The notes under the pieces are model-generated. The model made no database searches. It had not been told where the DNA came from and saw nothing but the letters and a program-made list of their open reading frames with translations. The position numbers and the translations under genes are program-made. From Entophlyctis helioformis (taxonomy: Eukaryota; Chytridiomycota; Chytridiomycetes; Chytridiales; Chytriomycetaceae): a stretch of 64,000 nt of DNA. Location of the stretch: positions 1 to 64,000 of the forward strand of contig JAHLKH010000001.1 of the NCBI GenBank assembly GCA_025526915.1, written 5' to 3'. Shown here one piece after another: positions 1 to 64,000 of the stretch (positions are counted from its first letter, which is position 1; every line of letters begins with the position of its first letter).

Positions 1-2025
1 TCCATTCCTCGCTGCGCAACCGCCCGCAGCCACGACCGCCGCACAAGCTCCTTCAGATCTGCGCCGGTCAGTCCGGCCGTCTGCCGCGCAATCGTCGCGA
101 CGCTGACCGACTCGGACCCGTCCTCGTGTCGCTCGACTGGCAGATCCCTGACGAGCAGCCGCAGGATGTCTGCCCGCTCCGACTCGCTTGGCGGGCCAAT
201 GTAGATCAGGCGGTCGAACCGTCCTGTGGCCGCGCTCTCGTGGGTCAGTCACTGCCGCCATGCCAAGACGCGGCCGGCAAGCATTGCGCGGCTCTACGCA
301 CCTGGCCGCATCAGCGCATTGTCCAGCTGGTCTGGATAGTTGGTTGCCGCCAGGAACACAACGGCCGCAGACTCCCACGCCAGCGCGTCCATCTCCACAA
401 CAATCTGCGCAAACAACTGTCACACGCAACGCGCACGGTCATGTCAGCAGCCACGCCGCTCGCCATCACCGGCGAGGCATGTCTTGCCTTGGCACTGAGA
501 TCGCCGCCGTCGTCGCGGTTCTGGAACAAGGCGTCGATCTCGTCCATGAAGATGATACACGGTGCACGGCGCCGTGCATCCTGAAAAGCATTTGCAAGCG
601 CCTTCTCAGACTCGCCAACCTGCCACAGAGACAGCGTCAATGGCATGCCCCTCAAGCCAGCTATCCAAGCGATCCACATGCATGCCATGCCGACTCACGT
701 GTCCTTGGACAAGGCTGGGCAGCGACAGCAACAAAAAGTCTGCGCCAGATGCATGCGCCACTGCTCGTGCAATGAGCGTTTTGCCTGTTCCAGGCGGTCC
801 ATGCCTAGCCCATGGTCTCTTCGTTAGTCGACTGCTGGTGAGGCTCCTCGCGCAATCTACTGCCGCAACTTACAGCAGCACTCCATGCGACGGCCGTATG
901 CCAAGACGATCAAACGATGCCTTGTTCTTGTAGAACCAAACGACGCTCTCTTCCAATCGAGCCTATAAGGGTCGTCCAGCTGTCAGCCAAACATGCTGCA
1001 GCCATGCTCAGTGTACATGCCTACCTTTGCATCCGCATGGCCACCGACGCTCTCAAAGGAAACAATGTCTGTGGTGCTGACTGCTGCACCGCGGCCAATC
1101 GTGCTGGATTGGCTCATGTGCCTCAGTGCATCCAGCATGTCGCTCTCTGTCATCAGTCGGTTGGCGGCTGCCTCTGCCTCTTGGTGGCGTGCAAGAGCAG
1201 CATCGATGCACCGCTCTGCAAACACGCGCAGCTCAAGCACGGTCATGCCAATGCACCGCGTCGGAAGGACTGGCACGTCCTCAGCACATCCAACGTCCCA
1301 TCCCAGCTTGGCCAGACACTCGACAAAGACGCGTTGCGTGTCGTCAGCAGTCGGTGTCTTGACATCCAGAGTCACGACCTCCTGCACCAGACCGCGAACA
1401 CATGGATGCACGCCCGCCAGCCCTTGTGCGTCCATCTCCATGACGACCACAACTGGCGCTCTCTTCTCGTTCAGCAGCCTGATACCGAGAAAGATAGCTC
1501 CGTAGTACTCTTCGTGCGCGCCTTTGGCTGGCAGCCACATGGACACGTTCTCGATGAGGACGACCGTGGGCGTGGCAGACTGCAAGGCGTGTCCAAACTG
1601 CCTCATGATCCAGCCTGTCACATCGTTGGGCGACTCGAGCAGTGCCAGCAGCCGATCGACGCGAATCGTGGTCTGTCGTTGCATGCATGGTCAGCACCGG
1701 CATCTCTGCGGAATGCGTCGTCCTGGCAAGCATGCGGCCAGATGGCCATGGACTGACTTGTATGCCGACTTGCGACGCAGCCTGCTGCACCATGGCAGTC
1801 TTGCCTGCGTGCTCGAGCGAGTGGCTGCCGTCAGTTGATACGCATCCGACGGTGCAAGCAGACAGGCAGGCAAGTAGACTTTTAGACAGACAGACAGGCA
1901 CACAGACACACAGACAGACCTGTGCCTGCATGTCCAGACAGCCCAATGACGACCGGCTGCGTGTGCCGTTGCGCTGCGGTCGCTGCAAATGCCTGAGCAA
2001 GCCGTCGGACAACGCTTTCGGCCAT
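1..2025 (-). CDS. AAA+ ATPase of AFG2/SPATA5 type (3' end cut by window)
   Basis: Type II AAA+ ATPase with two ATPase modules in several exons. The chosen start at 2025 gives about 34 residues before the first Walker A, GHAGTGKT, which is rebuilt exactly across an intron (about 1833-1920). The D1 remainder (983-1684) is divergent. The second module follows after [12 protein letters not shown]: Walker A GPPGTGKT (near 800), VGESEK, Walker [11 protein letters not shown] (near 550), sensor region [10 protein letters not shown] (near 330), then RPGRFDR joined across an intron (about 241-309). The stretch [15 protein letters not shown] resembles AFG2/SPATA5 and AFG2B proteins, which remodel pre-60S ribosomal particles; a PEX6-like protein is a weaker alternative. 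The C-terminus lies outside the window. It is divergent from the FAD synthase gene, with 36 bp between start codons. The family is certain, the subfamily is inferred. Confidence 0.8.
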
Positions 2026-2061
2026 ATCGAATCGTCTTTGTCGGTCAACCACACGCTCAAA
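2026..2061. promoter_or_regulatory. 36-bp divergent start-to-start spacer
   Basis: Only 36 bp separate the start codon of the minus-strand AAA+ gene from that of the plus-strand FAD synthase. No TATA box is visible. The two genes must share a bidirectional promoter, or each must start transcription inside the other's 5' end. Confidence 0.6.
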
Positions 2062-3379
2062 ATGCCCGCGGCTGCCGACTCGTCGCTGGCCTCCGACACA
2101 GGTGTCAGCACGGCGTTGTTTGGCAACCTGCCGCCGACGCTGCCTCTGCGCCTCGCGCCGTTACGCAAGACGCCTGCTCCAAAGCCGTCTGCTACAGCAC
2201 CAGCAGCACCAGCAGCAGACAAGGCATCGGCGACGACAACGACCCACGGAACATACAGACAGTTTGTCGCTGTGCTCGAGCAGCTGTCGGGACCTGAACA
2301 CGCCAAGCTGCGCGGCAAGCTGGAGCAGGCCATGAGCGTCATCAGCGAGGCCATCGAGAGATACGGGTGCGTGCCTGCGTGCCTGCATGCCGTCCAGGCC
2401 ACGCTGTCCAGTCTGCCTTGCCCGCCACATGGCCGTCGCATGGCACGCGAGCGTCAGAGTGCTTGTGGCCACGTGCTAATCATCCACGGCGCCGATCCTT
2501 TTGGAATCTCCTCCTCTCGCATCTCTCGAATGGGGGGGCATGGGCACCAACAGCCCATACGGCGTGTCGCTCAGCTTCAATGGCGGAAAGGACTGCACCG
2601 TGCTGCTGTTCCTGATGGTCGCGGGTCTGGAAAAATACCACCAAGAGCATCCAGACGTGCATGCAAGACCCATCAAGACGCTCTACGTCTCTGCAGAGGT
2701 GCCCTTTGACGAGATGGACCAGTTTGTCGACTATTGCGAAGACATGTGCGTGCCGTAGCTCTGTGTGTGGAAAAGCATGCCATGTCTACCGTGTTCTCAT
2801 GCTGGAGATATGGCCAACGCGTCCGTGTCCAACCAGGTTCCAGCTGGATCTCATGAAGATCCTTGGAGGCATGAAGCCAGCCCTTGAACGGTTCCTTGAC
2901 TCCAATCGCGTCATCAAGGCCATCTTGGTTGGCACACGCCGCACAGACCCGTACTCTGGTAGGAGGGAATGACCCGTTTTTACGTGCCGCGGCTTTTTGC
3001 GAATCTCACCTGCCCCTGATTGTGGGTACAGGGTCGCTGCATTCCTTTGCGCCAACGGACAGCGGATGGCCGCCAGTCATGCGCGTGCTTCCTATTCTCG
3101 ACTGGGAGTACACCGAAGTATGGGAGGCCATCAAGCTGCTGCGTGTTCCATACTGCAGTCTCTACGACAAGGGGTATGTTCAACGCTCGGCTGCTGTGCA
3201 CAGCTTCGTGTGGCTGACAAGCTGCCGTGGCTTTTGGCGGCAGATACACATCGCTGGGTGGCGTGCACGACACGGTGCCCAACCCGCATCTGCAGGACGC
3301 CGCCTCAAAGAGCGGGTACTTGCCGGCATACGCGCTCAAGGACGGGACCAGGGAGAGGGAGGGTCGCACCAAGAGGTGA
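2062..3379 (+). CDS. FAD1: FAD synthase (FMN adenylyltransferase), FAD1 family
   Basis: Makes FAD from FMN and ATP, in the PAPS-reductase-like fold of yeast Fad1. Five exons (2062-2366, 2554-2745, 2837-2958, 3032-3173, 3244-3379) join in frame to 298 residues. About 100 N-terminal residues precede the nucleotide-binding signature VSLSFNGGKDCTVLL. Then come KAILVGTRRTDPYSG, the LPILDWEYTEVWEAI segment typical of the family, YTSLGGVHDTVPNP and a C-terminal ALKDGTREREGR motif. All introns are short GT-AG introns. The length fits fungal Fad1 (about 300). Possible later starts exist (for example ATG 2332), but the N-terminal helix leading into IERYGPYGVSL is family-like. A poly(A) signal follows 31 bases after the stop. 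Confidence 0.93.
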
Positions 3380-3410
3380 TGGCCGGCCACCGCCCGCATA
3401 TGGTCGTTTG

Positions 3411-3416
3411 AATAAA
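3411..3416 (+). terminator. poly(A) signal of the FAD synthase gene
   Basis: An AATAAA hexamer 31 bp after the FAD synthase stop codon and 63 bp before the next start codon. Position and orientation fit a cleavage/polyadenylation signal. Confidence 0.5.
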
Positions 3417-3479
3417 TTGTGGCTCCATGTGGCTCTGAACGCTGTGCAATCACAGCTTACCCCAAACGCGAATCTCGGC

Positions 3480-6400
3480 ATGTGGACGTTACCAACGGCC
3501 GTCGAGCCCAGCTCGTTCTGGCAGACCCGCAAGGTGTGTGCGCTGCAGTCGACAGGCACTCTTGCAAGGAACGTGCATGGGGCGTGCATGCGTGAGTGCG
3601 TGTGGACTCTGGCTTCCCAGGCCTGCCGCTTTCCGCAGCAGCCATCCAGGCCGGCAGACGCACACAGCAGCCTGCACGGCGGTTTGTTGTCATGGCTTGT
3701 CATGGCCTGGCTTGACGTGGCAGCCTGTCGCACAGCACGGCACGGCACGGCACAGCGCAGCAGACGGCAGATGCCTGCTGGCTGTCTGGTGCGGCTGTCT
3801 CTACCTGTCGCCCGTCTGCCTGCCCGCCTGCCCGCCACCTGCCACAACAGCAACTGTCGCCACACGACGCATGTGCGCACTCCACCACCGTGTCTGCACT
3901 CGGCGCCACTAACCACGACGGCAGGAGAACGACCTGTTCCTGCTCCAAAAGTCCAAAGAGAACGAGGCCGCCAGCACCGTCCTCAAGTCCGTGTGGGCCA
4001 CCATCCAGAATGTGTGAGTCGGTTGCCCATCTGCATGCCGCCCTCTGCGGCTGCTCGCTGCTCGCTGCTCGCTGTCATTGTCTGCCACGACTGACAGCCA
4101 CCGTGTCAACAAGCTTTGACACCAAGCAGCCGCCTTATCGGATTGTTCTGCGCAACACAAACGGAGGCATCGAAGGCAGTGGACAGATGATCGCCGTGGG
4201 TGCTTTGCCTCGCTTCGCACAGCCCATCCAGTCGGCTGGCTGGCTGGCTGGCTGACTGGCTGGCTGACCAACACCATGGCATCGTCAGGTTGCAGAGACT
4301 CTGCGAGAGATCGAGGCAGACTGGGCTTGGATCGAAGGTTGGTTGCACAGATCGGTGGCATGCCGGCGATGGCGACTGGCGACTGACGACTCTGGCCATA
4401 CGATCGGACTCGACAGAGACCCTGATGGCCGAGATGAAGGAGCTCGAAGACAAGAACGACAAGGCTGCATACTCCCTGACCAAGTTCACATCCTTGGTCC
4501 ACAGCCAAGGTGCGTTTGCCATCTGGTGTTTGGCATCTGGTGTTTGGCATCTGGTGTTTGGTATCTGGCGTTTGATGCGTCTGATGCGTCTGACGGCGAT
4601 TCATGCAAACTCACACGGACGCAATGCGCGGCAATGGCACTGTGAATGCAGAAAAGGACTCGGACGAAAAGTCGGCAGATGTCAAGTTCCGTGCTGCTGC
4701 ACGCTCATGGCGACAGCTGTTCCGCATGCCAGACTCTGAGCGTCTTGTCAGCTGTGCGTTCCACTCAGTCTGCGTTTGCAGGCGTGTTGGAGCCAGACAC
4801 GATCGCAGTCTAACGCGGCGTCTGTTCAATGCGGTCATGCAGTCTACTCGTGTTCATACCACCGCAAGCTCATGAACCAGGGCTGGCTGTACGTGTCTCC
4901 CTCGTACTGCTGCTTCTACTCGTTTGTGCTGGGCACAGAAACCAAGGTGGTTATTGAGCTCAAGGACATTGAGGAGCTCTGCAAGGAAAAGTCCAAGCGC
5001 GGCATGGTCTCTGACTCGATCAGGATTGTTACCAAGAACAAGACCGAGGTATGCTGCACAGGCACCGCACTTTTTGCATCGAACCCATTGGACTGACTGG
5101 CTCGCTCGCTCGCTCTCTCGCTTGCTTGCTTGGTTGCTTGGTTGCTTGGTTGCTTGCTTGGAACCCGCAGCACTTTTTTTCGAACCTTTTCCAGCGAGAT
5201 GAGACGTTTGAGCTTCTCGAGTATCTGACCAACGTGGCTCTGCAAAAGCTGCTCAAAGCCACCAGCACAGATCCCGCCCCAGGACTGTCGCTCAAGAGCC
5301 AAGAGTCGCAAGCAGAGCTCTTGACTTCGCCCGCAGCCATTCTGGGCCTCACACGCGGCAATGACACGCGTCCACTCAAGGAACTCTTTGAGCTGCAGCG
5401 CCGCAACGCCAAGTTTCAGTGGCTGTTCAATCTGCCCACAAGCGAGTCCATCGTCGAGGACATCACGGCCATCTGCTCCATCTCGGGCACCAACACCAAC
5501 TTTCACGGAAAGCTCTACCTCTCCGACACGTTCCTGTGCTTCCTGTCGACCGCCAAATACCAGTGCCAGCTGGCACTTCCGTTCTTTGCCATCATGCGCG
5601 TCGAGCGCATCAACTCACAGACGTCCACCGTGGCCATCACCGCTCGGCATCAGCTCAAGCTGCTCTTTCAGTTTGTTGGCGACCGGCCCCTTGCCGACAA
5701 GTTCTGCCTGTCGCTCAAGGACCGACTGCAGGCACATGTCGCAGCCATGAAGCGGCTCAAGGCATTCCTTGCCACGTGTCCTTCCGAGGATCTGCTGGCC
5801 GGACGAGACGTGCAGGTTGCTGGACTTGGTGTCAAGTACGGCTATGTTGACTCCAAAAAGTATGGTCTTGTGTGCGAGCAGCTTGGCGGCGTGTTTGAGC
5901 AGAGCGGCTGGATACTGATGGACATGCATCTCGTGGTTTGTTCAGGGCTGTGGAAAAGAGCAAGCTGAGATACTGGATCTCGTACTTTAGAGGTATCGGC
6001 CAATGGCTGGCGAGCTGCAGCGTGCCATTTTGACTTACTGACGGAGCTTTGCCCGCCCTTGCTTGTGCAGAGTTTGGCCGGAATCTGACGCTCGTGCGGC
6101 TGCCAACGTTTATCAAGCTTGTACGCATTGGATTGCCCAACAGTCTTCGCGGCGAGATGTGGGAGCTGTGCAGCGGCGCTCTCTACAAGAGGTGTGTTTT
6201 GTTGCCGCGAGCGTTTCGTTGCAAGACTGCGGCCTGACCACGGTTCATGGCAGGTTTCTGAATGACGGATACTACGAGAAGCTACACGCGGATCATGCGG
6301 GCATGGTGTCGCTATCGACCGAAGAGATTGAGAAGGACCTCAACCGGTACATGCAGCCTGCTTGTCGGTGAGCAGACATGCCTGTGTGCTCATTGCAATC

Positions 6401-8752
6401 AACATTTCGCAGGAGTCTCCCCGAGTACAGCGGCTACCAAACAGCAGAAGGAATCAATGCTCTCCGACGCGTCCTCTACGTACGTTGCCTCGGTCCCGTT
6501 CTGTGCCTGAGCATGCCAAACAGGATCGACTGACGTTTGGTGTTTTACAGGCATACTCGTACCACGAGCCTGAGATTGGATACTGCCAAGCCATGAACAT
6601 TGTCGTCAGTGTGCTCCTCATCTATCTGACAGAAGAGCAGGCGTTCTGGATCTTGACTATTCTCTGCGACCGCATGCTGCCCGGATACTACACGTAAGAG
6701 AGCCATACGATCCATTGCCCATCCTTGCGCATGCTGCTGACATGGACTGGCTAGCATCAACATGGTGGGGGCCGTGATTGACAATCACGTGTTCGAGACA
6801 CTGGTTGGCAAGTTCATGCCCATCCTCGGCAACCATTTCAAGAAGTACGAGATCCAGCTGTCCGTTGCCTGTCTTCCGTGGTTCCTCAGTCTGTACATCA
6901 ATTCGCTGCCGTTGCCGTACGGTCTCCGCATCATGGACTGTTTCTTCATGGAGGGTGCCAAGGTAGCTTTGTAACTGCGTGCTGTTGGCCAGGTATGCAA
7001 TGTACTCACTTTGCGATCATTCCACTGGTGTGGCAAAGGTGCTTTTCCAAGTCGGGTGAGTTGCGCATGGCTCGCTGCTGTTTGGCATGATCGAGTGACA
7101 ACTGGCTTACTAACTGGTTGGTTGGCTGGGCTGGCTGTCTGTGATGGGCGGGTTGGGCAGTCTCGCCATTCTCAAGATCAACGGAGACGCTATCCTCAAA
7201 GTCAAGGACGACGGCGAGCTCATGTAAGGCACCTTATCCACGCATAATGCAGACACGCAGACAGACACGCATGGCACGATGGCTTGTATGGCTCACCACC
7301 CCTCATCTCATTGCCATTGCCATTGCCAGGAACATCTTGAAATCCTACTTTGGCAAGCTGGGCGAGCTGCTCCAGAGCGACAACCAGAATGCGCGTCCGA
7401 CAACAAAGTTCAACCAGCTCATGATCACGGCCTACCGCGAGTTCCAAAATGTCACCAACGACATGATTGTCGATCTCCGCAAGACCCATCAGCTCAAGGT
7501 CATCCAGGGCATGGACCTGTACGCCAAACGCAGCGTGGTCCGCAACCTCAACTTTTCGTCCAAGTTCACCAAAGACCAGCTGCTCTTTGTCTGCGACCAG
7601 TTCTACGCCATGCAGTTTTACGGCGGCAAGACGCACCAGCCGACCACGGCCGCGGGCGGCCAGAAAAAGACCAACGACCGGCTTGATCTCGCCCAGTTCA
7701 AGGGCTTCCTCGCCAAGGTGGCCGTCTGGGCCAACCTGGATACCGACCAGTACGACCAGCTTGCGCGCAACGGCGGCGAAGTCGCGGACAAGGCCGTTGT
7801 CGGATCCGAGCTCATTGACCGGCTCTTTCACCGGATCTTTGACACGAACAATGACGGACTCGTTGACCTGCAAGACATTGTCAAGGGCCTTGCCCTGCTC
7901 ATCCACACGGACATGCCTGGCCGTCTCGGCGTCTTTTTCCGTGCCCACGACTCGGACGGTGACGGCATCCTCACCAAGGACGAGACGATCCAGGTCTCGG
8001 AGGCGCTGCTGTTCCTCACACGGCGGCTCGACGGCGACAAGCATCTCGGCGCCATCTCTGCGTTTATGAGCCGCGCCATCACGGGCGTCGACGGGGGCAC
8101 TGGCACTGCTGCTGGCGACACGGTCGTGTCCAGCCCGACGTTTGCGTTTACGGAACGCGACCTTGTGGACCATGTCGCGTCGGACGAGTTTCTGAGCGAC
8201 TTTTTTGGCGATGCGTTTGCGGCGTCGTTTGTGCTCGCCGACACCAACACGGGCGTGCAGCAGAAGAACCTCGCGCCGCCCATCAAGGAGATTAGCGAGT
8301 CGCTCTGGTCGGGCGGGCTCAAGTGGGCTACGGGTCGGATTGCTGGCGGTGCTGGTGCTGCTGGCGCTGGTGCAGTCAAACGGACAGCTACCTCGTCTGC
8401 TGCGTCTGCTGCGTCGGGCGCTGTTGCTGCGTCGGCTGCTGGCGCTGCGGGTGCATCTGGTGTGGCCGATGGCCGCAGCGGGCCAACGTCCGAGGGCGGG
8501 TCGTCGCCTGATGCTCTGCGGCTCATGGAAGCGTCCGACGACGACGCAGATGAAGATGTGGAGAGCTCGACGCTCATGGAAGAAGGTACGTGCCGTCTGT
8601 CGGCGTCTTTTTGACTGGCCGCGTCTCGCTTGCTAACGCTTGCGTGTCCACGACCGACCATTTTTACAGTCGACTCGATGCTGCGCGAAGCAGAGCTGGG
8701 CGGCGACACTGACATTGGGTTTTCAAGTGGGCCAGAGTCGTCCAGTCCGTAA
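3480..8752 (+). CDS. Rab GTPase-activating protein: two GRAM domains, TBC domain, EF-hands (TBC1D8/9 / Gyp2 type)
   Basis: Stimulates GTP hydrolysis by Rab proteins on endomembranes. The start at 3480 ([14 protein letters not shown]) matches the family's usual MW..P beginning. Many short exons follow. A first GRAM domain is near 4840-5050 and a second is near 5400-5760 ([15 protein letters not shown]). The TBC domain begins with [19 protein letters not shown] (6120-6190), with [17 protein letters not shown] near 6430 and the catalytic-finger region [13 protein letters not shown] near 6570, and runs to about 7200. Two EF-hand loops follow, [12 protein letters not shown] (7840) and [12 protein letters not shown] (7950). 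The last exon ends GPESSSP at 8752. Introns carry tetranucleotide TGGC-type repeats; the first is about 390 bp. This order is that of human TBC1D9 and yeast Gyp2. The exact number of exons was not resolved. Confidence 0.9.
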
Positions 8753-8792
8753 GGCGGGCTGGACAGATGAAAATGACGCCGAAGGGCACACA

Positions 8793-8815
8793 ACACACAC
8801 ACACACACACACACA
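8793..8815. repeat. (CA)n microsatellite
   Basis: An almost pure CA dinucleotide tract in the 3' spacer between the convergent TBC and mS45 genes. Confidence 0.8.
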
Positions 8816-8932
8816 GCATGGGCATTCACGAATTCTGATCGTCATGGAGGATCACGTCGCTTGCAAATGAACAAGACGATCATATTGGATGGCATGTTGG
8901 ATGGATGGCTGTCGGGGCACACGTTCATTGCG

Positions 8933-10260
8933 TCACATTCTGAACTTGCGCGGCTTGGTGTGTTTCCGCTCCCACCTCTCGAGCGAGTTGGCCGAGCGCA
9001 GAACACCGTCCGGGTCGCGCACCAGCAGCTTGGGCTTGGGCGAGCTGGTGTCCACAATCATGAAGCGGAACGAGCCGGTCAAGCGCTCGCTCTCGTGCAG
9101 GATCTTGGGCTTCTCCGTCTCGGTTGGCGGCGACACCACATTGTCGCTCTGCACGTCCAGCTTCGTTGCAAACGCGTTGTACGGCTCTCGTCTCAGCATC
9201 AGAGCAGCATCCTGCCGTCGCACAGCAAACAGCAGCTTGTCAGTCGTCTGATCGGCAGCCCGTAGATGCATGCCCATGCAGCCGGTCCCTTACCGCTGGA
9301 GAAATGCCCTCCTCCTCGTCCAGCAGGCGAATGAATGGCGTCATGGATCCGCCAAACGTGTAGCGGAGCGGCTCAGACTTGGGGGCAGGAGAGTTCTCAT
9401 TGTATTCGATCGAGCGAGATCCGAGCATCTTCTCCATGCCCTCGGAGAGGCTGGTCTGGACGGCCTTGCCCTGCCATCCGCAACAGCACCTTGCCCGTCA
9501 GTATCAGCCCCACAAACGCCCGTTGCATGCATTGGCCACTACCTCTTGCTTAAACTTGTCCTCGAGAGCCTTGAGGCGCAGAATGGCCTGGACTCGGGCG
9601 ATCGAGAGACCAAACTGCTCGCCAAGACGGCGCGGTGTCCAAAAGTACTCGTCCTTGCGGAACAGATCGTAGATGGTGCGTCTGGTCTTGTCGTCCAGCG
9701 GAGGCGCAGGCTTGAAGTACCGGTTCATGGGGAATGGCTGTTTGGATGATTGTGCGTGCGCATTCGCAGACAGAGGGTAGCATGCATGGCATGGCATGGC
9801 ATGGAGTGAGTACCACAACGTCATGACGGCTGAACGACGAGGAATCACTCGAGGCATACGAGGCAAAGTGCACGAGGCCCAGCGTACCTGGTTTGGCAGC
9901 ACAAAGTTGCGGGTGGACGGAGTGCGGAAGCGCTCCAGTGCCGCAAACTTGGTGCTGGCAGTAGTGTTGGACGCCCGAGCCTCCTTCTTGGCCTCGGCCT
10001 CTGTGTCGTCCTTGGCCTCTGTGTCGTCCGCCTTGGCTTCTTGGCCGTCCGCCTTGTCGCCGTCCTGGGCCGAGACAGAGGCGGTGAGGCTGAAAGAGCG
10101 GGTGCTGCCTAGAATAACACTGCAGGCTGGCTGAACAACGGCAAGTGCTTGTCGCCGAGCAGGTGAAAGCGTCCAGGCCGGCGAGGTTACAGCCGCACAT
10201 GCTGCTGCTGTGGTACCTGCCGCTCGGTCGCTCCTCAGAATCCGCATTGCACTGATCATG
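8933..10260 (-). CDS. Mitochondrial small-subunit ribosomal protein mS45 / Bot1 family
   Basis: Component of the mitochondrial ribosome needed for mitochondrial translation (fission-yeast Bot1, budding-yeast Mrps35). The first exon codes a basic N-terminus rich in Arg, Ala and Ser that fits a mitochondrial presequence, then an acidic, alanine-rich linker and TPSTRNFVLPNQ. The second exon holds the family core: RRTIYDLFRKDEYFWTPRRL and LGEQFGLSIARVQAILRLK, a helix-turn-helix-like segment. Two more exons follow (9300-9480 and 8933-9240), ending RKFRM. The start at 10260 is the first ATG after a long upstream open stretch; 10248 (MRILRSD) is equally possible. The gene is convergent with the TBC gene and divergent from the Old Yellow Enzyme gene. 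Confidence 0.8.
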
Positions 10261-10729
10261 ACGGCAAGCGAGATCAACTGAGTTGGCAAAATCAGACGGA
10301 GACGGACGGTTTTAACAGCGGCCGCGCGTCTGAACGGCTGGAGCACGCTAGAGGCTGGATCGTCATCATTTCGTGCAGGCTATCGCCTCCCGTTTCAAAC
10401 AGCCGCCTACCGTGCCTGCTGTTGAAGATTACTATATGACTGTACGGACGGGCACTTAGCCGATTTCAGCGATTTCGAGCACCTTGCCGCGCGTCATGCA
10501 ACCTGGAGCATGCTACAGGCCCGCTCTTGTCTGCTAGAATCTACCCACTCCTTTGAACGCTATCACCTATGGCGGACTGTTTTTGATCTTTGTCTGCCGC
10601 GGTGGCTGTGTTCCTTCTATGACGTTCGCCGCATCCTTGATCACGTAATTTCCGCGTATTTCGCCGCATGGCGCAGTATAAAGCACGACCTCATTCTTCG
10701 GCTTCCCTCAACGGTCACCTTCACCACTA
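10261..10729. promoter_or_regulatory. Divergent intergenic region with TATA-like box
   Basis: The 469 bp between mS45 (-) and the Old Yellow Enzyme gene (+) hold no gene. TATAAAG lies at about 10677, 52 bp before the downstream ATG, and the stretch just before the ATG is pyrimidine-rich. This is one of the few roomy promoters in the window, which suggests that the reductase is a regulated gene. Confidence 0.5.
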
Positions 10730-12291
<1,562 letters not shown>

Positions 12292-12367
12292 GACAAGGCG
12301 GTGGTTGCCAAGACCGATTAAACCAGCCACTGTTGCCAGACTCTTTCCACCTTTTGGACAACCTTGA

Positions 12368-15111
12368 ATGAGCCAGCTGAGCGCCGCCATGGCAGTTGCA
12401 CGGGCAACTGCATCAGAGACCCAGCCTCGACAGCAGACGCAGCAGCAGACGCAGCAGCAGACACCGCCAGCACCGGCAACGTCGTCCATTGCACTCATAG
12501 GCAGACACTCCAAGAACAAGGCGCTCTCGATATTCCTGTCACGCACGATCCTGATGTCGACCAACGGCCGTCCGTGGCCGACGATCGACGGGATTGTGCA
12601 GCTGGCGGCGGCACACCTTCCGTCCGATGTGTCGCTGGGCGAGTGGGGTACGTGCGCATTTGGGCAGCCGTAGCGGCGTGGTGGCCGGCCTGGCGGGAAC
12701 AAGACCGACTGACGCTGCTGCTCGACTCGACGGGATGGACAGAGCCGTACGGTGAGTGGCGAGGGTTGAGCGTATCGTGGTGGATGCTCGCGTGATCTGG
12801 ATCCTGGATGCCGCAGCAAGGCGGGTCGCAAGGCACTGCGTCGACAGCCAGTCAGTCAGCCGTCCAGCCAGCCGCAGTCTTATCGGCAGCGTGTTGCGGC
12901 AGCGCATCGCATATCACCGCCGCGATGCGATCTGCTCGATGGAACGCCTGCCGTGCGGTCGTGCTGGTGGAGCGGGATTGCGTGCTTGTGGCTGCGATGC
13001 TTTGGCGAAATGCACGCAACTGACGCACCAGATGCCACTGCCCAGTGCAAGTCGAGTGCAACTTTGTGTACCGCACAGCAGTTGGCGCTGTCAACAACAA
13101 GCTGCTGTACTCGGTCGTGCAGCGTCTCACCGACCGCATCCACGAGCACGAGCCTGCGACAGGCGCCAGCGAGCCCGATCACGCACATGGACGGTCCAAG
13201 TACCGCTTCTCGTTCGACTTTGGCGGCATCGCGCTGCCACCGACACTCACGTTTGATCCGACCGATCTGTACGATGACGAGCCGCTCGGCGTGCGATGGG
13301 AAGCCTGCGGCTTTCTGGGCCGCCGCTACGCATCCAACGAGTCGCAGATTCTGTCGAGCGAGAACCTGCGCAAGACCTGCATGGCCGCGATGCCGTTCCA
13401 GGTGGCATACAGATACACGCCGCGCGGTGTCGCCGAGCTTGGGCTGATGCAAGACGCGGGCCAGAGCCATGCGGTCCAGCACTCGCGATCGCTCCTGCCA
13501 CACATCTTTTCGACGTTTGGTGCGTCAGCCATGGCGCCATCGGCATCCTCGTCGTCATCATCATCATCCATGCCGACATTGCGGCATGCGCACTCGTCGT
13601 CGCCCATGACAAGCAGATCTGCGCTTGCCAGCGCAACCAACACGCCACCGTCGGGGTCTGGACTCATGTCGCCCATCCAGATCGCACTGTCCTCGGGCGG
13701 TCTGGCGAGCGTGCCATCGACACCGCCGCTGCTGCCTGCACCATCTTCGTCGTCGTCCTCCAACTCCAGCTTCATCTCTATCAACGCCAATCTCGTGTCA
13801 CCAGTGTGCCAGCAGCCCGACGGGACGCTGGATCTGCACCTTGTCGTGGACCATCTGCGGCCGTCGGAATCCGTCACGTCCATCAAGGTCGCTGTCAAGC
13901 AAAGCATCACGCTGCAGCTGGTTAATATGCAGCACATCACCATCAAGAGCGACACCGTTGTGTTCAACGAGCCAGCAGCACCGCGATACGATCCGCGGTC
14001 CAACCCCACACATCACATTGACTGCCGACTGTCCATGACCAGCGGCATGTCGGAATCGAGTGCAGCGTCCAACAGCAGCAGCAACAACAGCAGCAGCAAC
14101 AGCGCAAGCAATCCTGTTCATGCCCTCAAACGCGGCAAACCAAAAGTGCCCGCACGGCTTTTCCCGTCTGGATGGGTTGCCTCTGACGGGTGGGACGTGG
14201 TGCAGTTTGCACCGTCAACAGCGTGTTCGCGCCTTGTGCCTGGCATATTGGGCATGGAGATCAAGTACGCGATCAAGGTCTCGGTCACGCTGCTTGAAGA
14301 GTCGACGTTTGGCGTGATGAGGTCGCGCGGTCTGGCTCTGACTCTGCCGTTTATCATGAGCACCTTTGCCGAGTCTGGTGGGTCCATGCGTGCCAGTCTG
14401 TCTGGCTGGCTTGTGACACAGCCAGAGTTGCTGACTGTCTGTACGGTGGCGACTGCATGTGAGCAGATGCAGCATCTGGAATCACATCGCCCATGATGGT
14501 GCCAGCCCGATCTGGCCCACACGTGCCATTGTTTGGCAGTCTCGAAGAAAGCGGCAGTGTCCTCGCCATGCCCGTGGAGCCCATCATCTTCACCGCCGAC
14601 ACATTCCTGCCCATCTTGTCTGAGCTGATGGACGATCTCGGCCACTCGATCATGACAGCGTCCACGCTTGCCACGGAATGGAAGACGCTGCGCGAGCAGG
14701 CGGCAGTTGCAGATCGCATGGTGACGCGCTCGTCGGACCATGCCACCATCCTCATGGACCTTCTGGCCGTGCTGTCGACACAGATGGACATTTTCGCCAA
14801 ACTGCTCACACACGACGCCAGACATCCCAAGACGTCGCGCCAGGTGCGCATCCCGTGGCCTCGCAATCCAGTGCCGTTCAACATGTTCCTGCTGGAGCTG
14901 GAGCTGCTGACGCAAGCCGCGCCAGACATCGCGCCACCGCAGCTCGAGTCTGTGTCTGTGCATGCAGCGTCGTCGCTGATGGACCGACTGCGGATGCAAG
15001 AGCTGGGGCAGGCTGCTGAGCCGATTGCGCATGTGCAGGTGCTTGTTGACCGCGCACTCGAGTTTGTCGAAGCATCGCATGCCATGGTGGTGCACTGGGT
15101 CGAGTCGCGCA

Positions 15112-15146
<35 letters not shown>

Positions 15147-15749
15147 GTGCCAGCAGCGACGCGACAGGGCTCGACGAGACAGCCACGAAGACATGGCACC
15201 AACACGTCCCATGAGACGAGCGGGGTGGGCAGTGGCGATGACGACCTTGTGCCGTACTACAGCAACGCGCAGGGTGCATCTCGCACCTTTGCACAGCCGG
15301 ACTCGCCCGCTATGGCACCGACTGCTGCGGCAGACACCAATGCGCCACCGCGGCCAGCCACTCCATCCTCGCTGCTGGGCACAGCCGACGCCACGCCGCA
15401 GACGCTCCGCAGCAACGCATCATCGGCAGTGCCGTACGTTGATCCGGCCACACACACGCCGTCTGTCATCAAGCGGTTCCGTGACGCGTACCGCTCGCTG
15501 CAGGAAGAGCTTGAGCTGGTCGCTTCCGGCGCCGATGTCGAGACCATGGCACGCCACCGAGCCCAGCCCCACGCGCACACCGGCACGCCGGGCTTCCAAG
15601 ACCAGCCTCAGCAGGCTGGGCAGGAGATTCAGACGTCGAGTGATACCAAGGGGCCGGCGGAGTGGGAGCAGCTGCCGCCGTCCATGTTTCCCGACCACGA
15701 GGCCGACGAGCAAGACAGCTTCGACCTGCCGCGCACGCCGCCCACTTGA
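12368..15749 (+). CDS. Arrestin-like protein with long C-terminal extension
   Basis: Exons 12368-12647, 13046-14377 and 14473-15749 join in frame to 962 residues. The N-terminal part (about residues 40-470) reads as an arrestin beta-sandwich pair: GRPWPTIDGIVQL, VQVECNFVYRTAVG, YRFSFDFGGIALPPTLTF, PLGVRWEACGFL, then DLHLVVDHLRPSESV, IKVAVKQSITLQL and LGMEIKYAIKVSVTLL. It is interrupted by Ser-rich low-complexity inserts (13540-13780, 14050-14110). The C-terminal 420 residues form helices (ADTFLPILSELMDDLGHSI), a polyGln run near 15115 and a proline-rich tail; I do not recognise a family there. Arrestins act as adaptors for receptors or ubiquitin ligases; the partner here is unknown. The fold is inferred from motif order, not a search. 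Confidence 0.6.
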
Positions 15750-15830
15750 CGGACGCGGCCACGCCATACCGGAGAACAAATACATACACATTGTGGCATA
15801 TGCAGGACACTGCGTTGCATGGCATCTTTA

Positions 15831-16811
15831 TTAGTCGTGAGGGTAGGCAATGGGCTCGATGAGCGAGCGCAGCTGTCTGAGCAGCAGCGGCGGCGCAGCA
15901 TCGCGGGGGCCGCCCTTTGTGCCGCGCACACACAGCACATTGCGCGCCATGACATCAAACGGCTCGTTCTGTTCGTCGCCGGCGGCGGCGGTGGTGGTGG
16001 CATTGGCATCGGCAGGCGGCACCCAGTTGAGGACCAGGCCGCCCGCCTCGCGCACGACGACGGTGCCGGCACACACGTCCCACGCGTGGATGCCGGCCTC
16101 GTAGTACGCGTCGACGGCGCCCTCGGCGACGAGACACATGGACAGGGCGGCCGAGCCGACGGAGCGGATGCCGCGGCCGGCGACGGGCTGGGTGATGATG
16201 CGGCGGATCGCCTCGATCTTGGCGGTGAGGGCGTCCGTGTCCTTGCCGGAGCCGTACTCGGTGGCGAGGAGCGCTGTGGCGAGGGACGGCGGCAGCGGTG
16301 CGGGCGACAGCGGCAGACGCACGGCGGGGCCACCACCACCAGCAGCAGCAGCAGCCGTCTCCAGAAAGGCGCCGTGGCCGTCGGTGGCGTAGTACAGCTG
16401 GTCGAGGATGGGGTTGTAGACGACGCCGAGCACGGGGCGGCGGTCGATGCACAGGCCGATGGACACGGCGGTGTAGGGGAAGCCGTGCACAAAGTTCATG
16501 GTGCCGTCGATGGGGTCGATGATCCACGTCGGGCGGCCGTCAAAGGCACAGCGGGCCGAGGCGTCTGCGGCCAGCGCGGCCGAGGCGGTCTCCTCGCCAA
16601 TGAAGGCGTGGGCGGGGAAGGCGGCGGCGAGCGAGCGGAAGCACAGCTCCTCGACGGCGCGGTCGGTCTGCGTGACGAGGTCGGCGGCGTTGGTCTCCTT
16701 GTAGTCGACGGCGTGCGCACGCTCGGCAAACGCCGCGCGGATGCGTGCGCCGGCGTCTCTCGCCACGGCCTTTGCCGTTGCCAGAAACGCGGCCAGATCG
16801 TGCGTCGCCAT
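15831..16811 (-). CDS. Inositol monophosphatase
   Basis: Hydrolyses inositol monophosphates to free inositol using Mg2+. A single exon codes 326 residues, close to the usual 270-330. The metal-binding motifs are all present: IGEE (about residue 80), WIIDPIDGTMNFVHG (about 105) and AGIHAWDVCAG (about 245), with GSAALSMCLVAEGAVDAYYE before the last. A Gly/Ala-rich insertion (about residues 155-165) and another Ala/Thr stretch near the C-terminus are loops absent from most relatives. It is convergent with the arrestin-like gene, with 81 bp between stops. Confidence 0.96.
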   Translation of the reverse strand: MATHDLAAFLATAKAVARDAGARIRAAFAERAHAVDYKETNAADLVTQTDRAVEELCFRSLAAAFPAHAFIGEETASAALAADASARCAFDGRPTWIIDPIDGTMNFVHGFPYTAVSIGLCIDRRPVLGVVYNPILDQLYYATDGHGAFLETAAAAAGGGGPAVRLPLSPAPLPPSLATALLATEYGSGKDTDALTAKIEAIRRIITQPVAGRGIRSVGSAALSMCLVAEGAVDAYYEAGIHAWDVCAGTVVVREAGGLVLNWVPPADANATTTAAAGDEQNEPFDVMARNVLCVRGTKGGPRDAAPPLLLRQLRSLIEPIAYPHD

Positions 16812-17004
16812 GAGGGTCGGTTGGTTGGTTTGTGGGTTGCGCGGCAAGTCGGCTGCTGTTGTTGCTGTGGCCAACAAGGCACAGCAGGCACACGATGAGG
16901 CTTGTTGAGCACCTTCATTTGGGAACAACAAATGGGACACACGGCACAGTGGGGGACACGGGACGCGGCATGATACGATAAGGATGGGGACAGGGCTGGG
17001 GTTC

Positions 17005-18267
17005 TTAACCACCACCGCCAGAGTAGGCCTTGCCGAACATGAGGATCTGGAGCTGGTCGTAGCCAGAGAGCACACCGGCACCGGCGACGGCACGGAGGAT
17101 GTTGGCACCAGCACCCTTGAAGAGCGACTTGAAGCCCTCGTTCTTGACAATCTCGGAGAAGGCAGCGGCCGACGAGGCGTACTTGACGGCCTCACCAGAC
17201 TTCATCATCATGCGACGACGGACAGTGTCAATGGGGTAAGAAGCGAGAGCAGCAAGGTTGGTAACACCGAAGCCGAGACCGAACGAGGCGAGGAAGTTGC
17301 CGTCAAGGCTGCCAGTGAGGACGAGGGGCTTGATCGTGTCGTAGAGACCAAAGTAGAGACCGCGGTAGATGAAGATACCAACAGACGAGAGAGCGAAGCC
17401 ACGGTAGAGACCGGCGATACCGTCAGAGGCGAGGGTCTTGCGGTAGACGTCAATGAGACCGTTGTACTGGCGCGAGCCACCCTTCTTGGCCGACTTGTTG
17501 TCGTTGGCGAGACGGGTACGGGCAAAGTCGAGCGAGTACACAAAGATGGAGCCAGTCCAACCGGCGAGACCACCCGAGAGGATGTTACCGGCGAAGAAGG
17601 CCCAGTAGCCGTACTTCTCCTTCTTGAACGAGAAGATGCGCTTGAAGTAGTCCTTCAGGGCGAAGTTGAGGGCCTGGGTGGGGAAGTAACGGATAACGTT
17701 GGCGAGGTTACCACGCCACAGGGAGCCGAAGCCCTCCTCCTTGACGACACGGGAGAAGCAGTCGCCGATGCCGCGGTAGGGGGTCGCGAGACGGCCAGAC
17801 TTGAGCATCTCATCCTGGTTCTGTTGGGCGGAACGGGGGGGCCGATCAAAACGGCGCAGTGGAGCAAATATTGTGGGGGCAAGACGTCAGTAGGGTGGTC
17901 GGCGTGGAGAACACGAGGAGCAGGCAGAGGAGTGCGTGGATGGCCGCAGGCAGGCAGGCAGTGGTGGGGCCAGCCAAGCACAGCACGGCGGATTGCGCCA
18001 GCAGCCAGCAGCCAGACGGACAAAAAATCCGCACAAGATCAGGCAAGCGTCTCCACGGCCAGCCAAGCACAACGGGCAAGCGAGGGGTGGAGGCGGCAGT
18101 CGGGGGCGTGCGATAAGAGAGCGGCAACTTGCCTGGATGAGGAGCTTGACACGCTCGATGGGGGCAGCGGCCGTCTTGGAGACGGCAGCGGACACACCGC
18201 CCATCATGAAGTCAATCATGAACGAGTTGAAGTCGTTCTTCTTGCCACCCTTCTTAACGTCGGACAT
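17005..18267 (-). CDS. AAC: Mitochondrial ADP/ATP carrier
   Basis: Exchanges cytosolic ADP for matrix ATP across the inner mitochondrial membrane. Two exons (18267-18133 and 17820-17005) give 316 residues. Three mitochondrial-carrier repeats are visible, each with a PxD/E-type motif: [22 protein letters not shown] and [12 protein letters not shown]. The last contains the RRRMMM signature specific to ADP/ATP carriers. The C-terminus ends in Gly repeats. The intron must use a GC donor (CAG|GCAAGT) to keep [19 protein letters not shown], which is nearly invariant in this family. Codon use is strongly C-biased, as expected for a highly expressed gene. Confidence 0.98.
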
Positions 18268-18837
18268 TTCGGCTGTGGTGGTGGTGGTGGTGGTAGCAGT
18301 GGGTCCAGCAGGCGGCGAGTGTGTTGTCGTCGTCGTCGTCGAGGTGCGAGCGTGCCGTGGAGAGGGATAAGCGAGCGCAATCGGAAGCAGTAGCGGCGGC
18401 GGCGGCAGCAGCAGAAGGGCAAGCGGCAAGCGGCGAGCACAAACAAACAGAAAACAGATGACGGTCAGCGGGTGCGATCAGGCAGGCAGACAGGCAGGCA
18501 GGTGCAGTGCGGTGCGGTGCGGTCGAGTGGTGGGAGAGGGCGGTAGGCAGGCAGCAGGCAGTAGGCAGCAGCCGTTGCAAGCCACGCCGCACGCCCAGGC
18601 AGACGCCCACCACCGGCAGGCAAGCAGGCGGCCATGCCAGCCATGCCCAGCGGGCCAGCCAGCCGCAGCACACAAAAAAGTGATCACGAAACAGCCGCAG
18701 CAGCACCAGCGGCACAACCGACTTGTCGCTCACCTAGAAATTTGCGTGAGGGAAAGCGAGCCGAAATCAGCTGCCGCTATAAATGCGCCTGCCGACCAAT
18801 CATCGGCGACCGGCGATATTCTTCATCCACGGCCCAC
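18268..18837. promoter_or_regulatory. Upstream region of the ADP/ATP carrier gene
   Basis: About 570 bp of GC-rich, repeat-rich DNA (runs of CAGG, GCAG and GCGGTGCG units) without a convincing gene. It presumably holds the 5'UTR and promoter of the carrier. No TATA box was identified. Confidence 0.4.
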
Positions 18838-19508
18838 ATGTCAGCGCTGGTGTGCCGCACACATCCATGCCTGCAGCAGCAACGACGCCAGAAACAGCAG
18901 CAGCAACGACGACGCCGACTGCGCCGTGGCCATCGCACATCTGTCGAGAATGCTGCTGCGGCAAGACAGGCTGCAGAAACCGAGCATGCCGTGTCCTCCG
19001 CCGCACGGCAAGCCACAGACGCCAACCACACAGCGAGTGATCGCTCGTATCAGTCTCCACGTGCTGCTTTCAGCCATGCTCGCGTCGCGAAACCCTGACC
19101 AGCTTGCGCGAGTCATGCAGCGCATCCGCTTTGCCAATGCACCACTACGTGCACAGTGGAGCAGATCAGAGTGTCGGCTGCCATTATGGTCGTCTGAGAT
19201 TGGCCGCATTGTTCGAGAGGCTGCAGATTCGTGTGCCGACAATGCATGGTCTGCATCAACAGTAGAACCGCCGTGCACCACAGGCTGCCAATGCTCGTCA
19301 CTTGAACGAGGCGTTTCCAACGCGCAATGCAGAGTGGCTGGCCGAGCAAGGCATTGTGTCTCTGCCGCATGCAGCCGATCCGACTGCAGCCATGCCTAGG
19401 ACCCACCACGCGCAAGGCTGCCACTCACAAGGCTGCCACGCGCAAGAGCCTTCCGGCTTGTGCGGCGGCCTCGGCCATGCGGAAGCGGACGCTGATCCGA
19501 ATGAGTGA
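18838..19508 (+). CDS. Unresolved small spliced gene (candidate)
   Basis: Not recognised. One plus-strand frame (about 18940-19240) reads like a real protein rather than low-complexity noise: ISLHVLLSAMLASRNPDQLA followed by RVMQRIRFANAPLRAQW and LWSSEIGRIVREAADSC, predicted helical. A second stretch in another frame (about 19283-19508) reads HLNEAFPTRNAEWLAEQGIV and ends at a stop at 19508. A splice with acceptor near 19278 could connect them, but no start or donor could be fixed. The 19390-19450 part contains short repeats (AAGGCTGCCAC units) that may be non-coding. Treat as a candidate only. Confidence 0.3.
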
Positions 19509-19553
19509 AAGCAGCATGCAATTTTTGCATTGCCTGCCCCTTCCTTAGTCAAC

Positions 19554-22500
19554 ATGCTGTCAGAATCTGCGGCACCAGCAGCCTCGGGGTCGTCCGCCGC
19601 CAAGCCCGCTGGCGTGGCTGGCATCGCACCCAGAAAGGCGGGCTACTCGCTGCCTGCCGTCCGCTTCAAGCTGCACAGCCCAACGTCTGCCGCGGGCCGC
19701 CTCTCGCTGGCCTACTCGCTGCCGTCGCCCATTGCCGGCACAAGCCCAACGGCTGCAACACCAAGCCCGACAGGCTCCAGCAACGCTGCCAGCCCGGCGT
19801 CGGCGTCGGCGTCGGCGTCTGCACAGTCACACGCACACGCACACGCACACGCACACGCACACGCCGCACCGAGCCCCAACCCGGCCCTGCTGTCGCTCGT
19901 CGCAAGCCACCTGCTGCTGCGGATCAGGCACACGCTTGCACCTGCCGCCCACATCTCCGCCCACGAGCTCATGGTGCGTCCAAGCGCCCTGCTGTTGGCG
20001 GATGCCGCCGCCGTCGCCTCGCTTGGCCGTGCCTCGCTTGGCCGTGCCTTGCTATACTTTGCTGTGCTTTCGATGCTTCCGGTGCTTGGCTGCCGCCGTT
20101 CATTGCCACGCATCTCTCCCTCAAGTGGCTGACTGCGCTGTGTGACCGTCCAGGATCTGATGGCTGCCGTGCTTGGTCATCCACACTTGGCCGCACACTC
20201 GGCCGCCGACTCGCTGGTCGCTGCACAGGCCCTCGTCTCGCACGGCGTCATCGCGCCCGCCCGTGCTGGCCAGCCGTCCGTCGCCCACGCCATCGCTCAC
20301 GGCATCGACGCCACGTTCGTCGTGAACACCGATCCCTCCAACGACCTGCCCACAGGCGTCCTGACTCCGCTCGCCTCGTGCTACTCGCCCGGCTGCTCGC
20401 CAGACACCCTGTGCTACAGCTACGCCTGTCCCCGTCGATCGGCGTCGTCGCCCAATCTGCGCTCGCACTCCCTCGGCCACCTGGCCAAGCGTACCATCTC
20501 GCTACACACATCGCCTGCGCGCTCTCTGTCGCTACCGTCGCCGTCTCCGCTCGGCTCAAATGCAGCAGCCTCTGTGAGTGCACTCGGCGTCGTTTGCCAA
20601 TCGGCTCGCTGGCTGCTATGCGCTCCTTGCTGAGCTCGTCCTGACACTACCTCCATCATGTACAGCAACCCATCGCTGCGCTGTGGTCCAGCACCGTTTC
20701 CCCAGAGATCCTCGCGTCAGTGTCTGTGCAGGAGCGCAAGCGCCAGGAAGTCATCTTTGAGCTCATCAACAGCGAGCGCGAGTATGTGCGCGACCTCGAG
20801 TCCATCATCAAAGTCTTTATGGAGCCCATCAACGCTGGCGGCATCATCCCCGACGATCGGAGGCCTCGCTTCATCCGCACCGTCTTCCACAACATCGCGG
20901 AACTGCACCGCACCAACACCGTCCTTCTCCGCAAACTGGTCGCTTTGCAGCAGGAAAACGCTGTCGTCAGTTCAGGCATCGGCTCGGCTTTCCTGGATCT
21001 CGCCATGATGTTCGAGACATACATCGACTACGGCTCGCAGCAGTCTCTTGCCAAGGCTCTTGTCGCAGAAGAAAAGACGCAATGTCCAGACTTTGTACAG
21101 TTCTTGGAACAGTGCCGGCTGCGTCCCGAGCTGCGCAAGCTGCCCCTGGAGAGTTTCCTTGCCAGTCCCACGACGCGCTTTGCACGATATCCCTTGCTGC
21201 TCAAGGAGATTGTCAAGCACATGCCAGACGACTCGACCGAAAAGAACCAGATCCTCGAGGCCATCTCGCGCATGCAGTATCTGCTCACCCAACTCAACTT
21301 GGAAGCCGGCCGTGCGGAGAACATGGTCCGCCTCAACGCCATCTCGCGGGTTCTCGTTCAACCAGAAGCCACTGGCGATGTACGCGCTCTGGGTCTCGTC
21401 TGCTCCTTGTTGCACACTGGCCGACTGACACGCACACACACCATCTCTTGCTCTTTCTGCATTCTTTGGACAGACATTGCGTCTGCTGGATCCAGACCGC
21501 AAGATCATTCGCGAGGGCAAGCTCACGCTCCGCAGACAGAATGGCGACATTGAAGCCACCGTCTTTCTGTTCGACAACATGCTCGTCGCTGCAAAGGAAA
21601 AGGAAAACGGCACCCTCAAGGTCGTCAAGCGAGCCATCCCGCTCGAGCTTGTCGTCATCAAGAAGGAGCTCTACAACCTCGGCGTCACATCCAACCCAAG
21701 CATTGTGTCTCTCGAGACTGTCTCCCAGCAGTCGCCAGCCAAGGGAATCCAAGGCATAGATCGGCAAAAGGCGCGGCCGTCTGACGCACCCAAATCCCTT
21801 TCCATCACAATCGGGCACTATGGAAAGGACGGGAGCCAGCTGTCATTGCAGGCAGCAAACGTGGCCGAGCTAAATTCATGGATAGATGCCATCGAGCGCC
21901 AAAAGGCCGAACGCAGGAGCAGACTCGTGCCGATCACCTCCGTCATGATCTGGCGCAGTCCTTCAACGAGCGAGTATGCCGACATGGGACCCTCCACCTC
22001 GCTAGTGTGGCAGGGACGTCTTGTCGTTGGTGGATACACAGGTGTCCACGTTCGAACGTCCGTCACCGATTTTACGCGCATCATTGATATCAGGCGAGTG
22101 TCCAAGATTGACGTTCAAGAGGACTCTCGGCAGTTGCTTGTCCTTGCAGGTGTGCACGCTTAGTATTTGTCACGCATGCCGCTCGTTTACAAACTGACAT
22201 GGTCGTCTCCCCCGCTGAATGCATGGACAGACAAGACACTCTACACGTACCCTATCGAAATTCTGCTCGGTGGATCGGCTGCTGCCATTCAAAAGGGCCG
22301 CAAGGTGTCCAGTTCGGTGTCATTCTTCAAGCAAGGCGTTCTCGCAGACCAGTCCATCATCTGCACGGTCGACTCCAAACCCCTCAACTCCTACATCAAA
22401 ATCTGGCGTCCTAAAGCCGCCGAGAACTCTGCGCGCACTCCATTCGGCATGCTCTTTGGATCTGGGCAAGATGCATTGCGGCCGTACAAGGTATGCTCTT

Positions 22501-23206
22501 GCGTGCTCTCAGTGGCTGTCGTCTTTGGCCATGGCTCACCACGTGCCACGGGCGTTGTCGTCCATCGCAGGAACTGTATGTACCAACAGAGACGCGCAGC
22601 ATCGACTACCTCAACACGATGCTCTGCGTCGGCTCGGTCAAGGGCTTTGACGTGATCCAGATGTCGTCTCTCAAAACACAGTCGCTGCTGGACGAATCGG
22701 ACGAGCAGCTCAAGTTTGTCTTGGCTCGCGAGACGCAGTCGCCCGTAGGCGTCTTCCGCATGCGCGACGGCTCGTTCCTGCTGTGCTACCAAGAGTACTC
22801 GTTCTTTGTGGACAAGTTTGGCCGCCGCATCCGGCCCAACTGGATCGTCCACTGGCACGGCGCCCCCACCGAGTTTGCCGTCGTCGCCGGCTTCCTCATT
22901 GCCTTTGACCCCAGCTTTGTCGAGGTGCGCGATCTCCTGTCGGGCTCGCTCGTCCAGGTCATTCTGGCTGGCGACCTGCTGGTCAGCACCGAGCGCGAGC
23001 ATGTGCCGTCCAGCGCATCCAGCACGACGAGCAGCGTTCTCAACACCACCAGTGCCAGCATCTTGAGCAGCAGCGCGGCCGCACAGCCAGCGACACCCGT
23101 CGCATTCATCCGCGTGATGAACACCAACCCTGAGCTGCTTCATCTGGCCGTGGGTCTTGGTGGCGTCACTCGCATCATCTCGCTGGGCCGTTCTCAGGCT
23201 CGGTGA
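19554..23206 (+). CDS. Rho1 guanine-nucleotide exchange factor (Rom2/Rgf type)
   Basis: Activates Rho1 at the plasma membrane in the cell-wall integrity pathway of fungi. Six exons (19554-19973, 20154-20573, 20666-21379, 21474-22149, 22231-22490, 22571-23206) join to 1041 residues. Order: Ser/Ala/His-rich N-terminus with a (His-Ala)n tract; DEP-like region with the fungal signature CYSPGCSPDTLCYSYACPRR; RhoGEF/DH domain (ERKRQEVIFELINSEREYVR to about 21340) including FVQFLEQCRLRPELRKLPLE; PH domain (REGKLTLRRQNGDIEATVF); C-terminal CNH domain (from about 21960, with NYL-like strand SIDYLNTMLCVGSVKGFDVI and IVHWHGAPTEFAVV). This layout is diagnostic for the Rom1/2-Rgf1-3 family. Confidence 0.95.
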
Positions 23207-23284
23207 TGATCGCCCTCAATATATTTTTGCATTTATTTTAACACAACTCGGCCCCACATATACCAATTCAGTCCAACCGCAGTA

Positions 23285-24718
23285 ATGCTGGAACAAGCAG
23301 ACCCTCGCATCGCGGCTCTGACTCTGGAGCGGCTGGTCAAGCGAAGCCTTGAGCTGAGAGGCAGCGCTGGCATGGAAACCAGCGGCAGTGACAGCAACAA
23401 CATCAAGGACAGCAACGGCCTTGGCAGTGGCGGCGTTGGACTGGCTGCTCCAGCCGTCTGCCACCAGCATCGTCTCGAAGCGGTGAGCACATGTGCCTGC
23501 CCTTGGAGTGGACTGGCACCCGGCAGATGGAGTCTGCTGGCGAGCCTTGGATGAAACGGAAGCAGCAACTGACGATGATGACAAACGCCAACAGAATGTC
23601 AAGGCCATGCGTGAGATACTCGATGCTCTGGTGGCGGCTGCGTCGCCGTCGATTGCCCAGCAGCGGCTCGATACCATCCAAGCCCAAGTGCAAATCTACT
23701 CGGACTGGGTCGATCAGCAGAAGCTGGCAAGTGCTCGGCTCGCTGGCTCGCTGGCTGGCGTGCTGGCTAGGTGGCTGGCTCGGCTGACCGCAGATGCTGA
23801 CTCTCTCTGCAGAGACAGACGGTCGATCACCACCAACGCAAGGAACTGCAGGACCGCTCTGAGCTGCATCAAGAGACTGGAGCAGAGAGTGTTGATGCGG
23901 CAACAGCAGACAAGGCATCACAGCTTCGTGCACAGCTGCTCAAGCTGCCACGCTTCCCACTCCGCCAACGCATCCCGGCGCAATCAAAGGACACACCAGA
24001 TGCATCCCAGCCGCACTCGCCGCAAGAGCCACGGACGTCGTTTCCAGATGCACAGTTGAGACTGGAAGCACGACGATCGCTGCTTGGGCGGGATTCCCAA
24101 ACCAAGGACGACACCACAGACGCCGCAGCAGCGAGTGTCGGGACAAACAGCACGGCGCTTGCTGCTATCCTCGAGCGCAATCGCAGAGAGCAGGGATGCT
24201 GTCCGATGACCTGGCGATGCAGGCTCAGCGGCTCAAGCAGAACAGTCTGCTCTTCCAGGACAAGATGAAGGCAGATTCCAAGGTAGGCAGCGCCACCCGC
24301 GCATGCAGAGTGCTGCTGCCTGGCCACGCTGACGATGCGTGCACAACAGGTCATATCGGATGTCGATGAGAAGCTCGGAGACAGCCTGCTGCGTCTGCAA
24401 CGCGAGCGCCGCGGCATCCGTGCACTCACATCGCGATCATGGACGACGACGTTTATGCTTTGGGGAAGCCTGCTTCTCGTCGTCCTCTTGTTCATGTGGG
24501 CACTCTTTGTGTCACGGCTGGTGTCGCCCGTGCGCTCGGCTCCTCCTCGCCATGCACATACCCACACGCATACGCATACGCATACGCCGACGCCCGCACA
24601 CGACCACAATGATCGCCATCACGACCACGACCACGGCCACGGCCACGGCCACGGGCATGAGCATCCACACATTCACAACGAGGCGTCGTGGATGTCCTGG
24701 AACGACGACGGCTTCTGA
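23285..24718 (+). CDS. USE1: USE1-type ER SNARE with His-rich lumenal tail; one-base frame break
   Basis: Qc-type SNARE for Golgi-to-ER retrograde traffic, tail-anchored in the ER. Four exons: 23285-23482, 23595-23726, 23813-24282 and 24350-24718. The SNARE-like core is MLSDDLAMQAQRLKQNSLLF then VISDVDEKLGDSLLRLQRER, RSWTTTFMLWG and a membrane segment LLLVVLLFMWALFV, as in human and yeast Use1. Exons 1, 2 and 4 are multiples of three, but exon 3 is 470 bases: frame changes between LERNRREQ (about 24190) and MLSDDL, so one base appears to be missing. The second intron appears to have a GC donor. After the membrane segment come about 45 residues rich in His-Thr, His-Asp and His-Gly repeats, facing the ER lumen, which is unusual for this family. 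Confidence 0.8.
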
Positions 24719-24759
24719 TTCGGAAATGGTTGTTCCTCCATGCCGATGAGTAAAGTCGA

Positions 24760-25911
24760 ATGGTGCGGTTTACCCCGAAAGCTGCAATGTCCCCCGGAAG
24801 CTCTGCACCAATAGAAGCTGCTGCGCTCGCAACTCGGATTGGGCCAGCAGCAGGCAGCGCTGATAGAGCAGGCAGAGCAGGCAGAACAGAAAGCGATCAA
24901 CAGCAGGAGTCTGCCCTGCCACATCAACCCCCGGCGGCCCCAACGTCTCCAACTCAGGCGTCTTGGTCGGACACGAGCCAGCCGCCCCCAACCGACCCTT
25001 CGGACTACCCCATCGGCTCTGTCGACGCCCAGGAAGCCTCCAGAGCCACATGCCAGCCCAGCCCTGATTCCTCGCCGCCCTTGTCCACGACGACGGTAGC
25101 CATGCTATCTAGCAGCCAACAGGCTTCGACCATGGCACATAACCTCGCAGAACCAAGACGCCATGCTCATGCACTCTTGCAGAGCGCAACTCCCTTCGCA
25201 TCGCAAGCATTCGGCGAGCCGAATCATGGATCGATGGCACATGCTGCCAATAGACTATCGGTTTTGCCGCCGCCGCCGCCACAAGAGCCCCTGATGACGC
25301 GGTCTGGACCATCGGCGCTTGACCAAGCGGGTCGCGTTCTTGGTGCCACCGCCGCTCCTGAACATCCAGCCGATGCCAGCTCCGCAACCGCATCCACGGT
25401 CGTCGGCACAACAGTGCCACCGCCCGCCAGGGCAATCGCAACAACCCGCACAGCCGTCCAGCGACCCACGCTCGACCAGCTGCGCCAGCAGGCCGAGACG
25501 CTCATTGCAGAGATCAACAGCACAGCTGGCACGATCATGATTCCTCCCGCCGACATCAGCGCTCTGCTGCGCTGGCACATGCCGCTGCATCCACTCGAAC
25601 CTGACTTTATTGCCACAGCCGAACGTCAGACGCGATCGAGTTTGCATGGACACCTCGCACCGCCGGTCGTGGCGTGTCCCATGGTGCCCTTCCGCGCGTT
25701 CCTATCCGCGCATCTACCTGTCATCAAAAACCGCTACCCGCGCATTGATGCCGCAGTCCGTAGCCGCGCACTCATGAATGCGTGGCGCGAGCAGGGCGAG
25801 AGCGGTCGGCATCTATGGCGGTTGCATGCACGCGCGAGGTCGTTTACTGCGTTTGTCGAGTACCATTATGGCACCAGTGGCGGCAGCCTGCTTTCGAATA
25901 CACCTGTTTGA
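24760..25911 (+). CDS. Pro/Ser/Ala-rich protein with C-terminal HMG-box-like region
   Basis: Single-exon frame of 383 residues starting 41 bp after the USE1 stop. The first 250 residues are low complexity (Pro, Ser, Ala, Gln), with a poly-Pro run (VLPPPPPQEP). A likely ordered part starts at about residue 250: TLDQLRQQAETLIAEINSTA, then PMVPFRAFLSAHLPVIKNRY and RALMNAWREQGESGRH. The pattern of Pro-Phe-x-x-Phe-Leu, a helix, and a Trp resembles an HMG box, which would suggest DNA binding in the nucleus. The match is loose and the call is inference. Later starts (for example 24787) cannot be excluded. Confidence 0.5.
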   Translation: MVRFTPKAAMSPGSSAPIEAAALATRIGPAAGSADRAGRAGRTESDQQQESALPHQPPAAPTSPTQASWSDTSQPPPTDPSDYPIGSVDAQEASRATCQPSPDSSPPLSTTTVAMLSSSQQASTMAHNLAEPRRHAHALLQSATPFASQAFGEPNHGSMAHAANRLSVLPPPPPQEPLMTRSGPSALDQAGRVLGATAAPEHPADASSATASTVVGTTVPPPARAIATTRTAVQRPTLDQLRQQAETLIAEINSTAGTIMIPPADISALLRWHMPLHPLEPDFIATAERQTRSSLHGHLAPPVVACPMVPFRAFLSAHLPVIKNRYPRIDAAVRSRALMNAWREQGESGRHLWRLHARARSFTAFVEYHYGTSGGSLLSNTPV

Positions 25912-26135
25912 CAAACACTTTGCCGCCAGAATGCACCAAGCGGAGTCGTGTCAAAGGACTCTGGCAGGGACAGACACATTGAATACAGACGGAGGGCAGC
26001 AGCATCTGGGTCATGTTGCGCAAAACTGGCGATCCAGGCTGCTGCATCTTTCAGCGAGACTGTCCATCAGGTGCACGGCGCAGTCGTCACTTTTCCAAGC
26101 GAAGCCGCGCGTCGGTTGTTTCACCAAAAACAACC
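25912..26135. other. Spacer between HMG-like and eIF3j genes
   Basis: 224 bp with no gene. An A-rich run (CACCAAAAACAACC) lies immediately before the eIF3j start codon and gives it a good initiation context. Confidence 0.4.
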
Positions 26136-27391
26136 ATGAGCGATTGGGGTGAGCACCTGCCGTCGTCCGCTGGCACACATGAACGCAGCACTGACGGCGC
26201 TCGTGCCTGGCCGCTCGCCTGACAGAGGACGAAGAGCGCGAGGTGGTACTGCCCACCGCCAAGGCTGCTGCCGCTACGCCCGCCAGCTGGGATGACGAAG
26301 ACGCCGAGGATGGCGACGTCAAGGTCAGTCTGGCCAACGTCTGCACACTTGGACCGCCTGCTTCGCCTCCACAAGGCCGGCGCCGTGGGACAGGACATGG
26401 CCAGCATGCAGGCGGCAACGGCATGTGCCGGCTGTCCATGACTGCTCTCGCACGGCTGCACCAGCAGGGTCTGGGCACCTCTCCTACTTTTTTTAGAGGC
26501 TGCCGCTGACGCTGATGGCGGCCATGACGACCATGACGGCAACATTCCACAGGATTCCTGGGACGCTTCAGACGACGACGAGGAGAAGAAGCCAGCCCCC
26601 AAGTCGCCTGCGTCCACGACGTCCTCGGTCGTTGTGCCGCCCAAGAAGAAAAAGACGCTCGCCCAGAAGCTTGCCGAGAAGAAGGAGGAGGAGGAGCGCC
26701 GCAAGCAGGAGCTGGCCGAGCGGGTATGTTGTGCCTTTGCCGCTTGTGTGCACCACGCTGTGGACGACGGTGCAGTGTGTGCTGAACCTCCCGTGGCGCT
26801 CGACAGGCTGCCAAGGCCAAGGAGGAAGCGGACCAGGATGCCGGCGAGTCGGCTGCAGACAGAAAGGCCCGTCTTGCTCGCTCCGTCATGGAGTCGGATC
26901 TCGAGAACGCCAAGGCGCTGCTCGGCGATCTGGCGGCTGTCGGCGGCATTCCGCCTGCACAAGGCGCCATCGAGTCGCTGCACCCCAAGTCCCGCGGCGA
27001 CTTTGACGACTTTGTCAAGGTGGTCATGAAGAAGTTTTCCACGTTCGAGTCGATGCCGCAGTACTCGTACTTTGTCGAGGCGCTCATGCGCGACATGGTC
27101 GTGTCGCTCAATGTGGACGACACCCGCCGCATCTCGTCGTCGCTGACGGCCATGATCAACGAGAAGCAGCGTGTGCTCAAGGAGCAGCAGGCCAAGGGCA
27201 AGAAGAAGGCTGCTGCCAAGGTCGCCCTCAAGGCGGCCCCGTCCGGCGACCGCGACACCACAAACTACGATGGTAGGCTGCCGTATCTGCTGCCGTGTCT
27301 GCCGATCTTCCCCAATGCCGGCCGGCTCACTGACGCCTGCCTGCCCTGCTGTGTGTTGACAGACTACGATGACTTTGACGACTTTATGTAA
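26136..27391 (+). CDS. HCR1: Translation initiation factor eIF3 subunit J
   Basis: eIF3j (yeast Hcr1) binds the 40S decoding centre and promotes eIF3 recruitment and ribosome recycling. Five exons (26136-26148, 26226-26323, 26499-26723, 26807-27272, 27363-27391) join to 276 residues. The N-terminus begins MSDWEDEE and is acidic with SWDDEDAED and QDSWDASDDDEEKK blocks typical of the family. Then come a Lys-rich KKKKTLAQKLAEKKEEEERR helix, the conserved alpha-helical core (DFDDFVKVVMKKFSTFESMP) and the hallmark C-terminus ending DYDDFDDFM. The first coding exon is only 13 bases. Confidence 0.93.
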
Positions 27392-27510
27392 CGCGTACCC
27401 ACTCGCATCTATCCATCCATCCAGCCAGCCAGCCACACCTACAGCCACACAATAGCATGAATGTCTTGACACTTGCCGATTTCCGTGTTTTATTGCAGAA
27501 CAGCGTCCTT

Positions 27511-30500
27511 TTACACGCACGACCGCCGCAGCCAGACCAGAAGACGGTCCATGGCATCGTCAGTCATGGCAGTGCGGCACAGCCCGCGCCGCTCCGTGGG
27601 CAGCAGATCGCGTTTGCGAGCCGTCTCCCATTCGGCCATGAGCCGCTCTCGTGCCGCGCCATCCAGACCCAGGAACCGCTGGACAAACTGCCCGTCGATG
27701 GCGTGTTTCATGGGAAACAGCTGCGACCGATACGCCACCAGGTCGTTGCCTGAGTATGTGCCATATCGAGCGTCAGGCTGGGGCATCCAGTTCCCCTCCG
27801 CAGAAAACAATGGGGTGATGGTCGACTTACCAAGGAGTGGGTTGGTGGACGCGTCTGCGTTCATGGCCGACTGCAGCAACATGAGCGCGAAATACACATC
27901 CGACCGCAGCCTGATCATGGACACCAGCCCGCCAGACAGCGTGACGCCATACACGACCTGTCCGCCCTCTGCTCTCCGGTCAATCGACGGCGGCTCGCCT
28001 GCATCTGCCGCACTGGGCTCTTTGGTGCGCTTTGCTGACGTGACCTGCAGCGGAACACTGACCGCATCGACTGCATCCACCTTCTTGGCCGTGTGTGCCA
28101 AGAGTTGTCGTGTGTGGCTGCCGATGCTGCCCGTGCTGCCTGTGCTGCCCTCCGGCCACCATCCGCGATCGAGCTGCGACGACTCGGTCACAGTGGCAGC
28201 CGCCAACCCATGGCTCTGGCGATCCAGCGACCGTGAAGACGGCTCGATCAACGATGCGGCACGATACGACATGGAGCCTGCTTGGATGCGCAGGACAGGC
28301 TCGGACATGCTGAAGCAAAACTCGGTCTGCATGGACTGGGGAACAAGATGCTCGGTGCTCATTGCCGGATCTGCATCTGTGTGTACATGGCAGTGTGAGT
28401 GTCGGTGCAGGTGTGGGGCATCGTCAACATCACTTACACGGACCGCCTGCGAGTCCAAAGATGGTGCCAAGCTTGTCGGTTCCGAGGATGAGTGCGCCGC
28501 CGATCGGCAGGTCGTCCGACCCAGCACGCGACAGACTGTCGCTGTTGGCAACAACGTGTCAGGTGCAGGTGTTTGAAGGCGATCGGTGGAGTGCAGTGCA
28601 GGGGGATGCAGAGGCGCATACCTGGTGACAAACGAAAACGTCTTGGTCAAGAGCGAGAAGTTGTATACCGATGTCGAGTCGCGCTGGTTGGACACGATGG
28701 CGCGTGTTCCGTTGGACCGGATGCGCGTAATGAGTGACCGCGTATCGATATGCGCACCTGTAATCACACTGTGGATCAACGTGGCATGTGAGTCTCGGCG
28801 ACTGCATTGATCAGGCGGACGACGTACGTTCGTGTGGCTGCTTCGATCTTGATCTGGTACAGGACCGTGCCGGCTGAGCACAACAGGTAGCTGGCATTGC
28901 ATGGTCGGCAACGCGAGTCAGCAACGCCATGCGGTGTGCAAAGGGGACGATGCAATGCGCGTCGAACCTGTTGACAAAGGAGCAGAGTGCAAGAACTGGC
29001 CCATTGACCGTGCGCTCTCCCAGAAGTGGCAGCTTGTATGGCGGCCGTTCCTGGATCAATCAACACAAATCGTTAGTCGAGCGGCACAAGCCCCTCCAAT
29101 GGCAGCCGATTATGCTGCATCACACGTACCGTGGTATAGATACGCCCTGGTTTCAACTCGTGTTTCCGCAGGCCGTACACCAGCACACGCCCTTGATTCT
29201 CATTGCGGCGTGTGCCCACACACAGGTACCGCTTGTTATGCTTGATGTGCCAGACTGGTAGGCGTGTTTTGTCAGGCACATGAGCCAGACACAAAGGCTA
29301 CGCCAGCACTCACCCTCAAGACTGTGGATGGTCTCATGGTCGGGCAGGGTCTCAGTCAAGAGAATCTTGGCCGTGACTGGATTGACAACCATGATCGACG
29401 AGCTCTCGGCATCGCCTGTCCGTGTCGTCGTTGTCACAACCAGAAGCTTCGTCACTGGATCGACAACGACGCGTCTCGGTGTCTAGCCAGCAAGCATCAG
29501 CAACCGCACGCCAAGAGCCATAAAACAGACAAGGCATGCTGCATACCTCTGTGATAGGGATCGACCGCATGTGGTACCGTGCATGGTCATCAACGCGCAC
29601 AATCTGCAGTGTGTCGGCTGTAACAAACAGATACTCATCGCCAGCCCCGCCGTCATATGCGAACCGCAGCGCGTGCTCCACTTGACCATACAGCAGCTGC
29701 TCAATGCGGATGCCGCCAAGATCCGACATACACAGTCTCCATGGAGATCCGCCTGCGAGTGCAAGCAGGTAGTCGGGGCTGGTGCGTGCACGATGGCCGT
29801 TATGGCTCGCTACTAGCATGACAGGAGCGACACCTAGACGAATCACGCGCGGCTGTATCGCAAGGTGGAGCGACGCAGGCATCATAGGATCGTCTTGGCT
29901 GCTTGGAGTGTCGCTCAAGCCAAGCGCAGGCAGGTCGTGGTACCAAGACACGGCAAAGTCAAGCAAGCACCCGTCTCGAAGACCAATGAGCAGATGCGGC
30001 GATTCGGACATGTGCTGGTCGCTTTCAAGCAGATGGATAGAGTGCGGGATCATAATGGCGTCGCTCGAGTATTGCACTGGCCCATGAGATAGTCAGTTGC
30101 CGAGCTTGAGCATTCACCACAAACCTGTTCAGCGACAGCGGATTGATGGCACTTACGTAGAGGTACTGTGAACATGGGCCGCAGCTGGCCGTCTTGTGGG
30201 TCGAGTGAGTACACAAACAGTTGTGCGTCATATGTGCCAACGATGCAGATACTCGGACGCGTGCACCTACGCGTGTTGTCAGTGCGCTGCATTGCGCGCC
30301 AGTTCATGACAGTCCCCCAATGCTTACTGCTCAACGGCCACATCCTGGGACGAGCAATAGAGGTAGGATGGCTCGGCCTGCAGAAGGATTCCGGCTGTGC
30401 GCACAATACTGATTGCACCGCTGTCCAAGAATGGACACGCGATCCTCGTGTCAGGCGTGCTGCACCGATGGAGTAGCTCAGACTGCAAAGCCTGCTTACC

Positions 30501-33225
30501 TCTCTTCGTCAACAAGCATGCGGAGTCGCAGGAGCGAGTTTGTGCCGGCCAAAACCACGACAGCGTCGCTGCGATGGAAAGTAGCAAGCGCGACTCGACG
30601 GCCATCTGGGTCAGACCAGGAGTAAACCAACGACGGTGATGTGCCGTCCTGGCGAGGTTTCGAGACTCTGATGCCGCTGCTATGTGCTTGCGCGACAAGC
30701 CCCGCGACGCCTGCAGACCCAGCACACAGCGTTGATGCCTCTGTGACAAGACCCGATGTCTCTGAAATGTCATCCAGCTCGCCGCCTGCCATTCCATCGT
30801 CAAGCGTATGAGTTGCAAGTCAAGCAGGCGGCTCGGTGGTGCACACACGCATGAGACGTACCGCTCATGAGCATAATGCGCGTTTCGCTCACAAAGGAAA
30901 TGACCACGAACACGCTGCTGTCCTCGTCGGGAGACACTGCTACTTCCCACATGCCCGTCACGCTGCTCCGCCAACAAGCCATATGTATGTGCGTGTGTGT
31001 CAGTGGAAGACGACTCTGGGCATGAACAGACAAGTCTCTCTTACCCCTCAAACTCTGGACTGGACATGTCCGTCACGACCCCAACGCCGTGCTGCATTTC
31101 ACAGATGCTGCCAAATGGAGCCACGCCAGACGTCATGTACATTGTGTCTCTGCCCTGGCCCTGCATGTCATGCAGACAGAAATCCACAGCCGGCGCAGCA
31201 TTCAAGGCGGGCGAGGGCTGAATCGCAGACTCGACAGCAAGCGTCCGTGGATCAATCTACGCGCACAAGAGTCAGCGCCATTTACCGCCAACACGCTCAA
31301 AACGACACGCACCTGCACAAGTTCGGCTGCATGGAGGGGCCCAAAGAAGGCCAACGTGTGGCGGTTCGGGGACACGGACGACACCGAAATGCACGAGATG
31401 GGATGGCGTCGGGAGAGCACGTGCATCACATGCATGGTCTTGGGAAACGCCATAATGCGAGCATACAGCACATCGCCCTGGTCAGACGCCAGATACAGAT
31501 GGTCTTGGCCACTCCCGCTTGCGTCAAGGATATCCACAGAGCTGATAAGCGCACCAAGGTGGCCCAAGTCTAACGAGTCCATGCATGTGTGTCAGCCGTG
31601 ACTGGGGCATCGCGAGCATGTGGCTGAACCTGAGAGATGGACCAACCTTGTGGGATATCGGTCGAGTGGAAAGGTCCTGGGATCTTCTGGCGTGCCTGGA
31701 TCGCAGCGCCAAACTTGTTTTCGCTTGCCTTGAACAGCAGCAGATCCGATTCCTGGAGGCCAACGAACGGTTAGTGGCAACGGCAACGGCGCATAACAGA
31801 GATGCAAGCCGTTTGTAGGAGCATGCGTACGGTGATGAGTAGGAAATGGTCTTTGAGGCTTGGAAGCGCGACAAGATGCAATGGCATTGATCCTATAGGC
31901 AGCGGGGCGCATGAGAAACAATGCTGGCGGCTGCATAAGCCCATGTCCATGCACTAACCTGGCTCAAGGGGAAATGGCTCAGACAGTCTTGGCACGATGG
32001 AGTCGTTTGATGCATCCCACTCAAAAACGGCAATCGAGAATGCGCGATTCCTGCAATGGCGATATAAGGCATGTCAGCCACCACTGTTGGACCAGCCCAC
32101 TCACAGAAACGATGCCAACACACTTGCAAAAGACCACAACCAGATGCACCAGGTCTGGAGTGGCGGGCGAGGGGTGCAGAAACGCCATTTTGAGGATAAT
32201 CATGCCGGATTGGTTGTGGGCCAGGCGATGCCCATCACGTCTCTGCCATCCATCGGAAGGTGTGAGACGGATGCACATCCATCCAGCGTGTCTGAAGAGT
32301 TGCAAGGATCTTACAGTCATCAACGGACGGTCCGGATCCGAGATGCAATGTTGGTCGACTGGCCAGACACAGATCTGGTCTTGGAAGGCAGCCACGGCAA
32401 TGCATCTACCGCTACAGGGACGAGCCGGTCAGCAGCAGCAAGCGCAGTCTGTTGCAATGCACGGCTCGCGGCGACGGATTACCTTGGATCTGCAGCAACC
32501 AGATGGCCCAGATCGGTGTAGAGCATGCCCGGTGCAGCAATGGACATCTGGATGGCTCGTGGGTGAGTGCCGTGTGTGAGTGCATGGCCCAGTCGGTGTG
32601 GCAGCACATGCGAGGACTGCACACGTCGTGCACAAGAGTACCTCGAAGAATCGCGTCAAGGCGAACTGTGGCTGTTGTGGCTGTTGCGGCTGGCTGCTGT
32701 CGCCCTGTAGTTGCTCGCACGCCAGCACGGACAGCAGGCCCGAGTCCGAGGTGCACACGATGAGATCGCTGTGGGGCAGCTGCCTGTGGCGCAGGATGGC
32801 CGTGGCCAGGATGCGGCCAAAGACGTGCTCGCTGGCAACGGCCACGCACTGCGGGGCGGCATCGAGGCCGCTACAGCCGGCCAAGACGCACACGTCCAGG
32901 GCCGAGTCCTGCGGGTGCCGGCCAGAGCAGCAAGCGTCAGTCAGACGGGGCCGCCGGGTGTTGGCCTGCATGGCATCCATGGCATCCATGGCTGTATCGC
33001 ACGCACCTTGACCTGCAGCACGAGCGGTGGTGCCTGCTCGTCCGGCCGTGCAGCGTCCAAGCCTGAGCCAGCGCCAGCGTGCAGCGGCCGCAGCCGCAGA
33101 CACGAGCGCACAAGGCCCGAGCCTCCGACGAGCGACTCGCCCACATACACAAACGCCTGCTGGCTGCCCTCGCTCATCTGGCCCTCGCCCATCTGGCCGT
33201 CACTCATTTGGCCATCGTCGTGCAT
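27511..33225 (-). CDS. CPSF160/SF3B3/DDB1-family beta-propeller scaffold
   Basis: Large multi-exon gene coding a WD-like triple-propeller protein of the CPSF-A family, whose members scaffold the 3'-end processing, SF3b and CUL4 complexes. The N-terminal exon starts with repeats (SDGQMGEGQM) then AFVYVGESLVGGSGLVRSCL. Next come VFGRILATAILRHRQLPHSD, DLIVCTSDSGLLSVLACEQ and YTDLGHLVAADPR, an arrangement seen near the N-terminus of SF3B3. The last exon has VVYGVTLSGGLVSMIRLRSD, FPMKHAIDGQFVQRFLGLD and ends LVWLRRSCV, matching the family C-terminus with its IDG motif. Which member it is cannot be decided by eye; a divergent SF3B3-like paralogue is the best guess. Upstream ATGs are closely spaced, so the start may be up to 50 bases inside. 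Exon borders were not all resolved. Confidence 0.7.
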
Positions 33226-33255
33226 CTGCAGCTTGCTTTCTTATTAAGAAACCGC
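33226..33255. promoter_or_regulatory. 30-bp divergent start-to-start spacer
   Basis: The minus-strand CPSF-A-family gene (start 33225) and the plus-strand ZFC3H1-like gene (start 33256) have start codons 30 bp apart in this model, or up to about 80 bp if an inner ATG is used. An AT-rich TTCTTATTAAG element lies within it. Confidence 0.5.
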
Positions 33256-36200
33256 ATGAACTCAATAGCACCCGAAGGCCGGCCAGCGGGACAGGCGGGA
33301 CAGGCGGGACAGGCGGGACAGGTGGGGCAGCCGCCGATGGACGTGCAGGCGCTGCGTCGTGCGGCGCTGCTGTCCATGAAGCGGTCCTCTGCCAGTACCA
33401 CGCCTGCCCCGCCTGCCACCACCACGCCCACGGCTGTGTCTGCAACTACAGCGGCGCAAGTGTCTCACCACCAGCGACACCACCAACATCAGCACCAGCA
33501 CCACCAACAGCGACACCAGCCGAATGGCCCGCCGGCTCGTGGCCGAGGCAAGGGTCGGGGGGCTCGAGGCAGAGGGGCTGCAGCCGGCCGTGCGGGCCAC
33601 GCCTCCCGTGCGGTCCCGTCCTACCCGCCGTTGAACGGGCCCTTTCAGCAGCAGCGTCAACAACAACATCAACAGAGACAGCAGCCCACGGCTCCAACGG
33701 CCAAGGCAGCGCCGGCCTCTGCCGCATCCGACAAGAAGGAGGACGGCGAGATTTCAGACACAGACGCCCTTGCTCCCACTGCTCCGAGTGCGCCGGCGTC
33801 TGCCCTTGCACCAACGTCTGCCCTTGCACCAACGTCTGCACCCGCACCGATCGCATCCATCCCTCCAATCTGGCTGCCCTTCTCGGCCAGACCATCGAGC
33901 AGGTGCTGCGCCAGCTGCTGGCAACAGACTCGAGCTTCTTTCTTGTGGGCAAGCTGGTAGAGTTACCCATCGCCGACCAGCTGCGAGGTGCGTCCGTCTG
34001 CCTGGCAGTCCATCTGACAGTCCATCTGACAGTCTATCTGGCTGCCCTTTCTGACCCGCCACTTTGCCCGTTGCAGCTGTCGCCACAAACGCTTCACTCT
34101 GGCCAGATCTCTCGCGCCAGATCTGCAGCCTCGCCTCCCACAATGTCACCGCTATCCATCTGGCCAACGTCGGCCTGCATCCTGCCATCGCAATCGCTTC
34201 CTTTGGTGAAGAGCCGACTCCAATTCGTCTGCAGGACCCTGCCTTTCTGCAGCAGGTCATCCAGACGCTGCAATCCCCTCCGCCCGCTCCCTCTCCAGCT
34301 CCCGTTCCGATCCAGCAGTCGTCAGCCTCGCCCACCTCCCGCAACGATGCGTCATCGTCCAGCTCTGCCAGCATCCACGACATCGAGAGTGACTCAAGCG
34401 TCGACGGGCGCAGCAGTCCGGACACTGACGAGCGCGGCATTGTCCCAGAAAACATCAGCCCAGATGCCGACGCCTTGTCCAACAGCGCCTACAATCCAGC
34501 TGCTCAGGACCAAGCCAATATGGACATTGACGACCATGTGAGCATGGATCTGGATGTCGTCGACGACGCTACATCCTCTCCCATTGCATCGTCTCCAGTG
34601 GCCATCCCTGCGTCCTCTCTCCCTCTTGCCGCGACTTCAGCGACAGCCGCTGCAGCGCCGATTGTGTTCAAACCGTCGACTGTTCAACGGCCGCCGCATC
34701 CCTCAGCCGCCCCTGCACTGCCGTCAGCCGCATTTCAACCGCAGTTGCCAATGTATTCGCACGCGATGCACGCACAGGCCATGTTCTACCACCAGATGCC
34801 CATGCTCGCACACCACTCATCGCATTTTGCATACGTTCGGCCAGACCACATCAATCCAGATGCGCCGTTGCCACCTCTGGCCGCTTTAACTTCAGCCCCG
34901 ATCCCTGTTCCAGCCACGATTCCGCCCCCACCTCCAGCAGCAGCACAGTACGCACTTCCACCTGCACCTGCACCTCCGCCTGCACCTGTACTCGTCTCTG
35001 TCGCTCTTCCGCCTGCCGTTCAGGTTGTCAAGAGCAAGTTCATCCGCGAGCGACCGACCAACTACGTCATTGACTTAAATGACTCCTCAGACGATGACGA
35101 CGAGCATGGCACCGACCTAACCGATCCCTACTCGTACAAGTTGCGTCCTCCTGCAAGCCAAGCCGGTCCCAGCAACACCAATGTTGCTGTGCGCAGCGGG
35201 CCGCCAGCAGGGGCCGTGGGCAACAATCTCAAGAAGCTCCAGGGCAACATCGATGAGTTATTACGCATGATCGAGGAACGCCAAGCCAAGAAACGAGGCT
35301 CTGCGACTGTAGGCACTCCAGCTGCTAGTATCGGCCCGTCAACACCGCAGGCGATCCCGCCAACTGCAGATCCAGCATTGGCCGAGCCTCCTTCAGGCAC
35401 CGACACGCAAAAGAACATACCGACCGCGACCGCGACTGCTGCTGCTGCTTCTGGCTTCTGCTGCTGTCTCTGACGCGCCAGTCACCGCCACAGCCGCCCT
35501 TGTTGACGAACCCGTTGATGCGACGGCAACTTCCCAGGTATCGGTCTCCCCACCTGTCCTTGCCGTTGCACCAGAAACGGTTGCACAGCCCCAGCTTGAC
35601 GCTCAAGCCCAGCGCGATGCCATTCAGCAGCAGCAAGCCGTGTTGGTGCAACAGCTCATCGAATTGCACGACCAGAAAGCCAAAGATGCGCGCGACGAAC
35701 TGGCTCGCCTGAATGAGGAGGCTGCCACAACCAGCCAGTTGGTCAAGACGCACAACCAAAAGGCCGTTGAAGCGCGCGACGCTCTCACTCGCCTCAACGC
35801 AGAAGCCTCTAGTATCGACGCGCAAATCGCAGCTCTGCAAACCAAGCGCTCGGCACTTCGCCTCGTCATCGCCTCGCAGGACGCCGAAGAGAAGAAGCAG
35901 CGGCTGCTGCTCAACCAGCACAGCAAAACGCTACTCGCACTCAAGGAACGAGAGATTGCAGTGCAGAGGGATCTCGCAGCCAACCACAAGCGTCTTGACG
36001 AGCTCCGCGGAACGACGACCGTTGCTGCTCCACAAGAGGATCCTCCACAGCCTTCCGAGTCGTCAGCGCGCTCATCCAACGGTCCCAAGCGCATTGCGTC
36101 CGACTCGCCCAACCGAGATGACGATGGATCACGTATCGCCCAAAACCAGCCGCCGCAAAGCAAGCGCGCCAAGCTGTCGCCCAGCTCCGGCCCAAACTTT

Positions 36201-39200
36201 ATTGCATTCGAACTCGACTCTGAAGTCGCTAGTCAAAGTCCTGACATGGATGTCGCGGCCATCCCCGCAGCATCCGCAGCTGTCGCCCACTCGACAGCCG
36301 ACTCGGCGGTCGTGCATGCCGATCCTGTTGAGCTGGCAGCAGCACGCGAAGCAGCCCTTGTTGAGCCAACTTCACTGCAGCTCTTTAGCTTTTCGCATGC
36401 AGGCCTCCAAGCAGAGCGTGACTTGGCTCTTGTCTCGATGCTGTCCCTTTCAGACGACGATATCGTCATTCACGAGTCAAGCCCTGTTGTCGCATCTCTT
36501 TCTGATGACCGGAGAGCTCTCCCAGCCTCAACATTGCAGCATCACTCGACAGCAGCACCGTCATTCAAGCCATACAGCAGCGCGCTCGGCCAGTTCCAAA
36601 GCTTCCGCTTGATATCGGCACAAGGCAGCGTCAAGGAGCAACAGGAATCGGCCAATCTGCATTCGCTAACATGGTCTACCAAGATTGATCCATCCAAGGC
36701 ATTGTGCCAATACGAGGCCGACAGCGGCCAGTGCTCAGACTCCACATGCACGGCCCAGCACTTTCGCGACTTTGAGATGACCGGTATGCCTTGATGTCTC
36801 TTGACGCTGCCAGCGCCACTTGATTGCTGACTCGCGGCTGCCTTGATCTCAGACGACGAGGTCCTGGCTGATTTGATGCAGACCAGTGCAAGTCTCCTTG
36901 ATGAGTTGCAACTCAAGGCTCTTTCGGAAGACCTGCGATCCAAGCGGCTTGCTGGAGCATCATCCCGCCGTCTGGCTGATGTCGTTCGAGACATCATTGG
37001 CCGCCAGGATCCCGTCACGTTGGACAGAAACGTCTTCCGCGCCGCACATCTGCACGCTCGCTCTGTGCAAAAGACGCAGCTGGCGGATGCGTCTCGTCGG
37101 CAAGACATCCCGCCTCTCTCGACCAAGACACCGTTCAGGATGCCGCCTGCTGTTCCTATTCTCTGCAGCGGCGTTGCCGAGCTGATGGCCGGCGTGATTG
37201 ATCGTCCGAGCCGCTACTACGAGTCGCTGTTAAGCCGGGACGAACACGAAGCCATCCTGTGCCGCGAGCCGACCAATGTCGCTGCGTGGGTCAACTATGC
37301 CGTGTCGGAGATCGAGCCCGTCGCTGGCAACGCATCAGGCGGTGACCGTGTTCCCAACTTCAACAGCGCACTCAAGATCCTCAATCGCGCATTGGAACTC
37401 AACCACGCGTCTGAGCATTTGTGGTGCCTGTACATTGACCTTTACCAGCGCGTTGGCAAGAACGCGCGTGTCGAGTCTCTCTTTGCCCAAGCTGTTGCTC
37501 TCTTGCCAGAGAGCTTTGCCATTTGGTGGCAGTGGGCACTGTATCAGCGTGCCAATGGCTCCGAGGCGCAGTTGACGGTCTTGGAACGCATGCTCAATCA
37601 CTGTTGCAGCAGCAGCAGCAGCAGCCAGCAGCAGCAGCAGCATTCGGACAGGTCAGCCTTCTCTTCTGGCTTACTCTGCTTTCTTCCATCCTCTGCGACT
37701 GACGTTTCATGACTCGTGCCGCCTGCCAGTGGCTCTGTTGAGCTGCATTGTGCAGATTGCCCAGACATTTATCGATCTGTCTCGTACCAGCGACGCCACC
37801 TCGTTCCTGACCTCGGTTTTGAATGGGCAGCCACTCAGCATGGCCGCCATTTCGCTGCCGTCCGATACGCAACGCCATCCTGCTAGCCTCCTCAGTCTGC
37901 GACACAAGGCTGTTGTGCTACAACTCGCGATGCATCTCGTTTACTTTGGCCGCCTTCCATCAGACGCGTTTTACGAATACCCGCACAACTATCTCGTCAA
38001 GGACCGCCTTGTGCAGATCAAGTGGGGACATCCTCTTGCCCAAGGGACAGACTCCGTCCTGGCTGCCATTGATGAGTTGTTTGAAGCTTGGTGGGATTCG
38101 TCCAAGACTGCTTCCAACACTGCTCACAATGACGATGCTGCTCATCTAGCCGTTCTGGGCAACTTTGTCGCCTACCGCAAGACGGCTTGCGCGCAGTCTG
38201 TTGAGCAGATTCGAGACTTCCTGGCATCCCGAGGCCAACTCGGCACCTTGTCTCTTTTGAACCAACTGTCTCTTGGTTTGGTCGACATCAAGGTTTGGCC
38301 CTCATTAACCTTTATCAGCAGTGTCGAGCTCGTATTTTAACTGCCGCCACGTTCATGCCTCCAGAATTCGCAGTCGTTTGACTCCATCGTTGGCGCATGG
38401 GATGGATCGTCGCTGTCGTTTGCTGCCGCCAATGTTGTTTGCCGGATTGCTCTGGACAACCAGTCGCTGGAAACTGCCCTCAAGGCTCTGACCAGCAGCA
38501 TTCGGGCATGCTACGTAGGCCAATCTCAACTCGACTCGGTACCAACCGTTGCATCTCATCTCGATCTGGTTATTTCACGGTCCACTGATCCCGCTCTATC
38601 GCTGGCAGGACGATGGCGCGTCAAGCGACTTGACTAGAACACTTGCGCTGTACAAGCATGCCCTCGGATTGGATATGGACGATCAGTCACTCGCCGACAT
38701 GCCCGAGCTCAAGCCGGAAGTTACTCGCACGAGTCTGCATACAAGCGTGCATCTGTGGCTCAACTTTATGCTGCTGTTGGCCATCTGCGGGTCGCAAGAG
38801 ACACGGTTGTCCACCTTTGTGTTTGAGCGTGCTCTCGAGAGTGTGAAGAACCCGGACGCGCGCAGCCTGCTCTGGCTCGAGTAAGTTCACAGCCCTGCAC
38901 CCCTCTTATTGCCTGTTGCCACTAAACCGTGATGCGGCCAGGTATCTGCGATTCTGTCTTGCGGGGCCTGTAACGCGCTCAGAGCCAGCCAAGGACAAGG
39001 CCAAGCACGCCGCTTTAGTGCTGGGACATGCGCTTGCGGAAACCCATCCAGATGTGCAGCATCCGTTTGCGCTCAAGATGATTGGCGACAGCAGCTTTTT
39101 GCGGCTAGCACCACTCCGAGTGAGACTCTCAGGCTGTCCATGCCAGTGCTCCTTGATTTACACGCACTGATGTTGGGGCTGTGATGCCTTGCTGTGCAGG

Positions 39201-39970
39201 ATGATGTGTGGATCGCCGCATTCTCTGATTACTGTCTGCAAACGTTCAGCCTCAACATGGCGCAGGATCTGGCTTCCTTGCTCTGTCAGCAGTTCAGCGC
39301 TGTATTTCCCTCGGCAAGGTTGGTCAAGCACGACTTTGGCTGACTGTTGGACGGACGCCGACTGCCGATTCACGCCCTCCTCATGCATTCCTGGACACCA
39401 CTTCATGCTCACACTGGATGATCTCTGGATTCGCGTTGGCTGCACATCAACCGACCAACCCAATGACCTACCCTAGATCGGTTGTGCGGTTCCTGGATGC
39501 TGGTGCCTTGGACACTGCGCGGGGTGTTCTGTTCCATTGGCTCAAACATCGTGTTGACAATGGCCTGATCTGGCGTCTGTGCGTCCCCCCCGTCTGCTGG
39601 TTTTGGGTTATTTGCCCTGTCGCTCTTGCAGGCTGTCATTTGCTGGCTGCTCATCACGGCAGGGTGGCTTGCTGGCTGCGAGTTGGTCGTGTTACATCAA
39701 GGGGTCTTTTGAACACCACTCTGGCGAGCGAGTGCTGCTGTGATGAGCAATTGGGCGGCCTGGCTGACACGTGTCTGTCTCTGGTGTAGGGCTTTGGCGG
39801 TTGAGGCGACGAGCGACCAGGCACGGTCCTCCTCAGATCCAGGATCGGGATCGGGATCGGGATCAGCATCAGCATCAGGGTCAGGATCAGCAAGCTGGCT
39901 GCGGGCTCAGGCGGACAAGTTCTTGAGACCAGCAAGCACAAATGCTGCTCAACTGCCGGCAGCTGAATGA
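33256..39970 (+). CDS. ZFC3H1/Red1-like zinc-finger protein of the nuclear exosome adaptor; two frame breaks
   Basis: ZFC3H1 (human PAXT) and Red1 (fission-yeast MTREC) bridge the RNA helicase Mtr4 to target RNAs for exosome decay. The N-terminus is low complexity: Gly/Gln repeats, RGRGKGRGARGRG and EDGEISDTD. Then come Pro/Ser-rich stretches, an acidic block (DLNDSSDDDDE), a long coiled coil (35640-36000) and a basic KRIASDSPNRDDD region. The family zinc finger LCQYEADSGQCSDSTCTAQH (about 36708-36767) shows the C-x8-C-x5-C-x3-H spacing. HAT/TPR-like helical repeats follow over several exons (from about 36850), including LNHASEHLWCLYIDLYQRVG, to a Ser-Gly tail ending at 39970. The frame breaks once between about 33780 and 33890 and once near 35455 without usable introns, so one-base assembly errors are likely. 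Confidence 0.75.
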
Positions 39971-40288
39971 CGACAGAGGATGCCATTGTTTTTCGTTATG
40001 TATCGTAGCCTCTGGAGTATCTCTCTCGGTAATTGTCAAGGATCCCTGCCTCTCCCTCTCTCTTGTGCCTCTTTTCATGACATTGTGCAGGCTCCTCCAA
40101 GCGGTCGCTCCCACATGCACAGAGGCATCCTGCGCAAGCCTGCATGCCCAAGCTGGGAAACGATGGTTTGTTGGCTCCCTGTGGATACCAGATGCATTGC
40201 GTGCCGCACTCTGGACTGCGCGTGCCAATGAACTTGCTATTGTTCGTTTAGACCATTGCTGAACAACGAGGCAACAACCAAACCTAGC
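39971..40288. other. Spacer between ZFC3H1-like and coiled-coil genes
   Basis: 318 bp with no recognisable gene. It holds pyrimidine-rich blocks (CTCTCTCGG, CCTCTCCCTCTCTC) that could be promoter or 3'-end elements. Confidence 0.35.
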
Positions 40289-43200
40289 ATGCATCGATCC
40301 CTGCGAAGCTTGGCTGCCTCGAAGCAACGCTGTGCTGGCCAAGTGGCTGGGATGGGCGACAGCTCGCCAACTTCAAGTGCCTTGTCGCGTAATCACATCA
40401 TTGTCCAACAGAATCAACGCTGCATGTCCGCGTCAACGGTACCGCGACTGTCGTTGACAACAGCAGACAGACCAGATACAGACCGGCTGGTGCCGCATAG
40501 ACCGCTAGACGCCGAGCCAGAAACGCATGCGGGCACGTCTGCCCTGACAGCTGGCCATGCAGCGTCTCACAGCAGGAGCCGCAGCAGCAGCCGACTGTCG
40601 CTCGCCCCAGCAACCACGTCCATATCCACGCTGGCGAGCCACGTTCAAGGCCAACAAAGCGCGATCCCAACCATCACAAGCACATCCACCGGCGTTGCCA
40701 CAAACAGTCTTGCTGGCTCCCGTGCTGGCTCGGCTCTGCGTGTGTATCTGCCGTCCAAGGCGACCGGCAGCACGTCGAGTCTGAAAGGCCATTCTCAATA
40801 CCATCTGCCGCAGCAGTCGGTCCCTCGCACATCATCGCCGTTGCCGGCCAGCCAGCTGCAACAACAGCTACAGGCCGAAGTGAATGGGCGTCCATCGGCC
40901 AGCCAACACGCAAGCCGGTCTGCCAGTCGGTCTGCCAGTCGGTCCGCCAGTCGCGCTGGAAGCCGCGCCACGTCTGCCCTATCGCTCATGCCTGCTGCCG
41001 ACGAACTGGCAAGGTCCCTCGAAGCCACACTTGACGCAAGTGCGGCCGACGCCCGTCGGCGCTCGCCCGTCGGATCGCCGCTCGGATCCTCTGCTGCTGT
41101 CGGTGGCAGGCACGGCCATGGCTCGACTGGCACACACGCAGTATCGTCTCGACGCTCGCCCACCATCTCGGCATCGCCAATACATGGCCGATCGCATCTG
41201 TCGGAATCAGTTTCTGTCAGTACCACCCCAAACAGCCTGAGCTCTGCCAGCAGCGCCGTGTCTCTGTCGCCAGACTCGTCGCCTTCACATCGATCTTCAC
41301 GCCAGTATCTCAGTCAACCCCAACAGTCCCACCAGCAATCGGCCAAGTCCAGCAACGCCAACCTGGGCCACGCTGGGCCAGCAGCAACCGCCCAACGGTC
41401 ATCACGCGACCTGTCGCATGCCCAACAGTCGTCTCAGCCCACATCCCATCATCGCACGACGGGATCCGTGCTCCTGCCAAGATCTGCGTCACCGTCGCGA
41501 CTGGCTATGAACGAGCCTGCCTCCCCTGCTCAGGCCACTGGGCCACACACATCGACTGGCAGTCGCACAACGTCACACATTGATGTGGACAAGCGCGAGC
41601 AGTCGCATCGATCGACTCTCTGGCAAGCGCGTCCTCCACCGCCCCAGCAAGCTCGGCTTGGCGTGTATCCAGAAACCTCGCGTGGCGCCGTCGTCGACAA
41701 AACAGGACGGCCGTTTGCTTCTGCCATGTCTCTGTCGCCTACGCAGACTACTGCAAGTGGCGCACAATCAACCGGGTCGCGGCTGCGTACGACTGGCGCT
41801 TCAATGATGTCGCTTTCCCCAACCACTGCCACTGCTCCCCTCTCGCAGAACTTGGCATCACGGGCGCGGCCTCCTGGCGGCTCTGCAATGTCGTTATCGC
41901 CTGCTTCTGTCACTGCTGCATCGCCGGCACTCGGCGAGACGATGCTGCCGCAGTTTAAGCATTCACAGCAGACTCTATCCTCTCCGTTGCGGGCTGCCTC
42001 GCATGCACATCTTTCGCATCAGCATCGGCAGCAACATCATCCCTCTGTGCAATCGCCTACCCCAACTCGTCCTTCAGGAGATCAGCCGTCGGTCACGTTT
42101 GCCAGCGACTCGAACCGTGGGCTTGCATCCAATGCGTCTTTGGCTGGTGGCACGCGATCGCCACAGCGTGCTGGATCGCCATCGCTGCGCGGCTCGCACA
42201 TGAGCATCCATGCATCGACAACCTCTCTCGCTGGCGGCGGCCATCACCCCATCTCTCGGTCGCTCTCGCCGTCAACGCAGGAAATCCAGCAGGTCCTCCT
42301 TGCGCTGCAGGAACACGACCGCACGATCCGCTCGCTCCAGCACACCATGTCCGAGATGGAGATGATGAAGTCGCCCGGCAGCATCCGCACGGACCTCTCT
42401 GCGGCCGTGAACCACCTCCAGTCTGAAGACGACGCGCTGGCCATTGTGCAACTGCAGTCGCGGCACGAGGCTCTGCAGTCGCATGTCGAGCAACTCAAGT
42501 CGCACTTGCAGCTGCTGGACCAGTCGTTTGGCAGCTGGCGCGAGGATATCGAGAGGCAGGTTGGCGAGCATGGTCGTATTCTCCAATCGATGGGGTCCAA
42601 GGGAGCGGCAGGCGGGAAAGAAAGTGGAAACACGAGCGATGGCGGAGCGAGAGACTCGGGGCTTGGAACAGTGGGATACATTTCGTTTGGGCGTGATACT
42701 GCGTCGGGCATGTCGCCTACTCCGCCAACGGGTCAGCACGGCAGCACGACCCCGACTTCTCATTCTCGGCTCAAGGTTTTTTCAAGACAAGCGAGCAGAG
42801 ATGTGCTTTCGGAGACGCGGACGACCACCACCACAACAACAACGCAGCACATCCGGACGTTTGCTGAGCTGCAGAGTGCGGCGAGTATGGCGGGCGTACC
42901 TATGCATCTAGACGCGTCAATGGCGTTTGCTGTGCAGCGGTTGTTTGAGTCTCAGCAGTCGCTTCAAGCCGGGTTTGAGAAACGGTTGGAAGAGCTGGAA
43001 GCGCGAATGGCCGGCGGCCATGGGAGCAGCGCGTTCAAGGCCGGTAACCAAGACGCGGAACGCGATGGATGGGATCAGCATCAGACGATACAGACGCTGC
43101 ACGAGCGCATGGTTGTTGTTGAATCGTCGTTGACAACCCTGCTTGACAAGTTTGATCGGCATCTTGCCAACGTCGCCCCATCAAGGACAGGAAAGGCGGC

Positions 43201-45023
43201 TGAGACGGATGGCGACGACGGGTCGGATACGGACCTTCTCAAGCGGATGACGATGCTGGACAGCCTAGTGCAGGACATCGGCCAGCGCACGCAGCATATC
43301 ATGGAGGCAAACTCGGCTCTGGCTGCTGGCGGCCGGCCTGATAGTCGGGGTGATGATTATGACGACCAGTCACAGACGCATGCGGGACAGGAGGCCATCA
43401 AAGTGCTAAAGGGTCTTGTTGAAGATATCCAAGCGCGCACTGGCAGCGTCAAGAAAGATGCGGCATCTGGGGTTGCAGGCCGCGACATGGGCGGCAAGAC
43501 ACCTGGCCGGCGGTCGCGGTCTGCCAGCTCAGCTCAGCGGAGCACGATGCAACTCCAAGGTCAAGAGCCACTGAGCCACCAGACCCATGAGAATGCTGCT
43601 GGAATCGAAAGTCGGCCAGCGAGTGCGAAACCGATCGATGCGAGTCTCAAGCACGCGGTCAAGGACGTGGTTGCCAAGGAGATGCATCGGGTCCAGAAGC
43701 GGCTGTCTGAAAAAGTCGATACGGCTGTTCTCGAAGAGCTTGTGCGACACATTGCCACACGCGATGAGCTTAAGCGAGCGCTGGACAAGCGCATACAGCC
43801 ATCGGCTGTTGAGAAGCTTGTGGATCACAAGATACGAGCATTGCGCAAGGAGATTGTCATGACAAGGGCTGGTGCTGATCGGCATGGCAACCAGTCTGCG
43901 GGGTCTACGGGAGAGATCCAACGGGGGATGGGCGGTATGATTGGCGGTCCGCAGTCTGACGAAGCAACCCGGCAGGTCAAGACGATGATCGAGGATCACA
44001 TTGCCGCATTTTCGCACGATATGGATCTCAAGCTTGTCGGACTGAAGCGCGAGATTGTGGCGTCCATCCCATTGACGCCGTCCAAGTCTGGCAAAGGGAA
44101 GCAGGGCCATGCGACTGATGGCGACAGCAGCAGCGCAGAGACGAGCGTTGAGACTAGATTGCGCAACGACCTCAAGGGCTGGCTCAAGCGACACATGACG
44201 GGATTGGTCGACGAGAGCAGCGTTGCGACAGACGAGCAACTGCGGAAACTTCGAAGCGAGCTGCTAGAGTTGGTGTCTGAGCGCGTCGATCAGCAGTGGC
44301 GCGAAAAGGCGCGGTTCATGGAGGAGCAAGACGACGAAATGGACAACATCCAAGCCATCTCCCGGCGGCTCACACGCGAATTTGACGAGAAGCTGTACCT
44401 GTTGTGTTCGGAGCTGAGTGCGTGCAAGACACTGTACGCACAGCAGGTCTCCCAGCCGTTCTATCGGTGCGGTCAGTGGATCTGGAGGAGCGGGTCACTC
44501 AAGATGGGGTCCGCAATACCATGGAACCTGCAGACCACCAACACAGGTATGCTGACAAGACGGAGGCGTGGCTTGCCCTTGAATGCTGACGCGAACCTGC
44601 CGGCAGATCCAGACAACTTCAAATGGGAGCAGGACCAGATTAATCTGCGCGTGGCTGAAGCAGGACTGTACGAGATCACACTTGCCATTTTCACAAAGTC
44701 CAAGCCGTCAATCCAGCTTGTTGTCAACGGCGAGTCTGTGCTGTCTGCGATCAACTCGCCGTCGTACATAGTCCACCACTCGTCCGGGTTTGTTGTTGAT
44801 GGCGACGGCAAGGTCGAGCCAGGCACCGTGACTGGCATCAGCCTGGTTGTAAGTCGAGAGATGGCTGGATGTGCATGCATCGATTGCCGTGCTGATCGGG
44901 TGCCGTGCCGGGCCACAGGACTTTCTGTCGCTGCCGTCCAAGTCGACGGTCTCGGTGCACTACCATGGCGTGCGCAAACTGCCGTCGCTTGGTCACGGCT
45001 TTGTCGGCCTGCGCCGGCTGTGA
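40289..45023 (+). CDS. 1534-aa Ser-rich coiled-coil protein with C-terminal jelly-roll-like domain
   Basis: Three exons (40289-44546, 44607-44848, 44919-45023) give 1534 residues. Residues 1-650 are Ser/Thr/Gln-rich low complexity with Ser-Arg repeats (SASRSASRSASRSASRAGSR) and repeated MSLSP motifs. A central region holds several coiled coils (HDRTIRSLQHTMSEMEM, FESQQSLQAGFEKRLEELE, LRNDLKGWLKRHM). The last 150 residues are different: YRCGQWIWRSGSLKMGSAIP, INLRVAEAGLYEITLAIFTK, IQLVVNGESVL and the end FVGLRRL. This strand pattern with GLYEI and a GF.GLRRL ending resembles C1q/TNF-type beta sandwiches. Function is unknown; a cytoskeletal or flagellar role is only a guess. Start choice 40289 is the first ATG; 40352 (MGDSSPTSS) is also possible. 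Confidence 0.7.
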
Positions 45024-45114
45024 TGTGAATGAATCATTGCCTGTCACAGCGACGCGTTCAACGGCCGCTTTCCCGCATAACCACCAAGCCGTTCAACACT
45101 CACACAGTCATACG

Positions 45115-47118
45115 ATGGCACCCAGAGGAGGCAGCGGCAAGGGCAAGCGGTCGGGACGCAGCAGCGGTGCGCAGCACCACTCGGATGACGATGACGCTTT
45201 GTCCGAGACCAGTTCGCACGCTACGGTCGACTCGCTCGGCTCGCACATGAGCGCCTTTGACACGCCGCCGAGCATGTCGCGCAACGGGTCGCAGCGGTCT
45301 GTGCGGGACGAGCCTATTGAAGAGAGCGCAGAGGAGACGGCGCTCAAGGCCTTCGACGACCTTGAGGAGAAGCGCACCAGGTGCGCTTGCCAGTCTTTCC
45401 AGGCTTGCCAGGCTTGCCTTTGATGTCCTGCTCTGGCCAGGGTCGATGAGGGCTGGCACTGACGGCAATCCATGGCGTTGTGGACATGGCGTTGTGGCGG
45501 CGATGGACACACGGGCAACAGTTCTCGAGAGGCGGCGCTCCGGCAGATCTTCAGGTCGCTGTCGAACCGCTTCCTGAGCATCCTTGCAGACTCCAAGTTT
45601 GACTCGTGGATCGAGTCTCTGCGCAAGTCGGCCCGCAAAGAGCCCAGCGAGGCCATTCTGACCAACAAAGGTGTGTCTTGCCAAGCCACCGCATCCGGCA
45701 TGCTGTTCCCTAACGTCAATGGCTGGCCGGCACCCTTCATCACAGTCCTGTCTCTGCTGTGGATCACGGTGGGCAAGCGACCGTCATACTATACCGAGGT
45801 GGCCAAGCTGCTCGAAGAAGGCATCCGCAACTCGTCTGGCGAGCACAAAGCCTCGGTATGTTCCGCTCTGCTGTGACGGGTCGCGACGAGGCATGGCTCA
45901 CATATTCACTTGGAATGGCGGCCGCAGTGCATCGCAACACTGGCCATCATTGCATTCATTGAGGAGATCGACGACGCCGACACATGGGATCTGCTCAACA
46001 CGTTTGAAGAGATCTTTGAGGCAGCGACTGCCGGCGAGGATGTCGAGCCCGAGATTGTGTGTCGCGCCATTGAGGCATATGGGCTGCTGTACGCCACGGC
46101 ATCTACACGGTACAGCCAGGAAGGATTCAATCGGTAAAATGATATGGCATGCTCACTCGATGGATGTGTGGACCGATGGATTGAGAGGCTGACTGGATTG
46201 CCTGGCCAACACAGGATACTTGATACGCACAAGTCGCTGCTTGAGTCAGACGATGTGGATGTGCGGATTGCTGCTGGTGAAAACATTGCCATCATCATTG
46301 AGGATCGAGATGCCATGGCAGAGGAGGTGTGTACTCGATGGCCGCGTATCAATGATGCGGCCTTTTTGCTGACTCTCAGGCCGGTCAATGGCGAATGCAA
46401 GGATGAGCCAGCAGAGACAGAGCCGTTCTACAAGGACTCGCATGAACTCATCCGGCAACTGGCGTTCCTGTCGCAAGGTGCGCCATATGCGCATGTGTTG
46501 GATTAGGCTAGACTGGACTGGACTGGACTGGACTGGACTGGACTGGACTGGACTGGACTGGGTCACCTTGGGCAGCTGTACTCATGTCGAATGCGGACAT
46601 CCAGACAGCAACCGACACCGCGCCAAGAAGGAGCGTGCAACACAAAAGTCTGCCTTTCGCGACATCCTGTACACTGTCGAAGTACGTGGCGTTGCAATAC
46701 GACTTGGTGCTATGGATGCGTCTGACACTGCTGGGGCTTGGCTTCCAGAACAAATCGCCGCCGTCAGTCAAGCTCAAGGTCAGACACGAGACCGTCCAGT
46801 GCAATTCATGGACAAAGATTCGCCGTCTGAATGCATTCCGCGACGTCGTGGGCGAGGGACTGGTACGACTGGCGCATCATGGTGCTTCTTCCATTCTGAG
46901 ATCTGCAGCTCTGACACCCGATTGTTTCGCAGACGGTCCACTTTTTAGAGAACCCGCTGCTGCACTCCATCTTCGAAGTCTCGTTTGACGGACCTGCCCC
47001 CACCAAGATCACGTCAACTGAGCGACGATTGTACGACTCGATTGTTGGCAAAGCACGGTCCAAGGCCCTCAAGGGGATGCGCACCAGCCGCACTGCCTAC
47101 AGGGGCTCAGACGAATGA
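45115..47118 (+). CDS. Interferon-related developmental regulator (IFRD) family protein
   Basis: Armadillo-like protein related to human IFRD1/IFRD2 and fungal homologues; IFRD2 is known to bind translationally inactive ribosomes. Several exons. The N-terminus is basic then acidic (MAPRGGSGKGKRSGRSSG, DDDDALSETSSHATVDSL). The N-terminal IFRD domain includes ALRQIFRSLSNRFLSILADS and FIEEIDDADTWDLLNTFEEI, then DVRIAAGENIAIIIEDRDAM. The C-terminal domain has DSNRHRAKKERATQKSAFRD, NSWTKIRRLNAFRDVVGEGL and HFLENPLLHSIFEVS, as in the family. It ends YRGSDE. A pentanucleotide repeat sits in the intron before DSNRHRAKK. Confidence 0.88.
46511..46561. repeat. (GACTG)10 minisatellite in an IFRD intron
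   Basis: Ten perfect copies of a 5-bp unit, wholly inside an intron, so length change would not alter the protein. Confidence 0.9.
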
Positions 47119-47248
47119 CGATCGCCCCCTGCACACCATCATTAGCTTATGTTTCCTTGCTTTGCGTATTTTTGCCCGTTTATCTTCCCCTCTTACGCAG
47201 GAATGTTGCTGCTGCTGAATGAATGCGGACACCATGCTGTTGCTGCTG

Positions 47249-48560
47249 TCAGTCGACGCTATGTTTATGGGCAAAGTCGCTCAAGAGACGAACAAGTCTG
47301 GAGACATCTGCTGATATCAGATTGCGCTTGGATGACGACTGGAGCACTCTTGCCAGGTCATCCAGTGTCGATATGGTTGACACGCGGTAGTCTGTCTCGT
47401 CCACATTGCTGTTGTCGTCGCCGTCGAATTCTTGATCCATATCGTCAATGCTGGGTCCCAAAGCGCGGCACGCAGCCTCGAGCGACTCTGGCCGACTGCT
47501 AACGTAGTCAAGGTACTCGCACAGATACGCGTTGAACCCAGTGTCATCAACAACGACCAGATCCATCAATGCTATGTGGTCGAAATCCCATAAGCTTAGC
47601 ATCATGACAAACAGACGCGACGGATCGCATTCTGAGACGGCTGCGTGGACTGTCGGCGTTGTAGTTGGCGCGTCTGTCCACCGTCCATGGAGATGGAGCA
47701 GATCCGACAACATGCGTATGAGATCGGTGTCGTTGTCGGCGAACAGCATCAGCAGATGGTGCGGCAGTCTGTCCAACTCTGCACAGGATGCATCAGCACA
47801 CATGTGTTTCACTCAGCATAAGATGGCCAACGCATACTTAACGTCAGTGCGGAAAGACGCGGTTCAATACGAGAGCAGATGCTGGCCGTGGATTGGTAGC
47901 CCAAGTCAATCGACCGAAGCATGGCTTGTATGACTGCCTTGATAGCGAGTTTAAGCGTTTGCCGGTCGCGCATCTCGGACGCTGTGCTGCACAGCTCGGA
48001 AAACGATGGCATCTGGATGGCTGACCACCAATCGCCCGCATCGGCTGTCATATACACACGATCCAAAAAGCCGCCAACAGCATCCATTGCTCCGAGTATC
48101 TGCCAGTCACACTGTCAGATATGCACACACTGCTGCTGCTGCCAGGCTCGGTCTCTCCCGTACCAGATGCGGATGCGATGACGTCGCGCACAGGAGACCG
48201 AGTATCTCTACGCCTTTGCGATGCAGAGTGCGATCACTGGTACCGAGAACACCCGCCACGCACTCGACGATCCGTGTCTGCGTTGACAGGTCGTGCAATA
48301 CATTGCCGCTTGCGCAGCCAGTGCACACTCGCCATGTCTTGAGAGCAGCGAGAAGAGCGACCAAGGCGTGCATCGTCTCTGACCCATGGATGCGACATGC
48401 GGTGCCGCTGAGAAGCGCATCAACCAGCCGGCCGTTGACGAGTGTTTGCGTCGTGCGAAGCCTGGTGTCGCTCGGCGGCTGGTGTCGGAGGGTCTTGAGG
48501 ACTTGGGCAACGAGACCAAGCATGCCAACGACGAACGGGCGAGGCAGCGTTGCCAGTTGT

Positions 48561-48595
<35 letters not shown>

Positions 48596-48841
48596 TGGCG
48601 GTAAGGGCTGGCTTGTGCATGCATCAACAGCTGCATCGAGGATCAGCGCGCACAGCCGTTCAAGGCGGTCTCTGTCCTGGCTCGGTATGTGAGTGCCATG
48701 GCTGGACGTGATGATGCATGCCACACACACATTGCGCTGGCAGAGCAAAGAGAAGGTCTGTGCAAGGTGTTTGCGGGCGGCATGTGCGGCATATCGGCAC
48801 CCAGACCGAATCTGCTCAACGTGCTCGTCATCGGCCATCAT
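47249..48841 (-). CDS. LINES / LINS1 homologue
   Basis: Helical-repeat protein related to Drosophila Lines and human LINS1, whose molecular role is poorly understood (Wg signalling in flies, cognition gene in humans). The start at 48841 gives MMADDEHVEQIRSGCRYAAH. A polyGln tract of about 13 residues (48550-48590) is followed by FVVGMLGLVAQVLKTL and RIHGSETMHALVALLAALKT. The C-terminal exon holds the family features LPHHLLMLFADNDTDLIRML and LFVMMLSLWDFDHIALMDLV, with DDTGFNAYLCEYLDYV (compare LINES L..FDh..LLDfL...TgF..YL). The end is DFAHKHSVD. Convergent with IFRD, 130 bp between stops. Middle exons were located only roughly. Confidence 0.75.
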
Positions 48842-49020
48842 GATCACGACTGTGGCAAGAGGAAAGAGGGGCGCCGTGCCAGATCCACATGGTGCCGGGC
48901 GATGCTTGTATGTCCTCCATAAATAAAGACAGGCATATGGATATGCAACACAGTCTCTGGGGAGCATGCTATTACAAGAACGGACCAGTGCTCCATGTGT
49001 GGTTGTCAACAATCTCACTA
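48842..49020. other. Spacer between LINS1 and the integrase remnant
   Basis: 179 bp; upstream region of LINS1 and left border of the mobile island. No LTR end or target-site duplication could be recognised. Confidence 0.35.
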
Positions 49021-50424
49021 TCAGAGTCTGTAAAAACACGGCACACGTCCAACACACGCCAATGACGGTCCCCGGGTTTCTTCCAACCTGTAACAGTATG
49101 GCAGACAGTGCTTCGTACATACGACATTCATTACTAGATGATGATCAGCACAGACAACGAAGGAAGCCACGTTCACGTCCAATGCCTCTACGGCATGGCG
49201 GTGACTGCAGCGGACAGGAGGGGATACTGGAAGTGCAGCCAAGTACTGGTCCAGCAGATCAGGTGCAGTCTCGCGCAGCTCGGCCTCTGAGCGGTACTCG
49301 TTGTGTTGCGGGCCGTAGCCGAGGTACGAGACCACAAAGGAGCGGCGGCCACTGCGAGAGACCTTGTGTCCAACAATCGCGCCAATCTCCCATTCAGCTG
49401 CCACAGGGTCATCAGCAAAGGCGACCGCAGGCGGCTGAGCAGGCAGTGGCCGGCCTGGGAAAGCAGCGGCCGGATCGCGGTACGGCTTCAGCAGATGGAC
49501 GTGGAACCACGGATGCAGACGATGCATGGTCGGATGCAGAGCCAGCTTGCAGTTGAGACCATCCAGTGCGGCATTGACCTCTGTGATCGGGAATGGACCC
49601 AACCAGTTGGGCAGGAACGCATTGGGGCGATGCGTGTCGGTGGGCCACACAATGCCGGCGGCTTGCAGCATGACCTTGCCGCCGACAGCGTAGGCAGGAG
49701 CATCCTGGCGGTGGCGATCGGCGTTGTGCTTCTGCTGTTCCTGGGCTTTGACCAGGTTGGCTGTGGCATCCACGCGAGCCTTGTCAATGGCAGCGAGCAG
49801 GTCGCGGACAGCAGGCGGCGAAGATGCTGCAGGCTCGTGTGGCAGCGTGCGAGGCTCGAGACCAAAGGCGAGGAAGTACGGAGCATAGCCGGTCGATGCG
49901 CTTGGAGCAGAGTCGAGTGCGTGGACAGCCGCATCGAGCATGTGCTCCCAGTTGCTGCCGCGGTGGTTGGCGTACTTGGACAGCAGGTCCTTGAGCGTGC
50001 GGATGGTGCGTTCGGACTGGCCGTCGGTCTCCTGGTGGCGGGCCGTTGCCATGACTTGCTCAATGTCCAGCGCCGCACAGAGCGCCGTCCAGAAGGCAGA
50101 CAGGAAGCGAGCGTCACGGTCCGAGACGATAGACGACGGCAAGCCATGGCCAGCGAGCACCCATCGGTTGAGGAACAGCGCGGCAAGGTCCTCGGCAGTC
50201 GCATCACGTCGCGTCGGCACGCACTTGACAAGCTTTGTCAGGCGATCCACAACCACAAACAGAGCGTCGTTGCCCTCGTCCGACATGGGCAGCAAGGCAA
50301 TGTCACAGGCCACAGACTGGAAGCGGTCGGCAGGGATGGGCAGCGGGTGCAGCAGACCGGCAGGAGCCTGCGTCGACGAGTTGAACCGCTGGCAGGCGTC
50401 GCACGAGCACACAAAGCGACCGAC
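49021..50424 (-). mobile_element. Truncated Ty3/gypsy chromovirus: integrase plus chromodomain-like tail
   Basis: One open frame of about 468 residues. It begins in the second half of the integrase zinc finger (CSCDACQRF; the His pair is missing). The catalytic core is complete: first Asp in VACDIALL, second in IVSDRDARF, Glu in QSERTIRTLK, with exactly 35 residues between the last two. A GPF/Y-like LPNWLGPFPITEV module and HPWFHVHLLKPYR follow. The C-terminus has EWEIGAIVGHKVSRSGRR then FVVSYLGYGPQHNEYRSEAE, typical of a chromodomain that targets chromoviruses to heterochromatin. Reverse transcriptase, RNase H, protease, gag and LTRs are absent, and a stop codon lies immediately upstream. 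The long open frame suggests a recent truncation or a domesticated integrase. Confidence 0.9.
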
Positions 50425-50507
50425 CTACACAAACGTGATCATATTGGACTTCACAACACCTGCGACATTCACTGCAACCTGTCAACTGGTCACCCAATGA
50501 ACTGCAT
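50425..50507. other. Junction between integrase remnant and nuclease-kinase gene
   Basis: 83 bp joining the broken 5' side of the integrase to the 3' end of the nuclease-kinase gene. No repeat or LTR sequence is recognisable. Confidence 0.4.
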
Positions 50508-52860
50508 TCATTCGCCATGCTTGCGATCGTACTCTGTCGCGGTGCCAAAGCGCACCACACGCGCCATTTCCCTCGCTGCCAGCTCGCCAAAGTCCTGGCC
50601 ACGGTACACCCGTGCACTCTCGAGATCAATGATGCGCGCCTTGCGCTCATCGCCCTGCCCAACAAAGACAACATTGCCCGAGTGCAAGTCGCCGTGCAAG
50701 ATGTGGCGGGCGTGCAGCCTGCTGAGGGCGTGTGCCGCAAGGCTGCGATCTGCATCCGACCAGGACTGACAAGACTGGCCAAGTTCCATGACAAGGAATG
50801 CGCAGTCGCGGGACACCACCGCCTCGACCACTAGCGGGATCGCGTCGCCTTGCAGGTCCTTGTGCTTGTCATAAAACAGCGTCTCGTTGCGGATGGCCTG
50901 ATAGTTCGTATTGTCGTAAAAGGTAAAAGAAACGCCCTTGATGGCCACCCGCTGGCCGTCCAGGCATCCGACAAACCCGGCACCTGTTCGGCCTCGTGCA
51001 ATGGCGTTATGGAGGTTCAAGACAGTCTTGACACTCTCCTTGCCAAGCACAAGGCTGACGCCGCTGTCGAGGCTCGTCATGACCTTGCCGCCGCCACAGG
51101 GGCATCGCCGAGTGTCCGTCTTGCAGATCTCGATCGCACAGTGGCGATACAATCCGCGTCCATCTCGGACAAATGATGCGGACGCAGGGCCGAGCGCAGC
51201 CTGAAGCGCAGGCGGCGGAGAACCGTATCCCGCCGCCTCGAGCTGGAATGCGTAAATGGCAAAGAAAAGCCCGCGCCGTAGGGAGAGTCGACCTTTGGTA
51301 TCACACAGCAGCGACTTGGAGACCAAGAACGAGTACTCGCCGTTCACATTTGGGCCACGCTTGACAAACCAGGAATGCTTGTATGTCGAAAGGATGCCAC
51401 ACTTGACCTTGGTGGTGATCATGTAGCAGATCAGCTGGTGAAGACAAGTCGCGGCCTGGCTGGTGCTTGCAGCTTGACTGGTGGCTGCGCGTTTGTTCTT
51501 GGCATCCTTTGCGCCACGTTCAGCTTTGGGTGTTGCGTATGATTTGTGCTGGCGAGCAATCCAATGCAAAAGGTCTTGCGGCGTATGCTCCATCAGGCTG
51601 CCGACGCTGTTTGGCACCTTCATCTCGATGGCGACGAGATACTTGGTGCTGTCCATAACCAAAAGATCCGGGCGGCCTTTGGTAACGTGGTACTCGGGGA
51701 CCACATCCAGCGTCTTCTCACCAGGCTTGGTTGTCTCAATTAGGTCCTGGATGATCTGCTGATAGCTGCTCGTGAGGCACGCCTCGTTAAAAACCGTCGA
51801 GTGTCGCATCCTTCTCTCGATGCGTTCGGCGCTTTCCAAGCTCCTGGAGATGAGGCGGGCGGCATATGTGAGCTCAAGTATGCATTGAGCTGCCAGATGG
51901 ATGTGGACTTACACATCACGATTGCTGCCATTGCGAATCAGCTCTTCAGAGCTGTTCGAGACACAATCATCAAAGTCGGCCCACAAGCTCAGATGAACCG
52001 TTGCAGCTGTTACTGTTACTGTTTCGTTCCGAATCTGAAAGTTGAGCGGGACCATAGTCGGGCCGTCCGTATCATCGCCTTGACGGATACTGAAAAAGAT
52101 GAGACTGTCCTTGTCGAACACAAGTTCGTCTGTTCGTGGCCGCTTGCTGCTGCTTGACGACGATGACGATGATGACGACTGCGGCGGCGGCTGCGGCTGC
52201 TCTGTCGGCATGCATTCCATGGGCGGATCGCTTGGCGAAAGGTTTTCAAGGCCGTCGCTCAGGCCGGAGGCGCTCTGCGGCGTGTTCGCCCCCGATCCAG
52301 CCGCAGAGCCTGACTGCAGCAGCCTGGTATGCCCAGCAAGATTGTGAATGACTCCACATGGGATGTGCCTGTCGAGGTACGCGCCAAACGTGCCTGATAA
52401 CAGCCTGTGGTCAGTGTCCAAGCGCGTCACAACAGCAAGTGCACATGGCAGGGCAAGGCAAGACAGCCAACATACACTTTGTCGCATTGATCTCATTTTC
52501 GAGCCGCTGGGTCTCGGCCTGCAGCGCTGCGCTCTCGGCCATCTTCTGAGCGAGTTCGGTTGTCTTCTGAGCGAGCTCGGCCGTCTTCTGATTGAGTGCG
52601 GCATTCAGCTGTTGGATGGTTTCAAATAGGTGAGACAACTGCTGTTGTTGCTGCTGCGCCTGTCGCTCATTTCTGTTCAACGCCTCTTGCAGCAGCTGTG
52701 CCATCAGCGCTTCGCCGGCAGGCAGTGCCTGCAGTTGCTGCTGAAGAAGAGGTTGCTGCTGTAGTTGCTGCTGACCCAGAGGAGCATCGGCAGGCAGCTG
52801 GTTGCTGTCGTTGTTGTTGTCGTTGTTCCCACCGTGGCCATTCACGCTGTTGTTCGACAT
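50508..52860 (-). CDS. Crinkler-like protein: coiled coil, PD-(D/E)XK nuclease, protein kinase
   Basis: Three exons (52860-52476, 52393-51913, 51843-50508) join in frame to 733 residues. Residues 1-130: Asn/Gln-rich then heptads (KTAELAQKTTELAQKMAESA). Residues 130-290: GTFGAYLDRHIPCGVIHNLA, a Ser run followed by KRPRTDE (possible nuclear signal), and a beta-rich segment. About 290-500: restriction-endonuclease fold with KGRPDLLVMDSTKYLVAIEM, that is, Asp then E-x-K (EMK). About 560-733: kinase with RVAIKG (ATP Lys), LVMELGQS, HILHGDLHSGNVVF (catalytic Asp, Asn) and IIDLESARVY in place of DFG. Nuclease plus kinase fusions are known among Crinkler (CRN) effectors of oomycetes and chytrids. No signal peptide or LFLAK header is seen, so an intracellular conflict role is equally possible. 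All catalytic positions look intact. Confidence 0.8.
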
Positions 52861-53036
52861 TGTGGCGTGGGGTTTTGCACAAGTGGTGGAAACCATTACT
52901 CCTGGCGGAATACTCCTGATTGGTCGAAATTGAGAGTCGTGCGCTGATTGGCCTTTTTGAGAGTCGTGCGTTGATTGGCACAGCAACGACTCACAATGCC
53001 AGATCCAGCCGCTGCGTGATGCGAGCACGGCGATGA
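52861..53036. promoter_or_regulatory. Promoter region of the nuclease-kinase gene with repeated CCAAT boxes
   Basis: 176 bp between the nuclease-kinase start (-) and the Fanzor-like fragment (+). Read on the minus strand it holds three CCAAT boxes, two of them inside a direct repeat (52930-52952 and 52957-52979). The region is AT-richer than its surroundings. Confidence 0.5.
52930..52979. repeat. 23-bp direct repeat, two copies, 27-bp period
   Basis: Copies at 52930-52952 and 52957-52979 differ at one base. Each contains TGATTGGC, a CCAAT box for the minus-strand gene starting at 52860. Confidence 0.85.
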
Positions 53037-53525
53037 GTTGTTGTCTGGGCATTTGGCATTGACTTTACAGGCCAAGGTGGCCGGCACGCTGTGTTTGAGA
53101 AGTTTCTCATCAGGCATCTGCGGTCGTCTGGATATGCCTATGTGCGTCTGATGCCACGCTGTCCATCCATCCATCCATCTGTGCACCAACTGACACACAC
53201 ACACCACACACACACACACACAACACACACACACACACACACACAGATCTACCGCTGCAACGAGAACCTGACCAGCCAGATGTGCCCGCAGTGCAAGCAA
53301 CGGATCCCAGACGAGAACCGCACCAACCTGCGACGCTACGAGTGCACAGCATGCAAGGCCGTCTACCACCGCGATGTGCTTGGAGCCACCAACATCGGGA
53401 TGGTCGCACTGTGGCATTTGCTCGATGGACAACGGCCGCTCTACTTGACGCACACGCCAGCCAGTCAGCCTGTCAACAGCATCGCAGCAGTGTCCTCCAC
53501 AGACACAGCACGTCACTCCATGTGA
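53037..53525 (+). pseudogene. Fanzor/TnpB-like nuclease, C-terminal fragment (zinc ribbon and RuvC-III)
   Basis: Two exons (53037-53141 and 53247-53525) join in phase. Exon A reads VVVWAFGIDFTGQGGRHAVF then EKFLIRHLRSSGYAY; exon B starts IYRCNENLTSQMCPQCKQ. Seen: the TnpB/Cas12f-type ribbon (NENLTSQ, MCPQC and YECTAC), the RuvC-III motif HRDVLGATNI with its Asp, and the usual fungal ending LLDGQRPLYL. These belong to the Cas12f1-like TNB domain of eukaryotic TnpB relatives (Fanzors), RNA-guided DNA nucleases of mobile elements. A TGA at 53034 precedes exon A, and no RuvC-I Asp, RuvC-II Glu or wedge domain was found upstream, where the divergent nuclease-kinase promoter lies. It is most likely a truncated relic; expression as a small protein cannot be excluded. 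Confidence 0.82.
53191..53246. repeat. (CA)n tract in the Fanzor-like intron
   Basis: Imperfect CA microsatellite that forms the 3' part of the 105-bp intron; read through, it gives an artificial Thr-His run. Confidence 0.8.
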
Positions 53526-53552
53526 CTTCCAGCACAACTACCAACACTTTGA

Positions 53553-53570
53553 ATCGGGGAACCTCCCGAT
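53553..53570 (+). other. Stem-loop just downstream of the Fanzor-like gene
   Basis: ATCGGG and CCCGAT pair perfectly around a six-base loop, 28 bp after the Fanzor-like stop. In TnpB and Fanzor loci the guide RNA comes from the 3' end of the gene and the element's right end, so this is a candidate remnant of such a structure. The stem is short and could be chance. Confidence 0.3.
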
Positions 53571-53785
53571 CGACCAAACGGGTCACTTTTTCTAACGATA
53601 AAGGTGAGCACTTCGTTGGATGTGCCTCGCCCGCTGTCGTCGCATGTTCTTTGCTGACTCGAACCTTCCATCGTGTGATACGCGGGCATCTATTCGACGC
53701 CTCTTGCGACGAATTTAATTCCAAAACGCTTGGTAATTGTAAGAAGAACGGGCCAATTCAACGACAGGTTCATTCCATGGCTGAC

Positions 53786-56700
53786 TTATGCAGCAGCAGG
53801 TGGCTCGCGGGCCGTCACAGATCCGCGAGGAGTCGCACTTGCAGACGCTGCAGGCGTGACCGCAGAAGCAGATGCCAGCAGGCCGCGCTCGCATGCCGAG
53901 TCAATGAGTGCAGCCATGTCAGCAACCGACACGATGCGTGCGGCTGTGGATGCGTCGTACTCGGCCACAACCGTCTCGACAAATGCCTGGTAGTTGTCCA
54001 GGATCTGGCTCTGCATTCACGCAAGCGTCAGTGGCATGCGTAAAGGCTGGACGGTGGGCCGTGCCGCAACTTACGCGTATGATGCGGATCAGCACCGCCT
54101 GCGTCTTCTTGTCTCCAATGTAGTCCGACATGCGTGTGACAGTCGCCACCAGTCGCCGCTGCGTCGTCTCCTTGAACGCTTCAAACACAACACCAATCTG
54201 GTCTACAGGACATAGTGCAGCCATCAGTATCAAAGGCAGACAGATGCATGCCAATGTCACCGGCAACTCACTTGGCTGTGCAAAGCTCTGGTTCTGGAGC
54301 GTGTCGCGGCTGGCAGGCGGACGCGCGTCGTTGCGCAGTCGAAACGCGGATACCTTGAGCATAAACGATGCCACTGGCTCAACGGCACCCTTGGCCGTCT
54401 CCAGGATCAGGTCTTCGCACGTGCGTCTGAGATCACGTCCAAGGGCCTCGTTGGCGTCCGCATAGCTCTGAATGACTCTTGGCGCCGATGCTGCTGCCAT
54501 GATTGCGCCACTGAACGACATGAGTGGTGCGCGCCAGCTGTTCTTGATGACATCGCGCACTGCCTCGAGCATCTCGCTGTAGTTGAGCGTCTCTTCGCGG
54601 CGTACAAAGCGGGCATCAAACGACGAGATCTGCTCGCGGAGCATGAGCAGGTTCTTGATGAGGAACAGCTGGCCATCGAGCTTGGTTTGCTTGCTCGTGA
54701 GCACATCAGCCGCTGCGAGCAGCGTCGTTCTGCATGCATCCACAGCCTCCTGCGCAAGATCCTCAAAGATGGGTCTCTGTTCATCCATGCACGCACAAAG
54801 GTCAGGATATGCGCTGCGCGTGTCGGTGCAATACACGCAGAGTGCAACGTACGGGAACTGCGCCGTAGAGGCGTCCAAGAAGATACAGTGTCCGCTGCAT
54901 GGTTGGGTACCATTCGCCTCCGCCATATGCGAGCTTGCCAATCACAAACGAGCTGGCTGCTTCGGCCTCTGTGACGTCAAAGGCAGCCTCCAAGTTGGGC
55001 GACAGCAATGCCGATGGACTGCGTGCAGTCATATCAGCCCCCGACGCGACAGAAGACGAGGGCGGATTGATCGACTCGTTGAGCATTGGCGTCACGCCAA
55101 CACTGAGATTGATGGACATGGGTTGCGGCACTGTCCATCGGCCACGCAACGGTCAGCACGTCCAGCTCTCATACAGCAAGGGCCAGACAGGCAAGGAACC
55201 GTACATCCGCGGCCACGCGCCAGAACAAGCAGCTCTTCTTCACGCGGCTTGAACTTTTGTAGCTCCTGCTGGATGAATGCCTCTGCACGGAACACCAGAC
55301 GCTGCTGTGCATCTTCCAGGATCTTTTGCACAATGAACTTGACCGGCGCAGTGTTGGCTTGGGCAGATGCGCCAGTGTCGCCAGCAGCCTGGGTCTGCGG
55401 CTCCATGGTCTTGAGATAGCTCAGCAGCGACTGGCACATGTCTGACAGCGTGTCGATCTTGAGTTCGCGCAAGATGAGCGGCCGCAGCTGGTCGTACAAA
55501 CCAGTGGCTAGTGACTCGAGGTAGCTCCTGCAGCTTGGCTGTCAGCGCTGGATTGGATGCGGCAGTGACTCGGTAGGCGTCGCGTGCACTCACAAAACCT
55601 CCTCTTCACCAAGAGTAAAGAATTGGCGGAACAGCTGGTACTCGTCTGCACACAGACGGATCATGTACGCGCATCCGTTGGCAACCTTTTAGGAGCAGTC
55701 AGAGTCGGTGAACCAAATGCTGTGAGCCCGACGATAGACGATTGACGGTTGATAAAGCAGGCGGCTCGAGCGACATACAAAGTCAAGCAGGCTCGCATTG
55801 TTGATGGACCGAATGTGCTCAGAGATGAATGGCGTCAGAAGCGTGCGCCGCACAACAAAGTAGGCAGAAAAGCAGTCGCGAAGCAGCGCCAGATATCTGT
55901 GCAAGACAAGCCGGTCAGTCTATCATGTTGATACCAAATGGCATCAGAGGCACATCATTCGTACTCGGCGTGTCTGGAGCAACGCTCCTCGACCTCTGCA
56001 ATCAGGCCCTTGACCTTGAGAGCCTGCGTGCGGAACTTGACATAGAACAGAGTTAACTGCATGTTGGCAGCAAGCGGCTCGTGTGTTTGCTGAGGAGCGC
56101 AAGACGTTCATCAAGCGAGAGTCAGTCACAGGCACCCAGCGCGATCGTTGGTGGCCACCTGCAACTCACACGTCCAGCAAGCTTTTCGCGAATGTCATTC
56201 TGCAACGCGCGAATGTTGTCAACAAAGTGCATCTTGATGAGCGTCATGCACCGAGTCATGCACTGTCTGTAGCGCATGCGGTACACTTCTGCGTCCTTGT
56301 AGTGTGGCTGGACATTCCTGTCAGTGGCACATAAAACACGGCTCCTTTGGACGGCCGGGTACAATGCACCACGTACGTGATCAAGCACAAAGGCCAAGCA
56401 CTGGTCCAGTTTCTGCAGCATGGGGCCAAACTTGTCGTCCATGACGATTGTCTCGCCAGGAGCACTAAGCATCTTGGTGATGGGGTCCAGCTCGTTAAAG
56501 TATGCGAGCTTGGCAGCCAGCTCTTCAGCGACACTGATCAGATGCGTCTAAATCGTCCATGTTGGATCCGCCACAGTCGTTACCATCACAGCATGCGGAC
56601 GGCAGATGAAGTCGGGATTGCAGCTACGCACCTGCTCGTCCAGCAGGGTCTCGCAGGCCTGCTGCAAGCCCTTGGTCTTTTCCTCGACAAAGTTGTAGTT

Positions 56701-57343
56701 GCGCTCCAGATCGTCCAGAAACGCATGCGTCTCTTCTGTCTTGGACAGGATCTCGACCGTAGCCTGCCTGTACCCTCTCATCGTGGCCAAATATGCTCTG
56801 TTGGCGCAGCCCGCACTGTCAGTCATCCGTGCTCTGTGCCCATGGATCTGGCCGGCCAGCTGGCCAACGCCACACCACGCCACGCCACGCCATGCCAAGA
56901 TACCTGTAGATGTCCTCCTGGCCTCGTTCCATCTCCTCTTCGACCTTGGCGAACCAGGCAAGGAACTGCTGGGTGGTTTCGATGGTGGACTCAATGGTGG
57001 CGACTGCTGGGCCGTTGGATGTGCTTGGCCTGGCAGTGGCTGGCAAAGACTGCAGAGCGTTGCTAGCAGCAGAAGCAGAAGCAGCAGCAGTGCCGTCGCT
57101 GGCGTCGTCGAGCATGGCAGACGCCTGCAGCGCAGCCAGCTGTTCAAGGCGGGTCAGCCACCAGCTACAGCAGCAGCAGCAGCAGCAGCCGAGCGACTGG
57201 CGTGCACATACCTCCAGCGGCACAGGCAGTTCGGCCGAGAGGCCCTGCAGGAAGGCGATGCTCTCCAGCTGCTTGTCTGCAAGGCTCGCACGGCTCTCCC
57301 ACTCCTCAAACGCACGCAGAGGCGCCAACGCAGCTGCCGACAT
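53786..57343 (-). CDS. COG3: Conserved oligomeric Golgi complex subunit 3
   Basis: COG3/Sec34 belongs to lobe A of the COG tethering complex for retrograde traffic within the Golgi. Many exons. From the N-terminus: MSAAALAPLRAFEEWESRAS (57343), TQQFLAWFAKVEEEMERGQE, then YRQATVEILSKTEETHAFLD and YNFVEEKTKGLQQACETLLD (56700), typical of the Sec34 N-terminal domain. LAYFNELDPITKMLSAPGE, YRMRYRQCMTRCMTLIKMHF, MYDQLRPLILRELKIDTLSD and DAQQRLVFRAEAFIQQEL follow. Near the C-terminus is KLDGQLFLIKNLLMLREQIS, the strongest family match. It ends REPPAAA. An upstream in-frame ATG at 57424 (MSYEHDARR) would add 27 residues. Exon borders are approximate. Confidence 0.9.
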
Positions 57344-57647
57344 TGAAATCTCGCGGTTGACCAAGATCGCGGCGTGTCGTCGAACCGCAGGTGTTGCACG
57401 TCGCGCATCGTGCTCATAGCTCATCGCAACTCCGAATGCCTGACGAGACTCCCGGAGCGCTGCAGCGACGCCGTCTTCTTGCAGCGGCAGCATCTTTCCG
57501 GCACTTCCCAACACCATCGGCTTTCGTCCCAAAGCACATCGCTGAACAGGTGGGCGAGTCGATGGCTGCGAGACGAGTGCGATAAGCACATGGTGCAATG
57601 TCTTGGCCGTGTTGATGCGTTGGCTGACAAAAGAAGCTCTGGTGCAG

Positions 57648-59540
57648 ATGGCGTCGTTCAAGCTCCACCGCTGGTCGACACTGATGGGCATGCTCATTGT
57701 CATGCTGACCGTCGTGACGTTCTCGCACATCACCTTCTTCACAAGCACACACAGCCAGACTGACCGCTCTATCGGCTCGCTGTTCAAGAGCATTGGTGCC
57801 CATGGAGGCGCTCTCGTGAACTCAGAGTTAGCCTCGAGTAATGTGAAGCAGCAAGGCAGTGAGCAACCACAAGTCACTTGTGCGAATGATTCGCGAGCTC
57901 ATGGTGGAATCTGACATCCGCGTCATGGCATTATCACAGATCCGTCAAGCGAGATCTGCCTGGTGGCATTGTGGGACGGCTCGGACCATCTGCCGCCGTA
58001 TGTCGCAACAAACATCAACAGCCTGCTCGAGTCTGGCGACACGGCTGTCGCCATGTATCTGTTCATGTCCCCACGGTCGGCTGGCGGCCCTGGCATCGAG
58101 TCGTTCAAGGCAGACATCTGGCCCTATATCATCGACAAGCGTCTTGCTGCCAGAGTTGTGCACGCGATCGACGTTGGCCAGGTCAGCGATGAATGGAAGT
58201 ACGGTGGGATCCGGGCCATGTACGCAGCGACTGTGTGCAAGGCGTTTGGGGTCGCCAATTCGACTGCCATGTGCCAAGACATGTATGCCGTCACTGGTGA
58301 GCTCCCATGGCATATCCCGACTGATCTCGCGATGCAAGGGAGCTCCGAAAACTTACAATTGTCTGCCATCGCGATCATCTTCACAGCCAAAGCCACGTAC
58401 TCGTTGATCCACGCACGCACCGTTATGGGCAAGATGCTCTCCGCGTGGATCGGCCCCTCCAAATGCCGTTCGTGGGCGTGGGTCGATCTCGACGTGTATC
58501 GCGGCTCGCTTGCACCGTACCTGACCCTTCCGCAAGTCAAAAGCGCGGATGTCTGGACAATCGGCAGCCATGACATGCACCGCGTCTACACACGCGGCCA
58601 GTTCACCGCCTTTCGTCAAGACGTCAGCCCTGCACGCGCCGAACTGGTCAACACGCTATTCCGCCACGGATGCGATCACTACGACTCGATGGCGTCCATC
58701 ATCAACGCCATCAACTCCACAGAGTATCTTGCCATGGACGAAGGATGCATGGGCGACGCGGTCATCAAGCATCCCGACATTGCATTCACTGTTGTACGCG
58801 GCATGGTGGGCGAGAACCCGCGGCCCCTTGTCGCACGCATCCAAAACGGCCTGGTGGCATCCTGCTTTTCGGCCGACGGCAGCAACGATCTGGACATTGA
58901 CAAACGCAGCGCATGCGAGGAAGCCCTCGACGGAATCTTTGCACAGGGATATGCGGGGCGACACCTGGACCGCATTAGCAAGGCGCTATCAAAAGCACCG
59001 ACAATGCCCAGGCGGCCGTTTGCGATTGGCCATTCGTACCCGCCTAACAAGCAGTGCTCCTCGTGGCTAAGGCAGTCTGAGCAGTGGTGCCGTGCCAACC
59101 CGCCTCCAAAGGAGACTGAGAACCTTGTTGTTGAGGAGATCCGGCAAGGCGCAGCCGTCAGCAGCACCTATACGTCCATACACGGACTGGACATCCCGCC
59201 ATCGATCGTCATGGACAGCAAACTCAGCGCGGACAGCTTCAGCAGCATCCGCATCACCACAGGCGTGTTTATGCACGTGCAGCACATCAAGATGGCCAAC
59301 CTGGTGGTTGAGAAGCCGCCCAAGCAGCTGCTTGGTGGTCCATATGACGGCTTTGACGGCACGTACGCTACCGACCCGGCCGGGAGCGAGGTGATGCAGC
59401 GCCGTCGGTACGCGATCACCATGCGACGCGTCACGACCAGCGAGTTTAAGCACTCGTCGTGGACTTCGGGTGGCTTCACGAGCACGAGCAGCAGAGGCAA
59501 AGACGATGCAAACTTTGTCATTGGGTACAAGGCGCTTTAA
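57648..59540 (+). CDS. Type II membrane protein, putative Golgi glycosyltransferase
   Basis: Two exons (57648-57858, 57940-59540) give 603 residues; starting at ATG 57615 would give 614. A short cytoplasmic N-terminus is followed by a signal anchor (LMGMLIVMLTVVTFSHITFF, about residues 12-31) and a large lumenal domain. The domain starts ICLVALWDGSDHLPPYVATN, like nucleotide-sugar transferases that open with a beta strand. It holds SWAWVDLDVYRGSLAPYL, with a DLD that fits the metal-binding DxD motif, a cluster of Cys and a Ser/Thr-rich tail. The overall pattern resembles DUF6625-like glycosyltransferases, but no named family is certain. The substrate is unknown. It is divergent from COG3, which supports Golgi glycosylation indirectly, though such pairing may be coincidence. 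Confidence 0.6.
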
Positions 59541-59609
59541 TTGGCGAGTCGGTTGGTGTGAATGAATCTGAATATAGGCAATCCCAACGGTGCACTACAA
59601 CTGTGAGGT

Positions 59610-60848
59610 TCATTCAGAGGTCTTGGCCTTTTTGCTCTTCTTCTCCTTCTTGTCCTTCTTGTCTTTCTTGCTCTTCTCCTTTTTGCTCTTGTCCTTCTTG
59701 TCCTTCTTGTCCTTCTTGTCCTTCTTGTCCTTCTTGTCCTTCTTGGGCTCCTCTGGCGCGGCTGCCGATGCTGGTGTGAATGCGGCTGAAGATGACGAGG
59801 TTGGTGCAGTTGCAGGTGCAGTTGCAGATCCAAGACCAAGACCGCCGAAACTGGGACGGTCGTCTTCCTCGTCATCCTCGTTATCCTCGTCATCGTCCGA
59901 GTGCTTGCGCTTGAGCGATGGGTGATCTGTGGGGGTTCCATCGGCAGACTTCTTGAGGAGAGCCATGCGCTGGGCAAAGTAGTCTTGCACGCTGATGTTG
60001 CGGACAATGACCGTTTGCAGACCATCGACGACGTGCGGGTCCTTGGGAGGCTCGGTTGAGTTGGGATCTGCGGGCGGCCACACTTCGGATGATGATGATG
60101 ATGCTGCTGCTGCTGCTGCTGTATCCGCGGACGCTGCTTCGTTTGGTGTGTTTGTGCCGCTGGGGTTTTTGCTCGATGGTCTGATACCGAGGATCTCGCT
60201 CAGGTTGGCCTTGTCGTAGTTGCTGACCTGCTTGTTTCTCAGAAACTTCTTGCGGTGGCTGCCAACAGCACAGACCAGAGTCAGCATTCAAGGGACGCTC
60301 CATAAGCAATCGTTGGAACAGCGGGCCAAACTCACTAGTGGCGTCCATGGATGGGAGCGGGCTCTGCAGAAGAGGATGCTGGTGTGGAAGGAGCCGTCTC
60401 TGGCGTGGCGGCCTCGCTGCCGCCCAGCGACGCCAGGATCGAGTCGAATGCGGTCGAGTTTTCGAGCCAGTTGTCGATCGTGGCCTTTGTGGCTCCAATG
60501 CCCTTGTTGTCGATCTTGAGCTTCACGGCGATGTTGTTGGTGAGGCCGTTCTCGTTCATGCCCAGGCCCTTGCCTTCGGCCCAGCCCATCCTCTCCAGCA
60601 TCCGGAAGCCAAAGGCCGACTTGTCTGCTCATTGTGTTTCAGGGCAGGCCATTCGCCGAGAAGGAGGTGTCAGCAACCGGCCGTCCGTATTCAAAGGCTT
60701 GCGGCAATGACAGCACCAGCAAGCCGCCCGATGCTGCACGGGATGCTGCTGCACGGCATGCGCCGGCTGCCCACGCACCGTTCTTCCAGGCCTTGTTCTG
60801 CGGGTCAAGCCCAAGGCGCTGCTTCTGTTTCGGCTCGCTCAGGCCCAT
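59610..60848 (-). CDS. PINX1: PINX1-type G-patch protein (Pxr1/Gno1)
   Basis: Nucleolar G-patch cofactor of the helicase Prp43, needed for rRNA/snoRNA processing; human PINX1 also inhibits telomerase. The first exon (from 60848) codes KQKQRLGLDPQNKAWKN. The second has KSAFGFRMLERMGWAEGKGL and IGATKATIDNWLENSTAFDS, the PINX1-specific G-patch and its follow-on. Across the next intron come HRKKFLRNKQVSNYDKANLS, then IVRNISVQDYFAQRMALLKK, the conserved C-terminal motif. An acidic block and a Lys-rich tail of about 45 residues (KKDKKDKKDKKDKKDKK) end the protein; yeast Pxr1 has a similar KKE/D tail. It is divergent from ATG5 with 49 bp between starts. Confidence 0.93.
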
Positions 60849-60897
60849 GTCGACGGTTTGCAATGGAAGCGAAAGAAAATATTTTGTGCTCGTCGAC
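60849..60897. promoter_or_regulatory. 49-bp divergent start-to-start spacer
   Basis: Separates the start codons of PINX1 (-) and ATG5 (+). It is A-rich on the plus strand (GAAAGAAAATATTTTG), a candidate bidirectional core promoter. Confidence 0.55.
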
Positions 60898-62336
60898 ATG
60901 TCGCGCGAGCCCAGACGGCGTGTGTGGGATGGATGCGTGCCACTGCAGATTGCCCTGCAGACGGCGACGACGGCAGCCGCACCGCATGCACAACCACGAG
61001 TGCACCATGTAGGCAGCACGGCTGGCTGGATGGCTGGATGGCAGCATGACGGTCTGCCTGTCTGTCTCGCTGCATCTGGGACTGCAGCCATGCTGACGGG
61101 GATGGCGGACAGATGCTGGTGCCACGAGGATCGTATCTGCCGTTGATTGTGCCCGACCTGCTGCGGGTCTTGCCGGCCGTGTCCAGCACCGCGGCCGGCT
61201 CTGGTTCTGGCGCTGTCTCTGGCGCTGTCTCTGGCTCTGGCGCCGGCCCTTCCCAGCCAGCCGTCGACGCAAGCAGCGTCTGGTTCGACGCAGACGGCAT
61301 CCCGCTCAAGTGGTCAGTCGGCTGCCCGCCAACGCTCTGCCCACGTCGCGCTCATGGGCCAGGGCTGACCGTGCCGACATGCTCTGCCTGCAGGCACTAT
61401 CCGGTCGGGCTGCTGTACGACATTCACATCTCACAGGCACTGGCAGCAGGCCGCACAGTGCCAGCCCCGTGGAGCATCACCGCACATCTTGGCGACAGAG
61501 ACTTTCCAGCGGACAGGCTGATTCCAATGGACGCACCTGGATCTGGCCCAAACCATCCGCAGCACCACTTCATGTCCATGATCAAGCAGGTCGGTGGCTG
61601 CAGGTCGCTGCGCAGGCCTGCCAGAGCCGAGCGAGATGTGCAGGGCGAGATGTGCAGGGCAGGGCGAGGGGGCCGACTCGCTGACGCTGCGATGGACAGG
61701 CCGACTATCTGCGCACCGGATCGATCAAAAGGGCCATGGCGATGTCCAAGGCGGACCAGACCAAGCTGTGGGACAGCCTGCTGTCCAGTAGGCGCAGATG
61801 CCAGTTGCGCATGCAGCCCGTGGACGGACGGCTGACTGACACGCTGCGTGCCGTGGACAGACGACTATGACGCATTCTGTGAAGCAAACGCGTTGCTGGT
61901 GCCGCCCATGGTGACGGGAGCTGGGCATCTTGCACAGCCAGCCGTCGCATCGGGCAGTGGGGATGGATCGCCTATTGTAGCGGCAGCAGCAACGCCTGGA
62001 TCTGCAGGCGGCGGCGGGCTCGGGGCACTTCCACGATCAATCCCGCTGCGGATATACCTTGCAGACGGGGCGTCGGTCGTGCAGGACCTTGTGCCACCAA
62101 CGGACGCAACCAGCAGCGCCGAGACGACCGTGGCAGATGTTGTGGCTGCGCTGCTCCCTGTGCCGGCACCGACAGGACAGCAGCAAGAACAAGCGCGTTC
62201 AAGGGCCGGCGCCACGGGCCAGCGGCTGATGCTGCACGGCGCACCGCTCGCGGGCGAGATGCCGCTGCTGTGGCTGTCGCACCACGCCGCGTACCCAGAC
62301 GGCTTCCTGCACCTTGTCGAGCTGCCGCCGCTGTGA
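60898..62336 (+). CDS. ATG5: Autophagy protein ATG5
   Basis: Forms the Atg12-Atg5-Atg16 complex that acts as the E3 for Atg8 lipidation on the phagophore. Five exons (60898-61008, 61113-61312, 61394-61589, 61700-61787, 61861-62336) join to 356 residues. Seen: RRRVWDGCVPLQIAL at the N-terminus, [36 protein letters not shown] (the W/HYPxG core), IKQADYLRTGSIKRAMAMSK with the Lys that receives Atg12 expected at this K-Q/E-A-D-Y motif, LWDSLL, SIPLRIYLADG and the ubiquitin-like C-terminus ending YPDGFLHLVELPPL. An Ala/Gly-rich insertion lies between domains. The exons share exact phase. Confidence 0.95.
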
Positions 62337-62358
62337 TCCCGAGCAGCGCCAATGCGCC

Positions 62359-62364
62359 AATAAA
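62359..62364 (+). terminator. poly(A) signal of ATG5
   Basis: AATAAA 22 bp after the ATG5 stop codon, in a 116-bp spacer before the next start. Confidence 0.5.
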
Positions 62365-62452
62365 ACGAGCAGATCCGCCCGCGGGTTGCCCGGCCCGTCA
62401 TATTGGCTTCGGTTCGCCAGCACACTCGCCAGCACACACTCATACGCCATCG

Positions 62453-64000
62453 ATGGGTCTGTGGTCCTCGCTGCAGTCGGCGTGGACGTCGTCGTCTGCC
62501 TCTGCCTCTGCAGGCGCTTCGGCAGGCACTCTTGCAGGCGCTTCCAAGGATGCGGCCGCCAGCAGCACCAACTCCAGCAACGGCAACGGCAATGGCAACG
62601 GCAACGGCAACGGCAACAGCAGCGGGCCTGGCCTGGCAAGCTCGGGCTCGGCCTCGACGCTCGCCGACCCGTTTGTGTACCAGCCGCTGTTCGCCACGAG
62701 CCCCTTGCTGCCGCCGCTGCACCACTCGGCCTCGCACTCGTCGCTGCACAGCATTGCGCCGTCCAAGCCAGACACTGCCAGCACCAGCGCCATCGACCAC
62801 GGCTCTCAGCAGCAACAACAACAACAACAACAACAGCATCAACAACAACGGCTTGCACCACCAGCTGCCTACGGGTCGCTCGGCCAGTCGCAGCCGCACG
62901 ATCCGTCGCTGCCCATGCTGTCCGATGCTGCCCTGTACGGCGACCACCCGCACTCGCTCGCCCACAGCCAGTCGCAGCAGCAGATGCAGCAACCTGGCCA
63001 ACAGCAGCAGCAGCAACCGCACGGCATCTTCGCCATCTTCGCCTCCAAGTCGTCGTGGCCCACGCCCTTTGTCTTTGTCTACCGCATCACCTGCGTATGG
63101 TTCATCACCACCGCCGTCGCCTCGACCCTCATCTCCGTGCCGCTGTCGGCCATCGGCCTGCCCTTTGTGCTCGTCTTTGGTGTGTCCGCCGTCATTGCCG
63201 CCGCGGCCGTCACGTTTGTCGTCAGGCTGTGGCTCCGCTTCCTCATGAACCTGTTCCGTGCCGTGCGCACCATCATCTTCCAGCCCCGCCGCCTCCTGAC
63301 CCTGGCCTCGGACGCCATCCGCAGCGTGCGCAACGTCATGACCACCGGCCGTCTGTTGGCCCCGCCGCCGCCGCAGCAGCCACAGCCAATCCAGCAGGTC
63401 ATCACGCCGCTCTTGGCTTCGGCTGCGCATTCTGCCTCGCCATCCGTCAGTCTGCCGCTGCACCACCTGCACGTGTATCACCAACAACAACAACAGCAGC
63501 AGCAGCAGCAGCAGCAATACCCCGCGCCAGGTGCACCACAGTCCATCGTGTCTCCGCTGTCCGTGTCGCCATACGCCGAGGGCCAGTCGTCCGTCCCGCG
63601 TCTCCAGCACCGTCTGTCGTTCTCATCCGTCAGATCCGACCGCACAACCTCTTACACTCCCGATGGTATGTCCTGCCGGCCTTCTTGCCGCTGGCTGTGT
63701 CCTCGATCTGGCACTAACCCGCCATTGGCGCAATCCTTGCACGCAGCAGACATCTACTACCAGCCCACGTTTGGCGATCCTCCCAGCGGCCCATATGCTC
63801 CGCCGCCCATGTCGTCCAGATTCAGCAATGCCCCTTCGCCAAAGCCCATGATGCTCGTGTCTGCCGCTGGCAGCACCGCGCGCTCAGAGTCTGCCATGTC
63901 GTACAACTCGATCGACTATGGAATGGGCGGCGGTGGTGCCAGCAGCGGCAGCGTGTATGGACGCGGAGACAGCCGCGATCTGAGCGACACGCTAGTCAAC
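62453..64000 (+). CDS. Membrane protein of unknown function (3' end cut by window)
   Basis: Starts MGLWSSLQSAWTSSS at 62453 and stays open to the window edge. One intron (63665-63748) joins TSYTPD to ADIYYQPTFGDPP. The N-terminus is low complexity: Ser/Ala, an Asn-Gly repeat (NGNGNGNGNG), His and polyGln tracts. A hydrophobic core at about 63070-63230 has two close membrane segments (FVYRITCVWFITTAVASTLI; IGLPFVLVFGVSAVIAAAAV), followed by basic residues (RAVRTIIFQPRRLL). The C-terminal part is Pro/Ser/Gln-rich. It has the look of a hairpin-inserted membrane protein. I do not recognise the family. Confidence 0.7.
   Translation, partial: MGLWSSLQSAWTSSSASASAGASAGTLAGASKDAAASSTNSSNGNGNGNGNGNGNSSGPGLASSGSASTLADPFVYQPLFATSPLLPPLHHSASHSSLHSIAPSKPDTASTSAIDHGSQQQQQQQQQQHQQQRLAPPAAYGSLGQSQPHDPSLPMLSDAALYGDHPHSLAHSQSQQQMQQPGQQQQQQPHGIFAIFASKSSWPTPFVFVYRITCVWFITTAVASTLISVPLSAIGLPFVLVFGVSAVIAAAAVTFVVRLWLRFLMNLFRAVRTIIFQPRRLLTLASDAIRSVRNVMTTGRLLAPPPPQQPQPIQQVITPLLASAAHSASPSVSLPLHHLHVYHQQQQQQQQQQQQYPAPGAPQSIVSPLSVSPYAEGQSSVPRLQHRLSFSSVRSDRTTSYTPDGMSCRPSCRWLCPRSGTNPPLAQSLHAADIYYQPTFGDPPSGPYAPPPMSSRFSNAPSPKPMMLVSAAGSTARSESAMSYNSIDYGMGGGGASSGSVYGRGDSRDLSDTLVN

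Follow-up and report, generated by a model that had tools for sequence, protein, structure and literature searches.

A probable relic of a Fanzor-related DNA transposon family in the chytrid Entophlyctis helioformis

The 64-kb stretch of Entophlyctis helioformis DNA analysed here (the window) very probably contains, at about 52888-53754, a non-coding relic of a DNA transposon family of this chytrid in the form of an internally deleted copy of about 0.88 kb (877 bases between its paired ends). Among the observations that carry this reading are a TnpB-type profile match above its cut-off, a match to the family's left end inside the window, and a deletion junction that is shared at three loci. 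The long copies of the family, which we followed through the genome (29.57 Mb in 482 contigs), encode a predicted protein that is related to Fanzors and differs from them in its RuvC-I motif.

Anatomy of the window copy

The window carries the C-terminal module of a TnpB/Fanzor-type protein, split by an intron, at 53037-53525. An earlier note based on the letters of the window had recognised here a four-cysteine ribbon (CPQC...CTAC), the RuvC-III motif RDVLGATNI and a terminal RPLYL, and all of these are present where it had placed them. The fragment matches Pfam PF07282 (Cas12f1-like_TNB) at an E-value of 3.1e-10 and with 40.5 bits against a curated cut-off of 26.3, which assigns it to the TnpB superfamily by its TNB domain, and TNB is the sole Pfam family above cut-off both here and in the spliced region of the long copy L030 (44.8 bits). 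On the same stretch, the NCBIfam models guided_TnpB (8.5e-07) and IS200_TnpB (1.2e-06) scored below the cut-offs of these full-length models, and a PDB search with the fragment alone returned TnpB-like L79 at 0.12. Other ribbon profiles matched weakly, the best being zf-CRD at 0.00036 and under its own cut-off. Along the plus strand, the copy is composed of the following features:

52888..52927, plus strand: left end, consisting of the inner portion of the left inverted repeat plus the first ATTGG (CCAAT-box) repeat (left-end pattern with 2 mismatches; control 0)
52978..53019, plus strand: leader of the left end, in which the element's first ORF begins (52978-53015, 38 bases, is 84-87% identical to three left ends)
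53030..53040, plus strand: proposed internal-deletion junction, where the left end meets the final third of the penultimate exon (homology to long copies from ~53040)
53037..53141, plus strand: last part of the penultimate exon (VWAFGIDFTGQGGRHAVFEKFLIRHLRSSGYAY; alignment with 8 long copies)
53142..53246, plus strand: intron GTGCGT...CACAG with CA repeats (the same in 8 aligned copies; splice of gene model P0005)
53247..53525, plus strand: last exon with the alternative RuvC-II glutamate, four-Cys ribbon, RuvC-III aspartate, RPLYL and tail (Pfam TNB; signature at 53262-53375)
53526..53728, plus strand: conserved 3' noncoding block (alignment of 37 right ends)
53729..53754, plus strand: right inverted repeat CTTGGTAATTGTAAGAAGAACGGGCC, which differs from the family pattern (right-end reads)

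The CA-rich intron described earlier is thus shared with the long copies, and the database gene model P0005 splices at the same place (between SSGYAY and IYRCNENL). Across all six frames of the window, the Fanzor signature ExxxxxxCxxCx(12,18)CxxCx(4,8)D, as published in passages of PMC10711439, has a single match, whereas 40 three-base-block shuffles of the window gave a mean of 0.025 matches. Its glutamate is the E of CNENLTSQMC, with its codon at 53262 and six residues before the CxxC. Both the alternative RuvC-II glutamate and the RuvC-III aspartate therefore lie inside the fragment, which keeps two of the three RuvC acidic residues, and the former statement that the upstream catalytic residues are missing applies to RuvC-I alone. 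The protein of about 127 residues proposed at the time fared less well: its frame is present but preceded by a TGA at 53034-53036, and since no ATG lies in frame within the first exon piece, such a protein cannot start from an ATG there. No claim about Fanzor activity is possible from sequence alone.

Upstream of the exon, homology to the left end of the family comes in two short pieces (52892-52927 and 52978-53015), and in the region 52888..52927, 28-36 bases align with the left ends of L030 and L038 at 80-89% identity. Of the left repeat, the outermost 14-16 bases are lost or replaced; no target duplication was seen at the flanks of the window copy, where the outer left repeat is mismatched. 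The missing duplication, this mismatch and the brevity of the two pieces count against the main explanation. The element's first ORF begins with an ATG at 52996 and meets a stop (TGA) at 53017-53019. Homology then jumps from the left end to the final third of the penultimate exon, which marks the window copy as internally deleted; we propose that the left end was fused to that exon part and the rest removed. An identical junction is present in L067 and L068. According to the earlier note, the promoter of the divergent nuclease-kinase gene occupies the place of the missing upstream part. However, pieces of the element's left end with its start-codon region adjoin the exon directly, which argues for an internal deletion and not for plain promoter replacement, and what stands of this claim is that the promoter is at least partly the left end itself.

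The other paired copy below 1 kb, L069 (989 bases; C35:164440-165560), has both ends and a target duplication matching at 7/8 positions. Its left breakpoint differs from that of the window copy and its right breakpoint is nearly the same (GTTGT[CG]TGGGC). At C44:149588, C128:18555, C25:58770 and C37:165939, short stretches of 45-85 bases match the left end or the junction of the window copy; these are possibly further copies of the deleted form.

The transposon family and its long copies

The expectation that full-length copies exist elsewhere in the genome was borne out. There are at least 150 relatives of the last exon (255 candidates, 150 of them scored), and the matched stretch is free of stops in 149 of those scored. 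Copies share a sharp right end (...CTTGGTAATTGTATGAATATCGGGCC), whose pattern has 112 genome matches compared with 0 for the reversed-pattern control, and a left end (GGCCCGGTTCTCATACCATTACCCCTGG) followed by ATTGG repeats of 27-28 bases, with 88 genome matches within 2 mismatches, the window among them (control 0). The two ends are imperfect inverted repeats that begin with GGCCCG and agree at 20 of 28 bases. When 62 of the 88 left ends were compared with an incomplete list of right ends on the same strand and within 25 kb, a partner was found for 48; the 14 that stayed unpaired speak against the main explanation as far as this incomplete list goes. Lengths of the paired copies fall into 32 of 7.2-9.2 kb, 14 of 9.4-20.6 kb, which perhaps carry nested insertions, and the two short ones described above. 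Among 21 long loci, the right-end pattern is unmatched in three (L028, L033 and L038), and L038 has a variant end.

Target duplications of 8 bp flank the paired ends exactly in 4 of 16 pairs, with a 7/8 match in another 4 and a 6/8 match in one, while none of 240 mismatched pairings reached 7/8 and repeat lengths of 6, 7, 9 and 10 showed no excess like that at 8. Inverted repeats together with 8-bp duplications, as in cut-and-paste transposons of the hAT, KDZ, P and IS4 types, are therefore found for the family (8/16 pairs), not for the window copy. The remaining 7 pairs agree in at most 4 of 8 flanking positions, that is, they have no duplication, and these weigh against the main explanation, as do the right flanks: of the 36 that were read, 20 differ from one another and 16 open with a shared TTTGCCGGC-type sequence, which is either a longer end type or another repeat that served as target. 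This type of flank, full or partial, was seen in L021, L022, L023, L031, L032, L034 and L036 as well as in L055-L057, L059, L060 and L063-L066.

For each of two long copies, a simple gene model predicts a protein of about 2,000 residues from a gene with 14-15 introns; the model is approximate, because two frame steps were needed per copy and some late introns were missed. The C-terminal part of the predicted protein combines a motif D-W-G-x-R-Y-x-(Y/F)-G-A-S-S with the signature of alternative glutamate, ribbon and aspartate. The latter is present in 21/21 loci read, window included, and the RuvC-I pattern in 11 of the 21, a pattern that left out the FDWG form of L035, L036 and L040. RuvC-I reads DWG in all 8 long copies aligned, and not DPG, which is near exclusive among Fanzors in the relevant passages of PMC10711439. 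In the spliced L030 region, moreover, this DWG lies about 183 residues before the alternative glutamate (positions 37 and 221 of alignment A3), outside the 120-160 residues of the published Fanzor search pattern. That the fragment marks a Fanzor element, as the earlier note had it, holds for the TnpB/Fanzor-type module with its alternative glutamate but not for RuvC-I. Nothing significant was found when profile A3 of the RuvC region was compared with the PDB, and no database protein spanning this region was found.

At the N-terminus, the long protein has the motifs GLL, HVDxLS, FHVDG, YEAD and NDSDLVAH, which we take to recall XPG/FEN1 nucleases. Of 6 N-terminal database models, 4 were scanned, and XPG_I_2 was the top Pfam match in each, at E-values of 0.0047-0.014 and under cut-off; no XPG/PIN family profile exceeded its cut-off for this part of the protein. 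Genome searches with XPG_I (matches at C1:248008, on C43 and on C2) and XPG_I_2 (C1:247972 and C38) found nothing inside a paired element, PDB searches with the N-terminus gave no match, and the AlphaFold model of the N-terminal P0012 is too poor for a fold call (pLDDT 38.4). A PIN/XPG-like nuclease at the N-terminus is possible, perhaps probable. The long relatives, as predicted, are not ordinary Fanzor1 proteins: their RuvC-I is DWG, their length is about 2,000 residues, and they may have a second nuclease domain.

Differences between long copies are unevenly distributed. In the middle (~1.5-7.1 kb of L038), 20-51% of sites differ, often with a codon-position bias. For the left 1.5 kb, where the comparison is mainly between two copies, the figure is 1-15%, and for the DNA to the right of 7.1 kb, with introns counted in, it is mostly 1-22%, both with little codon bias; exceptions on the right are 30% in one block and 20-41% in the protein tail. 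With introns included in this likeness, the ends look homogenised at the DNA level. Between subfamilies, too, coordinates 1-1500 and 7110-9048 of L038 are much more alike than the middle, and gene conversion, template exchange or functional ends are possible reasons for this.

We infer from the ends that the long copies move by cut-and-paste, since no transposase was found in the element. In one long copy (L090), Pfam recognised no transposase domain in 49 of 49 listed frames; only TNB was above cut-off and an Integrase_1 match stayed below it (0.042). This makes a transposase acting in trans the likeliest arrangement. KDZ transposase matches exist in the genome, the best at 1.1e-15 and broken by stops, and KDZ elements of the Zisupton and Dileera types make 8-bp duplications (parts of PMC12730594), so that a KDZ transposase in trans is a candidate. 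The hAT dimer domain had no match in the genome, where the search control likewise matched nowhere.

Origin of the window copy and competing explanations

Loci on contigs C128 and C152 carry a stretch 98% identical to 52700-53045, a region that takes in the start of the divergent nuclease-kinase gene; both loci also share the window's deletion junction and adjoin nuclease-kinase matches. On the 3' side, their likeness to the window ends at ~53465, and 53521-53636 matches at 74%. Given this identity, the shared junction and the adjoining nuclease-kinase matches at three loci, a joint duplication of the gene and the dead element is probable. The window copy would thus probably have been carried in together with the gene and not by an insertion of its own, because its left repeat is damaged, a duplication is lacking and the pair occurs at three loci.

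The divergent gene itself (50508-52863, minus strand) has PD-(D/E)XK-like and protein-kinase-like parts in sub-threshold Pfam matches and 22 genome matches on 11 contigs. Next to it, the minus-strand frame at 49021-50424 matches an integrase core, a Tf2-1-like SH3 domain and a chromodomain below cut-off and is a putative Ty3/gypsy-type polyprotein fragment. On the other side lies a gene for subunit 3 of the conserved oligomeric Golgi complex (~53786-57153, minus strand; COG3_N and COG3_C over cut-off), the end of which is ~30 bases from the element's right end.

The 3' block (53526-53728) contains an invariant hairpin formed by ATCGGG (53553-53558) and CCCGAT (53565-53570) and could possibly be a guide-RNA scaffold. 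By analogy with SpuFz1 of Spizellomyces punctatus and with insect-virus Fanzor1, the predicted guide-RNA scaffold of which takes in the repeat and the duplication in passages of PMC10711439, the TnpB-like part would use RNA from the right end, cut matching sites and so help to keep the element in place. Within 53603-53658 of the window, the block also has donor-like letters AAG/GTGAGC (53604) and a branch-point-like TGCTGAC (53652-53658), and most of the 37 aligned right ends have similar letters. No clear splice acceptor was seen ahead of the right end, so that transcripts might splice into flanking DNA.

Several other explanations can be set against a deleted transposon copy, and one of them is compatible with it. 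The deleted element may have been taken over as a bidirectional promoter of the nuclease-kinase gene, with the CCAAT-box repeats driving it. This is conceivable though rather unlikely: the left end bears ATTGG repeats, and 52700-53045 is more alike at the three loci (98%) than the nuclease-kinase coding frame (74-90% in the longest matches), but recent duplication or gene conversion would account for this identity equally well, and other nuclease-kinase matches (e.g., on C60, C49, C153 and C10) have no match to 52700-53045. We give less credence to the broad proposal that one giant protein, joining PIN/XPG and TnpB-like RNA-guided RuvC parts, would serve a new superfamily as its own mobility and homing machine, with deleted copies acting as stand-alone guide-RNA donors. 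Slightly less probable again is that the window copy in particular is such a donor, its 3' block and right repeat being transcribed with a guide from 53755 onward for use by full-length proteins elsewhere. Conservation of the 3' block among the 37 right ends would fit, as would the short ghost copies in Spizellomyces punctatus, whose 3' end is related (parts of PMC10432273), and Fanzor1 guide RNAs that can include the inverted repeat and duplication (passages of PMC10711439). Yet covariation in the block is low, its pairs being nearly invariant, 5 of 60 column shuffles attain a consensus energy as good as that of the real alignment, transposon ends are conserved for other causes too, and the right repeat of the window has changes.

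The reading closest to that of the earlier note, a 5'-truncated retrocopy or gene fragment fused to an unrelated promoter, can point to the fact that most of the DNA upstream of 53037 is unlike the exons of the long copies. It is very improbable, and was dropped, in light of the retained intron, the left-end pieces directly upstream, and L069 with both ends and its near-complete duplication. Least credible of all is an unrelated zinc ribbon that merely resembles the TnpB module. The sub-threshold zf-CRD match and the lack of a solved structure matching the longer RuvC profile would suit it, but TNB as the sole family over cut-off, the exact spacing from alternative glutamate over ribbon to aspartate and the RuvC-I motif upstream in the long copies all contradict it. 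An internally deleted transposon copy is our preferred reading of this locus.

Comparison with known systems

As far as our searches go, the E. helioformis family is new. Protein searches, which depend on shared short words and similar length, found no relatives outside this species: the one with the long gene model had none among 1757 candidates at E 0.01, and the matches of the other two (8/8 and 6/6) all lie within E. helioformis. Nothing on a Fanzor with a PIN domain or with XPG was found among the papers searched, and the single one there that deals with Fanzor in a chytrid is that on SpuFz1. Fanzor genes in chytrid transposons with short ghost copies are already known (parts of PMC10432273), and so is a Fanzor element with 8-bp duplications (parts of PMC3627910). 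What the family adds is a genome in which more than 100 ends of a 7-9 kb transposon lie dispersed; its predicted protein of about 2,000 residues joins the Fanzor-type glutamate position to a TnpB-type RuvC-I and possibly to a second nuclease. DPG and the alternative glutamate, reported together in Fanzors, are thereby separated, and the short copies make the idea of guide donors testable.

With KDZ transposons such as Zisupton and Dileera, the family shares 8-bp duplications (parts of PMC12730594) and the genome has KDZ matches, but the one long copy examined has no KDZ domain and the best KDZ match contains stops. Prokaryotic TnpB proteins of IS200/IS605 and IS607 (NF040570, NF038281, NF038280) likewise have a four-Cys ribbon, RuvC-III and a RuvC-I of the form D-hydrophobic-G, a rule for TnpB given in passages of PMC10711439. 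In contrast to these, the glutamate of the E. helioformis family sits at the alternative site, six residues ahead of the ribbon, its gene is eukaryotic and rich in introns, and the element has inverted repeats and duplications. In Ectocarpus and its virus, IS4-type elements that bear Fanzor1 also unite a TnpB relative with inverted repeats and 8-bp duplications, as far as described in parts of PMC3627910; the likeness is in having repeats and duplications, and the one long copy examined showed no recognisable IS4-type transposase. Closest in host is Spizellomyces punctatus Fanzor1 (SpuFz1, with the ghost Spu-1), which, according to parts of PMC10432273, resembles our family in its chytrid host, a TnpB-type RuvC with TNB, many copies, inverted repeats and partial or ghost copies. 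SpuFz1 loci are ~2.1 kb long with a single ORF, 30-nt repeats and a demonstrated guide RNA, whereas the E. helioformis family has copies of 7-9 kb with an intron-rich gene for about 2,000 residues, DWG in place of DPG, a candidate guide RNA, GGCCCG repeats and 8-bp duplications.
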